Shown in pieces: positions 1 through 56,026 of a DNA stretch of 56,026 nucleotides; position 1 is the first letter of the stretch, and every line of letters begins with the position of its first letter. The stretch is from Clostridia bacterium (GTDB lineage Bacteria; Bacillota; Clostridia; Oscillospirales; CAG-272): NCBI GenBank assembly GCA_017502135.1, contig JAFVVP010000009.1, positions 1 to 56,026 of the forward strand. Direction: 5' to 3'. The notes under the pieces were generated by a model. The model had not been told where the DNA came from, did no database searches, and saw only the letters and a program-made list of their open reading frames with translations. The position numbers and the translations under genes are program-made.

Positions 1-9
1 AATAAAAAT

Positions 10-28
10 CCACCCGCATAGCGGGTGG
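10..28 (-). terminator. tnpA terminator / element-end hairpin
   Basis: Perfect 8-bp stem CCACCCGC/GCGGGTGG with a 3-nt loop. On the minus strand it is followed by a T-rich tail (bases 9 down to 1), so it can end tnpA transcription. It is also likely part of the transposase-recognised end. Confidence 0.75.
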
Positions 29-109
29 TATTTCATTTTCGGGCAAAGCCCTACCCATTACTGGCTGCGCACAAGTGCGCTTTAGATTGGCCTGCCAGCC
101 ATGCAACTG

Positions 110-589
110 TTACTTGCTACCCGTAAACGGGTCTTTCGGGTCGTACATACTTAACTGATCGCTTTCCTGATCTCTTTTCAACTGATCGCTTATGTACTCT
201 TTTATTGTTTTTGTGTTTTTCCCTACCGTATCCACATAATATCCTTTACACCAAAATTCTCTGTTACGGTAAGCAAATTTCATATTACCGTATTTTTGAA
301 ACATCATCAGACTGCTTTTTCCCTTCAGATATCCCATAAAACTTGATACACTCATTTTTGGTGGGATACTAACAAGCATATGTATATGGTCAGGGCACAC
401 TTCCCCTTCTGTTATTTCCACCCCCTTCCATTGGCATAGCGTTCTCAATATCTCTCGTATTTCCATTCGTTTCTCTCCGAAAAACACCTTCCTTCTGTAT
501 TTCGGTGCAAATACTATATGATACTTGCAATTCCACTTCGTATGTGCTAAACTATTTGTGGCGTTAAAATTGACTTCTTTCTTCAGCAT
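110..589 (-). CDS. tnpA: IS200/IS605-family Y1 transposase TnpA
   Basis: A 159-residue single-strand DNA transposase that cuts and rejoins hairpin ends through a 5'-phosphotyrosine link. The metal-binding HUH motif is visible as His-Ile-His at residues 68-70 (PDHIHMLV). The likely nucleophile is Tyr132 in the helix IKEYISDQ, following the conserved YYVDTVGKN segment. The length fits IS200-type TnpA and the gene looks intact. The Shine-Dalgarno GGAGG lies just upstream of the ATG but is buried in the 3' arm of a 12-bp stem (599-610/645-656). That resembles the translational self-repression known for IS200. No tnpB or guide-RNA scaffold is present. Confidence 0.93.
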   Translation of the reverse strand: MLKKEVNFNATNSLAHTKWNCKYHIVFAPKYRRKVFFGEKRMEIREILRTLCQWKGVEITEGEVCPDHIHMLVSIPPKMSVSSFMGYLKGKSSLMMFQKYGNMKFAYRNREFWCKGYYVDTVGKNTKTIKEYISDQLKRDQESDQLSMYDPKDPFTGSK

Positions 590-598
590 TTTAATGTC

Positions 599-656
599 CT
601 CCGATTGTGTTGTTTGGTTTTGACTGACAGGTCATCCTTATTTTACACAATCGGAG
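599..656 (-). promoter_or_regulatory. SD-sequestering stem in the tnpA leader
   Basis: Bases 645-656 and 599-610 are perfect 12-bp inverted repeats separated by 34 nt. In the minus-strand transcript the 3' arm ends in CGGAG and directly precedes the tnpA start, so folding would hide the ribosome-binding site. Known IS200 elements use the same principle to keep transposase levels low. Confidence 0.7.
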
Positions 657-693
657 TTTTTCTGTCTATACTCACCGGCAATAGCCTCTTTTC

Positions 694-716
694 AACCCCG
701 CCACTATGGCGGGGTT
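694..716 (+). terminator. Hairpin at the IS end, terminator-like on the plus strand
   Basis: Perfect 9-bp stem AACCCCGCC/GGCGGGGTT with a 5-nt loop and a TTTT tail on the plus strand. It is probably the left-end recognition hairpin of the IS. It may also shield tnpA or its neighbours from read-through. Confidence 0.6.
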
Positions 717-733
717 TTCGTGATACAAAAACA

Positions 734-759
734 GGAGCAGAGGTATAAACCTCTGCTCC
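734..759 (-). terminator. Terminator downstream of the small membrane pseudogene
   Basis: Perfect 11-bp stem GGAGCAGAGGT/ACCTCTGCTCC with a 4-nt loop. On the minus strand it is followed by CTGTTTTTG. It lies just outside the IS and closes the minus-strand genes to its right. Confidence 0.7.
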
Positions 760-782
760 TTATCTATTCGACAAGTTGGAAT

Positions 783-948
783 TTACTTACCCTCTTTATC
801 CTGTTTGGACACCAGAATGATTGAACCAACAAGCAAGGCAACACCAAAGGTGAAAAACACATCCAACTACTGTATTCAACTGATTTGCAAAGAAACCAAT
901 CATTCCACTGCCTGCCGCACAACAAATCACATGAAATGCCTTTTTCAT
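783..948 (-). pseudogene. Small two-segment membrane protein gene broken by a frameshift
   Basis: An ATG at 946-948 with a GGAG ribosome-binding site opens a frame beginning MKKAFHVICCAAGSG. It runs as a plausible first hydrophobic segment and then reads nonsense to a stop at 796-798. Shifting frame near 865-870 restores a clear second hydrophobic helix (VFFTFGVALLVGSIILVSK) with a charged tail and a stop at 783-785. A single-base indel explains this. I do not recognise the family. It could be a real pseudogene or an assembly/sequencing error. The stretch 590-1025 otherwise holds only the IS end and the hairpins listed. Confidence 0.55.
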
Positions 949-1025
949 ATAATCACGCTCCTTTGCTAAATTCCAATTTGATGTTTTGCTTTCTCGGAAA
1001 TACTATACCGAATTAGACGAACCAT

Positions 1026-2375
1026 TTAATCTTTCACGAATATCAGTGGCATTCCTTCGTCAATGATTGCTTCTCCTGCATCTGTACAGACAAAAGCAAC
1101 CAGCCCATTGCTTTCATAGAGTTTTCCGCGAACCTCACCGATATCTTTTTCGTTTGGTCCGTTATCGTCTCTGAAATAATGAAGGGTTAAATGCAGGACC
1201 ATTTCACCGTTTTCGCTGTCATATTCAAATGTGCCTGTATATTGACCGCCCATGTCTGTACCATCTGCACCCGCATATACACTAATTTCATTACCTTCTA
1301 TTTGAATTGTATATACATTCAAATATGCGTTGTACGGGTCGGTAGTGTATCGTGCTTTTGTCATAATTTTGACATTCTCTTCAGCAAAAGCATCGCCTTT
1401 GTATACCGATGCTGACCCACTCAAAAAATCAGCAATGGTATTTTCTGCTTCTTCACAAGAAACAATACTTCCGTTTGTTATCGTAACCTTAAATGTAACA
1501 TATTGTTCTATAGAATTGTCGTATTTCCCTCTGGTGCTGCCGAACACGAAATATACAACCCCATCTTCATAGGCCTGAATTTTTCCACTCCAACCGGTAC
1601 CCGTGTTTCCGTTTTCTCCATATATTGCCGCACAAGTCCACACACCGCCATTTGACAATGGTTCGAGTTCGGGAGATATTTCAGTCACACGATACTGTTC
1701 AAAGAACGATTCTGCCATAAGGTGAAATCTCGTAAATATGATTTCACCGGTTTCGCTGATTTCATATCGGCAGTAGGCCTCGCAAGGAAGTTGTTGTCCG
1801 TTTGAATCCATTGTTGCATATATATTTGCATAATTTCGCCCATCGTTATCAGTTTGAAGGTCAAAGGTGTAATTCTGCGGTGCATCGTATTCGTAAGGCG
1901 CAATATATCCGCTAAAGCGATAAATTTTCCCGTCCTGCTCAATGTAGAGAGGGTAATCTGTTTTCGCCCAAGTGTTCATCAATGCACCTGTAACATTTTT
2001 GTTAAAATACAAAAGGCAAAGTGCGCGCAACTCATCAAGAGTATCGAACTCATTCATCTTTACTTCTTGATATCGCTCATTGTTATACAGGATTTCATTT
2101 TCGGTGTAAGTTAATTTCCCATACTTCGTAAACAGTGAATATACCCATTCTGCCTTGTGATAGATATCTTCAAAAGTTTTTTCGGCGGTATCGTTGTTTT
2201 CATTGCTGTGCGTGTCCGTTTCATCGGAGTTACTATCACCTGTTTGTTCAGTCGCCGGTTCGCTTATTTCGGGTGTGTTCGGAGTAGTATCATCGGTGCC
2301 CGGTTTGATACTATTACATCCTACAAGCAATAAGATAAGTCCAAAAATGGAAATCAACACAATTATTTTCTTCAT
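1026..2375 (-). CDS. Putative lipoprotein of unknown function
   Basis: A 449-residue secreted lipoprotein. The signal peptide (MKKIIVLISIFGLILLLVGC) ends in lipobox LVGC with the lipid-anchored Cys at 20. A Ser/Thr/Asp/Glu-rich linker (about 24-64) follows, then a globular region of mostly beta-type sequence. Residues about 65-150 (an 'A-x-Y-x-LF' start, then a 'tlDELRALCLLYFNK' stretch) are reminiscent of IseA-like DL-endopeptidase inhibitor domains seen in other clostridial lipoproteins. That resemblance is from memory and weak. An AGGAG-type site precedes the ATG. Codon use is A+T-richer than in the genes beyond 4 kb, and together with the adjacent IS this suggests recent acquisition. Confidence 0.75.
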   Translation of the reverse strand: MKKIIVLISIFGLILLLVGCNSIKPGTDDTTPNTPEISEPATEQTGDSNSDETDTHSNENNDTAEKTFEDIYHKAEWVYSLFTKYGKLTYTENEILYNNERYQEVKMNEFDTLDELRALCLLYFNKNVTGALMNTWAKTDYPLYIEQDGKIYRFSGYIAPYEYDAPQNYTFDLQTDNDGRNYANIYATMDSNGQQLPCEAYCRYEISETGEIIFTRFHLMAESFFEQYRVTEISPELEPLSNGGVWTCAAIYGENGNTGTGWSGKIQAYEDGVVYFVFGSTRGKYDNSIEQYVTFKVTITNGSIVSCEEAENTIADFLSGSASVYKGDAFAEENVKIMTKARYTTDPYNAYLNVYTIQIEGNEISVYAGADGTDMGGQYTGTFEYDSENGEMVLHLTLHYFRDDNGPNEKDIGEVRGKLYESNGLVAFVCTDAGEAIIDEGMPLIFVKD

Positions 2376-2454
2376 ACACTTTATCTCCTTTGTGTGTTTT
2401 TATATTTATTTATTAGACGCATAAGCGTGATAAAAAGTTTCGTCAAATTGGTGT

Positions 2455-2631
2455 TTATTTATCCTTTTCAAAGAGTCCCCAAACACTCATTACAAAGCCG
2501 AGTATAGGGAGTATGGCACACGCCACTGTTTCAAAATCCTCACTTACAATAAGTATATTCCTAAACTCTCCCACCAAAACAAATGCCATACTCATGAAAA
2601 TCAATGCAATTCCAAACAGTATCTTTTTCAT
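2455..2631 (-). CDS. Small membrane protein, two predicted helices
   Basis: A 58-residue protein starting MKKILFGIALIFMS, with two hydrophobic segments (about 3-22 and 34-53) and a charged C-terminus (LFEKDK). The frame stays open upstream to 2805, but the ATG at 2629-2631 has a good GAAGGAG site about 10 nt upstream. The extra N-terminal sequence is unlike a protein start, so I chose the short form. It is transcribed in the same direction as the lipoprotein. Family unknown. It resembles the broken gene at 783-948 in size and topology but not clearly in sequence. Confidence 0.6.
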   Translation of the reverse strand: MKKILFGIALIFMSMAFVLVGEFRNILIVSEDFETVACAILPILGFVMSVWGLFEKDK

Positions 2632-2753
2632 AAAAAAACACACTCCTTCGTCAAATTCAGTTTTCTCGAACTGTTTACACATATTCAGTATATCATAAGT
2701 ATGCAGTATTTTCAATCTACAGCTCATATAATTTGCAAAATTGTTATAAGAAA

Positions 2754-2780
2754 AGTCTATGAGAAAATCTCTCATAGACT
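2754..2780 (-). terminator. Terminator of the DUF1015 gene
   Basis: Perfect 11-bp stem AGTCTATGAGA/TCTCATAGACT with a 5-nt loop, followed on the minus strand by TTTTCTT. It lies 29 nt past the stop codon of the DUF1015 gene. Confidence 0.8.
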
Positions 2781-2808
2781 CTTCTTTCCTATTTGTGTCT
2801 GACATCGC

Positions 2809-4041
2809 TTATTTCACAATCTTTCTCACTTCGAGGTAATATCTCTTACTGCGTGCTTCTCCCATGGAGAACGTCTTGCGCGGAAGCGTGCCGTGATTCA
2901 ACACGTATGGGAAGAGTTCCTCCTTGGTCATGCCGTCAAACAAGAATCCAACAGAATTCTTTTGTTCGGCAAGCGCCAAAAGTGAAGACTCGTCGTGGAT
3001 ATAATCGCACTTGACACCGGGGTGCGATGCGATATACGCATCAATGAAATCCTGCAGCGTGCCGACGGTCAGGGCGTGCGTAGGCGCGGTAAAGGACACC
3101 GTTTTATCCGTACTTTCGCTCACGACGCGCACGGTCTTTGCCCCCTCGCCCTCTTTCGTGATCGCGGTGAGGGATTTCATAAAGTCGGGGACGTCGCAAC
3201 CGATCACGACGCGGTAGATCGGCTCAAAATCGAGTGCCTCATCTTCGAGCGCCACAAGTTCCACCAGCGCGTACCGCGCGGGATGCGCTTCGGCATTTCC
3301 CTCTTTCGCCTTGATATTTTCATAGTGCGCCTTGGCGGCTGCAAGAGAATGATTTCCATCACCCACCGCGTACACGAGTCCCTCTCCGCGGGATGCTTCG
3401 TAAGCTTCGATCTTCGAAAAAACGGCGGTCAGTGCCTCGCCCGAAATGCAGTAGCCGGCGGCGTGTCCACCGTCCAGCATGAGATCGAAATCGTAAAGGC
3501 ACGGGTATGCGTCCCGTCCGGCGGCAACGGATGCCATAAGCCCCTCAGTATCGTTCATAAGGAGCATAACGTGCGGCAGCTCCAGCGGCGCGGCAGAGCG
3601 GATCGCTACGCGCGGCGGAATCCGTTCAAGAACGGTTGCTTCCGTGGCACGGACGGCAGGGGTGGAGCCTTTTTTGTAATCGTATTTTTCCAGATCGATC
3701 TTGCCGACGAGGCCGCGGCGGATACGTCCGTCGGGAAGCGTCCGTTCCAGATACACGAGGCTGTCGGTATACTCCTTGAGAAATCCGTTCTGCACGGATT
3801 TCATGGCGTCTGCGATGCGTGCTTTTTTCTCCGACTCCGCATCCGTTTCAAGATATGCCTCGGGAAGAACGAGATGCAGCGCGGAGGGCGCATTTTCGGC
3901 AATTGCCTCCGCTTTTTCCCAATAGTCGGGCTCGGACGTGAACTGATCGCAAGCGATCACTGCCCACGTTTGAAAAGCGGGATCCTTTGCTTCATAGGGC
4001 GGGAGCAAAAAATCGGCAGGAGAAAAAATCGTATTGCGCAT
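2809..4041 (-). CDS. DUF1015 family protein
   Basis: A 410-residue cytoplasmic protein of the DUF1015 family (N-terminal IFSPADFLLPPYEAKDP; central YAVGDGNHSLAAAKAHYE, the family's most conserved block). The biochemical role of the family is not established. In many anaerobes these genes sit near serine-biosynthesis genes, but no such neighbour is present here. The start is taken at the ATG at 4041 (MRNTIF), 8 nt behind GAGG. A GTG three codons further up overlaps that site. It is a single-gene transcript by the look of the flanking terminator and the divergent gene at 4217. Confidence 0.85.
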   Translation of the reverse strand: MRNTIFSPADFLLPPYEAKDPAFQTWAVIACDQFTSEPDYWEKAEAIAENAPSALHLVLPEAYLETDAESEKKARIADAMKSVQNGFLKEYTDSLVYLERTLPDGRIRRGLVGKIDLEKYDYKKGSTPAVRATEATVLERIPPRVAIRSAAPLELPHVMLLMNDTEGLMASVAAGRDAYPCLYDFDLMLDGGHAAGYCISGEALTAVFSKIEAYEASRGEGLVYAVGDGNHSLAAAKAHYENIKAKEGNAEAHPARYALVELVALEDEALDFEPIYRVVIGCDVPDFMKSLTAITKEGEGAKTVRVVSESTDKTVSFTAPTHALTVGTLQDFIDAYIASHPGVKCDYIHDESSLLALAEQKNSVGFLFDGMTKEELFPYVLNHGTLPRKTFSMGEARSKRYYLEVRKIVK

Positions 4042-4152
4042 AAAAAGCACCTCGTCTGTGTCTGTTTTGATGATTTATTATAATACAAAATCCGCTCTCT
4101 GTCAATTTATGCGAGGCAAAATGTAAATTTTTATTCAAAACGGGATTTTTCA

Positions 4153-4181
4153 TTGTGAACGGGGCGCGAATCGTGTATAAT
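4153..4181 (+). promoter_or_regulatory. Sigma-A-type promoter for the ABC transporter gene
   Basis: TTGTGA at 4153-4158 and a perfect TATAAT at 4176-4181 with a 17-nt spacer, about 35 nt ahead of the ABC gene start. Confidence 0.65.
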
Positions 4182-4216
4182 ATTACTGAAAATTTACAGA
4201 ACTCGGAAGTGATACT

Positions 4217-6172
4217 ATGGTAGGAGGCCCCCCGCCCGGATTTATGGGCCCGCGATCGGAAGCAACCGAAAAACTCAAACCGCCAAAGCCGAAAAGCATC
4301 CGCGAGGTACCCGGCTTTCTCAAAAGGCTGTTCGTGGATTTTTTCTCGCGCTTATTTTACATTTTCAGGCTCGTATGGGATGCAAAGCCGTGGATTTTAT
4401 TCGTGATGGTTTTCATGGCGATCTACAACGGTGTATCGCCCGTTTTGAACGCCTATATTGCCGCCGCGCTTCTCAACGCACTCGGCGATGCGGTAACCGC
4501 CTTTACCACCGGCGCCCCCTTCGTGTTTTCAAAAATTCTGTATCTGCTCCTTTTCCAGTTCGGATACATATTCGTGAACAGTCTCATCCACAGCGTATAC
4601 AATATGGTCATACGTATCGCGGGTGAACTCGTAACAAACCACATAAAGATCCGGATCATCGACAAGGCAAAAACGATTGATCTGCAAAGTTTTGACCGAC
4701 CGGAATTTTACGAAAAACTGGAGAACGCCAACCGTGAGGCAGGTTCGCGCCCCATTCAGATTCTGAACGCGTCTTTCCAGATCGTAAGTACGCTCATCAG
4801 CATGCTTTCGTTCGTGGCGATCCTCACGTCCGTGAGCGTTACCGCACCTATCCTTATCATCGTTCTGGCGATTCCCTCCGCGATCATCAATTTCGTATAC
4901 CGCCGCAAGAATTTCTTCTACATGCGCCGCCGCTCCAAGGAGCGCCGCCAGATGAATTATTACAGCGACATTATCACGAACAAGGACGCGGTGAAGGAAA
5001 TCCGCCTATTCAATCTGTCCGATACGTTCATCGGGCGGTATAAGGAGACGTTCAAGCGCTATTTCGCGGGTATTAGAAAACTGATCGTGCGCGAAGGATC
5101 GTGGCACATCGGTCTTTCTGCGGTGAGCTCGGCCGTGAACTGTTATCTGTTTTTGTATATTGCAAAAAAGGTGTACGAGGGCGTTCTCAAAATCGGTGAT
5201 TACTCCCTCTATACGGGCGCTCTCAACTCGATCTCAAACGGCGTAACGACGCTCATCAACACAACGGCGACTATTTACGAGGGCACGCTGTTCATCGACA
5301 ACATGATCGCCTTCATGAAGGAGGAGCAGACGGTAGTTCCCCGCCTCGCCGAGCCGCTTCACGTAAAAAGACACTGCGCGCACACCATTGAACTCCGCAA
5401 CGTAAGTTTCCGCTATCCCGGCACAGAGAAGATGGTCATCAAAAACGTAAATCTTCTTCTGCGTGAGGGTGAAACGGCGGTGCTCGTAGGCCTTAACGGC
5501 GCGGGCAAAACGACGCTCATCAAGCTCATCACCCGTCTGTACGATCCCACCGAAGGTGAGATCCTGCTCGACGGGCACGACATCCGCGACTACGATCTTG
5601 CCGAGTTGTACGCGATGTACGGCATCATTTTCCAGGATTTCGGAAAATACGCCGTATCCGTTTCGGAAAACATCATGTTCGGCGACGTGAAACGGGGCAT
5701 CATCCCCTCCGAAATCGAAGAGGCCGCACGCCAGAGCAGCGCCGATGCGTTTATTAAAGATCTGCCCAATGGCTACGATACGCCGCTTATGCGCATCTTT
5801 GAGCAAAACGGTATCGAGCTGTCCGGCGGACAGTGGCAGAAGCTGTCGATCGCCCGTGCCTTTTACAGCGATTCCGACGTCCTTATTCTCGACGAGCCGA
5901 CCGCATCGCTTGATCCTATAGCAGAGCAAGAGATATTCAACCAGTTCGACCGCCTGCGCGAGGATAAAACGACCATTTTCGTCTCGCACCGACTCTCAAG
6001 TGCAACTACGGCATCAAAGATCATCGTGCTGGAAAGCGGCATGATAGCAGAGGAAGGCACGCACGCAGAGTTGATGCACAAAAAAGGCAAATACTACGAG
6101 CTTTTCTCGACGCAAGCGAGAAGATACATTACCGAATCGGAAACGACTGAGACGGCCGCCACACCCCGATAA
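4217..6172 (+). CDS. ABC transporter, fused permease-ATPase half-exporter
   Basis: A 651-residue half-transporter that would dimerise to export an unknown substrate across the inner membrane. The N-terminus is Pro/Gly-rich, then a six-helix transmembrane domain spans about 50-340. The C-terminal nucleotide-binding domain shows Walker A GLNGAGKTT (425-433), signature LSGGQ (535-539), Walker B VLILDEP (555-561) and the switch His in VSHR. Order and length are those of MdlB/MsbA-like type I exporters. There is no second half-gene next to it, so a homodimer or a distant partner is implied. Substrate cannot be told from sequence. Confidence 0.9.
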   Translation: MVGGPPPGFMGPRSEATEKLKPPKPKSIREVPGFLKRLFVDFFSRLFYIFRLVWDAKPWILFVMVFMAIYNGVSPVLNAYIAAALLNALGDAVTAFTTGAPFVFSKILYLLLFQFGYIFVNSLIHSVYNMVIRIAGELVTNHIKIRIIDKAKTIDLQSFDRPEFYEKLENANREAGSRPIQILNASFQIVSTLISMLSFVAILTSVSVTAPILIIVLAIPSAIINFVYRRKNFFYMRRRSKERRQMNYYSDIITNKDAVKEIRLFNLSDTFIGRYKETFKRYFAGIRKLIVREGSWHIGLSAVSSAVNCYLFLYIAKKVYEGVLKIGDYSLYTGALNSISNGVTTLINTTATIYEGTLFIDNMIAFMKEEQTVVPRLAEPLHVKRHCAHTIELRNVSFRYPGTEKMVIKNVNLLLREGETAVLVGLNGAGKTTLIKLITRLYDPTEGEILLDGHDIRDYDLAELYAMYGIIFQDFGKYAVSVSENIMFGDVKRGIIPSEIEEAARQSSADAFIKDLPNGYDTPLMRIFEQNGIELSGGQWQKLSIARAFYSDSDVLILDEPTASLDPIAEQEIFNQFDRLREDKTTIFVSHRLSSATTASKIIVLESGMIAEEGTHAELMHKKGKYYELFSTQARRYITESETTETAATPR

Positions 6173-6250
6173 AAGTATAAATTTGCAAAAAAACTGTATA
6201 TTCGCATAAGATTTTCTTATAATCACCGCATATTTTATCGAATAGTGCCG

Positions 6251-6279
6251 TTGACAAACGAAGCGCAATTCCATATAAT
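6251..6279 (+). promoter_or_regulatory. Consensus promoter for aspartate kinase
   Basis: TTGACA at 6251-6256 and TATAAT at 6274-6279 with a 17-nt spacer. The -10 box is followed by two further overlapping TATAAT repeats. The start codon is 45 nt downstream. Confidence 0.8.
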
Positions 6280-6324
6280 ATAATATAATGGTACAGTAAC
6301 TAATTTTGACAGGAGTATGTAAGA

Positions 6325-7668
6325 GTGAACCGAGAGAATATCGCATCCGTCCCGGAGGATGCCGTGAAAGTTGTCAAATTCGGCGGCAGTTCTTTGGCTG
6401 ACGCCGAGCACTTCAGAATGGTGCAGAATATCATTACCGCCGAGCCTTCCCGCCGTTACGTTATCCCCTCCGCACCGGGCAAGCGCTTCAAGGAAGACGA
6501 CAAGGTAACCGATCTTCTGTATAAATGCTACGAGGTTGCAAGCGACCGCGAAGAACTGAAGAAAGTTTTCGCACGCGTTATCGAAAGATACGAGCTGATC
6601 ATCAAAGGGCTCGGCCTCACGCTCGATCTCACCGAGGAGTACGAGCAGGTACAGAGAGCGATCCGCCACCACGCGGGCCGCGACTATGCCGCCAGCCGCG
6701 GTGAATACCTGAACGGTATCATTCTCGCAAATCTTCTGGGCTATGATTTCATCGACGCCGCCGAGGTAATCCGCTTCTCGGATAACGGCGCATTTGACGG
6801 AGAACTTACAAACGAGATTCTCGCAAAAGCACTGAAAGAACATACGCACGCCGTCATTCCGGGATTTTACGGCTCGATGCCGAACGGCACCGTAAAAACC
6901 TTCTCCCGCGGCGGCTCCGACATTACCGGCTCTATCGTCGCACGCGCGGCAGAAGCGACGATCTACGAGAACTGGACCGACGTGTCCGGCTTCCTCATGG
7001 CGGACCCTCGTATCATCGACGACCCCCGCCCGATCGAAGTGATTACCTATAAGGAACTGCGCGAACTCTCCTACATGGGTGCGACCGTTCTGCACCAGGA
7101 TTCGATCTTCCCCGTTCGCTTTGCGGGCATCCCGATCAATATCCGCAACACGAACGCACCTGAGTGCGCCGGTACGATGATCGTACCCACCACCGACGAT
7201 CTCAAGAGCATCATCACCGGTATCGCCGGTAAAACCGGATTCTCGGTCATCAACATCGAAAAGGATATGATGAACTCCGAACTCGGTTTCGGGCGCCGCG
7301 TTCTCGCTGTCCTCGAAAAAGAGAACGTGTCCTTTGAACATCTCCCCTCCGGTATTGACACCATGAGTATTATTGTCAGCACGAGCGACATCGCTCCCTG
7401 CCGTCAGCACGTCATCGACGAGATCTGCCGCGCGGTTGAGCCCGAATTCATCAGCATCGAAGACGATCTGGCTCTCATCGCCGTAGTCGGACGCGGTATG
7501 GTAAAAGCGAAAGGTACGGCCGCCAAGCTGTTCAAGGCTTGCGCCGGTGCCGACATCAACATCCGCATGATCGACCAGGGATCGAGCGAGTTCAACATCA
7601 TCATCGGCGTTGAGGCAAAGGATTTCGAGCGCGCGCAAAAAGCGATTTACGCTGAGTTTGTAAAATAA
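6325..7668 (+). CDS. lysC: Aspartate kinase
   Basis: Phosphorylates L-aspartate in the first step to lysine/DAP, threonine and methionine. The 447-residue monofunctional enzyme has the N-terminal kinase motif KFGGSS (18-23), the later SRGGSDITG block, and C-terminal tandem ACT domains (roughly 300-447) that normally bind the feedback amino acid. It starts with GTG at 6325, 9 nt behind AGGAG. It has its own consensus promoter and a strong terminator, so it is transcribed alone. The pathway continues with dapA/dapB at 47.8-49.5 kb. No lysine riboswitch precedes this gene, unlike dapA. The symbol is given by function; isozyme class cannot be decided. Confidence 0.93.
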   Translation: MNRENIASVPEDAVKVVKFGGSSLADAEHFRMVQNIITAEPSRRYVIPSAPGKRFKEDDKVTDLLYKCYEVASDREELKKVFARVIERYELIIKGLGLTLDLTEEYEQVQRAIRHHAGRDYAASRGEYLNGIILANLLGYDFIDAAEVIRFSDNGAFDGELTNEILAKALKEHTHAVIPGFYGSMPNGTVKTFSRGGSDITGSIVARAAEATIYENWTDVSGFLMADPRIIDDPRPIEVITYKELRELSYMGATVLHQDSIFPVRFAGIPINIRNTNAPECAGTMIVPTTDDLKSIITGIAGKTGFSVINIEKDMMNSELGFGRRVLAVLEKENVSFEHLPSGIDTMSIIVSTSDIAPCRQHVIDEICRAVEPEFISIEDDLALIAVVGRGMVKAKGTAAKLFKACAGADINIRMIDQGSSEFNIIIGVEAKDFERAQKAIYAEFVK

Positions 7669-7683
7669 TTCCCAAAGCATAAA

Positions 7684-7709
7684 AGAAACGCCTCCGAAGA
7701 GGCGTTTCT
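7684..7709. terminator. Bidirectional terminator between lysC and the HIT gene
   Basis: Perfect 11-bp stem AGAAACGCCTC/GAGGCGTTTCT with a CGAA loop. It is T-rich on both sides and lies between convergent genes. Confidence 0.85.
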
Positions 7710-7723
7710 TTATATCAAATGCA

Positions 7724-8062
7724 TCAGACGATGTGCGCCGGCAACTCTTCTCCTCCGAGAATGTGAAAATGGAGATGCGGCACGCTCTGCGCGGCATCCG
7801 GACCGCAGTTGGAAATCACGCGGTATCCGCCCGTCGTTCCCGCTTCTCTCGCAATTTGGGGAATCTTCTCGAAGATATGACGGACGTAATCGCTGTTTTC
7901 TTCGGTTACGCCGTCCATCGACGGAATGTGCGCCTTCGGGATCACGAGAACGTGCACCTTCGCCTCCGGATTTATATCGTGGAATGCGAAAATCATCTCG
8001 TCTTCATATACCTTTTTCGAAGGGATCTCCCCTTTGATAATTTTGCAGAAAATGCAATCCAT
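7724..8062 (-). CDS. HIT (histidine triad) family nucleotide-binding protein
   Basis: A 112-residue cytoplasmic Hint-type protein, which in this family hydrolyses nucleoside phosphoramidates such as adenylated amines. It starts MDCIFCKIIKGEIPSK, a Hint hallmark with paired Cys. The catalytic triad motif is seen as HLHFHILGG near the C-terminus. Length is normal for Hint. A good AGGAG site precedes the ATG. It is followed upstream, on the same strand, by the small membrane-anchored protein at 8100-8576, possibly as an operon. Confidence 0.92.
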   Translation of the reverse strand: MDCIFCKIIKGEIPSKKVYEDEMIFAFHDINPEAKVHVLVIPKAHIPSMDGVTEENSDYVRHIFEKIPQIAREAGTTGGYRVISNCGPDAAQSVPHLHFHILGGEELPAHIV

Positions 8063-8099
8063 ACCCTATTCTCCTTTTAACGTAAAATGATTTTGTAAA

Positions 8100-8576
8100 T
8101 TACTGTGAATCGTACTGCCCTGCGTATACACCGGCTCCATCCTTCAGGTATACGTGGGTGATCATGCCATCCTCCACGTGAGCGATACAGCGCGTGAGCA
8201 GATAGCTTCCCTGCCATTCACTGCAGACCATCAGAAAGGACGACGGATCCTCCATTGCACCCGTGAGGGAGAACGTCGGCACGAACGTGCCGTTTACATT
8301 GGAAAACGTATCGCCCTCTACGGTAACCGTGCCCTCGTGGGTGGGTGAGCGGAAGAAATACCGTTTTACACGCACGTGAACGGAAACGTCGATCGTCTCT
8401 CCGTAGAGAGCAGTCTCTCCCGCATCCGTTTGGACGAGCGTTTCGGTGTACGTCCTCTCAAACGGGAGTTTGAACCAGATGATCGCAACGATTCCGATCA
8501 CGAACGCCATAAGAATGGCAATTTTCTTCCGGCGGGTAACGACTCTTCGTTCTTCCTTTGGAATTTCTCTCCGCAT
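8100..8576 (-). CDS. Hypothetical protein with one N-terminal membrane anchor
   Basis: 158 residues: a basic start (MRREIPKEERRVVTRRKK), one transmembrane helix (about 19-38), then an extracytoplasmic beta-rich part with many Thr/Val/Tyr. No motif or family is recognised. GGAG lies 7 nt upstream of the ATG. It is co-directional with the HIT gene 37 nt away. It could be a signal-anchored surface protein of the kind common in Clostridia, but function is unknown. Confidence 0.7.
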   Translation of the reverse strand: MRREIPKEERRVVTRRKKIAILMAFVIGIVAIIWFKLPFERTYTETLVQTDAGETALYGETIDVSVHVRVKRYFFRSPTHEGTVTVEGDTFSNVNGTFVPTFSLTGAMEDPSSFLMVCSEWQGSYLLTRCIAHVEDGMITHVYLKDGAGVYAGQYDSQ

Positions 8577-8638
8577 CGCGCATCTCCGTTTTTTCTTTAA
8601 TCATAACATATCAAAATTCAAAAATCAAGAGGCATCCC

Positions 8639-9475
8639 ATGCATAATTCAATGAAGAAGTATAAAGTATTCGACATTCATACACACACCTATCCCGAGGC
8701 GATCGCGGAAAAAGCGGTAACAAATCTCGGGGCTTTTTATAACTTCGTTCCCGAAGGCCTTGGCACCTATGCCGATCTATCGGCGCAGGCAGAGGATAAC
8801 AACGTAAAGGGGTATCTTCTCTTTTCCGTCGCCACCAATGCGCATCAGGTGCAGAAAGTGAATGACTCCATCGCGGCTTTGGCTGAACAATCCCGTAAAG
8901 AGGGCTTTCTCACCGTGGGATTCGCCGGCATGCATCAGGATTTCCCCGATTTTGAGGGAGAGATCGACCGCGTGGAAAAACTCGGGCTGTGCGGCGTAAA
9001 AATCCATCCCGACATCCAGGGGATCGACATCGACGACCCGAGAATGCTCTTGCTTTACGAGATCGTAGAGGGCAGAATGCCCGTCTATTTCCACATCGGC
9101 GACAACCGCCCCCAGTACCGGTTCTCCGAACCGAAAAAACTCCGCCGCGTTCTCGATATGTTCCCAAAACTTGAAGTGGTTGCAGCTCATCTTGGCGGCT
9201 ATAAGTCCGCCGACGAAGCCATCGAATACCTTGCAGGTCACCCGAACGTATGGTACGACACGTCCAGTTCCCTTTGGTATCTCTCAGCCGAGGAGGCCTC
9301 CCGCATTATCGAGGTACTGGGTCACGACCGCGTAATGTTCGGCACCGATTACCCCGTAAAAAATCCGGCAACGGAACTCGAACTCTTCTCCCGCCTTTCT
9401 CTTACACAAGCCCAACGAGAGGACATCCTCTACAATAACGCCATCCGCTTTCTCCGCCTGGAGGATCGCGCATGA
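8639..9475 (+). CDS. Amidohydrolase-family (TIM-barrel) metal-dependent hydrolase
   Basis: 278 residues from the ATG at 8639, 6 nt behind AAGAGG. The open frame further upstream lacks a start signal. The fold is that of amidohydrolase-2 enzymes: metal ligands in FDIHTHTYPE near the N-terminus, GVKIHPDIQ in the middle (Lys and His), VAAHLGG, and the closing Asp in MFGTDYPV. Known relatives are decarboxylases or lactonases acting on small aromatic or sugar acids, and the substrate here is unknown. Its stop overlaps the start of the FkbM-type gene by 4 nt (ATGA), so the two are translationally coupled. Confidence 0.88.
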   Translation: MHNSMKKYKVFDIHTHTYPEAIAEKAVTNLGAFYNFVPEGLGTYADLSAQAEDNNVKGYLLFSVATNAHQVQKVNDSIAALAEQSRKEGFLTVGFAGMHQDFPDFEGEIDRVEKLGLCGVKIHPDIQGIDIDDPRMLLLYEIVEGRMPVYFHIGDNRPQYRFSEPKKLRRVLDMFPKLEVVAAHLGGYKSADEAIEYLAGHPNVWYDTSSSLWYLSAEEASRIIEVLGHDRVMFGTDYPVKNPATELELFSRLSLTQAQREDILYNNAIRFLRLEDRA

Positions 9476-10578
9476 AAGAGCGTCTTGTCGTTGATCTGAA
9501 GAGGGAGGATTCCCTCTGGGAACGTCTTCGTACGGAAACACTCCCGATCGTACTGTACGGAACGGGAAACGGTGCAGATAAAATTATCGACCGGTTAGAA
9601 GCGGTCGGCAGAAAGCCCGCCGGTGTATTCGCAAGCGCGGGATTCGTGCGCCATCGCACGTTCCGCGGTATGCCCGTCGAGTCCTACGAAGATATCGTCA
9701 CACGTCTCGGCGAGGATATCGTTATACTGATTTCGTTCGGCTCTACCCTTCCCAACGTGATCGAACGGATGAAAGAACTGGACGCACGCCATACCGTTTT
9801 CATCCCCGAAGTTCCCCTCATCGGCGGCGAGGTATTTACGTTCGACTATTTTACCGTCCATCTCCCCGAGTTGGAGAGAGCGTATTCCCTTCTCGCAGAC
9901 GACACCTCCCGTGCACTGTACCGGGATATGATCCTCTACCGTCTCACGGGCAAAATGGAATATCTGAGCCGTACGGAAGGGTGGGCAGAATCCCTCTCCC
10001 GCCTTATCGACACGGAAAAGATTGAAACCGCGCTCGACGGCGGTGCGTTCACCGGCGACTCCGCCGCTATGATGCGCTCGGTCTTCCCGCATCTCAAAAC
10101 AATCCTTGCCGCAGAAGCAGATGCACGCACGGTAAAAAAACTGACCGCATACGCCGAGACGACAAACGGCGTTGTGTGTCCTTTCCACACCGCTCTCTGG
10201 GACAAAGAGGATACACTTACCTACTCCGCCTCGGCGAGCCGCGGCGCGGGTGCCGACGGTACAAACCGCCGCGCAAAAACGGTAACGGTAACAGCCGATA
10301 CCATTGACCGGCTGGCAGCCGATTTGCCGCTTCATCTCATTAAACTGGATGTGGAGGGCGCGGAAGAACGCGCGCTTTTAGGTGCAGATACGGTCATCCG
10401 CCGCGATAAACCGGCACTTCTCGTCTCTCTTTATCACAGAACGGAAGATCTCTTTACCTTGCCTCTCACGATCGTCGATCGGTACGAGGGTTATAGCTTA
10501 TCACTCCGCCGTGTGCCGTGCGTACCCGCGTGGGATCTTATGCTGTACGCCGTCCCACATCACCTTTGTCGTATTTGA
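9472..10578 (+). CDS. FkbM-family methyltransferase with an N-terminal nucleotide-binding-like domain
   Basis: 368 residues. Residues about 20-120 look like a Rossmann-type module (VLYGTGNGADKIIDRLE, then a 'fRGMPVESYEDI' stretch) that is often joined to FkbM domains. The SAM-dependent FkbM methyltransferase part lies at about 170-350, with ALDGGAFTGDSAAMM as the SAM-binding loop and LIKLDVEGAEERAL as the FkbM signature. Such enzymes O-methylate sugars or secondary metabolites. The 4-nt overlap with the amidohydrolase gene implies joint expression. The target is unknown. Confidence 0.85.
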   Translation: MKERLVVDLKREDSLWERLRTETLPIVLYGTGNGADKIIDRLEAVGRKPAGVFASAGFVRHRTFRGMPVESYEDIVTRLGEDIVILISFGSTLPNVIERMKELDARHTVFIPEVPLIGGEVFTFDYFTVHLPELERAYSLLADDTSRALYRDMILYRLTGKMEYLSRTEGWAESLSRLIDTEKIETALDGGAFTGDSAAMMRSVFPHLKTILAAEADARTVKKLTAYAETTNGVVCPFHTALWDKEDTLTYSASASRGAGADGTNRRAKTVTVTADTIDRLAADLPLHLIKLDVEGAEERALLGADTVIRRDKPALLVSLYHRTEDLFTLPLTIVDRYEGYSLSLRRVPCVPAWDLMLYAVPHHLCRI

Positions 10579-10623
10579 CAGAATATTTTGTCCCAAAACC
10601 GACTATTTTGGCATCCGCCCCAC

Positions 10624-10652
10624 TTGACATTTGTGAGAGAAAATTGTATAAT
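10624..10652 (+). promoter_or_regulatory. Perfect consensus promoter of the pyr operon
   Basis: TTGACA (10624-10629), 17-nt spacer, TATAAT (10647-10652). Transcription should start near 10659, directly upstream of the PyrR-type hairpin. Confidence 0.88.
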
Positions 10653-10662
10653 ATGTAAGATA

Positions 10663-10700
10663 AAAATCTTTAAGCGGTACAGAGAGACCGGCAAGATTTA
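10663..10700 (+). promoter_or_regulatory. PyrR-binding-loop-type RNA element in the pyr leader
   Basis: The lower stem AAATCTT/AAGATTT (10664-10670/10693-10699) is perfect, and the upper stem CGGT/ACCG (10675-10678/10687-10690) encloses the purine-rich loop ACAGAGAG. This matches the PyrR recognition hairpin (a CAGAGAG terminal loop over an interrupted stem) known in Firmicutes pyr leaders, where UMP-bound PyrR shuts off expression. No pyrR gene is in the window. Confidence 0.72.
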
Positions 10701-10764
10701 AAAAGCATCGGTGATAGGGCGGTTTTACGCCGTTTTATCGCTCTGCCCTCTTGTCCGTCCATCG

Positions 10765-10777
10765 CTCCGCTCCGGAG
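10765..10777 (+). promoter_or_regulatory. Small hairpin over the pyrC ribosome-binding site
   Basis: CTCCG/CGGAG with a 3-nt loop. The 3' arm is the start of the GGAGGA site of pyrC. A GC-rich inverted stretch around 10717-10752 precedes it but lacks a good T tract. Control may therefore act at translation as much as at transcription. Confidence 0.5.
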
Positions 10778-10782
10778 GAAGT

Positions 10783-12042
10783 ATGAACGTTTATTTTGCC
10801 AAAGACACAGTCATCGGTGAGAAGAAAACATCTTTTATCTCCGACGGTTCGTTTCCTCATTATGAAAATTTAAATATGAATCACGCTGTTCTTCAGACGG
10901 CGTCCTGTTTTGTTCTTCCCAGTTTCGCGGATGTGCACGTTCATCTCCGTGAGCCGGGATTTTCTTATAAGGAGACGATTCCCTCCGGCACCGCCGCCGC
11001 AGCGAGAGGCGGCTATACCGCCGTCTGTGCGATGCCGAATCTGAATCCCGTACCCGACTCGGACGAGCATCTTGCCGCCGAGGAAACCCTGATACGGGAA
11101 AGCGCAAAGATCGACGTATTCCCTTACGGTGCGATCACCGTGGGGCAGAAAGGCGAACAGCTCGCTGATATGGATGCTATGGCGTCCCGCGTCATCGCTT
11201 TTTCGGATGACGGCCGCGGCGTGCAGGATGAAGATATGATGCGCCGTGCCATGCTGAAAGCCAAATCGCTCGGCAAGATGATCGTCGCGCACTGCGAGGT
11301 AAACGAACTCCTCCACGGCGGATGCATCCACGACGGCGCATATGCCAAGGCGCACGGACTCCCCGGCATCTCAAGCGAGAGCGAGTGGCGGCAGGTAGAG
11401 AGAGATCTAAGGCTCTCCGCCGAGATCGGCTGCCCGTATCACGTCTGTCACATTTCCACAAAGGAAAGCGTACGACTCATCCGTGAGGCAAAAACTGCAG
11501 GCGTTGACGTAACGTGCGAGACGGCACCGCATTACCTGCTCATGCACGACGGCATCCTCAAAGACGAGGGTCGATTCAAGATGAATCCCCCGCTTCGTGC
11601 CGAAGCCGACAGGGACGCACTTCTCGAAGGCATCGTCGACGGCACGATAGATATGATCGCTACAGACCACGCGCCCCACTCCGCGGAGGAAAAGTCCAAA
11701 GGACTCCTCGGCTCGAGCATGGGTATCGTGGGCATCGAGACGGCGTTCCCTCTCCTTTACACCTACCTCGTGCGCCGCGGTGTGATTTCTCTCGAGAAAC
11801 TCGTGTCGCTCATGAGCGACAACCCCAGAGCGCGGTTCGGCATCACGGGCGGCCTTGAAAACGGCTGTTTCACCGTCTTCGATCCCGAAGCGGTCTATGA
11901 GATTGATCCGGCCGAATTCCTCTCTATGGGAAAAAGCACGCCCTTTGCCGGCTGGCAGGTGCACGGCCGATGCAGAATGACCGTCTCTCACGGCAAGATC
12001 GTGTACGACGACGGCACCGTCCGCCCGACGGCAGAAGCATAA
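10783..12042 (+). CDS. pyrC: Dihydroorotase
   Basis: Cyclises N-carbamoyl-aspartate to dihydroorotate, the third step of UMP synthesis. 419 residues from the ATG at 10783, placed 5 nt behind GGAGGA. The longer open frame starting at 10711 runs through the leader and is rejected. Metal ligands are visible in ADVHVHLREPGF (His52, His54) and in the late ATDHAPHS motif, and an intermediate AHCE block is present. This is the type I (Gram-positive PyrC) form. It is the first gene of the operon and sits under the PyrR-type leader. carB follows after 44 nt, where carA would often sit. Confidence 0.95.
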   Translation: MNVYFAKDTVIGEKKTSFISDGSFPHYENLNMNHAVLQTASCFVLPSFADVHVHLREPGFSYKETIPSGTAAAARGGYTAVCAMPNLNPVPDSDEHLAAEETLIRESAKIDVFPYGAITVGQKGEQLADMDAMASRVIAFSDDGRGVQDEDMMRRAMLKAKSLGKMIVAHCEVNELLHGGCIHDGAYAKAHGLPGISSESEWRQVERDLRLSAEIGCPYHVCHISTKESVRLIREAKTAGVDVTCETAPHYLLMHDGILKDEGRFKMNPPLRAEADRDALLEGIVDGTIDMIATDHAPHSAEEKSKGLLGSSMGIVGIETAFPLLYTYLVRRGVISLEKLVSLMSDNPRARFGITGGLENGCFTVFDPEAVYEIDPAEFLSMGKSTPFAGWQVHGRCRMTVSHGKIVYDDGTVRPTAEA

Positions 12043-12086
12043 ACATTGATAAAAAACTGATTCTATATATATGGGAGATGACGAGT

Positions 12087-15000
12087 ATGGCAAAAAGAAC
12101 AGACATTAAGAAAATTATGATTATCGGCTCCGGTCCGATCGTGATCGGTCAGGCGGCTGAGTTTGATTACGCAGGCACGCAGGCCTGCCTTGCTCTCAAG
12201 GAAGAGGGGTATGAAGTCGTTCTTCTGAACTCCAACCCTGCGACGATCATGACGGACACGTCTATCGCGGATAAGGTATACATGGAACCCTTGACGCTTG
12301 AATACGTCGCCCGTATTATGCGCACCGAACGCCCCGACGCCATCATCCCCGGCATCGGCGGACAGACCGGTCTCAACCTTGCCATGCAGCTCGAAAAGAA
12401 AGGCATCCTCAAAGAGTGCCAGTGCGAGCTTCTCGGCACCAGCAGTGAAAGTATTGAGCGCGCCGAGGACCGCCAGCTCTTCAAAGAATTATGTGAAGAG
12501 ATCGGCGAACCCGTCATTCCCTCCGAGATCACCTACTCTATCGAGGAAGCAAAGAAAGCGGCGGCTCGCATCGGTTATCCCGTCGTGCTCCGTCCCGCGT
12601 TCACGCTTGGCGGCACCGGCGGCGGCTTTGCTTACTCGGAAGAAGAACTCGCAGAAACCGCGGAAAACGCGTTCAAGCTCTCGCCCGTGCATCAGGTACT
12701 CATTGAGAAGAGCGTGCGCGGCTACAAAGAGATTGAATTTGAAGTTATGCGCGACGGCACCGATCGCGCCATCACGATCTGCGGTATGGAAAACATCGAC
12801 CCCGTCGGCGTTCACACCGGCGACTCGATCGTTGTCGCACCGATCATGACGCTCAGCGACGCGGATTTCAATATGCTCCGCGAAAGTGCTCTCAAAATCA
12901 TCCGTTCGCTTAAGATCGAAGGCGGATGCAACGTGCAGTACGCGCTTGATCCGCACTCCTCTCAGTACTATCTCATCGAAGTAAACCCCCGCGTGTCCCG
13001 TTCCTCGGCACTCGCATCGAAGGCAAGCGGATACCCTATCGCTCGCGTTACCGCCAAGATCGCCGTAGGCATGACGCTTGAAGAAATCAAGATCGCCAAC
13101 ACCAACGCGGCGTTCGAGCCAGTTCTCGATTACGTGATCGCAAAGCTCCCCCGTTTCCCGTTCGACAAATTTGCCACTGCCACCAACAAACTGGGCACGC
13201 AAATGAAAGCCACCGGCGAGATCATGGCGATCGGCTCCACTTTGGAGGAGAGCCTTCTCAAAGCGATCCGTTCGCTCGAGACCGGCGTGAACCACCTCTA
13301 CATGGCGAAGTTCGACAAAAAATCCACCGAAGAGCTTCTCGAATATATCAGCGAATTCCACGACGATACAATCTTCGCCGCAGCTGAACTGTTCCGCCGC
13401 GGTGTGAGCGTTGACGAGATCCACAACATCACCAAGATCACGCCCTACTTCCTTGAAGCGATCAAGGGAATCGTCGAGTACGAATCCGTCATCGCCGAAA
13501 GCAAAGGCGATCTCACCGTTCTCCGCGAAGCGAAGAAGATCGGCTTCTGTGATGCGTATATCGCAAAGCTGTGGGGCATGAGCGAGAAGGAAATCTACAA
13601 AACCCGTATAGATGAAAAGATCCTGCCCGTATTCCGTATGGTAGATACCTGCCACACGGGTGCCTATATCCCCTACTTCTATTCGAGCTATCACGGTGAG
13701 AATCAGTCCGTCGTAACGAATCGCAAGAAAGCGGTCGTCCTCGGCGCGGGCCCGATCCGCATCGGTCAGGGCGTGGAATTCGACTACTCCACCGTGCACG
13801 CCGTACAGACGATCCGCGACGCGGGATACGAATCCATCATCATCAACAACAACCCCGAAACGGTTTCCACCGACTACACGACGGCGGATAAGCTGTACTT
13901 TGAGCCCCTCACGCCTGAGGACGTTATGAACATTCTCCTTTACGAAAACGCCACCGACGTCATTGCCTCTCTCGGCGGTCAGACCGCCATCAATCTCGCC
14001 GAGCCGCTTATGAAGCGCGGCGTTACCATCATCGGTACGGACGTAAAGGCAATCGACCGCGCGGAAAACCGCGATTCGTTTGAGCGGATTCTGCATGAAC
14101 TCAAGATTCCCGAACCGGAAGGACACGCCGTTACCAACATCGAAGACGGCGTCAAGACCGCCGCTATGGTAGGCTATCCCGTACTCGTGCGCCCGAGTTT
14201 CGTTCTGGGCGGACGCGCCATGCAGATCGTTACGAACGAGGCACAACTCAGACAGTACCTCAAAACCGCCGTTGAGATCGACGAGGACAAGCCCGTTCTG
14301 GTCGACCACTACATCCGCGGCAAAGAGGTCGAAGTCGACGCTATCTGCGACGGACGCGACGTATTCGTCCCCGGCATCATGGAATTGGTAGAGCGCACCG
14401 GCGTACACTCCGGCGACTCGATCAGCGTATATCCTACGTTCAGCATTTCCAATAAAGTCAAGGGCATCATCCTCGATTACGCCAAGAAACTCGGCCTCGG
14501 CATCGGTATCGTGGGCCTTTACAACATCCAGTTCATCGTGGATGAAAAAGAAAACGTATTCGTTATCGAAGTAAACCCCCGCTCCTCCCGTACCGTTCCC
14601 TTCCTTTCGAAGGCGACCGGCTACAGCCTTGCCGATATTGCCACGAACGTAATTCTCGGAAAATCTCTGAAAGAACAGGGCATCTTCACCCTTTATCCTG
14701 AAGAGAAGAAGCGCTGGTACGTCAAGGTTCCCGTATTCTCGTTCGCGAAACTCCGCGGGCTGGACGCATACCTCTCCCCTGAGATGAAATCCACCGGCGA
14801 AGCGATCGGCTACGACGACCGTCTCGACCGCGCGCTTTACAAGGCGCTCCAGGCATCGGGCATGGAGCTGCAGAACTACGGCACGATTCTGGCATCCATT
14901 GCCGATCGCGACAAAGAGGAGGCACTGCCCCTCATCCGCCGCTTCTACGACCTCGGATTCAACATTGAAGCGACCGAAGGCACGGCAAACTTCTTACGCG

Positions 15001-15260
15001 AGCACGGCATCCGTACCCGCATCCGTAAGAAGATCGGCGTGGACGCGGACGACATTCCAAACGCGATCCGTCAGGGACATATCGCCTACGTAATCAACAC
15101 GCGCGATATTGATTCGATGGGACAGCAGGCAGACGGACACCAGATCCGCAGATGCGCCACGGAAAACGGCGTGACGATGTTCACAGCCCTCGACACCGTG
15201 CGCGTACTTTTGGACGTGCTGGAGCAGACCACGCTGCGCATCTCCACCATCGACGCATAA
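12087..15260 (+). CDS. carB: Carbamoyl-phosphate synthase large subunit
   Basis: Makes carbamoyl phosphate from bicarbonate, ATP and ammonia. 1057 residues, close to the usual ~1070. It has two tandem ATP-grasp halves, each opening with a dinucleotide-like loop (IGSGPIVIGQAAEFDYAG at the N-terminus; LGAGPIRIGQGVEFDYS at about 549). The C-terminal allosteric MGS-like domain spans roughly 930-1057. The start is the ATG at 12087, 9 nt behind GGGAG. An ATG 9 nt upstream is too close to that site. The glutaminase subunit gene carA, normally the partner that feeds ammonia to this protein, is absent from the operon and from the whole window. Confidence 0.96.
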   Translation: MAKRTDIKKIMIIGSGPIVIGQAAEFDYAGTQACLALKEEGYEVVLLNSNPATIMTDTSIADKVYMEPLTLEYVARIMRTERPDAIIPGIGGQTGLNLAMQLEKKGILKECQCELLGTSSESIERAEDRQLFKELCEEIGEPVIPSEITYSIEEAKKAAARIGYPVVLRPAFTLGGTGGGFAYSEEELAETAENAFKLSPVHQVLIEKSVRGYKEIEFEVMRDGTDRAITICGMENIDPVGVHTGDSIVVAPIMTLSDADFNMLRESALKIIRSLKIEGGCNVQYALDPHSSQYYLIEVNPRVSRSSALASKASGYPIARVTAKIAVGMTLEEIKIANTNAAFEPVLDYVIAKLPRFPFDKFATATNKLGTQMKATGEIMAIGSTLEESLLKAIRSLETGVNHLYMAKFDKKSTEELLEYISEFHDDTIFAAAELFRRGVSVDEIHNITKITPYFLEAIKGIVEYESVIAESKGDLTVLREAKKIGFCDAYIAKLWGMSEKEIYKTRIDEKILPVFRMVDTCHTGAYIPYFYSSYHGENQSVVTNRKKAVVLGAGPIRIGQGVEFDYSTVHAVQTIRDAGYESIIINNNPETVSTDYTTADKLYFEPLTPEDVMNILLYENATDVIASLGGQTAINLAEPLMKRGVTIIGTDVKAIDRAENRDSFERILHELKIPEPEGHAVTNIEDGVKTAAMVGYPVLVRPSFVLGGRAMQIVTNEAQLRQYLKTAVEIDEDKPVLVDHYIRGKEVEVDAICDGRDVFVPGIMELVERTGVHSGDSISVYPTFSISNKVKGIILDYAKKLGLGIGIVGLYNIQFIVDEKENVFVIEVNPRSSRTVPFLSKATGYSLADIATNVILGKSLKEQGIFTLYPEEKKRWYVKVPVFSFAKLRGLDAYLSPEMKSTGEAIGYDDRLDRALYKALQASGMELQNYGTILASIADRDKEEALPLIRRFYDLGFNIEATEGTANFLREHGIRTRIRKKIGVDADDIPNAIRQGHIAYVINTRDIDSMGQQADGHQIRRCATENGVTMFTALDTVRVLLDVLEQTTLRISTIDA

Positions 15261-15269
15261 GAGGACGAT

Positions 15270-16004
15270 ATGAAACAGGGACTTTTTACAATCACAGAAA
15301 ACACCGCCTTGACGCGGGATATGTATAAGCTGGTACTTGCGGGCGATACATCGGACATCACCGCACCCGGACAGTTTGTAAATATCAAGTTGAACGGGTT
15401 TTTCCTCCGCCGTCCGATCTCCGTATGCGATTCCGAGCCGGGTAAACTCACCCTTCTCTACAAGGTAGTCGGCCGCGGAACGGAGGCTATGGCTGAGATG
15501 AAAACCGGTGAAACGCTCGACATCCTGACCGGTCTTGGCAACGGCTATGACGTAACGAAAGCGGGAGACCGCCCCCTGCTCATCGGAGGCGGCGCGGGTG
15601 TTCCCCCCATGTATCTCCTCGCACGGAAGCTTATCGCACAGGGTAAACACGTTACCGTCATCATGGGATTCAACACCGCCGCCGAGGTGTATTACAAAGA
15701 CGAATTTGAGAAAATCGGCGCCACGGTCTTCGTCACCACCGCAGACGGCACCCAAGGTATAAAGGGATTCGTTACCGCGGCGATGTCCGAGGTCGGAGAC
15801 TGCACCTACATCTACACCTGCGGCCCCGAGCCGATGCTGAAAGCCGTATACAACGCGTCCGGCGTCAGCGGCGAATACAGTTTTGAGGAGCGCATGGGAT
15901 GCGGTTTCGGCGCATGCATGGGATGCTCCTGTAAAACGAAGTACGGCAACAAGCGCATCTGCCGCGACGGTCCGGTACTGACAAAGGAGGAGATCATCTG
16001 GTGA
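15270..16004 (+). CDS. pyrK: Dihydroorotate dehydrogenase B, electron-transfer subunit
   Basis: 244 residues carrying FAD and a [2Fe-2S] cluster, passing electrons from dihydroorotate (via PyrD) to NAD+. The FAD motif is RRPISVCDSE, the pyridine-nucleotide loop is IGGGAGVPPMYLLA, and a CGPEPML block follows. The C-terminal cluster ligands are the four Cys after 'FEERMG' (C-x4-C-x2-C spacing, then a last Cys in KRICRDGP). It starts 9 nt after carB and overlaps pyrD by 4 nt, in line with a 1:1 complex. Confidence 0.95.
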   Translation: MKQGLFTITENTALTRDMYKLVLAGDTSDITAPGQFVNIKLNGFFLRRPISVCDSEPGKLTLLYKVVGRGTEAMAEMKTGETLDILTGLGNGYDVTKAGDRPLLIGGGAGVPPMYLLARKLIAQGKHVTVIMGFNTAAEVYYKDEFEKIGATVFVTTADGTQGIKGFVTAAMSEVGDCTYIYTCGPEPMLKAVYNASGVSGEYSFEERMGCGFGACMGCSCKTKYGNKRICRDGPVLTKEEIIW

Positions 16005-16909
16005 ATACGAAAATCACACTCTCCGGCGTAACGCTCAAAAACCCCATCATCCCTGCGAGCGGTACGTTCGGATACGGATATGAATTTGCCGAGCTCTATG
16101 ACATCAACGTTCTCGGCTCGCTCTCCTTCAAGGGAACGACGAAAGAGCCGCGCTTCGGCAACCCAACGCCCCGCATCGCCGAGTGCCCCTCGGGCATGAT
16201 CAATGCCGTAGGTCTTCAGAACCCCGGCATTGATGCGGTAATCACGGAAGAACTCCCCCGCCTGCGCTCCGTTTTCGAGGGGCCGATCATTGCCAACATC
16301 GGCGGATTTTCCGTCGAGGAATACGTCCACTGCTCAGAGCGGATCGACAAAGAAGACGGTGTCGCTATTATTGAAGTCAACATCAGCTGTCCGAACGTAC
16401 ACGGCGGTGGCATGAGTTTCGGAACTTCTCCCGAAGCAGCGGCAGAAGTAACGCGCGCCGTCAAAGCGGTTACGAAAAAGCCGGTATACATCAAGCTCTC
16501 CCCCAACGTAACGGATATCGTATCGATTTCCAAAGCGTGCGAAGAAGCGGGGGCTGACGGCATCAGCATGATCAACACGCTTCTCGGCATGCGGATCGAT
16601 TTGAAAAGAAAACAGCCGATCATCAAGAATAAAATGGGCGGCTTCTCGGGCAATGCCATCTTCCCGGTAGCGCTCCGTATGATCTATCAGGTTTACGAAG
16701 CCGTAAAGATCCCGATCATCGGTATCGGCGGCGTTTCGTCCGCCGAGGACGTCATTGAGATGATGCTGGCAGGCGCCCGTGCCGTTCAGATCGGTGCTGC
16801 GAATCTCGTGGATCCGTTTATCTGCCGCGATATCGTAAACGATCTGCCGAACGTTATGAAAAAATACGGGATCGACGATCTCGAATCAATTATCGGAGGT
16901 GCTCACTAA
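16001..16909 (+). CDS. pyrD: Dihydroorotate dehydrogenase B, catalytic subunit (class 1B)
   Basis: 302 residues, FMN-containing TIM barrel oxidising dihydroorotate to orotate. The class-1 active-site loop NISCPNVHGGGMSFG carries the Cys base typical of 1A/1B enzymes. The phosphate-binding IGIGGVSSAEDVIEM and VQIGAA motifs are present. It starts with GTG inside the pyrK stop (GTGA overlap), so it is coupled to its electron-transfer partner. PyrK next door identifies it as the NAD-linked 1B type. Confidence 0.96.
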   Translation: MNTKITLSGVTLKNPIIPASGTFGYGYEFAELYDINVLGSLSFKGTTKEPRFGNPTPRIAECPSGMINAVGLQNPGIDAVITEELPRLRSVFEGPIIANIGGFSVEEYVHCSERIDKEDGVAIIEVNISCPNVHGGGMSFGTSPEAAAEVTRAVKAVTKKPVYIKLSPNVTDIVSISKACEEAGADGISMINTLLGMRIDLKRKQPIIKNKMGGFSGNAIFPVALRMIYQVYEAVKIPIIGIGGVSSAEDVIEMMLAGARAVQIGAANLVDPFICRDIVNDLPNVMKKYGIDDLESIIGGAH

Positions 16910-17607
16910 TGGGTAAGGATGTCATTATCGCCTGTGATTTTGCGTCGGCAGAGGAAACGTTCCGTTTTCTCGACCGCTTCACAGGCAAAAAACCGTTTGT
17001 AAAGATCGGTATGGAACTTTTCTATGCCGAAGGTCCGTCTATCGTACGCGAGATCAAAGCAAGAGGTCATAAGATCTTCCTCGATCTGAAGCTCCACGAT
17101 ATACCCAACACCGTCAAGAAATCCATGGCAGTGCTCTCCCGCCTCGATGTGGATATGACGAATCTCCACGCCGCTGGCACGAAGGCTATGATGGAAGCCG
17201 CCATCGAAGGACTCACCCGTCCCGACGGCACCCGTCCGCTTTTGATCGCGGTAACCCAGCTTACCTCGACGAGTGAGGAGCGCATGCGTGAGGATCTGCT
17301 TATCGACGCGCCGATCGCGGACGTCGTATCCCACTATGCGCAGAACGCAAAAGCCGCAGGCCTCGACGGCGTCGTCTGCTCTCCGCTGGAGGCAGAAAAG
17401 GTACACACCGACTGCGGCAAGAATTTCGTAACCGTAACGCCGGGCATCCGCTTTGCGGACGGCGACGTAGGCGATCAGGTGCGTATCACTACGCCGGCAC
17501 GCGCTAAGGAGATCGGCTCGGACTACATCGTAGTCGGCCGTCCCGTTACCGCCGCCGAGGATCCCGTGGCAGCATACGAGCGCTGTGTTCGCGAATTTGT
17601 TGACTGA
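16909..17607 (+). CDS. pyrF: Orotidine 5'-phosphate decarboxylase
   Basis: 232 residues, last step to UMP. The catalytic Asp-Lys-Asp array is visible as FLDLKLHDIPNTV. The phosphate-binding end shows VTPGIRFADGDVGDQ and IVVGRPVTAAEDP. Length and motifs are those of the short bacterial PyrF group. The ATG overlaps the pyrD stop by one base (TAATG) behind GGAGG. Confidence 0.96.
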   Translation: MGKDVIIACDFASAEETFRFLDRFTGKKPFVKIGMELFYAEGPSIVREIKARGHKIFLDLKLHDIPNTVKKSMAVLSRLDVDMTNLHAAGTKAMMEAAIEGLTRPDGTRPLLIAVTQLTSTSEERMREDLLIDAPIADVVSHYAQNAKAAGLDGVVCSPLEAEKVHTDCGKNFVTVTPGIRFADGDVGDQVRITTPARAKEIGSDYIVVGRPVTAAEDPVAAYERCVREFVD

Positions 17608-17629
17608 CAAAAAGAAAAGGAGAACGGAT

Positions 17630-18283
17630 ATGGAAAGCTACAAGAGAGAGTTTATTGAGTTTTTACAGAGCGCAGGCGTTCTGAAATTCGGTGATTTTAC
17701 CGCTAAAAGCGGCCGCAAGATCCCCTATTTCATCAACGCAGGCATGATCAAGACCGGTGCTGAAATCGCCAAACTGGGTGAATTCTACGCCAAAGCATAT
17801 TTTGACAAGGTAGGCAAAAAACGCGCCGTTCTCTACGGCCCCGCCTACAAGGGTATCTCTATTGCCGTATCCGCCGCTGTGGCACTGTCCAAAAACGGTC
17901 TTGACGTTCCCTTCTTCTTCAACCGCAAGGAAGCAAAGGATCATGGCGAAGGCGGCGTGTTCGTCGGCTACGTACCGACGGCGGGTGAAGAGGTTGTCAT
18001 CGTGGAAGACGTAATCACCGCCGGCACCGCTATCCGCGAGAGCATGGCAATCCTCTCAAGCCTCGATGGCGTCAAGGTAGCCGCTACGTTCGTTATGGTT
18101 GACCGCAAGGAAAAAGGCCAGGGTGAAAAGGGCGCGATGGCGGAGATCGAAGAAGAATTCGGCTTCCCCGTATACTCTGTCGTTGACGTATACGACATCA
18201 TCGAGTATCTCGAAGAAGATCCCAAAAACGAAGAAAACGTAGCCCGCATCAAAAACTATCTGTCTGTTTACGGAGCGAAATAA
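17630..18283 (+). CDS. pyrE: Orotate phosphoribosyltransferase
   Basis: 217 residues joining orotate to PRPP. The PRPP motif is [13 protein letters not shown], and a flexible-loop Lys-rich stretch ([15 protein letters not shown]) is present. The start is the ATG at 17630 behind AAAAGGAG. The slightly longer open frame from 17585 overlaps pyrF and has no ribosome site. Its stop overlaps the pyrB start by one base. Confidence 0.95.
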
Positions 18284-19200
18284 TGAGAAGTCTGATTGAT
18301 ATTCAAGAACTCTCCGTTCGTGAAATTGACGAACTGATGGACTGCGCGGACGATATTATTGAAAAACCCCAAAAATACGCAGATGCCTGCCGCGGCAAAA
18401 AGCTTGCCACGCTCTTCTTTGAGCCTTCCACCCGTACGCGCCTCAGTTTTGAGGCGGCAATGTACGAGCTCGGCGGTAATGTGCTCGGCTTTTCCGAGGC
18501 ACAGAGCAGTTCCGCCTCTAAGGGAGAAAGTGTTGCGGATACGGCCAAGGTTGTCAGCTGCTATGCGGACATCATCGCTATGCGCCACCCGAAAGAGGGA
18601 GCCCCGCTCGTAGCCTCTATGAACGCATCTGTTCCGGTCATCAATGCCGGCGACGGCGGACACAATCACCCCACGCAGACACTTGCGGATCTTTTGACGA
18701 TCCGCCGTGAACGGGGAAAGATCTCCGATTTCACCATCGGATTCTGCGGAGACCTTAAATTCGGACGCACGGTCCACTCCCTCATCTCCGCGCTTTCGCG
18801 TTACAGCGGAATCAAGGTCGTTCTTATCTCCCCGGATGAGCTGAAACTGCCGGGATACATCAAGCGCGACATCCTCGAAAAAAACGGTATTGAGTATTCG
18901 GAAAATTCGGATCTTGCCGAGGTGCTCCCTTCTCTTGATATTCTGTACATGACCCGCGTACAGAAAGAACGCTTCTTCAGCGAGGAAGAATATCTCCGCC
19001 TCAAAGACAGTTATATTCTCACGCCGGAAAAGCTTCTCCATGCTAAAAAGGATCTTGCCGTACTTCATCCCTTGCCCCGCGTCAATGAGATCGCCGTCGG
19101 CGTGGATGCCGATCCCCGCGCCTGCTACTTCAAGCAGGTTCTGAACGGCAAATATATGCGTATGGCGCTGATTCTGAAACTTCTGGAGGTAACGGTATGA
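18283..19200 (+). CDS. pyrB: Aspartate carbamoyltransferase, catalytic subunit
   Basis: 305 residues, condenses carbamoyl phosphate with aspartate. The carbamoyl-phosphate loop [12 protein letters not shown] lies at about 47-58. The [15 protein letters not shown] block and the late [10 protein letters not shown] motif (aspartate-binding loop) are intact. It overlaps the pyrI start by 4 nt (ATGA). The presence of pyrI means an E. coli-like regulated holoenzyme rather than the free trimer of Bacillus. Confidence 0.96.
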
Positions 19201-19613
19201 ATATAGATTCCATAAAGAACGGCGTGGTTCTCGATCACATCAAGGCCGGCCGCGGTATGCAGATCTACGATTATCTGAACCTTTCCGCACTCGATTGCCC
19301 CGTCGCAATCATAAAAAACGTACCCAGCAAGAAAATGGGCAAAAAGGACATCATCAAAATCGACGCAGATATTGATATAAACTTTGATACGCTCGGGTAT
19401 ATCGATCCCGATATCACCGTGAATCTGATCCGCGATTCGAAGGTTGAGAAAATCCGTCTTGCTCTCCCCGAAGAAATCCGTGGGATCTTACAGTGCAAGA
19501 ATCCTCGCTGTATTACCTCCACCGAGCAGGAACTGCCGCAGATCTTCAAACTGGCGGACAAGGAGCGTCGCATCTACCGCTGTCTCTACTGCGAATCCGC
19601 CGCAAAAGAATAA
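19197..19613 (+). CDS. pyrI: Aspartate carbamoyltransferase, regulatory subunit
   Basis: 138 residues. The N-terminal allosteric nucleotide-binding domain is followed by a C-terminal zinc domain with four Cys ligands: QCKNPRC and YRCLYCE. These bind PyrB and transmit CTP/ATP effects. Length is somewhat shorter than the ~153 of enterobacteria but normal for Firmicutes. It is the last gene of the operon and is followed by a strong terminator. Confidence 0.95.
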
Positions 19614-19619
19614 GAAAAA

Positions 19620-19651
19620 AGAGTACGGTCGTCGCCGTACTCTCTTTTTTT
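19620..19651. terminator. Terminator of the pyr operon, shared with the convergent sleB-like gene
   Basis: 9-bp stem AGAGTACGG/CCGTACTCT with a 6-nt loop and a run of Ts on the plus strand. An A run precedes it, giving a T run on the minus strand. Confidence 0.88.
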
Positions 19652-19655
19652 GGAA

Positions 19656-20537
19656 TCACGAATAAAAATCGTGGCAGCTGATCGTCATCACGTACTCGCA
19701 GTTCTGGGGCACCCAAAAATTGGTGGCAAGCGCGGCGTTTATGAAATAGAGGATCTCGTGGGAGAGCGAGTACCCTTCCAGGCAGATCTTCGCCGCAATA
19801 ATGCTTTCCTCACTGGGGGTACAATAGATACGTCCGTTAGCGGTCGGTGTAAACTGCACGCCGTACTTGCGGTCAAAAATAACACCGTAAATCGTGTCGG
19901 GGAAAATCTCGGCGCGCGTGCGGTTCAAGACCACGTTCCCGACGGCAATCTGCCCCTCAAAGGGTTCAGCCCCGGCCTCAGCGTAAATGATGCGAGAAAG
20001 CCAATACACCTCGTCCTCAATATAATAAGATGACGCGGGTTGAATCGGTGCATCACCGGTGATAACGTACGCCGCAAATTCGTTCGGATTCCAAACTACC
20101 TCGGCGCCCAGCGCTTTCGCCGCCACGCGCAGAGGAACGTACGCCCGCCCCTCCTTGACAAATACGCCGCTCGGGCACCAGAGATACCGATCGTTCGCGA
20201 CTATGTACTGTGCACCGTTTTTTACCGTCATAACGAGATCCGTGCCGCGGAACAGAACCGATTTTTCAGCAAGGTTCGGGAAGACGTCGCACACGTTTAT
20301 CTCTTCTGTAAGTTCATAAAGATCCACGTACGTGGTGTCCTCATACAGAACCGCGCGGCCCTCGTACGGCACTTCGTTTACGTACATCCGAACGTACTCC
20401 GTTTGGGGACTGTCCGGATTCGTAGGTGCTTCCCCTGCCGTAACTGCGACGGCGGAAGCTGTGAGAAGGCACAGAACCGCCTCAAGAAGCGCCGTCAGTT
20501 TCAGGCAGCTTCTGCACTGTGAAATTAAACTTTTCAT
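19656..20537 (-). CDS. SleB-type cell-wall hydrolase with a copper-amine-oxidase-like N-domain
   Basis: 293 residues, secreted (signal peptide about 1-34, cleaved near AVAVTAGEA). Residues about 45-155 form a copper-amine-oxidase-N-like domain (YVPLRVAAKALGAEVVWNP), which in Firmicutes is a wall-binding rather than catalytic module. The C-terminus is a Hydrolase_2/SleB domain (LSRIIYAEAGAEPFEGQIAVGNVVLNR, with the catalytic Glu expected in the 'YAEA' stretch; GRIY..PSEESIIAAK). Family members are lytic transglycosylases for spore cortex or vegetative wall. The architecture alone cannot tell which. Confidence 0.88.
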   Translation of the reverse strand: MKSLISQCRSCLKLTALLEAVLCLLTASAVAVTAGEAPTNPDSPQTEYVRMYVNEVPYEGRAVLYEDTTYVDLYELTEEINVCDVFPNLAEKSVLFRGTDLVMTVKNGAQYIVANDRYLWCPSGVFVKEGRAYVPLRVAAKALGAEVVWNPNEFAAYVITGDAPIQPASSYYIEDEVYWLSRIIYAEAGAEPFEGQIAVGNVVLNRTRAEIFPDTIYGVIFDRKYGVQFTPTANGRIYCTPSEESIIAAKICLEGYSLSHEILYFINAALATNFWVPQNCEYVMTISCHDFYS

Positions 20538-20654
20538 ACTTTTTCATCCTTTCCGACCTAATTCTATCACAGAATCCGTGGGAGTTCAACGCACAATATT
20601 TTCCTTCCTCCCTCCTCCGTTCATAATTGTTCACAATCCGTACTTGAATATGAA

Positions 20655-20683
20655 TTGACTTCCCCCCAAACCTTTAGTATAAT
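20655..20683 (+). promoter_or_regulatory. Promoter for the solute-binding lipoprotein
   Basis: TTGACT, 17-nt spacer, TATAAT (20678-20683), 35 nt before the start codon. Confidence 0.75.
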
Positions 20684-20717
20684 AATCTTGTACTACAGTT
20701 GTTCGGAGACAGATACT

Positions 20718-22160
20718 ATGAAGCATTCTTTTGCCCTTGTCGCGTGTGTCTTTCTGCTCACTCTCAGCCTTGCCCTCTCCGGATGCACGCTTTTTAGTGG
20801 AACCCCGCAGGAGAAGCCCCCCAAAAACACCGAAAGCACATCCGGCGAAGACACCGTGGTAAAAAGCCCCATTGATAACGCGCTCTTTTACGAGGCGGTC
20901 TCTGATGCGTATCTTGAAAGCATTCCAAGGGAGGACTACAACGGCGCTTCCTTCCTTATTACAGCACCACGCACCGATGTCCTCTTCCCGGATGACACCG
21001 CCCTCGTTTATTCCGCAAAAAAACACGAGCGCAACCAAAGAGTCGAAGATCTCTTTGAGCTCTCTCTCACCGATGCCATCATAGACGAAAACACTTTCCC
21101 CGCCCTGGTGCGCGCCAGCATGCAGGCTGAGGAATACTATTCCGATCTTCTTATGATCCCGCAGTACCAGATCGGTGCGTTTGTAGCAAACGGCTCTCTT
21201 TTGAATCTGAACAGTTTACCGTTTCTTGATCTATCAAAGCCGTATTTTAACGCGGATTCCATAGAAGCCGCCACAGTTAACAAAGCAATCTATGCCGCGG
21301 CGGGCGCCGCCTCATTTGAACCGGCAACACTTACGGCGGTCTTCTTAAACCGTGATCTGTTCACAGAAAACAATCTCCCGCTTCCGTATGAAAAAGTAAA
21401 AGACGGCACGTGGACGTGGGATGCGCTTTTGGCGCTCGGCACCGCCGTTTCCGAAATAAACGCGAACAGCGGCAAAAGTCTCGCCTCATACTGTACCGAA
21501 TATGCCGCAGATACGCTTGCATCCGCCATCTTCTTTTCCGCGGGCGGAAAGTTTGTCCGCCAAAACGATGATGCTCCCTACATAGCCTACTCCGAGACGG
21601 ACAGGACTGCCGCATCCTTCATTGAGGCAGTATTTTCGGACAAAAATGTGCTCAAGGGCACCTCCGCCGTATCCCGCTTTTATGCGGGTGAATCGCTATT
21701 TCTGATGGATCGGCTGTACCTTATGGACTGGATGATAAACGGCCGTGTTAACTGGGGCATCGTACCTCTCCCAAAAGAAAGCAAGAGCCAAAAGGACTAT
21801 GTTTCCCTCTCGGACGAATGTGCGCTTTTCTTTGCCACGCCGAGAAACAATATTCACGCGGCGCGCACCGCACACATTCTGTCGGCACTGAATGCTGCGC
21901 ACTACGGCGTTATAAACGACGCGTATATTACGCATACGCTCTATCATACCGTCCGAGATAACGACACCGCCAATATGCTCGGAATCATTATGCATTCGCG
22001 GACGTACGATTTCGCCTTTTCCTTCGGCCGCACGGACGAAACGCTCGCCAAGGTCTCCTATCTCGGCATGAACGAGCTCGTCGGCAACAGACCGTTTGAC
22101 GATTTCTTAAAACGAATCACGGAAACGGACACGCACCTCAAAAAAGCATACGCTGAGTAA
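20718..22160 (+). CDS. Extracellular solute-binding lipoprotein (ABC-type)
   Basis: 480 residues from the ATG at 20718 behind GGAGA. The signal peptide ends in lipobox LALSGC, then a short Ser/Thr/Lys linker leads to a two-lobed binding-protein body of the family-1 (sugar/oligosaccharide) type. Blocks such as 'DGTWTWDALLALG' and 'NWGIVPLPK' are typical of carbohydrate binders. No permease or ATPase genes adjoin it. It may deliver substrate to a transporter encoded elsewhere or act as a sensor. The serine-hydrolase gene follows after 85 nt. Confidence 0.85.
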   Translation: MKHSFALVACVFLLTLSLALSGCTLFSGTPQEKPPKNTESTSGEDTVVKSPIDNALFYEAVSDAYLESIPREDYNGASFLITAPRTDVLFPDDTALVYSAKKHERNQRVEDLFELSLTDAIIDENTFPALVRASMQAEEYYSDLLMIPQYQIGAFVANGSLLNLNSLPFLDLSKPYFNADSIEAATVNKAIYAAAGAASFEPATLTAVFLNRDLFTENNLPLPYEKVKDGTWTWDALLALGTAVSEINANSGKSLASYCTEYAADTLASAIFFSAGGKFVRQNDDAPYIAYSETDRTAASFIEAVFSDKNVLKGTSAVSRFYAGESLFLMDRLYLMDWMINGRVNWGIVPLPKESKSQKDYVSLSDECALFFATPRNNIHAARTAHILSALNAAHYGVINDAYITHTLYHTVRDNDTANMLGIIMHSRTYDFAFSFGRTDETLAKVSYLGMNELVGNRPFDDFLKRITETDTHLKKAYAE

Positions 22161-22245
22161 ATCTCGCGTCAGCGGTATAAGTGTATGCACGCAGATACTA
22201 TAATAGAACTGACTCATTCCTCACCCGAAGAAAGGAGATGCTTTT

Positions 22246-24030
22246 GTGGGAATCAACACTATCAGCAATACCCTGACACTTCTCGGCCGTATCTTTGATA
22301 CGCAGAAGGCACGAAAACCGATCCATCCCGACACGTCAATGAAGCCTGCCTACCGCCCCGTCCCCATTCATCAGCCTCTCCCGAGAGTATCGCCGGAAGA
22401 AGTCGGTTTGGACAGCGAAAAGATTACCGCTTTTCTTAAAGAACTACGGGATGACGAAACGCTCAATATGCAGAGCGTTCTGATTCTGAAAAATGGAAAG
22501 ATCGTCACCGAGGCCATATTCGGCGACACGGATCCCCTCATCTGGAAGCAGACGTTCTCCGCTGCCAAAAGCATCACTGCGCTTGCCATCGGTATGCTTT
22601 GCGATGAAGGGAAACTCTCTCTTGATACCAAACTCACCGATGTTTTCGAACGTCGTCTGACACCGATTGCAAAGTTCTCGATAAAAGATCTGACTGTGCG
22701 GCACCTTTTAACGATGACGACCGGTGCCTCCTTCAATGAAGCGGCAATGCTTACGGAGTGGGATTGGGTGAAGGGCTATTTCGCCGGCACATTCACGCCG
22801 GGCGAGTTTTCGTACAACAGTCTTAATTCCTATATCCTTTCCGCAATCGTACAGGAGAAGACGGGCGAACGCCTCTCCGAGTATCTCACACCGCGCCTCT
22901 TTGCCCCCTTAGGGATCGATGAGTTTTATTGGGAAACCTGTCCCATGGGCATTGATAAAGGCGGCTGGGGGCTATACATGCGTCCCGAAGACATGGCAAA
23001 AATCGGCGTTCTCGTGATGGAAAACGGCATGTGGAAAGGAAAACAGCTCATCCCACACGCCTATCTTGAGATGGCGGCACACACGCAGACCACCACCAAA
23101 ACCGTTTCCAAACTGTACGATTACGGCTACCACATCTGGACGGGCAAAAACCGTGATTCCTTTTTGTTTAACGGAATGCTCGGACAAAACGTGCTCGGGT
23201 TCCGAGAAAGCGGTGTCATCCTCGTTTCGAACGCGGGAAACGATGAGATCTTCCAATCGAGCAACTATTTTACGACAGCGGAACGGTATTTCAGTGAAAA
23301 ACACGCCGACACGCTCCCACGGAACGAGGAAGCATTCAAAAATCTCCAAGACCTTATAAGCCGCCTGAAAGACCTGCCGACAGCCGTACCGATCCCTGCG
23401 ATCCCGCCGCGCAGGTGGCATCTGTTCCGAAAAGCCCCCCCGACTGCTTTGTCTGTCGCGGATCCTCTGCCGCCGGAGTGTAACCTTTTAAGCGGGGTTC
23501 GATTTGAAACGGACGATCCGCACGCACCGACCGTCTCTCTTCTGCCTCTCATTCTGCAAGTGGTACAAAATAATTACGGGAGCGGCTTTAAGTCCCTGTC
23601 GTTTCTCAAAAACGGTAGTTCCTTTTATATGACCTATGCCGAGGAATCTGCCAGTTATCTTCTACCCATCGGTTTTGGCACGCCCGCACCGACAGATATC
23701 CGCATTGGAGACGTCCCGTATCACGTAAAAACACTCGGGCAGTTCGTTAAGGACGAGGACGGTCGTCCGATTCTGAAAATCCGCATATCCTTCTCTGAGA
23801 CACCGCTCACACGGTATCTGAAACTGTATTACGGAGGGATTGCACCGCAGCTGAAGCAGTACGAACAACCCGGCGGCGACTTCGTGTTCACGAAAATCAT
23901 CGGCGTGAAGCACGCCCTCGCCCTCTCGCCCATCATCGGCGGAACGCTCGACAAAATCGACAACGATTATGTCCGCTACCGCGTAAACAAAGCATTCGCA
24001 CCTGTCATCCGTGTGAACAAATCAGAATAA
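22246..24030 (+). CDS. Serine hydrolase, beta-lactamase/class C (DD-peptidase-like) family
   Basis: 594 residues. The catalytic domain (about 50-350) has the S-x-x-K nucleophile motif in FSAAKSITALAIG, the Y-x-N-type motif as FSYNSLNSYILS, and an 'HIWTG' segment near the KTG-equivalent position. The remaining ~200 residues form a C-terminal beta-rich domain of the kind seen on class-C-like esterases. No signal peptide is obvious, so it is likely cytoplasmic, an esterase or peptidase rather than an antibiotic-resistance enzyme. GTG start at 22246 behind AAAGGAG. Confidence 0.87.
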   Translation: MGINTISNTLTLLGRIFDTQKARKPIHPDTSMKPAYRPVPIHQPLPRVSPEEVGLDSEKITAFLKELRDDETLNMQSVLILKNGKIVTEAIFGDTDPLIWKQTFSAAKSITALAIGMLCDEGKLSLDTKLTDVFERRLTPIAKFSIKDLTVRHLLTMTTGASFNEAAMLTEWDWVKGYFAGTFTPGEFSYNSLNSYILSAIVQEKTGERLSEYLTPRLFAPLGIDEFYWETCPMGIDKGGWGLYMRPEDMAKIGVLVMENGMWKGKQLIPHAYLEMAAHTQTTTKTVSKLYDYGYHIWTGKNRDSFLFNGMLGQNVLGFRESGVILVSNAGNDEIFQSSNYFTTAERYFSEKHADTLPRNEEAFKNLQDLISRLKDLPTAVPIPAIPPRRWHLFRKAPPTALSVADPLPPECNLLSGVRFETDDPHAPTVSLLPLILQVVQNNYGSGFKSLSFLKNGSSFYMTYAEESASYLLPIGFGTPAPTDIRIGDVPYHVKTLGQFVKDEDGRPILKIRISFSETPLTRYLKLYYGGIAPQLKQYEQPGGDFVFTKIIGVKHALALSPIIGGTLDKIDNDYVRYRVNKAFAPVIRVNKSE

Positions 24031-24037
24031 AAAATAA

Positions 24038-24069
24038 AGGTGCCGCACTCACGTGCGGCACCTCTTTTT
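24038..24069. terminator. Bidirectional terminator between convergent genes
   Basis: Perfect 11-bp stem AGGTGCCGCAC/GTGCGGCACCT with a 4-nt loop. T run on the plus side, A-rich flank on the other. It serves the serine hydrolase and the convergent glycoside-hydrolase-like gene. Confidence 0.9.
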
Positions 24070-24077
24070 TGTATCCA

Positions 24078-26126
24078 TTATTTTTTAAACTTCAGAATTA
24101 CGTACGAGCATTTTTCCGGAAGATGGATCGTCAAGAGATCACCCTCGCGGGAAAGCTTTGCCTCTTCGCTCGCGAACGGCAGATATACCTCGGGATCGCT
24201 GTCACAAACGATCTGCACCTTGCCGTCAAGGCCGATGGCCTCTACCTTGTTTACAAAATTCACGCGGCTTCTGTGATTACGGATCTCATCGAGATGATGG
24301 TCGATATCCACGTCATACTCCTCGGCAAGAAGCTGGACGACAACGCTGTCTTCGGATTTGAACATAGTGGAAAGATAGCCCTCTGCCTTATGGATCTTGA
24401 TCGGCATGGGATTCATGTATTCCTTACAGAGTTCAATGACGTGATCGGTATTCGTGCCGCGGCTGATGCGGTGCGGGTGGTAGAACACACCTTCTCTCGG
24501 CGTAGTCCATACGTCGGGATCGGCGCTGTCCTCAACCTCTGTCTTACCGATCCAATCAGGTTCTCTGCCCCACGAATCGCCCTTCGGGATATGGATGAAG
24601 AAATCTTCACCGGGCACATCGAGACGGTTCTTCAGTTTCCAGGTGTTCTCACAGCCTTCGATCGCGGTCGGACCGGTTACGATGATCTTACCGCCGGCTT
24701 TGAGGTATTTGTCCATCGCCGCTTTTTCTTCATCGGTCATCTTTGCCGCACTGGAAAGCAGAATAATCGGATACTTATCCGCCGTTTCGGGGAAAGCGAA
24801 TACGGTGTGCGGGCAGATGCCTTCACGGAAGAGAGCGACGAGCGTTGCGCTGTAATCCTGGTAGTAACCCTTGCCGAGGTTACCAAAGCAAGTGTGGTTG
24901 CGCGTCTCGTACGAGAAGTACACGCCAAGCTGGCCTACGAAATCGCCGTTAAACAACTCAGGATGATTCTTCTCAAAGCCGAATGCCTCACCGACGATAT
25001 CCTTTTCATCGGGAAGGGTGTTGAGAATGTGGCGAGGGAGTCCGAGACGCCCCTTCAAGGTACCTATCCAGGCATCGGCACCGAGCAGTTTCGATACCGC
25101 CCACACGTGATTTGCCGAAACCGTAGTGTGTGCATATCCCGTGCAGAATGCGCGGAAATCCTTCTCTCTTGCCGCCGCCTGGTGGTGGGAGGCGTTGACG
25201 AGACGGGTCTTGACCGGTACGTTTACCGTCTTCGGATCGTGCTTGTACGGCGGAGTGTTGCCGCTCATTTCCATATTGACGTAATTGCATCCGCGAAGGA
25301 ACTGGCGGGCATCGGTTGCACACTGGAGTGCGCTGGGCGTAGCGGAGCTGCCGCCGCATCCCGTGAGCATGAATCCTTCGGGAACAACTTTACGAAGTCC
25401 CTCGTAGAACTCACCGTTGGAAGCAAAGCGGAGATCAATAAAGTCGATCCACGCGGGATTGTCCCAGTTGCCCCAGAAATTCGTATCGGTAACGGGCGGA
25501 AGCTCTTTCAGTCCGGAACGGCGTCTTAACTCCTCCTGACAGTGGCGGCACGCGCATCCCTTGTATGCAAGATAGTACATCGCGTCGTCCGCACTGAGAC
25601 CGTCGATGTTCGTATCGGCGATGAGCGTCTTGACGTAATCGTAGTATGCCTCTTTAAAATCGGGGTTTCTGTGGCAGAAGCCCTCGGAGGTGTACTGCGG
25701 GAAGTAGAGCGGTTCGCGCGTAACCGTGTCGATCATGCGCCAGTCGTTCAGGTACTTGCCCTTATACTGCCACGATGCCGCGGCTTCCCACGTCGGGCTG
25801 AACGGCAGATGCGGGCCGCTGTCGAGCATAACATGGCGCATCTCCTCACGGGTGCTGTAACGGTGCACAAGGTTGACAGAGTGATGATCGTACAGCTTGA
25901 TGCCGTACTTGTGCAGTTCCTCAGCTACCGTTGCAATGTAGTCGTGAAGGAGCGGAAAAACAGGCATCCAGTCCCAACGGAAGTGCGTTCCGAAGAGAAC
26001 GACGGCGGAAACGTTCGCCTTGGCAAGTCCCTCTGCGTGTGCTTTGATGTTGTCGTAGTTGTCGGAATCCGGCCAGTTGAGATCTTCCCAGCGGATCCAC
26101 CACGTCGCCATTCTTTGATTTTCCAT
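24078..26126 (-). CDS. Glycoside-hydrolase-like protein, GHL6/GH42-type barrel
   Basis: 682 residues, cytoplasmic, without a signal peptide. The N-terminal part (about 1-350) reads as a TIM-barrel glycosidase-like domain: WWIRWEDLNWP, then GIKLYDHHSVN, then DGLSADDAMYYL (acidic pair 180/181), followed by the Cys/His cluster CACRHC (191-196). Residues about 400-560 resemble the glutamine-amidotransferase-like trimerisation domain of GH42 beta-galactosidases (a flat region ending KAGGKIIVTGPTA). A beta-sandwich tail follows. Substrate unknown. It is the last gene of a three-gene minus-strand set with an SGNH hydrolase and an amidohydrolase, suggesting degradation of a decorated sugar. Confidence 0.72.
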   Translation of the reverse strand: MENQRMATWWIRWEDLNWPDSDNYDNIKAHAEGLAKANVSAVVLFGTHFRWDWMPVFPLLHDYIATVAEELHKYGIKLYDHHSVNLVHRYSTREEMRHVMLDSGPHLPFSPTWEAAASWQYKGKYLNDWRMIDTVTREPLYFPQYTSEGFCHRNPDFKEAYYDYVKTLIADTNIDGLSADDAMYYLAYKGCACRHCQEELRRRSGLKELPPVTDTNFWGNWDNPAWIDFIDLRFASNGEFYEGLRKVVPEGFMLTGCGGSSATPSALQCATDARQFLRGCNYVNMEMSGNTPPYKHDPKTVNVPVKTRLVNASHHQAAAREKDFRAFCTGYAHTTVSANHVWAVSKLLGADAWIGTLKGRLGLPRHILNTLPDEKDIVGEAFGFEKNHPELFNGDFVGQLGVYFSYETRNHTCFGNLGKGYYQDYSATLVALFREGICPHTVFAFPETADKYPIILLSSAAKMTDEEKAAMDKYLKAGGKIIVTGPTAIEGCENTWKLKNRLDVPGEDFFIHIPKGDSWGREPDWIGKTEVEDSADPDVWTTPREGVFYHPHRISRGTNTDHVIELCKEYMNPMPIKIHKAEGYLSTMFKSEDSVVVQLLAEEYDVDIDHHLDEIRNHRSRVNFVNKVEAIGLDGKVQIVCDSDPEVYLPFASEEAKLSREGDLLTIHLPEKCSYVILKFKK

Positions 26127-26170
26127 AACATTACCTCACTTTTTATGTATGATTTATTTTCGTTAAGAAT

Positions 26171-26809
26171 TTATTTCCGCTCGAATGCGCCGAGCCATGC
26201 GTTTGCAATCTTCTGATGCCCCGCCTCGGTCGGATGGACTCCGTCCAAGAGCCAAAACTCCGCGGGTGCAAGTTTTAACGCATCGTCGAACATCTGCTGC
26301 AGCGGCAGAAATTCCGCATGGAAACGATCCGCTACACGGCGGGATGCCGCCGCACGGAGTTCCACCTCACGGCGAAAGACGGTATATTTATCCGTGCCAT
26401 CCTCAAGTTCGCCCGTCGTTTTCGGTCCTGCGAGCACGAACGGCTCCATAATAAGGATCCGCGTATCGGGAAGCGCTTCTTTTACTTCTTCCAGAAGCAT
26501 CGTGTAGATCTTCTCGAATTTCACTGCGTCCACGCCGTTTTTGTGTCCAAGTTCGTGCCACACGTCGTTGACACCGATGAGAATACTCAAAAAATCGGGG
26601 CGCAGATTGATAAGATCAGCCTTAATGCGGGCGTACATATCGACGACACGGTTGCCGCCGACACCGCGGTTCGTAAATGTATATTTCCCGGGTTCTCTGT
26701 TATTGAGATACGCCTTCACGAGGTGGGCGTAGCCCGTTCCCATGTTCGAAAGATCCTCGCGGCTTCTCTTGGCATCGGTGATCGAGTCACCCTGAAACAA
26801 AATATGCAT
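26171..26809 (-). CDS. SGNH/GDSL-family hydrolase
   Basis: 212 residues, cytoplasmic. The four SGNH blocks are visible: ILFQGDSITD (Ser8), NRGVGGNRVVD (Gly), ILIGVNDVW (Asn) and DGVHPTEAGHQ (Asp/His). Family members are esterases, often carbohydrate deacetylases. It lies 44 nt upstream of the GH-like gene and 23 nt downstream of the amidohydrolase gene, in one transcript. AAGGAG precedes the ATG. Confidence 0.9.
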   Translation of the reverse strand: MHILFQGDSITDAKRSREDLSNMGTGYAHLVKAYLNNREPGKYTFTNRGVGGNRVVDMYARIKADLINLRPDFLSILIGVNDVWHELGHKNGVDAVKFEKIYTMLLEEVKEALPDTRILIMEPFVLAGPKTTGELEDGTDKYTVFRREVELRAAASRRVADRFHAEFLPLQQMFDDALKLAPAEFWLLDGVHPTEAGHQKIANAWLGAFERK

Positions 26810-26832
26810 CGTTTATCTCCTTATGTATCGGA

Positions 26833-27720
26833 TCAGCCGAACGCCGGCTCTTTCACAGGCGGCAGAAGGCGCTCTGCGTTTCCGTGGTAGAATTTCTCGA
26901 GGAAATCCTCGGGCAGATCGAGCGTATCAATAAACTCCGCGAGCGTATTCTTGAAATGATCGCGACCATAAAGGAATCGGTCGGGATAGGTAAGGAAAAG
27001 TTTCTTCGTGTATTCGGGATCACGGGTAAGCGCGTTGAGTCCGGAATCCGCAGAACAGTCAATGTAGAGGTTACTGTATTTTTCAAGCATCCTCTCGATT
27101 CTGCCGCCGGGGATCACGGGCCCCTTCGGGCAGCTTACGGTCTCCCAAAGATTATCGTTTGAGATGTGCGCCCAGAATCCGGGGGCGTGACCGAGAAAGT
27201 TCGTCTCGGGACACTGACGGAGCAGATTTTCAAAGTTGTCGATGCCGCCGCCGTACCAATAATGACGGCGCGGGAACTCCACACCCGGCCGACGGTAGGG
27301 ATAGTCAAAATGGAGCGTTACGGGTACGCCCTCTTCCCCGCAGAAGCGGAACAGATCGACCGCATCGGGATTGTCGTACGTAATACGGAGTTTCACCTCA
27401 CCGCACACCTGTACGCTGTACGTATTGATCGCCTTCCGCATCTTCACGATTGCGGCGGGATCACGCGGATCAGGGGCATAGCCGAGAATAAAACGATCGG
27501 GCGCGTAGCGTTTGTACTCGAGGCATCTGAAAAACAGAGTCGGTCCGTACTCACCGGGTGCCACGAGACAGTTTCTGGATCGGGGATTGTACTCGTCCTC
27601 CGGCGCCTCACAGGAAAGCAGCCATGTTTTGGCGATCCCGAGTTTATCCATGTTCTGCACATGCCGTTCGGCATCGTATCCGGCAAAATCGGGATGATTG
27701 TGTGCATCAATTTTCATCAT
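26833..27720 (-). CDS. Amidohydrolase-2 family protein
   Basis: 295 residues starting MMKIDAHNHPDFAGYD, with the HxH-type metal site. A NFLGHAPGFW block and a closing Asp-containing segment FLYGRDHFKN follow. The fold is that of decarboxylase/lactonase-type amidohydrolases acting on small carbon acids. It is the first gene of the minus-strand operon and has a sigma-A-like promoter at 27775-27803. It differs clearly from the amidohydrolase at 8639. Confidence 0.85.
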   Translation of the reverse strand: MMKIDAHNHPDFAGYDAERHVQNMDKLGIAKTWLLSCEAPEDEYNPRSRNCLVAPGEYGPTLFFRCLEYKRYAPDRFILGYAPDPRDPAAIVKMRKAINTYSVQVCGEVKLRITYDNPDAVDLFRFCGEEGVPVTLHFDYPYRRPGVEFPRRHYWYGGGIDNFENLLRQCPETNFLGHAPGFWAHISNDNLWETVSCPKGPVIPGGRIERMLEKYSNLYIDCSADSGLNALTRDPEYTKKLFLTYPDRFLYGRDHFKNTLAEFIDTLDLPEDFLEKFYHGNAERLLPPVKEPAFG

Positions 27721-27774
27721 ATCCCAAAAACCTCCGTATCAGCTTATCATTTTCACGTTTTTACACGCGAGTAT

Positions 27775-27803
27775 ATCTTACCATAAGTGCCGTAAAATTG
27801 CAA
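27775..27803 (-). promoter_or_regulatory. Promoter for the amidohydrolase-SGNH-GH operon
   Basis: On the minus strand TTGCAA (27803-27798), 17-nt spacer, TAAGAT (27780-27775), about 55 nt upstream of the first gene. Confidence 0.6.
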
Positions 27804-27843
27804 CGATTTTGCAAACTTTTCTGCCCAAAAACAGAAAAAAGAG

Positions 27844-27871
27844 TTGACAGAAGATTTTTTTGTTCTATAAT
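27844..27871 (+). promoter_or_regulatory. Promoter for pepF
   Basis: TTGACA (27844-27849), 16-nt spacer, TATAAT (27866-27871). The pepF start lies 63 nt downstream behind AAAGGAG. Confidence 0.78.
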
Positions 27872-27934
27872 TAAATTGTAAGAATATGCATAGTCCAAAA
27901 CCCGATCATTTCAACCCAAAGGAGAAAAGAACAC

Positions 27935-29716
27935 ATGGAATGTAAAGCACGAAATGAAATGAATCCCGCCTACCAGTGGGACTTCTCTCACATCTATCCG
28001 ACCTACGAAGCATGGGAGACGGCATACGCCGAAGCACAGGCGGCAACCGCTGAACTTTCCACCCTGCCCGGCACGCTCGGCACGAGTCCCGAATCGCTTA
28101 AATCCGCCCTTGACAAGGTATACGAAGCCGCTGAAAAAGCAGAGCTCGTCTCGCTCTATGCGTTCCTCCACAAAAGTTCGGACAACGGCGATTCCAAAAA
28201 TCAGACGATGGAGGGCCGCGCCGTACAGCTCGGCATGGCGCTGCAGGCGGCTACCGCTTTTATCGATCCCGAACTTCTGAGCATCGACAAGGATACCCTT
28301 GACGCGTGGCTGCAGCTCGATCTCTTGAAGGGCTACCGGCACATGATCGAGGACACCACCCGCGGTGCCGCGCATATTCTCGATGCGGAAAAAGAGCAGA
28401 TGCTCGCGATGCTCGGCGATGCCGCCGGCACACCCAGAAACGCTTTTGATATGCTGGAAAGCGTGGATATGACGTTCCCGCCCGTGCACGACGAAAACGG
28501 GAACGAGATTCCCCTCACCCACGGCACGTACGGCGTCTATCTCCACAGCCGGAACCCCGAGGTGCGTAAGGAAGCGTACGAAACGTATTTCAAGGAATTC
28601 GGCAAATACATCAACACGTTCTCTGCCCTCTACGCGGGATCGGTAAAATTTGATACATTCTATGCAAGAGTGCGCGGTTACTCCTCTGCCTGCGAGGCGG
28701 CTCTCTTCCACAGCAACGTACCGGTAAGCGTATACGACAGCCTCATTGAGGCGATCCACGGCGGCTTACCGATCATGAAACGCTATCTCGCTCTGCGCAA
28801 AAAGATTCTCGGTATGGATTCCCTCGGCATGTACGATCTCTACTGCCCGATGGTGGACGACGTCGAATACCCCGCCACTTTTGAAGAAGGTATGGATCTC
28901 GTTCACAAGGCGACCGCTCCGCTCGGCGCACGCTATCAGGAGCTTCTCGACATGGCCGAGAAGAATCACTGGATGGACGTATACGAAAACAAGGGCAAGA
29001 CGACCGGTGCGTTCTCCTGCGGCGTACACGGTGTGCACCCGTACGTTCTTCTGAACTACACGGACACCCTCCAGGATGCGTACACGCTCGCGCATGAGCT
29101 TGGCCACGCCATGCACTCCTATCTCTCCTCCGAGAAGCAGGATTTCGCCAACCACAGATACAGAATCCTCGTTGCCGAGGTTGCCTCCACGGTCAACGAA
29201 GTGCTCCTCACGAAATATCTCCTCACCGTGGAGACGGACAAAAAGCGCCGCGCGTACATCCTCAACCACTTCCTTGAAGAGTTCCGCACGACCGTATTCC
29301 GTCAGACGCTGTTTGCCGAATTCGAGCGGAAGGCACACGACGTGTATATGAACGGTCAGCCGCTGACCGCCGAGCTTCTGAACGGTATGTACAGAGAACT
29401 GAATCTCAAATACTACGAGGGCGCGGACGTGGGCGAGCTGCACGATATCGAATGGGCGCGGATCCCGCATTTCTATAACGCGTTCTACGTATATCAGTAC
29501 GCGACCGGCTTCTGCTCTGCCGTGGCGATCGCAAACCGCATTCTCGAGACGGGCGATGCCTCCGATTATCTCAACTTCCTCTCGACCGGCGGCAGCGATT
29601 ATCCGCTGGAAGAACTCAAGATCGCAGGCGTTGACCTCACAAAGCCCGACACGGTTGAAAACGCGCTTAAAGTGTTCGACGAAACGCTCAAAGAACTGGA
29701 AGAACTGCTCGGTTAA
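27935..29716 (+). CDS. pepF: Oligoendopeptidase F (M3 metallopeptidase)
   Basis: 593-residue cytoplasmic zinc peptidase that degrades short peptides. The M3 signature HELGHAMHSY begins at about residue 387, with a downstream Glu-containing VAEVASTVNE segment supplying the third ligand. Length and motif order are normal for PepF. Single-gene unit with its own promoter and terminator. The symbol follows the family. Confidence 0.94.
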   Translation: MECKARNEMNPAYQWDFSHIYPTYEAWETAYAEAQAATAELSTLPGTLGTSPESLKSALDKVYEAAEKAELVSLYAFLHKSSDNGDSKNQTMEGRAVQLGMALQAATAFIDPELLSIDKDTLDAWLQLDLLKGYRHMIEDTTRGAAHILDAEKEQMLAMLGDAAGTPRNAFDMLESVDMTFPPVHDENGNEIPLTHGTYGVYLHSRNPEVRKEAYETYFKEFGKYINTFSALYAGSVKFDTFYARVRGYSSACEAALFHSNVPVSVYDSLIEAIHGGLPIMKRYLALRKKILGMDSLGMYDLYCPMVDDVEYPATFEEGMDLVHKATAPLGARYQELLDMAEKNHWMDVYENKGKTTGAFSCGVHGVHPYVLLNYTDTLQDAYTLAHELGHAMHSYLSSEKQDFANHRYRILVAEVASTVNEVLLTKYLLTVETDKKRRAYILNHFLEEFRTTVFRQTLFAEFERKAHDVYMNGQPLTAELLNGMYRELNLKYYEGADVGELHDIEWARIPHFYNAFYVYQYATGFCSAVAIANRILETGDASDYLNFLSTGGSDYPLEELKIAGVDLTKPDTVENALKVFDETLKELEELLG

Positions 29717-29725
29717 TAGAAGGAG

Positions 29726-29793
29726 TTGTTGCATTTATAAAAGCAACAAATTCCATTGGAATTTCAAATATTTTCGTCTTCGCCGAAAATATT
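29726..29793. repeat. Run of small inverted repeats behind pepF
   Basis: Three perfect stems occur in 68 bases: TTGTTGC/GCAACAA (29726-29732/29743-29749), AAATTCC/GGAATTT (29748-29754/29758-29764, overlapping the first) and AATATTTTCG/CGAAAATATT (29767-29776/29784-29793). They directly precede the pepF terminator. They look like an intergenic repeat unit. No second copy was noticed in the window. Confidence 0.5.
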
Positions 29794-29794
29794 C

Positions 29795-29827
29795 GGGGCT
29801 GTCGCGTTTAGCTGCGACAGCCCCTTC
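29795..29827. terminator. Terminator between pepF and the AraC-family gene
   Basis: Perfect 11-bp GC-rich stem GGGGCTGTCGC/GCGACAGCCCC with an 8-nt loop, between convergent genes. Confidence 0.8.
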
Positions 29828-29828
29828 T

Positions 29829-30641
29829 TCATGCTTTCATATAGCGTGCAAACGAACGGCGGCGGAACTGCATTGGCGTATATCCCGTCTCCTTTTTGAA
29901 GATCGCGCCGAAATACGACTGGGACGAAAAGCCGCACTGCTGGGCGATCTCGGAAAGCGAATATTCCGAATCGGCAAGAAGCTGCTTCGCTTTACCGATT
30001 CTCTGCCTCAGAAGATATTTCTGCGGCGTCTCATTCGTCAGTTTCCGAAACAGATCCTGAAAATAATTCGTGGAGTATCCCGTAACCTCCGCCAAGGTCT
30101 CGACGCGGATCTGCTCGTTCATATGCTCATTCATATAGTCCATCGCTTTTACGATCGGCGTCGTGCGGGGCTTTGCATACATCTGCAGATACTGCTTGTT
30201 CTGCGGCGTATCGCACTTCATATAGTAAAAGAGCTCGAGCATCTTCGCCATAACGAACTCGTCCGAGGTATCCCCCTCGGGCTTTGCAAGATGCTCCATC
30301 AATTCTTCAAACGACCGCTTATACTTGCGGCTGTCGATCATCTGAAAGAAATTGGGCGCGTTTGCAAGGAGTGAGTAGAATTCGCTCGACTCGCTCACGT
30401 CGAAATAGATGTACAGACACCGAAACGGCAGAATACTGTACGATTTCTGCTGCGGCTTTCGGAGGAGCACCGTATCCGCCACGTGCGCACACGATTTATA
30501 ATCAATATACGATACACCGCCGCCGGAGAGGATATATTCAATTTCAAAATTCGCGGCCGTTCTGACGACCGTTTCCTTTTGTCCCGGGAACATGGCGGTA
30601 CTGTCAAACACGCCGTATTTTACGATGTCACAGATACGCAC
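29829..30641 (-). CDS. AraC-family transcriptional regulator
   Basis: 270 residues. The N-terminal cupin-like ligand domain (about 1-120; 'FEIEYILSGGGVSYID') precedes the C-terminal double helix-turn-helix of the AraC type (about 165-265; RVETLAEVTGYSTNYFQDLF and LSEIAQQCGFSSQSYFGAIF). Starts with GTG at 30641 behind GGGGAG. It is divergent from the enolase-superfamily dehydratase gene 156 nt away, so it probably controls that gene pair in response to a sugar-derived ligand. Confidence 0.92.
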   Translation of the reverse strand: MRICDIVKYGVFDSTAMFPGQKETVVRTAANFEIEYILSGGGVSYIDYKSCAHVADTVLLRKPQQKSYSILPFRCLYIYFDVSESSEFYSLLANAPNFFQMIDSRKYKRSFEELMEHLAKPEGDTSDEFVMAKMLELFYYMKCDTPQNKQYLQMYAKPRTTPIVKAMDYMNEHMNEQIRVETLAEVTGYSTNYFQDLFRKLTNETPQKYLLRQRIGKAKQLLADSEYSLSEIAQQCGFSSQSYFGAIFKKETGYTPMQFRRRSFARYMKA

Positions 30642-30797
30642 TCTCGCAACTCCCCTTTCTACCTTTTTATTATAATAAAAATATCCGCCTTCGTCAACAA
30701 AAATCTGTGAAATTTAACAAAACTGCCCCGTTTTCTTATATATTACGAAAGACGGGTATGATACAATACAAATAAAGTAATAAAAAAGGAGAATTCT

Positions 30798-31958
30798 ATG
30801 AAAATCACCGACATAAAATCCTTCGTTGTGGACTGCTTCCGCACAAACTGGGTATTCGTCAAGGTATACACGGATGAGGGTATCACCGGCGTTGGAGAAG
30901 GCACGCTGGAATACAAGGAGAAGGCGCTGGTAGGTGCCATCGAGCACATCCGCTCCTATCTTATCGGCAAGGATCCCCGTCAGATCGAAAAACACTACCA
31001 CGATATCTACCGCGACGCCTACTGGCGCGGCGGTGCGGTTCTCATGAGCGCACTCTCCGCCGTGGAGATGGCTCTTTGGGACATTCTCGGCAAATCTTTG
31101 AACGTACCCGTATATCAGCTGCTCGGCGGCAAGGTAAACGATGAGTGCCGCATCTACATAAACGGCTGGTTCGCCGGCGCGAAGACCCCCGAGGAATTCG
31201 GTGCAAAAGCCAAGGAAGCCGTAAAAAAAGGCGTAACCGCCATGAAGTGGGATCCCTTCGGCAAAAATTATCTCCAAATCTCCAATAAGGATCTGAGCAC
31301 TGCCCTCGAATGTATCGGCGCCGTACGTGACGCAGTCGGTAACGAAGTGGATCTCCTCATCGAGGCTCACGGCCGCTTTGACGTTCCCACAGGTATCAAA
31401 ATCGCCAAGGAAGTAGCACAGTTCAAGCCGATGCTCCTTGAAGAGCCCGTTCCGCCGAACAACCTCGAGGCACTCAAAGCCGTACGCGACAAGTCTCCCG
31501 TAGCAATCTCCGCAGGCGAGCGTCTGTACACCCGATTTGATTACAACGAGCTCTTCCGTCTGCGCGCGGCAGACTACATTCAGCCCGATATCTCTCACGC
31601 AGGCGGTATTATGGAACTGAAAAAACTGGCGGCAATCGCCGAGGCAAACTATATCCCGTTCGCACCGCATAACCCCTCGGGACCGATTGCCAACGCCGCT
31701 ACGCTCCAGATCGCGGCCTGCTGCCCGAACTTCTGCATTCTCGAAATTATGTACAGCGACGTGGATTACCGCAAATTCATCACCAATGAGAACCTCGTTT
31801 ACGAGGACGGTAAGATCAAGATCGGCGACAAGCCCGGTCTCGGCATCGACCTGAACGAAGAGGAATGCCTCAAGCACCCGTACGTGGAGCACAATCTGCG
31901 CCACTACACCGGTGCCCTTACCGACATCCGTCCCCCGAAAACGGAATTCTATTTCTAA
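30798..31958 (+). CDS. Mandelate racemase/enolase-superfamily dehydratase (galactonate-dehydratase-like)
   Basis: 386 residues. An N-terminal capping domain (MKITDIKSFVVDCFRTNWVF) leads to a (beta/alpha)7 barrel with the metal/base blocks DLLIEAHGRFD, MLLEEPVPP, AISAGERL and the late QPDISHAGG. The His in AHGRFD and the second His in 'FAPHNPSGP' are typical of sugar-acid dehydratases such as D-galactonate dehydratase. The exact sugar acid cannot be fixed. It is first in a two-gene operon with an SDR oxidoreductase (19-nt gap) and divergent from an AraC regulator. Confidence 0.87.
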   Translation: MKITDIKSFVVDCFRTNWVFVKVYTDEGITGVGEGTLEYKEKALVGAIEHIRSYLIGKDPRQIEKHYHDIYRDAYWRGGAVLMSALSAVEMALWDILGKSLNVPVYQLLGGKVNDECRIYINGWFAGAKTPEEFGAKAKEAVKKGVTAMKWDPFGKNYLQISNKDLSTALECIGAVRDAVGNEVDLLIEAHGRFDVPTGIKIAKEVAQFKPMLLEEPVPPNNLEALKAVRDKSPVAISAGERLYTRFDYNELFRLRAADYIQPDISHAGGIMELKKLAAIAEANYIPFAPHNPSGPIANAATLQIAACCPNFCILEIMYSDVDYRKFITNENLVYEDGKIKIGDKPGLGIDLNEEECLKHPYVEHNLRHYTGALTDIRPPKTEFYF

Positions 31959-31977
31959 TCAAGAAGGAGCATCTCCT

Positions 31978-32754
31978 ATGAAAACCGTACTGATTACCGG
32001 TGCGACCGTAAACACCGGCTACGGAATCGCCAAAAAATTTGCATCGAAAAACTGGAACGTCGTCATCACCGGTCGTGATATTGACCGCGTGCCCGCCGCC
32101 GCGGAAAGACTGCAAAACGAGTATCCCGACGTTACCGTGCTCGGGTATGTGCTGAATGCCGTCCGACCCGACAACACGATCGACGAGGAAGCGGTAACGA
32201 ATCTGTTCTCTGATCTCGACCGCAAGGGCTTGTTCGTGGAATGCCTCGTTCTGAACGCCGCCAACCTCGGCATCCGTCAGAGAATCTTTGAAAATCCTCT
32301 TTCCGATTTCATTAATGTTCTGCACACCAATGTTACCCTCAACTATCTCCTCATCGAGACGGCGGCTCGCCGTATGAAAGAGGAAAAAAACGGCAGCGTC
32401 GTGTTTATCAACTCCAACACCGCGTACCGCGCAATCCCTGATCGGATCGCGTACTGCACCTCGAAGGGTGCACAGCTTTCCATGATGCGCGCCTTGGCAC
32501 TCGATCTGGGCAAATACAACATCCGCGTGAATGCCGTTCTCCCCGGTATGATCAAAACAGATCGCTGGGAATCGAACTACAACGACTGCAAAAATGCGCC
32601 CTCCAACTTCACGCCCCTCGGCGACATCGCGGAGTTCGCAGATATCGCCGATGCTGTCTGGTATTTTGCCGCACACGCACGCAACACCACCGGTGCGGAA
32701 CTCGCCGTGGACGGCGGCAATATGATCCAGCTTTATCCCATCATCCCGGAATAA
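31978..32754 (+). CDS. Short-chain dehydrogenase/reductase
   Basis: 258 residues from the ATG at 31978 behind AAGGAG. The upstream open frame overlaps the previous gene. The Rossmann glycine motif appears as TGATVNTGYGIA (variant of TGxxxGxG). Catalytic Ser lies in VVFINSNTA and Tyr-Lys in YCTSK. The C-terminus has AVDGGNMIQ. Likely an NAD(P)-dependent sugar or sugar-acid oxidoreductase working with the dehydratase. Confidence 0.9.
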   Translation: MKTVLITGATVNTGYGIAKKFASKNWNVVITGRDIDRVPAAAERLQNEYPDVTVLGYVLNAVRPDNTIDEEAVTNLFSDLDRKGLFVECLVLNAANLGIRQRIFENPLSDFINVLHTNVTLNYLLIETAARRMKEEKNGSVVFINSNTAYRAIPDRIAYCTSKGAQLSMMRALALDLGKYNIRVNAVLPGMIKTDRWESNYNDCKNAPSNFTPLGDIAEFADIADAVWYFAAHARNTTGAELAVDGGNMIQLYPIIPE

Positions 32755-32761
32755 TGAGACA

Positions 32762-32796
32762 AGGACAGAGAACGTGAAGTTCTCTGTCCTCTTTTT
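32762..32796 (+). terminator. Terminator behind the SDR gene
   Basis: Perfect 12-bp stem AGGACAGAGAAC/GTTCTCTGTCCT with a 5-nt loop, followed by CTTTTTT. Confidence 0.9.
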
Positions 32797-32851
32797 TGCC
32801 CCCAACCCCACTCGCGGTAGAGTTTTACACAAAAAATCTAAAAGAAATCGC

Positions 32852-32880
32852 TTGCAAATACCTTTCGGCTGTGTTATGAT
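32852..32880 (+). promoter_or_regulatory. Promoter for the HTH-kinase/murQ operon
   Basis: TTGCAA, 17-nt spacer, TATGAT (32875-32880), 29 nt before the ATG. A regulator encoded in its own first gene could bind here. Confidence 0.65.
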
Positions 32881-32909
32881 AAGGTAAGAACACAAGAAAA
32901 GGTACATAT

Positions 32910-34049
32910 ATGAACGATTACACGAAAAAATTTGCTGAAAACGTAAAAAGGCTTCGCAAAGCCCACAACATCACGCAAAAGGAACTGGCAGACAAAATCG
33001 GCTACTCGGAAAAAGCCGTCTCCAAATGGGAGTGCGCCGCAAGCGTGCCGGATGTGGAAGCCCTCTTCACGCTGTCGAGACATTTCAACGTGCGTATCGA
33101 CGATCTGTTCAAGGATTCCTCGGAGATTTATTTCTTGGGCATAGACGGCGGCGGTACGAAAACAGCCTTTGCCCTTGCTGATAAGACGGGCAAGGTCCTC
33201 CGCACGCATGAATGCGAGGGTTGCAACCCGATGGACATCGGCATCGACGCCTCGAAGAAGATCCTCGCAGACGGTATCTATGCGATCACCGAGGGCATTG
33301 CCCTCTCATCCGTCGTTCTGTTCGCGGGCATTGCGGGAGGAGGCTCTCCCCATATGCATGCCGCACTCGGGGAGCATTTCGCATCGCTCGGGTTTGCTGC
33401 CTCGTGGAACGATTCGGATAACGCCAACATCATCGCTGCCGGCATCGGTAACGACGACGGCATCGCCATGATTACCGGCACGGGCATTTTTGCTATGGCA
33501 CAGATCGGAGGCGAACGCTCCCGCGTTGCCGGCTGGGGATATCTCATCGACAACGGCGGCAGTGCCTATAACGTAGGCAGAGACGGTCTGAACGCCTACT
33601 ACTGCGCCCTCGACGGATCCGCGCCAAAGACCGCCCTCACCGAAGCGATCGACACCCATACGGGTATGACTCCGCAACAGCTGCTCGGCGCCATTTACGC
33701 GGGCGGCAAAAGGAAGATCGCCTCGTTCGCGCCCTTGGTTTACAAAACCGCACGCGCGGGAGACAAGGTTGCCGCAGACATCGTGGAAAAGAATATAGCG
33801 GCAATCGCTCTCGTGGTTGAAACGGCAGGCAAGCGCTTTCAAAAAACGCCGATTCGCGTCGTATTCGCCGGCGGCTTAACGAAAGAGCCCGATTTCCTCG
33901 AATCCGTACAAAAACATCTTTCTGAGCCCGAACGCTTTGACCTTGCGCGCATCCCCTGCTCGCCCGTGGAGGGTGCCGTTCGCTTGGCTATGGAAAAATG
34001 GGAACAATACAATACACCGCAAAAGGAGAAACAGTATGCAAAGAACTGA
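32910..34049 (+). CDS. XRE helix-turn-helix fused to a BadF/BadG-type amino-sugar kinase (MurK/NagK-like)
   Basis: 379 residues. Residues 1-68 are a complete XRE/Cro-type DNA-binding domain (LRKAHNITQKELADKIGYSE, recognition helix KAVSKWECAAS). From about 75 on it is an ASKHA-fold kinase of the BadF/BadG/NagK group: FLGIDGGGTKTAFALAD (phosphate-1), NDSDNANIIAAGIG, GIAMITGTGIFA (phosphate-2) and GWGYLIDNGGSAYNVGRD. Clostridial MurK, which phosphorylates MurNAc and GlcNAc, belongs to this family and is likewise next to murQ. The last 14 nt overlap murQ. Inference: a bifunctional sensor-kinase repressor of its own operon. Confidence 0.88.
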   Translation: MNDYTKKFAENVKRLRKAHNITQKELADKIGYSEKAVSKWECAASVPDVEALFTLSRHFNVRIDDLFKDSSEIYFLGIDGGGTKTAFALADKTGKVLRTHECEGCNPMDIGIDASKKILADGIYAITEGIALSSVVLFAGIAGGGSPHMHAALGEHFASLGFAASWNDSDNANIIAAGIGNDDGIAMITGTGIFAMAQIGGERSRVAGWGYLIDNGGSAYNVGRDGLNAYYCALDGSAPKTALTEAIDTHTGMTPQQLLGAIYAGGKRKIASFAPLVYKTARAGDKVAADIVEKNIAAIALVVETAGKRFQKTPIRVVFAGGLTKEPDFLESVQKHLSEPERFDLARIPCSPVEGAVRLAMEKWEQYNTPQKEKQYAKN

Positions 34050-34851
34050 ACAGCGCAACCCCAACACGATGCACATCGACACCGCGTCTACCGCGGAAAT
34101 CATGCAGATGATCCAGAACGAAAACTACAACGCCGTAAAAGCCGTCGGTGAAGCGATCCCCGCCATCACCCGCGCTTGCGACAGCATCACGGAAGGCCTC
34201 AAGGCGGGTGGCCGCCTCATCTACATCGGTGCCGGCACCTCCGGCCGTCTCGGCATTCTCGATGCGGTAGAGTGTCCGCCCACGTACGGCGTATCGCCCG
34301 AGCTCGTCAGCGGCATTATCGCCGGCGGTGAAAAATGCCTGACGCAGGCATCCGAGGGTGCTGAGGACAGCGCAGAGGCAGGCGTTCGTGATATCGCCGC
34401 AAAGAACCTCATCCCCGCCGACCGCGTCGTCGGTATCTCGGCGGCAGGCAACGCGGCTTACGTCGCAGAAGCGCTCAAATACGCGCGGAGCGTCGGATGC
34501 GTAACGATCGGCATCACCAACAACGCAGGTAGCCGTCTCGACGTGGAATCCGATATCTCCATTCTGGTAGATACTGGCGCTGAGGTTATCACCGGCTCCA
34601 CCCGAATGAAAGCAGGCACGTCGCAAAAGCTGATCCTCAATATGATGTCTACCTGTGCGATGATTCAGGCAGGCAACGTTATGGAAAATTTGATGATCAA
34701 TCTGAAGCCGACGAATGAAAAACTCCGCCGCCGCGTCTTTTCCATCGTGAAGGAGCTCACCGGGCTTGAAGCCGAGGAGTCCCTCCCGTATCTCGAAAAG
34801 CACGACTGGTCGATCCGTGCAGCCGTAGAAGAAATCCGCGCGCAGAAGTAA
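34036..34851 (+). CDS. murQ: N-acetylmuramic acid 6-phosphate etherase
   Basis: Cleaves the lactyl ether of MurNAc-6-P to give GlcNAc-6-P and D-lactate in wall recycling. 271 residues from the ATG at 34036 behind AAAGGAG, overlapping the kinase end by 14 nt. The SIS-domain block LIYIGAGTSGRLGILDAVEC and the later GSTRMKAGTSQK motif are diagnostic for MurQ. It is slightly shorter than the ~298-residue E. coli enzyme. Together with the upstream kinase it can feed both MurNAc and GlcNAc into amino-sugar metabolism. Confidence 0.95.
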   Translation: MQRTEQRNPNTMHIDTASTAEIMQMIQNENYNAVKAVGEAIPAITRACDSITEGLKAGGRLIYIGAGTSGRLGILDAVECPPTYGVSPELVSGIIAGGEKCLTQASEGAEDSAEAGVRDIAAKNLIPADRVVGISAAGNAAYVAEALKYARSVGCVTIGITNNAGSRLDVESDISILVDTGAEVITGSTRMKAGTSQKLILNMMSTCAMIQAGNVMENLMINLKPTNEKLRRRVFSIVKELTGLEAEESLPYLEKHDWSIRAAVEEIRAQK

Positions 34852-34863
34852 TCCGTATAAACT

Positions 34864-34898
34864 AAAAGCGTATTCCGCTGATGGCGGAATACGCTTTT
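34864..34898. terminator. Strong bidirectional terminator behind murQ
   Basis: Perfect 15-bp stem (34864-34878/34884-34898) AAAAGCGTATTCCGC with a 5-nt loop, ending in a T run. It lies between convergent genes. Confidence 0.92.
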
Positions 34899-35783
34899 TT
34901 ATTTGCAGATAACCGTGTATTTGGGGATCAGCCGAATGGGATGCCACGACTGTTTGGCACGCCTCAGCCCCTCGTCCCCCATATCCTCTTCCCGATTGAT
35001 GTACAGAACGGCGGGATCGCGCACGGATGAAGCAAACGCGGTTGAAAGCATCGGATATGCACCGACGTAGGACGTATCCGCCTTCTCCACGTGGACGTAC
35101 AAGGTGTCGCCGATGACGTCGCCCACAGTAACGCCCACTACGTTTTCTCCGACCGTCAGAAGCGCGCCACGCATACCGTACAGTTCGTAATTGTCAAACA
35201 ATTCTAAAATCGCCTCGTGCTCCGCCATCGCCATAGAGCTTCCGTCCGATACCCGCGCGTACTGCGCCATGATAAACGCGCGCGCCGCCGAAATATTCTC
35301 CGGAGCGATCGGCAAAAGCGCCGCCTCGGGGTACGTCCTTCTGAAGCGACTTATGAAGTTTCGCTGCCCGTGATACCTTTTCCCCTGAACAGACTCAAAT
35401 GCGGCTTTGGCGTACAGATAATCCGCCCAATCCGTTTCTTCGGTAATCTCAACGGTATCAAACGCCGCGCGAAGTGCGGGCAGATCCTCCGAGGAGGTAA
35501 AGCAGAACCGCATCCCACCGCCGCCGAATTCGTTCCGGAGCGTTATAAGTGCTCGTTCGGGATTCTGACCGACGGGGAACGTGTACATTTCGCCGCTGTC
35601 AAAATACCGCGCGCGCAAAAGAAGCGTGTCGTGCGCGACTGCATATTCCGTCCGGAAATAGCGCCGCCACATAAACGTAGTGCCCGCGGTATAATCACAC
35701 GTGCGGCGTTTTTTCTTATCCGCGGTAAAAAAAGCGCGAAGTGAGGAATATTCACTGAGCGTCAGAGGCGTAAAGGAAAGCAT
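34899..35783 (-). CDS. DUF2156 (phosphatidylglycerol lysyltransferase C-terminal-like) GNAT-fold protein
   Basis: About 294 residues from the ATG at 35783 (MLSFTPLTLSEYSSL), which matches where this family usually begins. The open frame continues upstream to 35879, but that ATG lacks a ribosome site. The tandem GNAT-like fold resembles the aminoacyltransferase domain of MprF (blocks 'YLYAKAAFESVQGKRYHGQRN', read in two parts, and NREEDMGDEGLRRAKQSWHP). There is no membrane flippase part. Stand-alone versions are common in gut Clostridia and their acceptor is unknown; they may aminoacylate a lipid or a wall component. Confidence 0.78.
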   Translation of the reverse strand: MLSFTPLTLSEYSSLRAFFTADKKKRRTCDYTAGTTFMWRRYFRTEYAVAHDTLLLRARYFDSGEMYTFPVGQNPERALITLRNEFGGGGMRFCFTSSEDLPALRAAFDTVEITEETDWADYLYAKAAFESVQGKRYHGQRNFISRFRRTYPEAALLPIAPENISAARAFIMAQYARVSDGSSMAMAEHEAILELFDNYELYGMRGALLTVGENVVGVTVGDVIGDTLYVHVEKADTSYVGAYPMLSTAFASSVRDPAVLYINREEDMGDEGLRRAKQSWHPIRLIPKYTVICK

Positions 35784-35945
35784 ACTGTTCATCCGTTTCG
35801 CAGTAAAATTTCTGAAAGAGACGCATTTTGCCAAAGACTCGTTTTTTCTGTCCGGCAGAAGCGGGAAAGATCGAATCATGCATGTGCAATGTTGGCAAAA
35901 TGGGTATTTTTTACAATTTTGATCCTGGAAATTTGTGCACTATTT

Positions 35946-35988
35946 TGGTAAAATTTGTATTGTAATTTCTGCCTATTTATGGTAAAAT
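35946..35988 (+). promoter_or_regulatory. Tandem extended -10 elements ahead of spo0A
   Basis: TGGTAAAAT occurs twice, at 35946-35954 and 35980-35988, 34 bases apart. Each fits a TG-N-TATAAT-type extended -10 with one mismatch. This could give two start sites. No clear 0A box (TGTCGAA) was found nearby. Confidence 0.4.
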
Positions 35989-36028
35989 ATGGTTACAGTA
36001 AAATTTTGGAGATGGAGATACAAAGACT

Positions 36029-36805
36029 ATGGAAAATGCAGCAAAAATACTTATTGCCGACGAAAGTGCCGAAACACGCAGGGGCTGTAAAGAGGCACTC
36101 GGACGTCTGGGATACACACGCATTGAAGAGGCAGCAAACGGCGAGGAAGCACTCACCATGATCGAACGCTCTCATCCGGACGTAGTGATCGCGGACGTGT
36201 GGCTCTCAAAACTTGACGGAATCGGGCTCATCCGAAAGGCTGCCACGCTCCGGTACGAGCCGGACCGTACGCCGATCTTTATTATTGTCTCAATGGTATC
36301 GAATCAAAACATTTTTGTGGAAGCAAGCCGCGTGGGCGCGTCTCTCTGTCTGCCCAAACCGATTGATTACAAAAGTCTCGGAGAACATATCCGCACGCTT
36401 CTCACTACCCGCGGCACGGCCGCCATTCAGATACCGGCGGACAATACCCCGCCCGATATCGAATCCCAGGTTACGAAAATCATCCACCAGATCGGCGTAC
36501 CGGCACATATCAAGGGATATCAGTATCTGCGAACCGCGATTATGATGACCGTACACGACAGCGATATCATCAATTCCGTAACGAAGGTGCTGTATCCTTC
36601 CGTAGCGAAAAAGTATTCAACGACCACGTCCCGCGTAGAGCGCGCAATTCGCCACGCTATTGAGGTTGCGTGGGATCGCGGAGATATTGATACGCTGAAC
36701 GCGTTTTTCGGATACACCGTTCAGAACACCCGCGGCAAGCCGACAAACTCCGAGTTTATTGCCATGATTGCGGATAATCTCCGACTGAAATACAAAATCC
36801 ACTGA
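36029..36805 (+). CDS. spo0A: Sporulation master regulator Spo0A
   Basis: 258 residues. The receiver domain (1-120) has the phospho-acceptor Asp56 in [14 protein letters not shown], an acidic pocket Asp11-Glu12 (ILIADESAE; the second acid is usually Asp) and Lys110 in CLPKPID. The C-terminal effector (about 150-258) is the highly conserved Spo0A DNA-binding domain: [14 protein letters not shown], then [14 protein letters not shown], then [14 protein letters not shown]. That domain makes the call secure. The usual clostridial neighbour spoIVB is absent, and the gene stands alone between its promoter region and a terminator. Confidence 0.95.
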
Positions 36806-36821
36806 ATTTGCCCAACGGCGG

Positions 36822-36853
36822 CGGCACAGTTTTTACTGTGCCGTTTTTATTTT
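36822..36853. terminator. Terminator between spo0A and the convergent MBL gene
   Basis: Perfect 9-bp stem CGGCACAGT/ACTGTGCCG with a TTTT loop and GTTTTTATTTTT tail on the plus strand. Confidence 0.88.
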
Positions 36854-36859
36854 TGCCTG

Positions 36860-37750
36860 TCAGCCGCCTGCAACGGTAACTGTTTCGCCCGCTATGGTAA
36901 ACACGATTGTACCCGAAAGATCGGTACGCCATACCTCGGCGTCCGCTTCTTCGAGCCGATCAAGAACCGCCTTTGTAGGATGGCCGTAGGAATTCCCCGC
37001 ACCGCAACTGATGACCGCATACTCTGGCGTCACCGCTTTGAGATATGCGGCAGTGGAAGAAGAGGACGAGCCGTGGTGTCCGACCTTCAACACGTCCACG
37101 TCAAGCTTGCCGTAGGGGAAATTGCCATACGCTTCAAGCTGAAGTTTCTCACTCTTCTTTTCCGCATCTCCCGTAAAAAGTGCGGAGAAGCCGCCGTAAT
37201 CCATACGGATGACGGAACTGTTTTCGTTGGTATCACCGATATCGGAAAGCGGCGCCAAGAACGTAAACGTTATCTCATCGAGCACAAACGAAAAATCCGC
37301 ATCGGCATAAAAGACCTCAGCCCCCTCTGCCTCTACCGCCCCGAGAAACTTTTTATATACCGCCGTTTTGGCGGTATCCATGGGAAGGATGATATTTTGA
37401 ACGTCCATCTTATCGAGTATGTACAAAGCCCCGCCCATGTGATCGTCATGCGGGTGAGTGATGATCAAATACGAAAGCGTATCTCCGCCCGTGTTGATCG
37501 TGTGATAGAGCGTCGGTGCCGAATCAGACGTGCCCGCATCGATAAGGACGCTTCCCTCGTCCGTCAGGATAAAGGATGCATCCGCCTGCCCCACGTCAAC
37601 GAAATAGAGATAGATCGCATCCTCGGGCACGGGCGCCGATTGGCGGGACTGCATCCACACGAAGACTATTACGATGACGAGCACCAAAACGATCGCAAAT
37701 ACAGCAAGGCCGCGAAAATGATGCCTCGTTCCTTTTCCATAGGAAGACAC
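36860..37750 (-). CDS. Membrane-anchored MBL-fold hydrolase (ComEC C-terminal-like)
   Basis: 296 residues starting with GTG at 37750. One N-terminal membrane anchor (about 13-33) leads to an extracytoplasmic metallo-beta-lactamase domain. The metal motif is THPHDDHMGG, preceded by FVDVGQADASFIL and followed by LFTGDAEKKSE and KVGHHGSSSS. This is the pattern of the ComEC/Rec2 nuclease domain, here without the DNA channel. Such proteins are probably nucleases or phosphodiesterases at the cell surface. It follows the CmpB-type gene by 18 nt in the same operon. Confidence 0.88.
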   Translation of the reverse strand: MSSYGKGTRHHFRGLAVFAIVLVLVIVIVFVWMQSRQSAPVPEDAIYLYFVDVGQADASFILTDEGSVLIDAGTSDSAPTLYHTINTGGDTLSYLIITHPHDDHMGGALYILDKMDVQNIILPMDTAKTAVYKKFLGAVEAEGAEVFYADADFSFVLDEITFTFLAPLSDIGDTNENSSVIRMDYGGFSALFTGDAEKKSEKLQLEAYGNFPYGKLDVDVLKVGHHGSSSSSTAAYLKAVTPEYAVISCGAGNSYGHPTKAVLDRLEEADAEVWRTDLSGTIVFTIAGETVTVAGG

Positions 37751-37768
37751 AGTATCCCCACCTTTCGA

Positions 37769-38170
37769 TTATCGGTTGATTTCTCTTTTGGCAATCCGTC
37801 CGGCAAGCCGCTTACAGACAGGTGCCGCGACGGCACAAAGACCCAGCCACAAAACGGAGAATAACGGGCAGATCTGCCCCCACAGATTCAGCGGCATATC
37901 AGAATAATCCCACACGTCCCAGCCGAGCCAGAGATTAACAACAGCGCCCGTCAGAAGCTCCGCCCCCGTTATAGCGATGGTACCGAGAACACACCGAACC
38001 CAAAAAGCAAGTCTCCGGGCATAGACGTGAAGAAAATACAGAACGGAAAAACACGCACCGCCGGTCAAGGTCATGCTCCAGTGAGTATATCCCCGCCAGA
38101 GAATCTCAATCATGCTGTAGATGACGCCGCCTATCAAAAAAACGGTAACGTACTCCCAAAATTTTCTCAA
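37769..38170 (-). CDS. CmpB-type putative ABC-transporter-IV membrane protein
   Basis: 133 residues with four predicted helices. The segment LLTGAVVNLWLGWDVWDYSD followed by MPLNLWGQICPLFSVLW is the recognisable signature of the CmpB/putative ABC transporter type IV family, whose function is unproven. It starts with TTG at 38170, just after an AGGGGTG site that is itself paired in a stem (38172-38179/38205-38212). It is first in a two-gene operon with the MBL protein. Confidence 0.8.
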   Translation of the reverse strand: MRKFWEYVTVFLIGGVIYSMIEILWRGYTHWSMTLTGGACFSVLYFLHVYARRLAFWVRCVLGTIAITGAELLTGAVVNLWLGWDVWDYSDMPLNLWGQICPLFSVLWLGLCAVAAPVCKRLAGRIAKREINR

Positions 38171-38275
38171 AAAATCACCCCTTCAATGTTGTTGACACAA
38201 AAAAGGTGATTTATGCAGAACTTGGTCTTATACCATGAATTTCCTTACCTGTCGCTCCGCGCGGCATCCGTTTAC
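38171..38275 (-). promoter_or_regulatory. Structured ~105-nt leader with a sequestered ribosome site
   Basis: The minus-strand transcript should start near 38275. It contains a CCGCGCGG palindrome region, a TGGT/ACCA stem, and an 8-bp stem AAATCACC/GGTGATTT (38212-38205 with 38179-38172) whose 3' arm overlaps the ribosome-binding GGGGTGAT of the CmpB-type gene. No known riboswitch class is recognised. Confidence 0.45.
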
Positions 38276-38281
38276 AGGGAA

Positions 38282-38311
38282 ATTATATCAAAAAAACAAC
38301 GGGATTGTCAA
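38282..38311 (-). promoter_or_regulatory. Promoter for the CmpB/MBL operon
   Basis: On the minus strand TTGACA (38311-38306), 18-nt spacer, TATAAT (38287-38282), 112 nt upstream of the TTG start codon. Confidence 0.75.
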
Positions 38312-38464
38312 CCGCCGATACGGCCCCTTCCGAAAACAAATGAAACTTTTTTGGCGGAATTTGCAGTTGAGTATTTATTTTACTTATGATCTGTGCTATA
38401 ATAGGTTGATATAATATGTCTATACATACAAATTCATGATATGCAGTAAAGGAACACGCTCGAT

Positions 38465-40303
38465 ATGTGCGGATTTGTTGGATTTACAGGACCGCGGCCG
38501 GACCGCCGCGAGATCATAAAGAAAATGGCGGACCGCATCATCCACCGCGGACCCGATATGGAAGGATACCATCTCGGAGACGATGCGGACGGTGTGACGC
38601 TCGGCTTCCGCCGTCTCAGCATCATCGACCTGTCGGACGGAAGCCAGCCGATGTACAACGAAGACGGCTCCGTCGTAATCGTATTCAACGGCGAGATCTA
38701 CAACTATATGGAGCTGAGAAACAGGCTGATCGCCGCGGGACACGTATTCAAAACCCGCTGCGATACGGAGGTTCTCGTGCACGGCTGGGAGGAATACGGC
38801 GAGAAGCTGATTCCGAAACTGCGCGGTATGTTTGCTTTTCTCATCTGGGACGCCAAAAAGAAAATCCTCGTCGGCGCCAGAGACTATTTCGGCATAAAAC
38901 CGTTCTACTATTCTCCCCTCTCCGACGGCAACTACCTCTTTGGTTCGGAGATCAAAAGCTTTCTCGAGCATCCGGATTTTCGCCGTGAGGTGAACCCCGA
39001 TGCCCTGCGCCCGTATCTCACGTTCCAGTATTCGGCAACGGAAGAGACATTTTTCAAAGGAACGTTCAAACTGCCGGCGGCACACTACTTCATCCTGAAA
39101 GACGGAAAAATGCAGATAACCCGTTATTGGGACGTGGATTTCGGGGAGAAAACGACGCTTTCGTTTGACGAGGCAGCAGACGCTATTGACGTGGCCGTCC
39201 GCGAATCGGTCGCCGCACACAGAATCAGCGACGTGCCGGTAGGCTCGTTCCTCTCCGGCGGTGTGGATTCCAGTTATATCACCGCAGCCCTCATGCCCGA
39301 AAACACGTTTTCCGTTGGCTTCGGTGAGAAAAAATTTGACGAAACGACCGAGGCAAAAGAGCTCTCCGATATTCTGGGTATCAAAAACTTCCGGGATGAA
39401 CTCACCGCAGAGGAGTGCATGGAGGCGTTTGCCGACATCCAGTATCATATGGATGAGCCGCAGTCCAACCCTTCCTCGGTACCGCTCTATTTCCTCGCAA
39501 AGCTCGCCAAAGAGCACGTTACGGTCGTCCTGTCGGGCGAAGGCGCCGACGAGATCTACGGTGGCTACGAATGGTATGACGAAACCTCGCTTATGCGGAA
39601 ATACAAGAAAATCCCCGCCCCCTTCCGCCGCGCCGCGGCTTCTGTCTCGGCACGTCTTCCCTACTTCAAGGGACACGATTTCATTATCAAGGGAAGCGGA
39701 CGTCCCGAGGATTATTTCATCGGACAGGCTCTCGTTTGGGACGAGAAGGATGCGTACAGTATCCTTCGCGAAAAATACAGATCCGGCCCTTCGCCGAGAG
39801 AGATTACGGCCCCGATCTACGACCGCGTGCGCGATCTCACCGAGCTTGAGAAAAAGCAATATCTCGATCTGAATCTTTGGCTGCCCGGCGATATCCTTCT
39901 GAAAGCGGACAAGATGAGTATGGCGCACTCGCTGGAACTGCGCGTGCCGTACCTCGATCGTCAGATCATGGCGGGGGCACAGATGCTCCCCGCATCCTAT
40001 AAGATTACACCGGAGAATACGAAATACGTGCTCCGTGCCGCCGCGAATAAGACTCTGCCGGACGCATGGGCAAACCGCACGAAAAAAGGATTCCCCGTGC
40101 CGATCCGCTACTGGCTCGCCGACGACCGCTACTATACCGACGTCCTGAAGTCGCTTACGTCCGATACCGCCGCCGAGTATTTTGACACGGAGGCGCTCGC
40201 ACGCCTTCTCCGTGATCACAAGGAGGGCGTCGCCAACAACGGACGAAAAATCTGGACGGTATATACGTTTCTCACATGGCACAAGGCGTTTTTCGGCATT
40301 TGA
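38465..40303 (+). CDS. asnB: Asparagine synthase (glutamine-hydrolysing) family, AsnB/AsnH
   Basis: 612 residues. The N-terminal class II glutaminase is intact: Cys2 nucleophile in MCGFVGFTG, IHRGPDMEGY, FNGEIYNYMELR and CDTEVL. The synthetase domain has the PP-loop FLSGGVDSSYITA and the downstream GEGADEIYGGYEWY. Such enzymes amidate aspartate, and AsnH-type members amidate D-Asp branches of peptidoglycan. Being 17 nt ahead of the D-Asp-ligase-like gene, this copy may do the latter; sequence alone does not separate the two roles. AAAGGA precedes the ATG. Confidence 0.92.
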   Translation: MCGFVGFTGPRPDRREIIKKMADRIIHRGPDMEGYHLGDDADGVTLGFRRLSIIDLSDGSQPMYNEDGSVVIVFNGEIYNYMELRNRLIAAGHVFKTRCDTEVLVHGWEEYGEKLIPKLRGMFAFLIWDAKKKILVGARDYFGIKPFYYSPLSDGNYLFGSEIKSFLEHPDFRREVNPDALRPYLTFQYSATEETFFKGTFKLPAAHYFILKDGKMQITRYWDVDFGEKTTLSFDEAADAIDVAVRESVAAHRISDVPVGSFLSGGVDSSYITAALMPENTFSVGFGEKKFDETTEAKELSDILGIKNFRDELTAEECMEAFADIQYHMDEPQSNPSSVPLYFLAKLAKEHVTVVLSGEGADEIYGGYEWYDETSLMRKYKKIPAPFRRAAASVSARLPYFKGHDFIIKGSGRPEDYFIGQALVWDEKDAYSILREKYRSGPSPREITAPIYDRVRDLTELEKKQYLDLNLWLPGDILLKADKMSMAHSLELRVPYLDRQIMAGAQMLPASYKITPENTKYVLRAAANKTLPDAWANRTKKGFPVPIRYWLADDRYYTDVLKSLTSDTAAEYFDTEALARLLRDHKEGVANNGRKIWTVYTFLTWHKAFFGI

Positions 40304-40320
40304 CGAAAGAGGTTTAATGT

Positions 40321-41550
40321 ATGAAAGAACAACTGATTCCGGTACTTCTCGGTGCCGATCTGAACTGTTATAACGTAGCACGCGCATTCCACGAAGCATA
40401 CGGCGTTGTTTCCTATGCGTTCGGACGGTATGCGATCTCCGCGACGAAATATTCCCGTATCATCCGCTTTACCGCAGTGCCGCAGATGGACGATGAAGAG
40501 GTTCTCCTCAAAACGCTTACGGATTTCGCCGATGCGCATCCCGACGCAAAGCTGATCCTATTCGCCTGCACGGACGATTATGCAGCGATGATGATGCGTC
40601 TGAAAGACAAACTGCCCCGTTATATTGCGCCCTGCCCGCCCGCGCATCTCCTTGACTCCCTCTCCAAAAAGGCAGAGTTTTACGAGATCTGCGAGAAATA
40701 CGGTATTCCGTATCCGAAAACGGCAGTAATGAGCGAACCGGCAAAATCAGACGCACTCACTGCGGAAACGCTCGGCTTCCCATACCCCATCGTCGTGAAG
40801 CCCTCCTCAAGCGTCGCCTACTGGAAGCATCCGTTCGACGGCATGAAAAAGGTGTATATCGCTGATACTGCCGACGAGGCAGAGCGGATTCTCGCCGAAA
40901 TTTACGGCGCCGGCTACAATGACAAGATGATCCTGCAGGAGTTTATCCCCGGCGGGGACGCGCACATGCGCGTTCTGACCGCCTTCTCCGACAAAAACGG
41001 AAAGGTCCGCGCGATGTGCCTCGGTCACACGATGATCGAGGAGCACACGCCGAAGGGACTCGGTAATCACGCCGCGATCGTAACGGAGCCGGTTACAAAC
41101 CTGCCTTTCTACGACAAGATCCGCCTTATGCTTGAGGATCTCGGCTACACGGGATTTTCAAACTTTGACATTAAATTCACCGGACTTGAGGACGATTTCC
41201 GTATTTTCGAGATCAATCTCCGTCAGGGGCGAAGCAATTTCTACGTTACCGCCTCGGGCATCAATATCGCCCGACTGGCGACCGAAGTATACGAATCCGA
41301 CGGGAACGAATGCGTTTTCGGAGAAAAACCGCATTTTTGGCATCTTGTTCCCCGATCCGTTGCATATACATACACAGAGGACGGCGAACTCGTGAAAACC
41401 GCGAGAACGCTCCAAAAAAGCGGCGAGGACACCTCCTCCCTTCTTTACAAGCCGGATCTCAGATGGAATCCCATGCGTTTTATCTGCGTTATGGAAATCC
41501 TCCGCCGTCAGAAGAAAAAATTTAAGAAATATTATCCGAAAAACGTGTAA
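40321..41550 (+). CDS. ATP-grasp ligase resembling D-aspartate ligase (Asl)
   Basis: 409 residues. The start LIPVLLGADLNCYNVARAF matches the N-terminus I remember for D-aspartate ligases (Asl of Enterococcus faecium), which join D-Asp to the epsilon-amine of Lys3 in the peptidoglycan precursor. The ATP-grasp core spans about 110-310: PIVVKPSSS, KMILQEFIPGG and the Mg-binding FRIFEINLRQGRSNFY. It is flanked at 17 and 18 nt by asnB and an aspartate/glutamate racemase, which supports this reading. An alternative is another carboxylate-amine ligase. Confidence 0.75.
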   Translation: MKEQLIPVLLGADLNCYNVARAFHEAYGVVSYAFGRYAISATKYSRIIRFTAVPQMDDEEVLLKTLTDFADAHPDAKLILFACTDDYAAMMMRLKDKLPRYIAPCPPAHLLDSLSKKAEFYEICEKYGIPYPKTAVMSEPAKSDALTAETLGFPYPIVVKPSSSVAYWKHPFDGMKKVYIADTADEAERILAEIYGAGYNDKMILQEFIPGGDAHMRVLTAFSDKNGKVRAMCLGHTMIEEHTPKGLGNHAAIVTEPVTNLPFYDKIRLMLEDLGYTGFSNFDIKFTGLEDDFRIFEINLRQGRSNFYVTASGINIARLATEVYESDGNECVFGEKPHFWHLVPRSVAYTYTEDGELVKTARTLQKSGEDTSSLLYKPDLRWNPMRFICVMEILRRQKKKFKKYYPKNV

Positions 41551-41568
41551 TCAAAACGGGAGGCTGCC

Positions 41569-42315
41569 ATGCATTCACCGCATCTGTTGGGCATTCTCGG
41601 CGGTCTTGGACCGATGGCCAGTGCCTATTTCTATGAAATGATCACCGCACACACCAAAGTGGAACGGGATCAAGATCATATTGATATTATTCTATCCAGC
41701 CGCGCCACCACGCCCGACCGCACGGATTTCATTATGGGAAGAAGCGCGGAGAGCCCCCTCCCCGCCATGATCGAAGACGCGCAGGCGCTTGAACGGTTCG
41801 GCGCACGCGCGATCGTCATCCCATGCAATACGGCGCATTATTTTATCGATCAGGTGCGGGCATCCGTCACCGTACCCGTCCCCAGCATCATAAAGGAGAC
41901 GGCACATTTCGTCCGCTTGATCGGTAAAAAGAAAGTCGGAATTTTGGCGACCGAGGGCACGGTTGCATCGAACGCATATCAGTCCGCACTTAAAGACGAG
42001 GACGTTGAATGGGTCGTTCCCGGCACCGAAACGCAGACCACGCTCATGCAGATCATTTACGATTACGTGAAGCGCGGCATCTCCGTACCGCCTGCAATGC
42101 TGTACGGCGCTACCCGCCCCCTCACCGACACAGGATGCGATTGCCTTATCCTCGGATGCACGGAGTTGTCCGTCGCCGCCAAGGAGTGCTGTGGGGATCC
42201 TTTATTTGTCGATTCCCTTGAGGTTCTCGCGTACCGCGCGATCACGATGTGCGGGCGGGAAACAACGGGATTTTCTCCCATGTTTGCAAAGATGGACCCC
42301 CTGATTCAAGATTAA
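41569..42315 (+). CDS. Aspartate/glutamate racemase family protein
   Basis: 248 residues. Both catalytic Cys are in place: IVIPCNTAHYF and LILGCTELS, in the Asp/Glu racemase fold with the N-terminal LLGILGGLGPMAS loop. By sequence style it is closer to aspartate racemases (the YgeA/RacD group) than to MurI. In context it would make D-Asp for the ligase encoded just upstream. If it were MurI it would make D-Glu for MurD, so assay is needed to separate these. Confidence 0.85.
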   Translation: MHSPHLLGILGGLGPMASAYFYEMITAHTKVERDQDHIDIILSSRATTPDRTDFIMGRSAESPLPAMIEDAQALERFGARAIVIPCNTAHYFIDQVRASVTVPVPSIIKETAHFVRLIGKKKVGILATEGTVASNAYQSALKDEDVEWVVPGTETQTTLMQIIYDYVKRGISVPPAMLYGATRPLTDTGCDCLILGCTELSVAAKECCGDPLFVDSLEVLAYRAITMCGRETTGFSPMFAKMDPLIQD

Positions 42316-42350
42316 ATCCATATTTTAGACAACTATAGAAAGGAAGCCGT

Positions 42351-43829
42351 ATGCTTCTGCGAGAATTGATCCGCGCAATAAGCGTCTCAGAGACCGATTT
42401 CCCCGATCGGGAGATCGAACGAATTGAATACAATTCCCGCAAAACCGACGGAGACTGTCTTTTCGTCTGCCTCGTCGGTGCAAAAGCGGACGGACACGAT
42501 TACGCCATGCACGCCTACCGAGGCGGCTGCCGCGCCTTTCTTACGTCGCACGCCGTATCTCTGCCCTCGGATGCCGTGATTCTTACGACGGATGATACAA
42601 GGGCGGCTTTAGCGCAGTTGAGTGCCGCGTTTTACGGATATCCTGCAAAGAAACTTCACCTGATCGGCATTACGGGCACGAAGGGTAAAACGACGACCGC
42701 CCTTCTGACAAGCGCCATTCTGAACGCTTCCGGCCGCCCCTCTGCCTATATCGGCGGCAACGGCGTGATCTGGAACGGAAAACGGATCGAAACCGTAAAC
42801 ACTACGCCGGAAAGCCGTGACCTGCACTGCCATTTTGCCGCTATGGTACGCGACGGTATCGAATACGCCGTTATGGAAGTATCCTCGCAGGCACTGGCAC
42901 ACCACCGTGTAGACGGACTCCTCTTTGAAACGGTAGTCTTCACTAATCTGTCCCCCGATCATATAGGCGAAGCGGAGCACCCCACGTTTGAGCACTATAT
43001 GCAAAGCAAATCCCGTCTGTTCACTGAATACGGGGCGAAGGTCGCCGTTTACAATGCGGATGATCCCGCATGGCAGGATGTTTTAGGCGATTGCCGATCG
43101 GAAAGAATAAGCTACGGCATCTCAAGCGATGCAGATTTCAGCGGCGACGATATCACGCCCTACCGCGACAGAACAACGCTCGGCGTTCGTTTCAACTGCA
43201 GAACACCCGATGGAGACGGACGGATCACCGTCTGTTCTCCCGGCACGTTCTCCGTACAAAACGCTTTGGCTGCTATGGCGGCAGCGTCCGTATACGGTGT
43301 TACCGTAGCCGAAGCGGCTCGCGCCCTCGCCAAAACGCCTGTGCTTGGTCGTTTTGAGATCGTGGAGGGCATCCCCGGCCGAACGTTCATCATTGATTAC
43401 GCACACAACGGCATAAGCCTCTCCCACGCGCTCACCGCGCTTCGGGAATATCACCCGCATCGTCTGATTTGCCTTATCGGATCGGTTGGCGGACGCACCG
43501 AGGAACGCCGAGCGGAACTTGGACGTGCGGCATCCACCTTGTCCGATTACTGCATTATCACCTCCGACAATCCCGATTTCGAGGATCCGGCAGCGATTAT
43601 AAACGATATTTTAGTGCACGTGCATAAGGACTGCCCACACGAAAGCCACATCTCGCGCGAAACCGCTATCCGACGCGCTGTGCGAATGTCCGAAGACGGC
43701 GACATTGTTCTCTTTGCCGGCAAGGGGCACGAGACGTACCAGCTGATCGAAGGCAAAAAAGTACCCTTCTCCGAACGGGAAATTATTTTGGACGAATGTG
43801 CCCGCATTTTTGAAGAAGAACAAGAATAG
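42351..43829 (+). CDS. murE: UDP-N-acetylmuramyl-tripeptide synthetase
   Basis: 492 residues adding the third stem-peptide residue to UDP-MurNAc-L-Ala-D-Glu. N-terminal UMP-binding domain, P-loop GTKGKTTT (109-116), and a C-terminal ligase domain. At the substrate-specificity site it reads DNPD (406-409) where meso-DAP enzymes carry DNPR; the missing Arg argues for L-Lys or another amino acid. That fits the neighbouring D-Asp-ligase-like gene, because Asl acts on Lys-type precursors. It ends the four-gene cluster and is followed by a terminator. Confidence 0.93.
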   Translation: MLLRELIRAISVSETDFPDREIERIEYNSRKTDGDCLFVCLVGAKADGHDYAMHAYRGGCRAFLTSHAVSLPSDAVILTTDDTRAALAQLSAAFYGYPAKKLHLIGITGTKGKTTTALLTSAILNASGRPSAYIGGNGVIWNGKRIETVNTTPESRDLHCHFAAMVRDGIEYAVMEVSSQALAHHRVDGLLFETVVFTNLSPDHIGEAEHPTFEHYMQSKSRLFTEYGAKVAVYNADDPAWQDVLGDCRSERISYGISSDADFSGDDITPYRDRTTLGVRFNCRTPDGDGRITVCSPGTFSVQNALAAMAAASVYGVTVAEAARALAKTPVLGRFEIVEGIPGRTFIIDYAHNGISLSHALTALREYHPHRLICLIGSVGGRTEERRAELGRAASTLSDYCIITSDNPDFEDPAAIINDILVHVHKDCPHESHISRETAIRRAVRMSEDGDIVLFAGKGHETYQLIEGKKVPFSEREIILDECARIFEEEQE

Positions 43830-43882
43830 TCGGTTTCTATAAAATCCCGCGCAGAATTTCAGCGAATTTCATCAAAATTTTT

Positions 43883-43925
43883 CACTGCAAGAGGAACTTT
43901 CCTCTTGCAGTGATTGCCTTTTTTT
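43883..43925 (+). terminator. Terminator of the asnB-murE cluster
   Basis: Perfect 13-bp stem CACTGCAAGAGGA/TCCTCTTGCAGTG with a 4-nt loop, followed by a T run. Confidence 0.9.
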
Positions 43926-43933
43926 GATATAAT
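43905..43933 (+). promoter_or_regulatory. Promoter for guaA, overlapping the murE terminator
   Basis: TTGCAG (43905-43910, inside the terminator stem), 17-nt spacer, TATAAT (43928-43933). The ~80-nt leader contains hairpins CAGTGT/ACACTG and CGCACG/CGTGCG but no purine-riboswitch core. Confidence 0.6.
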
Positions 43934-44018
43934 ATTACAGTGTGAAACACTGACATACGCACGCTCCCCGCTTACAACCGTGCGGTACGTTGATTACGAA
44001 AATTCAGGAGGCTTTACG

Positions 44019-45308
44019 ATGAAACAAGACATGATCGTTATTTTGGATCTGGGAAGTGAAGAAAATCCCCGCCTTGCCCGCGAAATCCGTTCCCTCGGCG
44101 TGTACAGCGAAATCTATCCGCACGATATTACGGCGGCAGAGCTCGCGGCTCTTCCGAACGTAAAAGGCATCATTCTGAACGGCGGTGTGAACCGCGTTGT
44201 AGACGGCGTCGAGATCGACGTTGCCGACGAAGTACGCACGTTCGGCGTGCCGGTCCTTGAAATGGATCATAAGGGATCCGCTCCGTGGCCTGCAGACGAT
44301 GCGGCACGCACGGCCGCCATCTCCGATTTCGTATTCGGTAAGTGTGCGGCTGAAGCCAACTGGAATATGGAAAACTTCATCGCCGACCAGGTAGATCTGA
44401 TCCGCCGTCAGGTTGGGGATAAAAAAGTTTTGCTTGCACTGTCGGGCGGCGTTGACTCCTCCGTCGTTGCGGCACTTCTGATCCGCGCAATCGGCAAGCA
44501 GCTCACCTGCGTACACGTAAACCACGGCCTCTTACGCAAGGGCGAGCCCGAAGAAGTCGTATCCGTTTTCCGCGATCAGATGGATGCAAACCTTGTGTAC
44601 GTGGATGCGGTAGACCGCTTCCTCGACAAACTCGCTGACGTAGCAGAACCTGAAGAAAAGCGCAAGATTATCGGTGCGGAATTCATCCGCGTATTCGAGG
44701 AAGAAGCACGCAAGCTCGAAGGCATCGAATTCCTCGCCCAGGGTACGATTTACCCCGACATCATTGAATCCGGCACGAAAACAGTAAAAGCCGTCAAGAG
44801 CCACCACAACGTGGGCGGTCTGCCCGAGGATCTGCAGTTTGATCTCGTAGAGCCGCTCAAAATGCTCTTCAAGGACGAAGTCCGTGCCTGCGGTAAGGCG
44901 CTCGGCCTCCCCGACAGCATGGTATACCGTCAGCCGTTCCCCGGTCCCGGCCTCGGTGTGCGTTGTCTCGGCGCGATTACCCGCGACCGTCTGGAAGCTG
45001 TTCGCGAATCGGATGCCATTCTCCGTGAGGAATTCGCAAACGCGGGTCTCGCCGGTAAGGTATGGCAGTACTTCACCGTTGTTCCGGATTTCAAATCCGT
45101 GGGTGTGCGCGACGGTCTGCGCACCTATGACTGGCCGGTAATTCTCCGCGCAGTCAACACGGTAGACGCGATGACCGCCACCATCGAGGAAGTCCCCTAT
45201 GCCGTGCTCCAAAAGATCACCGCGCGCATCACGGCTGAGGTGAAAGGCATCAACCGCGTTCTGTACGATTTGACACCCAAACCGAGCGGCACCATCGAGT
45301 GGGAATGA
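44019..45308 (+). CDS. guaA: GMP synthase with a truncated, catalytically dead glutaminase domain
   Basis: 429 residues against ~510-525 for normal GuaA. The ATP-pyrophosphatase part is complete (LSGGVDSSVV at 141-150; HHNVGGLPE; C-terminal dimerisation domain ending LTPKPSGTIEWE). The class I glutaminase that should fill residues 1-~200 is reduced to ~115. It begins normally (ILDLGSEENPRLAREIRSLG) but the nucleophile motif GICYGMQ is VLEMDHKG (Cys to Asp83), about 75 residues are missing, and the His-Pro-Glu motif reads Trp90-Pro-Ala92. The start is the ATG at 44019 behind AGGAGG. It should use free ammonia or a separate glutaminase partner. Confidence 0.92.
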   Translation: MKQDMIVILDLGSEENPRLAREIRSLGVYSEIYPHDITAAELAALPNVKGIILNGGVNRVVDGVEIDVADEVRTFGVPVLEMDHKGSAPWPADDAARTAAISDFVFGKCAAEANWNMENFIADQVDLIRRQVGDKKVLLALSGGVDSSVVAALLIRAIGKQLTCVHVNHGLLRKGEPEEVVSVFRDQMDANLVYVDAVDRFLDKLADVAEPEEKRKIIGAEFIRVFEEEARKLEGIEFLAQGTIYPDIIESGTKTVKAVKSHHNVGGLPEDLQFDLVEPLKMLFKDEVRACGKALGLPDSMVYRQPFPGPGLGVRCLGAITRDRLEAVRESDAILREEFANAGLAGKVWQYFTVVPDFKSVGVRDGLRTYDWPVILRAVNTVDAMTATIEEVPYAVLQKITARITAEVKGINRVLYDLTPKPSGTIEWE

Positions 45309-45438
45309 CGTTCTGCCCGATTGAAAGATAGCCGTCCCACTCGGCGAAAAAGTCTTTCAAAACGGGGCCCAACCGTTTTGAATCGGTCTCGCCGACCGAC
45401 TTTTTCCAAAGCATCTCTTGCATCTATCAAGTGGGAAT
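45298..45438 (+). repeat. Hairpin-rich intergenic element flanked by a 9-bp direct repeat
   Basis: AGTGGGAAT occurs at 45298-45306 (last codons of guaA) and again at 45430-45438, where it is followed by AAA, giving an in-register TAA after GAA. Between them lie perfect stems GAAAAAGTC/GACTTTTTC (45346-45354/45398-45406), TTCAAAACGG/CCGTTTTGAA (45356-45365/45373-45382) and TCGGTC/GACCGA (45383-45388/45394-45399). There is also TCCCACT (45335-45341) able to pair with 45430-45436, and a competing pairing TTGAAAGA/TCTTTCAA (45321-45328/45353-45360). It could be a small inserted element or a structured leader of madL. Confidence 0.5.
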
Positions 45439-45481
45439 AAACTAAACTCCCTCGTATAACAATTCAAGAAAGGTTTTTATC

Positions 45482-45871
45482 ATGATCTACGGTGTAGCAA
45501 TCCTTGCCGCTTGTATGTTCCTTGGAACCACGATCGGCGAAATCATCGGTCTTTTGACCGGCGTAAATTCAGATGTCGGCGGCGTTGGCTTCGCCATGCT
45601 TCTGCTTCTGCTCGTTACCAACTGCAAGAAGATAACCAACCTCCTTCCGAACGGTTGGGAAAAGGGCATCCAGTTCTGGTCGGCCATGTTCCTGCCTGTC
45701 ATCATCGCGCTGTCCGCCTCGCAGAACGTGTACAGCGCCCTTTCGGGCGGCGTTTTGGCACTCGTCGCGGGCCTCGCTGTCGTTGCAGCGGCTTTCCTGT
45801 TCCTCATCCTCCTGAACACCCTGGCCGGCAAGGTCGAGGCAAAAAAGAACAGTAAGGAGGCAGAACAATGA
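45482..45871 (+). CDS. madL: Malonate transporter subunit MadL
   Basis: 129 residues with about four hydrophobic helices, beginning MIYGVAILAACMFLGTTIGE, matching the MadL subunit of the two-component malonate:Na+ symporter. The C-terminal tail is Lys/Glu-rich. It overlaps madM by 4 nt, as expected for subunits of one carrier. No malonate decarboxylase genes are in the window. The ribosome site AAAGG is 8-9 nt upstream. Confidence 0.88.
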   Translation: MIYGVAILAACMFLGTTIGEIIGLLTGVNSDVGGVGFAMLLLLLVTNCKKITNLLPNGWEKGIQFWSAMFLPVIIALSASQNVYSALSGGVLALVAGLAVVAAAFLFLILLNTLAGKVEAKKNSKEAEQ

Positions 45872-46668
45872 AAGCAGTTCTTGATATTATGGTCGATTTC
45901 TTTACCGGCAACGGCTTTATCGCTTCTTTCATCGTAGTCGGTCTCCTCTGCCTCGTTTCCGATTTTATATCCAAGAAGATCACAAAAGGCAGAATTCATG
46001 CATCAGCGATCGCCATCGTTCTCGGCCTCGTTTTGGCTTACATAGGCGGCGTCGTGATGAACAGCGGTGTAGATCCCGCCACAGGCGTTCAGTACAAAAA
46101 AGGGCTCGCCGATATCGCTATGTTTACCGGCGTCGGCTTCCTCGGAAGTTCCATGCTCCGTGATTTCACGATCGTTTCCACCGCGTTCGGCGCGAAGATC
46201 TCTGAAATCAAAAAGTGCGGACTCGTTGCGATCATCGCTCTTTTCCTCGGCATCGTTTCGTCCTTCGTCTTCGGCGGTGTCGTCGCATACGCATTCGGAT
46301 ACAAGGATGCGGTAAGCGTAGCTACGATCGGTGCCGGTGCGGTAACGTTTGTCGTCGGCCCGGTTACGGGCGATGCACTCGGCGCAACGGCGGAAGTGAT
46401 CACGCTTTCCATTGCAGCGGGCGTTATTAAATCTATCGCGGTCATGCTTGTTACCCCCGTCGTAGCAAAGAAGGTCGGCCTTACTACACCTCGTGCGGCA
46501 ATGATCTTCGGCGGCCTTATGGGCACGACAAGCGGTACGACCGCAGGCCTTGCTGCAACCGATCCGGCGCTCGTTCCGTACGGTGCCATGACCTCCACCT
46601 TCTACACAGGTCTCGGCTGCCTCCTCTGCCCGTCCGTTCTGTACGCACTCACTGAGTTGATCCTTTAA
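45868..46668 (+). CDS. madM: Malonate transporter subunit MadM
   Basis: 266 residues, 7-8 predicted helices, with Gly/Ala-rich repeats (VGFLGSSMLRDFTIVSTAFG; GAVTFVVGPVTGDALGATAE) typical of MadM, the larger subunit of the MadLM carrier. Start overlaps madL (ATGA). A strong terminator follows. Without decarboxylase genes the physiological substrate might be malonate or another small dicarboxylate. Confidence 0.88.
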   Translation: MKAVLDIMVDFFTGNGFIASFIVVGLLCLVSDFISKKITKGRIHASAIAIVLGLVLAYIGGVVMNSGVDPATGVQYKKGLADIAMFTGVGFLGSSMLRDFTIVSTAFGAKISEIKKCGLVAIIALFLGIVSSFVFGGVVAYAFGYKDAVSVATIGAGAVTFVVGPVTGDALGATAEVITLSIAAGVIKSIAVMLVTPVVAKKVGLTTPRAAMIFGGLMGTTSGTTAGLAATDPALVPYGAMTSTFYTGLGCLLCPSVLYALTELIL

Positions 46669-46680
46669 TACATAAACACA

Positions 46681-46708
46681 AAAACAGCCTCCTCGGAGGC
46701 TGTTTTTC
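46681..46708 (+). terminator. Terminator behind madM
   Basis: 12-bp stem AAAAACAGCCTC/GAGGCTGTTTTT with a CTCG loop, T-tailed. Confidence 0.9.
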
Positions 46709-46719
46709 TTTGACCCGAT

Positions 46720-46748
46720 TGACTTTCTTTTCCACTTGGAGTATAATA
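46720..46748 (+). promoter_or_regulatory. Promoter for trpS
   Basis: TTGACT (46720-46725), 17-nt spacer, TATAAT (46743-46748), 34 nt before the ATG. The leader is too short for a T-box. Confidence 0.8.
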
Positions 46749-46781
46749 TAGGGTAGATTTGATGAAAAAGGAAACACTTAT

Positions 46782-47786
46782 ATGTATAAAGATAAAAAAG
46801 TCGTATTTTCGGGCGTACAGCCCTCCGGTATGCTGACGATCGGCAACTATCTCGGCGCGATCCACAATTTCCCCTCGTTTTCTGAGCAGTACCGCTGTTA
46901 CTACTGCGTCGTGGATCTGCACGCCATCACCGTGCGTCAGAATCCGGCGGAACTGCGCCGCCGCACCTACGAGACGCTGGCTCTGTATATGGCTTGCGGA
47001 CTCGATCCGAAGAAAAATGTTCTCTTCGCGCAAAGCCACGTTGCCGCCCATGCGGAACTCGGCTGGATCCTCGACTGCTACACAATGTTCGGTGAACTCT
47101 CCCGCATGACGCAGTTCAAGGACAAAAGCGCTAAGAACGCCGACAACATCAACGCCGGTCTGTTTACATACCCTGCCCTGATGGCGGCGGATATCCTCCT
47201 CTACCAGACGGAGCTCGTACCGGTCGGCAGCGACCAGAAGCAGCACCTTGAACTGGCACGCGATATCGCGACGCGATTCAACGGCATCTACGGCGACACG
47301 TTCGTCGTGCCGGATGGATTCATCCCGAAAGCCGCGGCACGCGTAATGTCTTTAGCCGATCCCACGAAAAAGATGAGCAAGTCCGACGAGAACGAGAACG
47401 CCGTCGTCCGTATTCTCGATCCGAGAGACGTGATTCTGAAAAAGTTCAAGCGTGCCGTTACCGATTCCGGCTGTGAAGTCCACCGCGGTGAAGGCAAGGC
47501 AGCGATCGAAAATCTCATGTCTATTTACGGCGCTTTTGCCGGCAAGACTATGGACGAGATCGAACGCGAATTCGACGGCCGCGGATACGGCGATTTCAAA
47601 GCCGCCGTCGGCGAGGCGTGCGCGGATGCGCTCTCGCCCATTCAAACTGAATTCAATCGCCTGATGGCGGACAAAGCGTATCTCGAATCCGTTATGGCTG
47701 AGGGCGCAGCAGAAGCGGCACACGATACGCTTCGCACCATGTCCAAAGTGCGCCGCAAAATCGGATTCACCGAAATCAAAAGATAA
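46782..47786 (+). CDS. trpS: Tryptophanyl-tRNA synthetase
   Basis: 334-residue class I synthetase. The HIGH-type motif is the TIGN of VQPSGMLTIGNYLGAI, and the KMSKS motif is intact (DPTKKMSKSDENENA). Length and order are standard for bacterial TrpRS. Own promoter and terminator; no tryptophan genes nearby. Confidence 0.96.
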   Translation: MYKDKKVVFSGVQPSGMLTIGNYLGAIHNFPSFSEQYRCYYCVVDLHAITVRQNPAELRRRTYETLALYMACGLDPKKNVLFAQSHVAAHAELGWILDCYTMFGELSRMTQFKDKSAKNADNINAGLFTYPALMAADILLYQTELVPVGSDQKQHLELARDIATRFNGIYGDTFVVPDGFIPKAAARVMSLADPTKKMSKSDENENAVVRILDPRDVILKKFKRAVTDSGCEVHRGEGKAAIENLMSIYGAFAGKTMDEIEREFDGRGYGDFKAAVGEACADALSPIQTEFNRLMADKAYLESVMAEGAAEAAHDTLRTMSKVRRKIGFTEIKR

Positions 47787-47792
47787 TAAAAG

Positions 47793-47824
47793 AACGGCTT
47801 GGGATAAACCCAAGCCGTTTTATT
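47793..47824. terminator. Terminator between trpS and dapB (convergent)
   Basis: Perfect 11-bp stem AACGGCTTGGG/CCCAAGCCGTT with a 5-nt loop and T/A tracts on both sides. Confidence 0.9.
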
Positions 47825-48595
47825 TTACCGTTCGTCCGCAATCATATCAGCCATGGAATAAAGCCCCGGTTTTTTCACACCGGCAAGATACAGAGCGGCG
47901 CGCACCGCACCGGTTGCAAACACCTCGCGGCTGTACGCACTGTGAGAGAGACGGATCACCTCATCGGGACCCGCGAAGATTACCTCGTGCTCACCGACGA
48001 TTGTGCCGCCGCGCACGCTGTGGATCCCGATCTCACTCTCGCCACGCTCACGGCGCACAGTGTGTCGGTCGTACACGTACTCGCTGTCCTCGCGCACCGA
48101 CTTTGCGGCATCCGCCAACATCAGCGCCGTTCCGCTGGGTGCATCCAGTTTCTTGTTGTGGTGCTGTTCCACGATCTCAATATTGTAGTCAATGCCAAGA
48201 GTCGACGTCGCTCGCTTCACGAGATCGACAAGCAGGTTGATCCCGAGCGACATATTTCTCGAATACATCACGGGGATAACCGCAGAAGCTTCTTTGATCG
48301 CGGCAATCTCCTCCTCCGTGTGGCCGGTGGTAGCAATCACGGCGGGGATATGTTTTGCTTTTGCGTATGTGAGAAGCGGGATCGCAGCAGTATGATGCGA
48401 GCAGTCAATGATCACATCGGGTGTCTCCGCGCATTCATCGATAGAAGCATACACGGGAAAATCGCATCTCGGCGCTACACTCTGTGCCATAACGTCAATG
48501 CCGGCAATGATACGAGAGTCGGCACTCTCGGCGATGCGGGAAACGATCGCAGAACCGAGACGGCCGCCGCATCCACTAACAAGTATGTTTTTCAT
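47825..48595 (-). CDS. dapB: 4-Hydroxy-tetrahydrodipicolinate reductase
   Basis: 256 residues, NAD(P)H-dependent second step of the DAP/lysine branch. The N-terminal Rossmann loop is VSGCGGRLGSAIV. The catalytic/binding motif EIVEQHHNKKLDAPSGTA (paired His, Lys) is intact. It lies 51 nt behind dapA and should be co-transcribed under the lysine riboswitch. A small hairpin (CCCGATT/AATCGGG, 48606-48622) sits between the two genes. The AAAGG in front of the ATG is unusually close, so translation may depend on coupling to dapA. Confidence 0.95.
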   Translation of the reverse strand: MKNILVSGCGGRLGSAIVSRIAESADSRIIAGIDVMAQSVAPRCDFPVYASIDECAETPDVIIDCSHHTAAIPLLTYAKAKHIPAVIATTGHTEEEIAAIKEASAVIPVMYSRNMSLGINLLVDLVKRATSTLGIDYNIEIVEQHHNKKLDAPSGTALMLADAAKSVREDSEYVYDRHTVRRERGESEIGIHSVRGGTIVGEHEVIFAGPDEVIRLSHSAYSREVFATGAVRAALYLAGVKKPGLYSMADMIADER

Positions 48596-48646
48596 CCTTT
48601 GTTTTCCCGATTCAGAATCGGGCTTCCTTTTGTAATTTTATGTCTG

Positions 48647-49543
48647 TCAGATAAGGCCCGCGCCGCGGAGAGCCTCCGCAAGGACCGCACGGTTTGCTTC
48701 CTCCATCTCACAAAGGGGCAGCCGCATATCGTCCGAGCAAAGTCCCATCATACCGCACGCGGTCTTCACGGGGATCGGGTTGACCTCGATAAACAAAGCG
48801 TTAATGAGTTTGAGGAGTCTGAGCTGAAGTTCCGCCGCAGACTTGTAATCGCCCTCGAAGCAGTAGCGGCACATATCGTGCGTTTCTTTCGGCATGACGT
48901 TCGAGAGAACGGAGATAACGCCGCTGCCGCCGAGCGACATGATCGGCACGATCTGGTCATCGTTGCCGCTGTATACGGCAAGCGTATCGGTAAGCTCTGC
49001 ACGAATCTCCGCGATGGCGCTGAGATTGCCGGATGCCTCCTTCGTAGCGACGATCCGCTCGTGCTTGGCAAGTTCCTTATAGACCTTTAAGGGAATACTC
49101 ACGCCCGTACGGGACGGCACGTTATAAAGAATGATCGGCTTGTCGGTGGCGTCCGCTATGGCAAGGAAACTCTTCACGAGCCCCTTCGGCGTTGCCTTAT
49201 TGTAATACGGAGATACGAGAAGAAGAGCGTCGCATCCTACCTCGCACGCATAGCGGGAAAGGGAGATCGCGTAATCGGTATCGTTGGAGCCCGTACCCGC
49301 AATGATCGGCACACGTCCCGCCGCCTTCTCCACGCTGTAACGAAGCACTTCGCGGTGCTCCTCGTCGGTCAAGGTAGAGCCCTCACCGGTCGTACCGGCG
49401 ATCACGAGCGCGTCAATACCGCCGGCAATCTGCCAATCGATCAGTCTGCCGAACGCATCGTAATCCACGCCGCCGTTTTTGAACGGCGTAACAAGTGCGG
49501 TCGCCGCACCCTCAAAAACAAGATTTTTCTGAAAAACTCCCAT
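48647..49543 (-). CDS. dapA: 4-Hydroxy-tetrahydrodipicolinate synthase
   Basis: 298 residues, aldolase-type TIM barrel condensing pyruvate with aspartate semialdehyde. Visible are the substrate loop IAGTTGEGSTLT, the Tyr in ILYNVPSRTG and the Schiff-base Lys in IVATKEASGN. The frame stays open upstream through the riboswitch, but the ATG at 49543 behind AGAGGTG is the natural start. It is the first gene of the dapA-dapB pair. Confidence 0.96.
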   Translation of the reverse strand: MGVFQKNLVFEGAATALVTPFKNGGVDYDAFGRLIDWQIAGGIDALVIAGTTGEGSTLTDEEHREVLRYSVEKAAGRVPIIAGTGSNDTDYAISLSRYACEVGCDALLLVSPYYNKATPKGLVKSFLAIADATDKPIILYNVPSRTGVSIPLKVYKELAKHERIVATKEASGNLSAIAEIRAELTDTLAVYSGNDDQIVPIMSLGGSGVISVLSNVMPKETHDMCRYCFEGDYKSAAELQLRLLKLINALFIEVNPIPVKTACGMMGLCSDDMRLPLCEMEEANRAVLAEALRGAGLI

Positions 49544-49592
49544 AACACACCTCTGAAAAAGTAAATTTTTCGTCCGGCCCTTCATGGTATAA

Positions 49593-49618
49593 CAAAAACC
49601 GGCTTGAAAACCGGCTTT
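49593..49618 (-). terminator. Riboswitch-controlled attenuator ahead of dapA
   Basis: On the minus strand AAAGCCGG pairs with CCGGTTTT (49618-49611 with 49602-49595, one G-U pair) followed by a T. It ends about 50 nt before the dapA start, the right place for lysine-dependent premature termination. Confidence 0.75.
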
Positions 49619-49665
49619 CTGTGTACTATAATATAAGCATGGACAAACCACGATACCAGATACAC

Positions 49666-49842
49666 AGATAGCACCCCACAACAGCCCAAGACTGAAGTGA
49701 CAGTACAGCCGCTTTCGCCAACTGTCCCGGAACGGACGGCATCCGTACCGACCGAACCTCGGCATCTCTCGCCTTTTCCGACGGATCCGGGGCAACGGAC
49801 TTGCCTTCCCGCCGATACTGATCGGAGACGCACCTCTATCTT
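49666..49842 (-). ncRNA. Lysine riboswitch (L-box) aptamer
   Basis: Reading the minus strand, AGATAG at the 5' end pairs with CTATCT at the 3' end (P1; 49842-49837 region with 49671-49666). It is followed at once by the hallmark AGAGGTGCG and an ATCAGTAT turn. Further on come GGCGGGAAGG, GATGCCGAGG, and GACAGT pairing with ACTGTC near the 3' side. The order, the AGAGGTGC core and the position in front of dapA identify a lysine riboswitch. High lysine would favour the terminator at 49593-49618. A separate hairpin (49851-49872) precedes it. The region 49544-49960 otherwise holds only the promoters and leader of dapA and queA. Confidence 0.88.
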
Positions 49843-49878
49843 CATTTTATGTACGAAACTTCAGTTCCGTACAAAGAT

Positions 49879-49907
49879 ATAGTAACATATTTTCCTGCCC
49901 CTGTCAA
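49879..49907 (-). promoter_or_regulatory. Promoter for the lysine riboswitch-dapA-dapB transcript
   Basis: On the minus strand TTGACA (49907-49902), 17-nt spacer, TACTAT (49884-49879), some 30 nt ahead of the aptamer. Confidence 0.75.
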
Positions 49908-49960
49908 GTAAGTACAAAAAATATCCGTAAAATTCCCCCGAAAGGATTGACCACCGCCGT

Positions 49961-51064
49961 ATGATTAAAAATCAACTGCCCGAAACGGCACTCACCCTCT
50001 CCGATTTCGATTACGAACTGCCTGCATCGTATATCGCCCAAACACCGATCGAGCCTCGGGACTCCTCCCGTCTTATGATCGTCGATCGGAAAAGCGATAC
50101 GGTCGAGCATACCGTCTTTCGTGATATTATTGAGCATCTCCGTCCCGAGGACGTGCTCGTCGTAAACGACACCCGCGTGATCCCCGCCCGTATCATCGGC
50201 CACCGTTCCCGGAAGATGACCGCCGAGGGCACACTCACCCCCACGGAAAGCACGGCGCCCGTAGAACTTCTTCTCTTAAAACAGCTCGAAAACGACGTAT
50301 GGGAAGCACTCGCGGGACCCGGCAAGCGGGCACGCCCCGGAGACGTGCTTTCTTTCGGCACGGGATTCCTCACCGCCAAAATCGAAGGGATCGGCGAAGA
50401 AGGCTGCCGCATCGTCCGTTTCGAGACGGACAAGACGGAATGTGAAACGGTATACGAGGCACTCCACCGCTTAGGCTCTATGCCGCTGCCGCCATATATC
50501 ACGGAGCATTTGGACAACCCCGAGCGCTATCAGACCGTGTATTCTCGCCACGAGGGATCGGCCGCCGCACCCACGGCAGGCCTCCACTTCACGCCCGAAC
50601 TGCTCGATCGCATCCGTGAAAAAGGATGCGCCGTTGTGCCGGTGCTTCTGCACGTGGGACTCGGCACGTTCCGACCGGTCAAAGAAGAGAAACTCGCCGA
50701 CCACGAAATGCACGCCGAATACATCTCCGTAACGGAGGAGGCCGCCCGCATCGTAAACGAACGGCGCGCGAGTGGCGGCCGCGTCATCGCCGTCGGCACC
50801 ACCTCCTGCCGCACGCTGGAAAGCGCGTCGGATGAAAACGGCATTTTGCATCCCGTATCGGGCGACACGGGCATTTTCATCTATCCCGGATACAAATTCA
50901 AAATGACAGACGCGCTCATCACGAATTTCCATCTCCCCAAGAGCACGCTTCTCATGCTCGTATCGGCACTCGCCGGCAGAGAAAGAATGCTTTCTGCCTA
51001 CAAAACCGCAGTAGAAGAAAAATACCGTTTCTTCTCCTTCGGCGACGCGATGTTTATTCAGTGA
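49961..51064 (+). CDS. queA: S-adenosylmethionine:tRNA ribosyltransferase-isomerase
   Basis: 367 residues, makes epoxyqueuosine on tRNA using the ribosyl part of SAM. Family blocks are clear: LSDFDYELPASYIAQTPIEP, DVLVVNDTRVIPARI, SAAAPTAGLHFT and the C-terminal LITNFHLPKSTLLMLVSA. The N-terminus is about ten residues longer than usual (MIKNQLPETALT), so a start nearer LSDFDYELP is conceivable, but no other start codon with a ribosome site was found. The AAAGG site is rather far upstream. No tgt or other queuosine genes adjoin it. Confidence 0.94.
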   Translation: MIKNQLPETALTLSDFDYELPASYIAQTPIEPRDSSRLMIVDRKSDTVEHTVFRDIIEHLRPEDVLVVNDTRVIPARIIGHRSRKMTAEGTLTPTESTAPVELLLLKQLENDVWEALAGPGKRARPGDVLSFGTGFLTAKIEGIGEEGCRIVRFETDKTECETVYEALHRLGSMPLPPYITEHLDNPERYQTVYSRHEGSAAAPTAGLHFTPELLDRIREKGCAVVPVLLHVGLGTFRPVKEEKLADHEMHAEYISVTEEAARIVNERRASGGRVIAVGTTSCRTLESASDENGILHPVSGDTGIFIYPGYKFKMTDALITNFHLPKSTLLMLVSALAGRERMLSAYKTAVEEKYRFFSFGDAMFIQ

Positions 51065-51097
51065 AAATCGAATTTTTCGGTATTTTCGTCGCACGTG

Positions 51098-51126
51098 TTG
51101 ATTTTTTTCGCATCTTCTGTTATAAT
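51098..51126 (+). promoter_or_regulatory. Promoter for the 63-residue small protein
   Basis: TTGATT (51098-51103), 17-nt spacer, TATAAT (51121-51126). Confidence 0.75.
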
Positions 51127-51179
51127 ATGCTTGTTTTCCATATTTAAGAGGAGATACGGCATCCTGCCGATATACTTAT

Positions 51180-51371
51180 ATGTTTCGATTTTCCCGACTG
51201 CTCCGATGTATCCTCGTCGGTATAGTGATGGCGGTACTCTGCACCGTGCCTGCCCTCGCGGCACAGTCCGCCCTCGTGCAAAGCGCTGCACGCCTTCCGA
51301 TGAGCGATCTTATTCTGTCTGCCGCCGCGGCATGCGCTGCCTTGGCAACGACCTTTATGCGAACTCCATAA
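51180..51371 (+). CDS. Small secreted or membrane protein, family unknown
   Basis: 63 residues: basic start (MFRFSRLLRC), a hydrophobic core with a signal-peptide-like end (VPALAAQ), and a second hydrophobic stretch (about 40-58). It has its own promoter (51098-51126) and terminator, which supports it being real. The GAGGAG site lies 28 nt upstream of the ATG, but a CGGCA/TGCCG hairpin (51158-51170) between them would shorten the distance when folded. No homologue is recognised. Confidence 0.55.
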   Translation: MFRFSRLLRCILVGIVMAVLCTVPALAAQSALVQSAARLPMSDLILSAAAACAALATTFMRTP

Positions 51372-51400
51372 AAACGCGGACGATGTCCGCGTTTTTCTTT
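51371..51400. terminator. Terminator between the small protein and dinB
   Basis: 11-bp stem AAAACGCGGAC/GTCCGCGTTTT with a 3-nt loop. It lies between convergent genes and has A/T tracts on both sides. Confidence 0.88.
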
Positions 51401-51401
51401 T

Positions 51402-52682
51402 TCAGTTTCCGTCCGCTACGAACCGTCCCCGATCGCCGAACGATTCTCCCGGGTTCCAGGCACGCTTCGGATCAATCAAGGCCGCCGACTCCCGTGCCGA
51501 GAGGAGCCGCAGATACGATGCGGAATAAATACTGTGCGCGCCGTACCGCGTGCGAAGCGTGTCCATGACGTCATCCAACCGCGTTTCCCGCTCGTATTCG
51601 AACTCGTTTTCGGAAAGAGACAGCTGCACGGGCGCTGCGGCATCCGTCAGTTTGAAAACGCCTACGGAAACGGATCTGATCGGGACGCTCCACCGATAAT
51701 TCTGCCGATACAGCCGGATCGCCGCGGCAGCGATCGTTTCCGTGTGCGCGGTAGGCACCTGAAGCGTCATCTGAAAATCTCTCGAGACGAGATTCGTATC
51801 CCGCAAGGAAAGCCGAACCCCACTCGCCGTCATCCCGTACCCTCTGAGCCGCTGTCCCACCTCTTGGGAAAGTTCGCGGATAAACGCCGCCATCTCTGCA
51901 TCCGTTTTTATATCCCGCCTCGGTGTCATGCCGTGCGAGATCGTTTGGATAGGCGCCGCCTGTGCCTTGGGGACAACCGGCGCGTCGTCCAATCCGTTAG
52001 CGTGCCGCCAAAGCATCTCTCCGCTTTTCCCGAGCCACACGCTGAGATATTCGGGCGGCGTGATCGCAAGCTGACCGACCGTACGGATGCACCGTTTCTC
52101 AAGCGCGCGAAGCGTTGCCGGTCCTACACCCAGAAGTTCCCTGACGGACAAGGGCCAAACGATCCTTTGAAAATCATTTTGGGGAATCGCGGTTACCGCG
52201 TCCGGTTTTTTGAGATCACTGCCCAGTTTCGCAAAAACTTTATTGAAAGAAACGCCTACGGAAATAGTAAGCCCTGTCTCGGCTTTCACCGTTTCACGGA
52301 TGCGGTGCGCGATCGTCATGGCATCCCCGAACAAAAGTGTGCTCCCGCTCACGTCGAGCCAGCTTTCATCACACCCGAACGGTTCGATCATATCGGTAAA
52401 ACGCGCGTAGATCCCATTCACGGTGCGTGAATACTGCTCGTATTCCCCGTATCGGGGCTGAACGATCACTACCCCGGGACATTTCCGTCTGACCGTCGCC
52501 ACCGTATCGCCGGTACAGACGCCCGCGGCTTTCGCAAGCTCGTTCTTCGCAAGGCAGATGCCGTGCCGCTCCTCTACCGCTCCGCAGACCGCCACCGGCA
52601 CGCCCTTGAGTTCAGGACGCCGGACGCATTCCACGGATGCAAAAAAATTATTCAGATCACAGTGCAATATAATCCTTCCCAC
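51402..52682 (-). CDS. dinB: DNA polymerase IV (Y family)
   Basis: 426 residues. The palm begins IILHCDLNNFFASVE (metal Asp), and the second acidic pair is in PFGCDESWLDVSG. The helix-hairpin-helix region (ELLGVGPATLRALEKRCI) and little-finger domain follow. The start is taken as the GTG at 52682, 5 nt behind GGAGG; a TTG four codons further up overlaps that site. The promoter carries a LexA box in its spacer, so it is an SOS-inducible translesion polymerase. Confidence 0.94.
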   Translation of the reverse strand: MGRIILHCDLNNFFASVECVRRPELKGVPVAVCGAVEERHGICLAKNELAKAAGVCTGDTVATVRRKCPGVVIVQPRYGEYEQYSRTVNGIYARFTDMIEPFGCDESWLDVSGSTLLFGDAMTIAHRIRETVKAETGLTISVGVSFNKVFAKLGSDLKKPDAVTAIPQNDFQRIVWPLSVRELLGVGPATLRALEKRCIRTVGQLAITPPEYLSVWLGKSGEMLWRHANGLDDAPVVPKAQAAPIQTISHGMTPRRDIKTDAEMAAFIRELSQEVGQRLRGYGMTASGVRLSLRDTNLVSRDFQMTLQVPTAHTETIAAAAIRLYRQNYRWSVPIRSVSVGVFKLTDAAAPVQLSLSENEFEYERETRLDDVMDTLRTRYGAHSIYSASYLRLLSARESAALIDPKRAWNPGESFGDRGRFVADGN

Positions 52683-52711
52683 GCCGACCTCCAAACAAAT
52701 GTTCTTTTTAC

Positions 52712-52740
52712 AGTATACAGAACACTTGTTCTTTTGTCAA
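52712..52740 (-). promoter_or_regulatory. SOS promoter of dinB with LexA box
   Basis: On the minus strand TTGACA (52740-52735), 17-nt spacer, TATACT (52717-52712). The spacer contains GAACAAGTGTTC (52731-52720), a perfect GAAC-N4-GTTC Gram-positive LexA box. A weaker copy (one mismatch, AAACAAATGTTC on the plus strand) lies at 52693-52704, over the downstream leader. Confidence 0.85.
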
Positions 52741-52804
52741 TAGATTTATCAAAAAAGGCGTCGGAAATATATGCAAGTTTCGCCAAAAAAAATGCAAAAC
52801 GCTC

Positions 52805-52834
52805 TTGACAAGCGTGGAGAAGATATGATATAAT
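52805..52834 (+). promoter_or_regulatory. Promoter for the tRNA-Leu gene
   Basis: TTGACA (52805-52810), 18-nt spacer, TATAAT (52829-52834), 32 nt before the tRNA. Confidence 0.8.
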
Positions 52835-52865
52835 AACAAAGCGCTCCGGAAATACGGACTGTATG

Positions 52866-52952
52866 CGGGCATGGCGGAATTGGCAGACGCGCTAGATTCA
52901 GGTTCTAGTCGAAGCAATTCGGTGGAGGTTCAAGTCCTCTTGCCCGCACCAA
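52866..52952 (+). tRNA. tRNA-Leu (anticodon CAG)
   Basis: Acceptor GCGGGCA pairs with TGCCCGC. The anticodon arm CTAGA-TTCAGGT-TCTAG places CAG in the loop. The long variable arm of class II tRNA and a T-arm with GGTTCAAGTC are present. The 3' CCA is encoded. 87 nt including CCA. Confidence 0.96.
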
Positions 52953-52959
52953 TCAATGA

Positions 52960-53008
52960 ATCCGAACCGTATCTTCCTTTTGGAAGACGGGTTCGGATTT
53001 ATTTGTTT
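52960..53008 (+). terminator. Terminator behind tRNA-Leu
   Basis: Long stem AATCCGAACC/GGTTCGGATT (52960-52969/52991-53000) with an inner TCTTCC/GGAAGA stem, T-rich tail. Confidence 0.8.
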
Positions 53009-53071
53009 ATCCTATCGGAAACTACGTATCGCAAGGGCGGTACTGGTTACCCCACAATGAAGGGATTATTT

Positions 53072-54526
53072 ATGGAAAAATTGTTTGACGTTTTGATCAT
53101 TGGCGGCGGCGCTGTCGGCTGTGCCATTGCACGCGAACTCAGCCGCAATGAATTAAAAATCGCTGTTCTGGAAAAAGAGGCGGACGTGGCCTCGGGCACG
53201 AGCGGCCGTAACTCCGCCGTCGTGCATGCAGGCTTCAACAACAAGCCCGGCACACTGATGGCCAAGCTCTGCGTGGAAGGAAACGAAGGATTTGAGGCTC
53301 TCTGCGAAGAGCTCGACGTGCCGTACAAAAAGACGGGCAAGCTCCTCGTTGCATTCAACGACGAGCAGATGGAGACGCTTGCGCGTCTTCTGAAGCAGGG
53401 CGAGACGAACGGCTGTAAGGGACTTTGCCTTGTGGATCAGGAAGCCGTACAGAAGATGGCGCCAAATGTTGGCGGCATCGGCGGATTTTCCTCCCCCAAC
53501 ACGGCCATTTTCGACCCCTTCATCTATACGATCGCACTGGCTGAAAACGCCGTGGCAAACGGCGCGGAATTCTTCCTCGGCCACGAGGTCACGAAGATCG
53601 AGAAAGAAGACGGCATATTCGTCGTAACGACGCCGAAGGGCGTATTCCGGACGCGCATCCTCGTGAACAGCGCGGGCGTATTCAGCGATAAAGTATCCGC
53701 TATGGCAGGCGTGGACGAATACCGCATCTATCCTTGCCGCGGCGAATACCTCATTCTCGATAAAATCGCCGAAGAGTATCTCGATATTCCCGTATACCCT
53801 GCTCCCGCGAAAGGAATCGGCGGTCTCGGCGTACATCTGACGCCCACGATTCACGGCAATATCATCATCGGTCCGAACGCAGAGTACATAGACGGTGAGG
53901 AAGATTACGCAACCGAGAAGAAAACGCTGGATCAGCTCTTCGCCGAGGCACAGATGCTTCTCCCCGTTCTGAAAAGGAAGGACATCATCGGCGCATACAC
54001 CGGCATTCGCTCGAAACTCGCTCCTCCCGAAGAGGGCGGATTCAGAGATTTCGTTATCAAAGAAGAGCCGACGGTGGAAAACTTTATCAACCTCGTAGGC
54101 ATTGAGTCCCCCGGTATGACCGCTTCTCTGCCGATCGCAAAACGCGTAGCCGCTATGGTTGCGGATAAGCTGCAGCCGAAAGCGAACGCTTCCTTCTGTG
54201 GAAAACGCACGGGCATCCTGCGCTTTGCCGAGCAGACGCCCGAAAAGAAGGCGGAACTCATCGCCATGGATCCCGATTACGGCGAGGTCGTATGCCGTTG
54301 CCAGCAGGTAACCAAAAAAGAAATCCGTCAGGCAATCGAAAACCCGCTGGGCGTAAAGACGATTGCCGCCATTAAATACCGCGCTTGGCCGACGACCGGT
54401 CGATGCCAGGGTGGATACTGCCTCACGAGAATCGTTGAGATGCTCGAAAAAGAATACGGCGTAAATATCGAAGAGATTTCCCTGCGCGGGGACGGCTCTG
54501 AGTTGTTCACGGGGAGGGCGAAATAA
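53072..54526 (+). CDS. GlpA-like FAD oxidoreductase with a C-terminal BFD [2Fe-2S] domain
   Basis: 484 residues from the ATG at 53072, 8 nt behind AGGG. An apparent longer frame runs backwards through the tRNA gene and is rejected. The N-terminal FAD loop is VLIIGGGAVGCAIAREL, and a DAO-type (glycerol-3-phosphate dehydrogenase-like) body follows. The C-terminal BFD cluster has Cys408, Cys410 (VCRCQQVTKKEI) and Cys445, Cys450 (GRCQGGYC). In other Firmicutes this protein sits with an FAD reductase and DUF1667 near glycerol kinase. Here the partner follows with a one-base overlap, but no glpK or glpF is present. Confidence 0.88.
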   Translation: MEKLFDVLIIGGGAVGCAIARELSRNELKIAVLEKEADVASGTSGRNSAVVHAGFNNKPGTLMAKLCVEGNEGFEALCEELDVPYKKTGKLLVAFNDEQMETLARLLKQGETNGCKGLCLVDQEAVQKMAPNVGGIGGFSSPNTAIFDPFIYTIALAENAVANGAEFFLGHEVTKIEKEDGIFVVTTPKGVFRTRILVNSAGVFSDKVSAMAGVDEYRIYPCRGEYLILDKIAEEYLDIPVYPAPAKGIGGLGVHLTPTIHGNIIIGPNAEYIDGEEDYATEKKTLDQLFAEAQMLLPVLKRKDIIGAYTGIRSKLAPPEEGGFRDFVIKEEPTVENFINLVGIESPGMTASLPIAKRVAAMVADKLQPKANASFCGKRTGILRFAEQTPEKKAELIAMDPDYGEVVCRCQQVTKKEIRQAIENPLGVKTIAAIKYRAWPTTGRCQGGYCLTRIVEMLEKEYGVNIEEISLRGDGSELFTGRAK

Positions 54527-55887
54527 TGAAATATGATGTCGTAGTCGTAGGCGGCGGTCCGGGCGGACTGGCTGCCGCTTCAGCAGCAAAAAAAGCCGGC
54601 GCCGAAAAAGTGCTCGTTTTGGAGCGCGAAAGCCGCGCGGGCGGTATCCTGAATCAGTGTATTCACGACGGATTCGGTCTTATCCGTTACAAAAAGACGC
54701 TTACCGGCCCCGAATACGCGGCACGCGCGATCGCCGAAGCGGAAGAATGCGGCGTAGAGATTCGCCCTGATTCAATGGTCATTGATATGACAAGCGATCG
54801 CACGGTTACAGCCGTAGACAGAAGCGGTCTTCACGTCTACGAAGCGGGCGCCGTAGTCCTCGCCACCGGCTGCCGTGAACGCACCCGCGGTGCTGTCGTG
54901 ATCCCCGGATCGCGTCCCGCAGGCGTGTTTACCGCCGGCGTCGTACAGAATTTTGTTAACTGCCGCAACGTAATGATCGGCAAGCGAGTCGTTATCCTCG
55001 GCTCAGGTGATATCGGCCTTATTATGGCGCGCCGCCTCACGCTGGAAGGCGCAAAGGTCCTCGCCGTAGTGGAACTGATGCAGACCTCCGGCGGTCTTCA
55101 GCGTAATATCAGCCAGTGCCTCTACGATTTCGGTATTCCGCTCTACACGGGCCACACCGTATCAAACATTTTTGGCGGTAAAAAGTTGACCGGCGTTGAA
55201 ATTTCCAAGGTGGACGAGAACCTCTCGCCTATTCCGGAGTCCGCATGGACGATCGATTGCGACGCGCTTGTCCTCTCGGTCGGTCTGATTCCCGAGAACG
55301 AAGTGGCAAAAGCCGCAAAGGTGGAACTCGATGCCCGCACAAACGGAACGGTAACCGACGAATATATGCAGACGAGCGTCCCCGGCGTATTCTCCTGCGG
55401 CAACTCGCACGCCGTAATGGATTTGGTGGATTTCGTATCCGCACAGGGCGAGACGGCCGGCAAAAACGCTGCCGCATTCCTCTCCGGCAAAGAAATGACC
55501 CCATGGGTACTCTCCCGTCTCAGCGAGCCCGCCAAGGGACTTCCCGAGAAGGATGCCCTCAACTGCATTCTCTGCCCGAACGGCTGCCGTCTCCACTACG
55601 AAGCAGACGGATCGATCAGCGGCAACAAGTGCAAGCGTGGTATCGATTACGCAAAACAGGAGCGCACCGATCCGGTACGCAACCTCACCTTCACGGTCCG
55701 CACCGAGTCAGGCAAGCTCGTGCCCGTACGCACGGCAAAGCCGATCTCACAGGTACGGATCATGGAAGCGGCAGGCATTCTCCAGACGATGACGCTTCCC
55801 GACGGAAAGTACACCTGTGAGCAGGTGATTCTCTCCGACTTTATGGGAACCGAGCTCATCGCGACCTCCAACATCGACACGCAGTAA
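54526..55887 (+). CDS. FAD/NAD-dependent oxidoreductase fused to DUF1667
   Basis: 453 residues. Residues 1-~330 form a two-dinucleotide-fold flavoprotein: VVVVGGGPGGLAAASAA for FAD, VVILGSGDIGLIMARR (about 155-170) for NAD(P), and the late GVFSCGN. From about 340 on it is a DUF1667 domain: NCILCPNGCRL with Cys347, Cys350, Cys354, and Cys369 in GNKCKRGID, followed by VPVRTAKPISQ. In most genomes I know of, these are two separate genes. It overlaps the GlpA-like gene by one base (TAATG). Probable role: electron transfer from glycerol-3-phosphate or a related substrate. An IS200 copy starts at its stop codon. Confidence 0.85.
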   Translation: MKYDVVVVGGGPGGLAAASAAKKAGAEKVLVLERESRAGGILNQCIHDGFGLIRYKKTLTGPEYAARAIAEAEECGVEIRPDSMVIDMTSDRTVTAVDRSGLHVYEAGAVVLATGCRERTRGAVVIPGSRPAGVFTAGVVQNFVNCRNVMIGKRVVILGSGDIGLIMARRLTLEGAKVLAVVELMQTSGGLQRNISQCLYDFGIPLYTGHTVSNIFGGKKLTGVEISKVDENLSPIPESAWTIDCDALVLSVGLIPENEVAKAAKVELDARTNGTVTDEYMQTSVPGVFSCGNSHAVMDLVDFVSAQGETAGKNAAAFLSGKEMTPWVLSRLSEPAKGLPEKDALNCILCPNGCRLHYEADGSISGNKCKRGIDYAKQERTDPVRNLTFTVRTESGKLVPVRTAKPISQVRIMEAAGILQTMTLPDGKYTCEQVILSDFMGTELIATSNIDTQ

Positions 55888-56026
55888 ATAAAAATCCACC
55901 CGCATAGCGGGTGGTATTTCATTTTCGGGCAAAGCCCTACCCATTACTGGCTGCGCACAAGTGCGCTTTAGATTGGCCTGCCAGCCATGCAACTGTTACT
56001 TGCTACCCGTAAACGGGTCTTTCGGG
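55887..56026 (-). mobile_element. Second copy of the IS200 element, cut by the window end
   Basis: These 140 bases are identical to 1-140, including the terminator hairpin and the last 31 bases of tnpA (stop at 55996). The copy lies directly behind the stop codon of the FAD-DUF1667 gene. Same orientation as the left copy. Confidence 0.9.

Follow-up and report, generated by a model that had tools for sequence, protein, structure and literature searches.

A conserved short form of bacterial GMP synthase that lacks the glutaminase site and probably works on free ammonia

The guaA gene described here lies in a window of 56,026 nucleotides (contig JAFVVP010000009.1 of a Clostridia bacterium) and encodes a GMP synthase of 429 residues in which the glutaminase site is lost and the glutaminase domain is shortened, while the synthetase is complete. 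The gene is a conserved variant of a known enzyme, and its product is probably an active GMP synthetase supplied with free ammonia, with the remaining glutaminase stub as a docking remnant. This reading draws on the absent glutaminase site, the complete ATP pyrophosphatase (ATPPase) and the conserved clade to which the protein belongs, as well as on the genomes that carry only the short enzyme, in which no GuaA-type glutaminase scored above the cut-off and IMP dehydrogenase (IMPDH) was nearly always present. The forms of GuaA are designated S (stub form), T (stub-free), F (full-length) and D (divergent stub), and a genome with S or T and without full-length GuaA is termed short-only. The features of the window gene are as follows.

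44019..45308, + strand: S-form GuaA, 429 aa, stop included (coding 44019-45305); from the open reading frame and profile matches
44006..44011, + strand: ribosome-binding site AGGAGG, 7 nt ahead of the ATG; read in the sequence
44019..44207, + strand: conserved stub, residues 1-63, the N-terminal half of a class I GATase; from TIGR00888, column conservation and dN/dS
44061..44096, + strand: counterpart of helix alpha1, approximately residues 15-26, which contacts the ATPPase in the GATase; invariant R21 (44079-44081) and R24, with the helix as described in the excerpted text of PMC10526850
44208..44318, + strand: residues 64-100, with a variable linker at the end in place of the Cys elbow and His/Glu segment of a full GATase; from motif counts and alignment
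44319..44366, + strand: residues 101-116, last GATase helix and linker; from conservation and alignment
44367..45305, + strand: complete ATPPase (synthetase) and dimerization region, residues 117-429; from TIGR00884 and the invariant catalytic residues

The reading frame runs unbroken from the ATG at 44019 to 45308, and the amination half is complete, both as the initial annotation had stated; in the profile search, TIGR00884 was matched over positions 1-310 of 310 with 455.1 bits against a cut-off of 338.75. By contrast, the glutaminase profile guaA_Nterm (TIGR00888) was matched over 74 of its 188 positions (1-74, residues 6-80) with 42.2 bits, below its cut-off of 172.15, and the GATase family PF00117 over positions 2-76 of 190 only. 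The complete class I GATase of a two-domain GuaA was thus not found in the window protein. In the alignment with E. coli GuaA (1gpm), window residue 80 was paired with residue 83 and window residue 101 with residue 194, so that 21 window residues stood against 111 across the gap, a deficit of around 90 residues instead of the 75-80 proposed initially. The catalytic Cys, His and Glu are all gone, as had been reported, and placing the Cys position near Asp83 is reasonable; the replacements His to Trp90 and Glu to Ala92 are alignment artefacts, the carrier segment being absent and residues 83-100 forming a variable linker. With these corrections, the loss of the glutaminase site and the shortening of the domain were confirmed.

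The protein nevertheless exceeded the cut-off of 400 of the GuaA family model NF000848 with 534 bits, its best stretch covering residues 100-429, and this match would explain the 'glutamine-hydrolyzing' label in databases, which is likely wrong for S and T proteins. The window synthetase scored 404 bits against bacterial two-domain GuaA and 330 bits at best against archaeal subunit B. The neighbours of the gene, MurE and the malonate transporter genes madL and madM, were uninformative on its function. Upstream, positions 38465-43829 hold in a row an asparagine-synthase-type amidotransferase, a 409-aa protein, an Asp/Glu-type racemase and MurE, which we take to be a possible peptidoglycan cross-bridge cassette; by eye, the 409-aa protein resembles an ATP-grasp ligase, with no NCBIfam or PDB matches.

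The initial annotation had described the short domain as long-standing decay, of which the long standing was borne out and the decay was not. Ten positions were the same in all 63 S proteins compared (D10, G12, A20, R21, R24, G27, V28, E31, G50 and P78), whereas residues 83-100 varied. The median dN/dS was 0.17 for residues 1-63 and 0.15 for the ATPPase, compared with 0.57 for residues 64-82 and 0.60 for residues 83-100; these rough ratios came from 134 moderately diverged pairs of 1953, with synonymous sites near saturation (mean pS 0.52-0.70). As judged from these substitution patterns, residues 1-63 of the stub are under purifying selection near the ATPPase level, with no sign of ongoing decay. 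Motif patterns were sought across whole proteins, not at fixed positions. The GxCYG elbow was missing from all 64 S and all 40 T proteins and present in 56 of 57 F proteins. The HPE-type motif was likewise missing from all 64 S proteins and present in 54 of 57 F proteins.

In full-length GMP synthases, the interface of the two domains is described as consisting mostly of alpha1, with the motif (K/R)(K/R)XRE, and of the ATPPase helices alpha11 (DXXES) and alpha12 (KD(D/E)V(K/R)), and in the Plasmodium enzyme PfGMPS a pair is formed between Lys24 in alpha1 and Asp412/413 in alpha12 (excerpted text of PMC10526850). On the ATPPase side, every S protein (64 of 64) had both DxxES and KD[DE]V[KR], and the latter was also seen in 6 of 7 divergent stub proteins. 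On the stub side, AR..R...VY was seen without exception in the 64 S and the 7 divergent stub proteins, whereas the strict alpha1 motif [KR][KR]xRE occurred in 1 of 64 S proteins versus 44 of 57 F proteins; through the 1gpm alignment, R21 of the window protein corresponds to the first basic residue of this motif. The docking contact between alpha1 and the ATPPase thus appears to be kept with the motif partly lost.

The synthetase retains its catalytic equipment. The PP-loop was present in 64 of 64 S proteins and K[ST]HHN in 56 of 64, the others having KAHHN where seen. Residues of PfGMPS involved in substrate binding and adenyl-XMP formation are given in PMC10526850, as excerpted, as Asp371, Glu374, Lys386, His388, His389, Lys411, Lys415, Arg539, Lys547 and Glu553. 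Mapped through motifs and through their spacing to the C-terminus, they correspond respectively to D247, E250, K260, H262, H263, K285, R289, R413, K421 and E427 of the window protein, and all ten were invariant in 37 S sequences. Use of ammonia by such a synthetase has precedents, since the isolated PfATPPase is reported to be active with NH4Cl, its kcat being 5.9-fold lower and its Km for NH4Cl 2.7-fold lower than those of the whole enzyme (excerpts of PMC4673825). The GMP synthases covered in the excerpted text of PMC10526850 also used external ammonia in vitro; their Km for glutamine was far below that for NH4+ (up to 174 mM, for the human enzyme), and glutamine is termed there the preferred physiological substrate.

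The S architecture was common to 64 sampled proteins, mostly from Bacillota and Bacteroidota. The closest relative of the window organism (G002, 91% complete) has an S protein with 95% identity and shows the short form alone. In a hand count of 59 relatives, the window genome included, an S form spanning the query was found in 9 genomes and a T form, whose match begins at around residue 118, in 30. Among the best 80 of 591 matches, S proteins were found in Flavonifractor sp. An82, Anaerotruncus massiliensis, Bacteroides oleiciplenus, Parabacteroides goldsteinii, Faecalicatena contorta, Caryophanon tenue and other named genomes, as well as in one Victivallaceae-labelled and one Kiritimatiellota-labelled bin, labels that may be wrong. 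Plasmid-labelled records comprised one at 80-90% identity and 17 at 60-80%, while the 17 phage records were all below 60% identity. In 11 loci of 5-12 kb, 0 of 10 other window genes were matched, and location was uninformative.

In the ATPPase tree, S and T together formed one clade (SH-aLRT 100, stem 0.74). The short form is therefore a clade trait, the possibility that the initial annotation had raised for checking. T also formed one clade (support 100/99), and none of 200 bootstrap trees grouped S into a clade without T. Since S alone never formed a clade, T is nested inside S, and it is most likely, on these sequence relationships, that the ancestor of T had a stub and subsequently lost it. 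The Bacteroidota S proteins were placed within the Bacillota S proteins, and the spread of S across phyla may reflect gene transfer rather than age. In the first ATPPase tree, the full-length copies L118 and L042 carried the T label by the length rule; for the second, L118 received its correct label, L042 was dropped together with L061 and L062, which are two of the three very long GuaA proteins, and the sets of 65 S and 43 T rows were reduced to 29 and 11, respectively. Six contig-cut rows (marked '?') were excluded from the trees. The very long GuaA frames, of 630-733 aa (L061, L062 and L063 in G026, G034 and G025), are 32-37% identical to the window protein; they come from the same bacterial family and have a glutaminase above the cut-off.

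By hand count, 24 of 59 relatives were short-only (6 with S only and 18 with T only, the window's genome uncounted), 19 of which were at least 90% complete; in the family sample, 42 of 86 genomes were short-only, the window's own included. The guaA_Nterm model found no match above its 172-bit cut-off in any of the 24 short-only relatives, G002 included (best 57 bits), or in 34 further short-only family genomes, three of which had matches of 90-110 bits. Thus, 0 of 58 short-only genomes besides the window's own had a GuaA-type glutaminase above the curated cut-off, while the controls were above it in 14 of 14 genomes, full-length enzymes scoring 193-258 bits. On these counts, the claim that such cells need ammonia or a trans-acting partner holds for the short-only genomes. 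Two further class I GATases, of 88-94 bits on the GuaA model, were found in divergent-stub genomes (G195, G171). The five sub-cut-off GATases are those of the short-only genomes G293, G302 and G268 and of the divergent-stub genomes G195 and G171; three of them (G293, G195 and G171) were classified, all as the TrpG/PabA kind with TIGR00566 above its cut-off.

A full-span match to IMPDH was present in 23 of the 24 short-only relatives, 12 above the TIGR01302 cut-off and 11 below it at 342-368 bits; three of the latter were tested (G045, G020, G046) and were above the cut-off of NF005493. The exception is G055, an S-only genome of 95% completeness in which IMP dehydrogenase was not matched and which would have to obtain XMP by salvage. 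The gene context was compared over 83 loci (62 S and 21 T) with up to four neighbours per side. Purine genes among the neighbour clusters were full-length guaA (13 loci), IMPDH (10), PurF (6), PurB (4), PurA (4) and PurC (3), and the other clusters were a tyrosine integrase (9), an ABC-type protein (8) and an HTH protein (7). One representative was identified per cluster for IMPDH, PurF, PurB, PurA, PurC, the integrase and the HTH protein, that of PurC being below the cut-off; the guaA cluster was identified by motifs and the ABC-type protein by eye. No riboswitch reached the gathering threshold in 15 loci. The integrase lies near the short guaA at L111:8141-9235 and at eight other S/T loci, and genomic islands are known to integrate at the 3' end of guaA.

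The initial annotation had also proposed a search for a second guaA in the window's own genome. The bin, which is 64.56% complete, does hold the start of an intact GuaA glutaminase, at the end of contig C2 (G000 contig, 1-4475, L193) together with purB, and the origin of this contig is doubtful. C2 was 97.3% identical in DNA to contig C12 (L194) of G023, a genome of another genus, across all 4475 bases, whereas the TrpS of G023 was 70% identical to that of the window, compared with 85-95% within the genus. The glutamate-synthase-like protein on C2 was 99% identical to its G023 counterpart and at most 68% identical to those of same-genus genomes. That the C2 guaA is the organism's own copy had a precedent in G003 of the same genus, in which purB adjoins a full-length guaA (its purB being 76% identical to the C2 purB), but was undercut by the 97.3% match to G023. 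Misbinning, judged partly on GC content, was weakened in turn, since the GC content of C2 (0.491) falls within the 0.442-0.555 spanned by 26 equally long pieces of the window and does not separate it from the window; contig C12 of G023 (0.477) was higher than two other G023 contigs (0.423 and 0.432). C2 may be a foreign contig in either or both bins, or reflect DNA transfer, and the preferred reading of the short enzyme does not depend on it.

Shortened enzymes also occur elsewhere in the phylum. A sample of 199 genomes held at least seven divergent stub forms (G163, G195, G171, G144, G145, G113 and G185) and, among the matches listed, an S form in G199 beside a full-length enzyme and other short synthetases in G094, also beside a full-length enzyme, and G203. 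No GuaA glutaminase above the cut-off was found in the seven divergent-stub genomes. The D forms fell among full-length enzymes in both careful trees; several independent truncations were considered and not adopted, as the AU test does not reject one S+T+D clade (p = 0.18, ATPPase). With the stub columns, a single S+D clade gave an AU p of 0.55, the constrained tree being slightly better. In G189 (L188), a GATase of full length has Ser in place of the elbow Cys and SPN in place of HPE; this domain is dead without having been deleted and is a possible intermediate. Two further sampled genomes, G067 and G212, share the family code of G189.

The simplest explanation of the short enzyme, we infer, is that it aminates XMP with free ammonia. 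In the ATPPase site, adenyl-XMP would be formed from ATP and XMP, and free ammonia would attack this intermediate directly. Free ammonia is plentiful in the gut, the rumen and digesters. The half-GATase would pack on the ATPPase via alpha1, with R21 facing D286/E287 of alpha12, and would act there as a docking or lid-support piece and not as a catalyst; the T branch would have lost this piece altogether. The docking role is proposed by analogy with the full-length enzymes, and against it stands the T form, which does without the stub. On a wider reading, S and T would represent a large unrecognised class of bacterial GMP synthetases working on free ammonia, in which the alpha1-bearing half-glutaminase was kept across phyla as a working part, for lid support or as an ammonia gate, rather than as a relic, and which would be the sole route from XMP to GMP in many gut Clostridia. 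We regard the chances for and against this extension as evenly balanced.

An alternative is that glutamine is still used, through an unrecognised glutaminase that docks in trans on the short enzyme. The stub retains the GATase face that touches the ATPPase, and the class I GATases of 90-110 bits in three of 34 short-only genomes and of 88-94 bits in two divergent-stub genomes are conceivable partners; a glutaminase from outside the GuaA family could serve in trans. However, GuaA-type enzymes above the cut-off were missing from all 24 and all 34 short-only genomes, the three GATases classified out of the five belonged to the TrpG/PabA kind, and among the identified neighbour clusters only full-length guaA and purF bear a glutaminase; we consider this alternative unlikely. 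Where both forms occur, S might instead have no enzymatic role of its own and serve full-length GuaA as a regulator or as a partner in a heterodimer. Full-length guaA is followed by S in tandem in Parabacteroides distasonis, Bacteroides cutis, P. goldsteinii and G057, the two genes in P. distasonis (S protein WP_022191716.1) being 51 bases apart and both annotated 'glutamine-hydrolyzing GMP synthase', and PfGMPS is described as dimerizing through the ATPPase (PMC4673825, as excerpted). Yet S or T stands alone in many genomes, and all ten mapped catalytic residues are retained, which makes a pure partner role very unlikely, although S may be redundant or different in role where a full-length enzyme co-occurs.

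That the S/T clade acts on another nucleotide substrate or takes another nitrogen donor is hinted at by H166 and N168 (44514-44522), which were fixed in 65 S and 41 T rows, whereas the F rows had mostly Phe (83%) and Asp (91%) at these ATPPase positions. The counterparts of the XMP-binding residues, R413, K421 and E427, are invariant, IMPDH neighbours the short gene in 10 of 83 loci, and 24 of 59 relatives have no full-length GMP synthase beside S or T, all of which speak against such a change, and we judge it highly improbable. An assembly error or a recent in-frame deletion in the window genome could be imagined for an incomplete bin (64.56%), but 63 other S proteins, some of them from named isolates, are built in the same way, which excludes assembly error and chance, and the stub is under purifying selection; the probability left to this explanation is negligible. 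Free ammonia as the direct nitrogen source remains the preferred reading.

None of the open-access titles and abstracts listed described a half-glutaminase or glutaminase-less bacterial GMP synthase, subscription papers and preprints being outside the scope of this search, and bacterial GMP synthases are described as two-domain enzymes in the excerpted texts of PMC10526850 and PMC9312489. If S and T do work on ammonia, guanine synthesis in many gut bacteria would be tied to ambient ammonia, GMP synthase in these bacteria would escape glutamine-site inhibitors such as acivicin and DON, and the 'glutamine-hydrolyzing' label would be wrong for the whole clade. The series of intact, full-length but dead, half and absent glutaminase domains would also provide a natural test of the roles of this domain besides ammonia supply.

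With the two-domain GuaA (1gpm type; NF000848, TIGR00888 plus TIGR00884), the S form shares the ATPPase, the dimerization region, the linker, the PP-loop, the lid, the C-terminal XMP loop and the first 80 or so GATase residues; it differs in the absence of around 90 GATase residues and of the catalytic triad, and in an alpha1 motif without the second basic residue and the final Glu. The archaeal two-subunit GMP synthase (GuaAa plus GuaAb; M. jannaschii, P. horikoshii) is matched by the T form, which is like a lone ATPPase subunit, and lone subunits of the archaeal type are reported to use ammonia in vitro (PMC10526850, as excerpted). Unlike in that system, no GuaAa-like partner was found above the cut-off in 58 short-only genomes, and S retains a fused half-GATase and scores higher against bacterial GuaA. 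The ammonia-dependent single-domain NAD synthetase is likewise an amidating synthetase on ammonia with relatives on glutamine, but the glutaminase there is of the nitrilase type, and the excerpted text of PMC3376133 holds the ammonia form to be ancestral, whereas the remnant in S shows loss. The archaeal PurF' without its catalytic Cys is also a purine amidotransferase with a dead glutaminase for which the use of ammonia has been proposed (excerpted text of PMC3261824); it differs in being another enzyme at another step, and in having lost a Cys rather than half of the domain.
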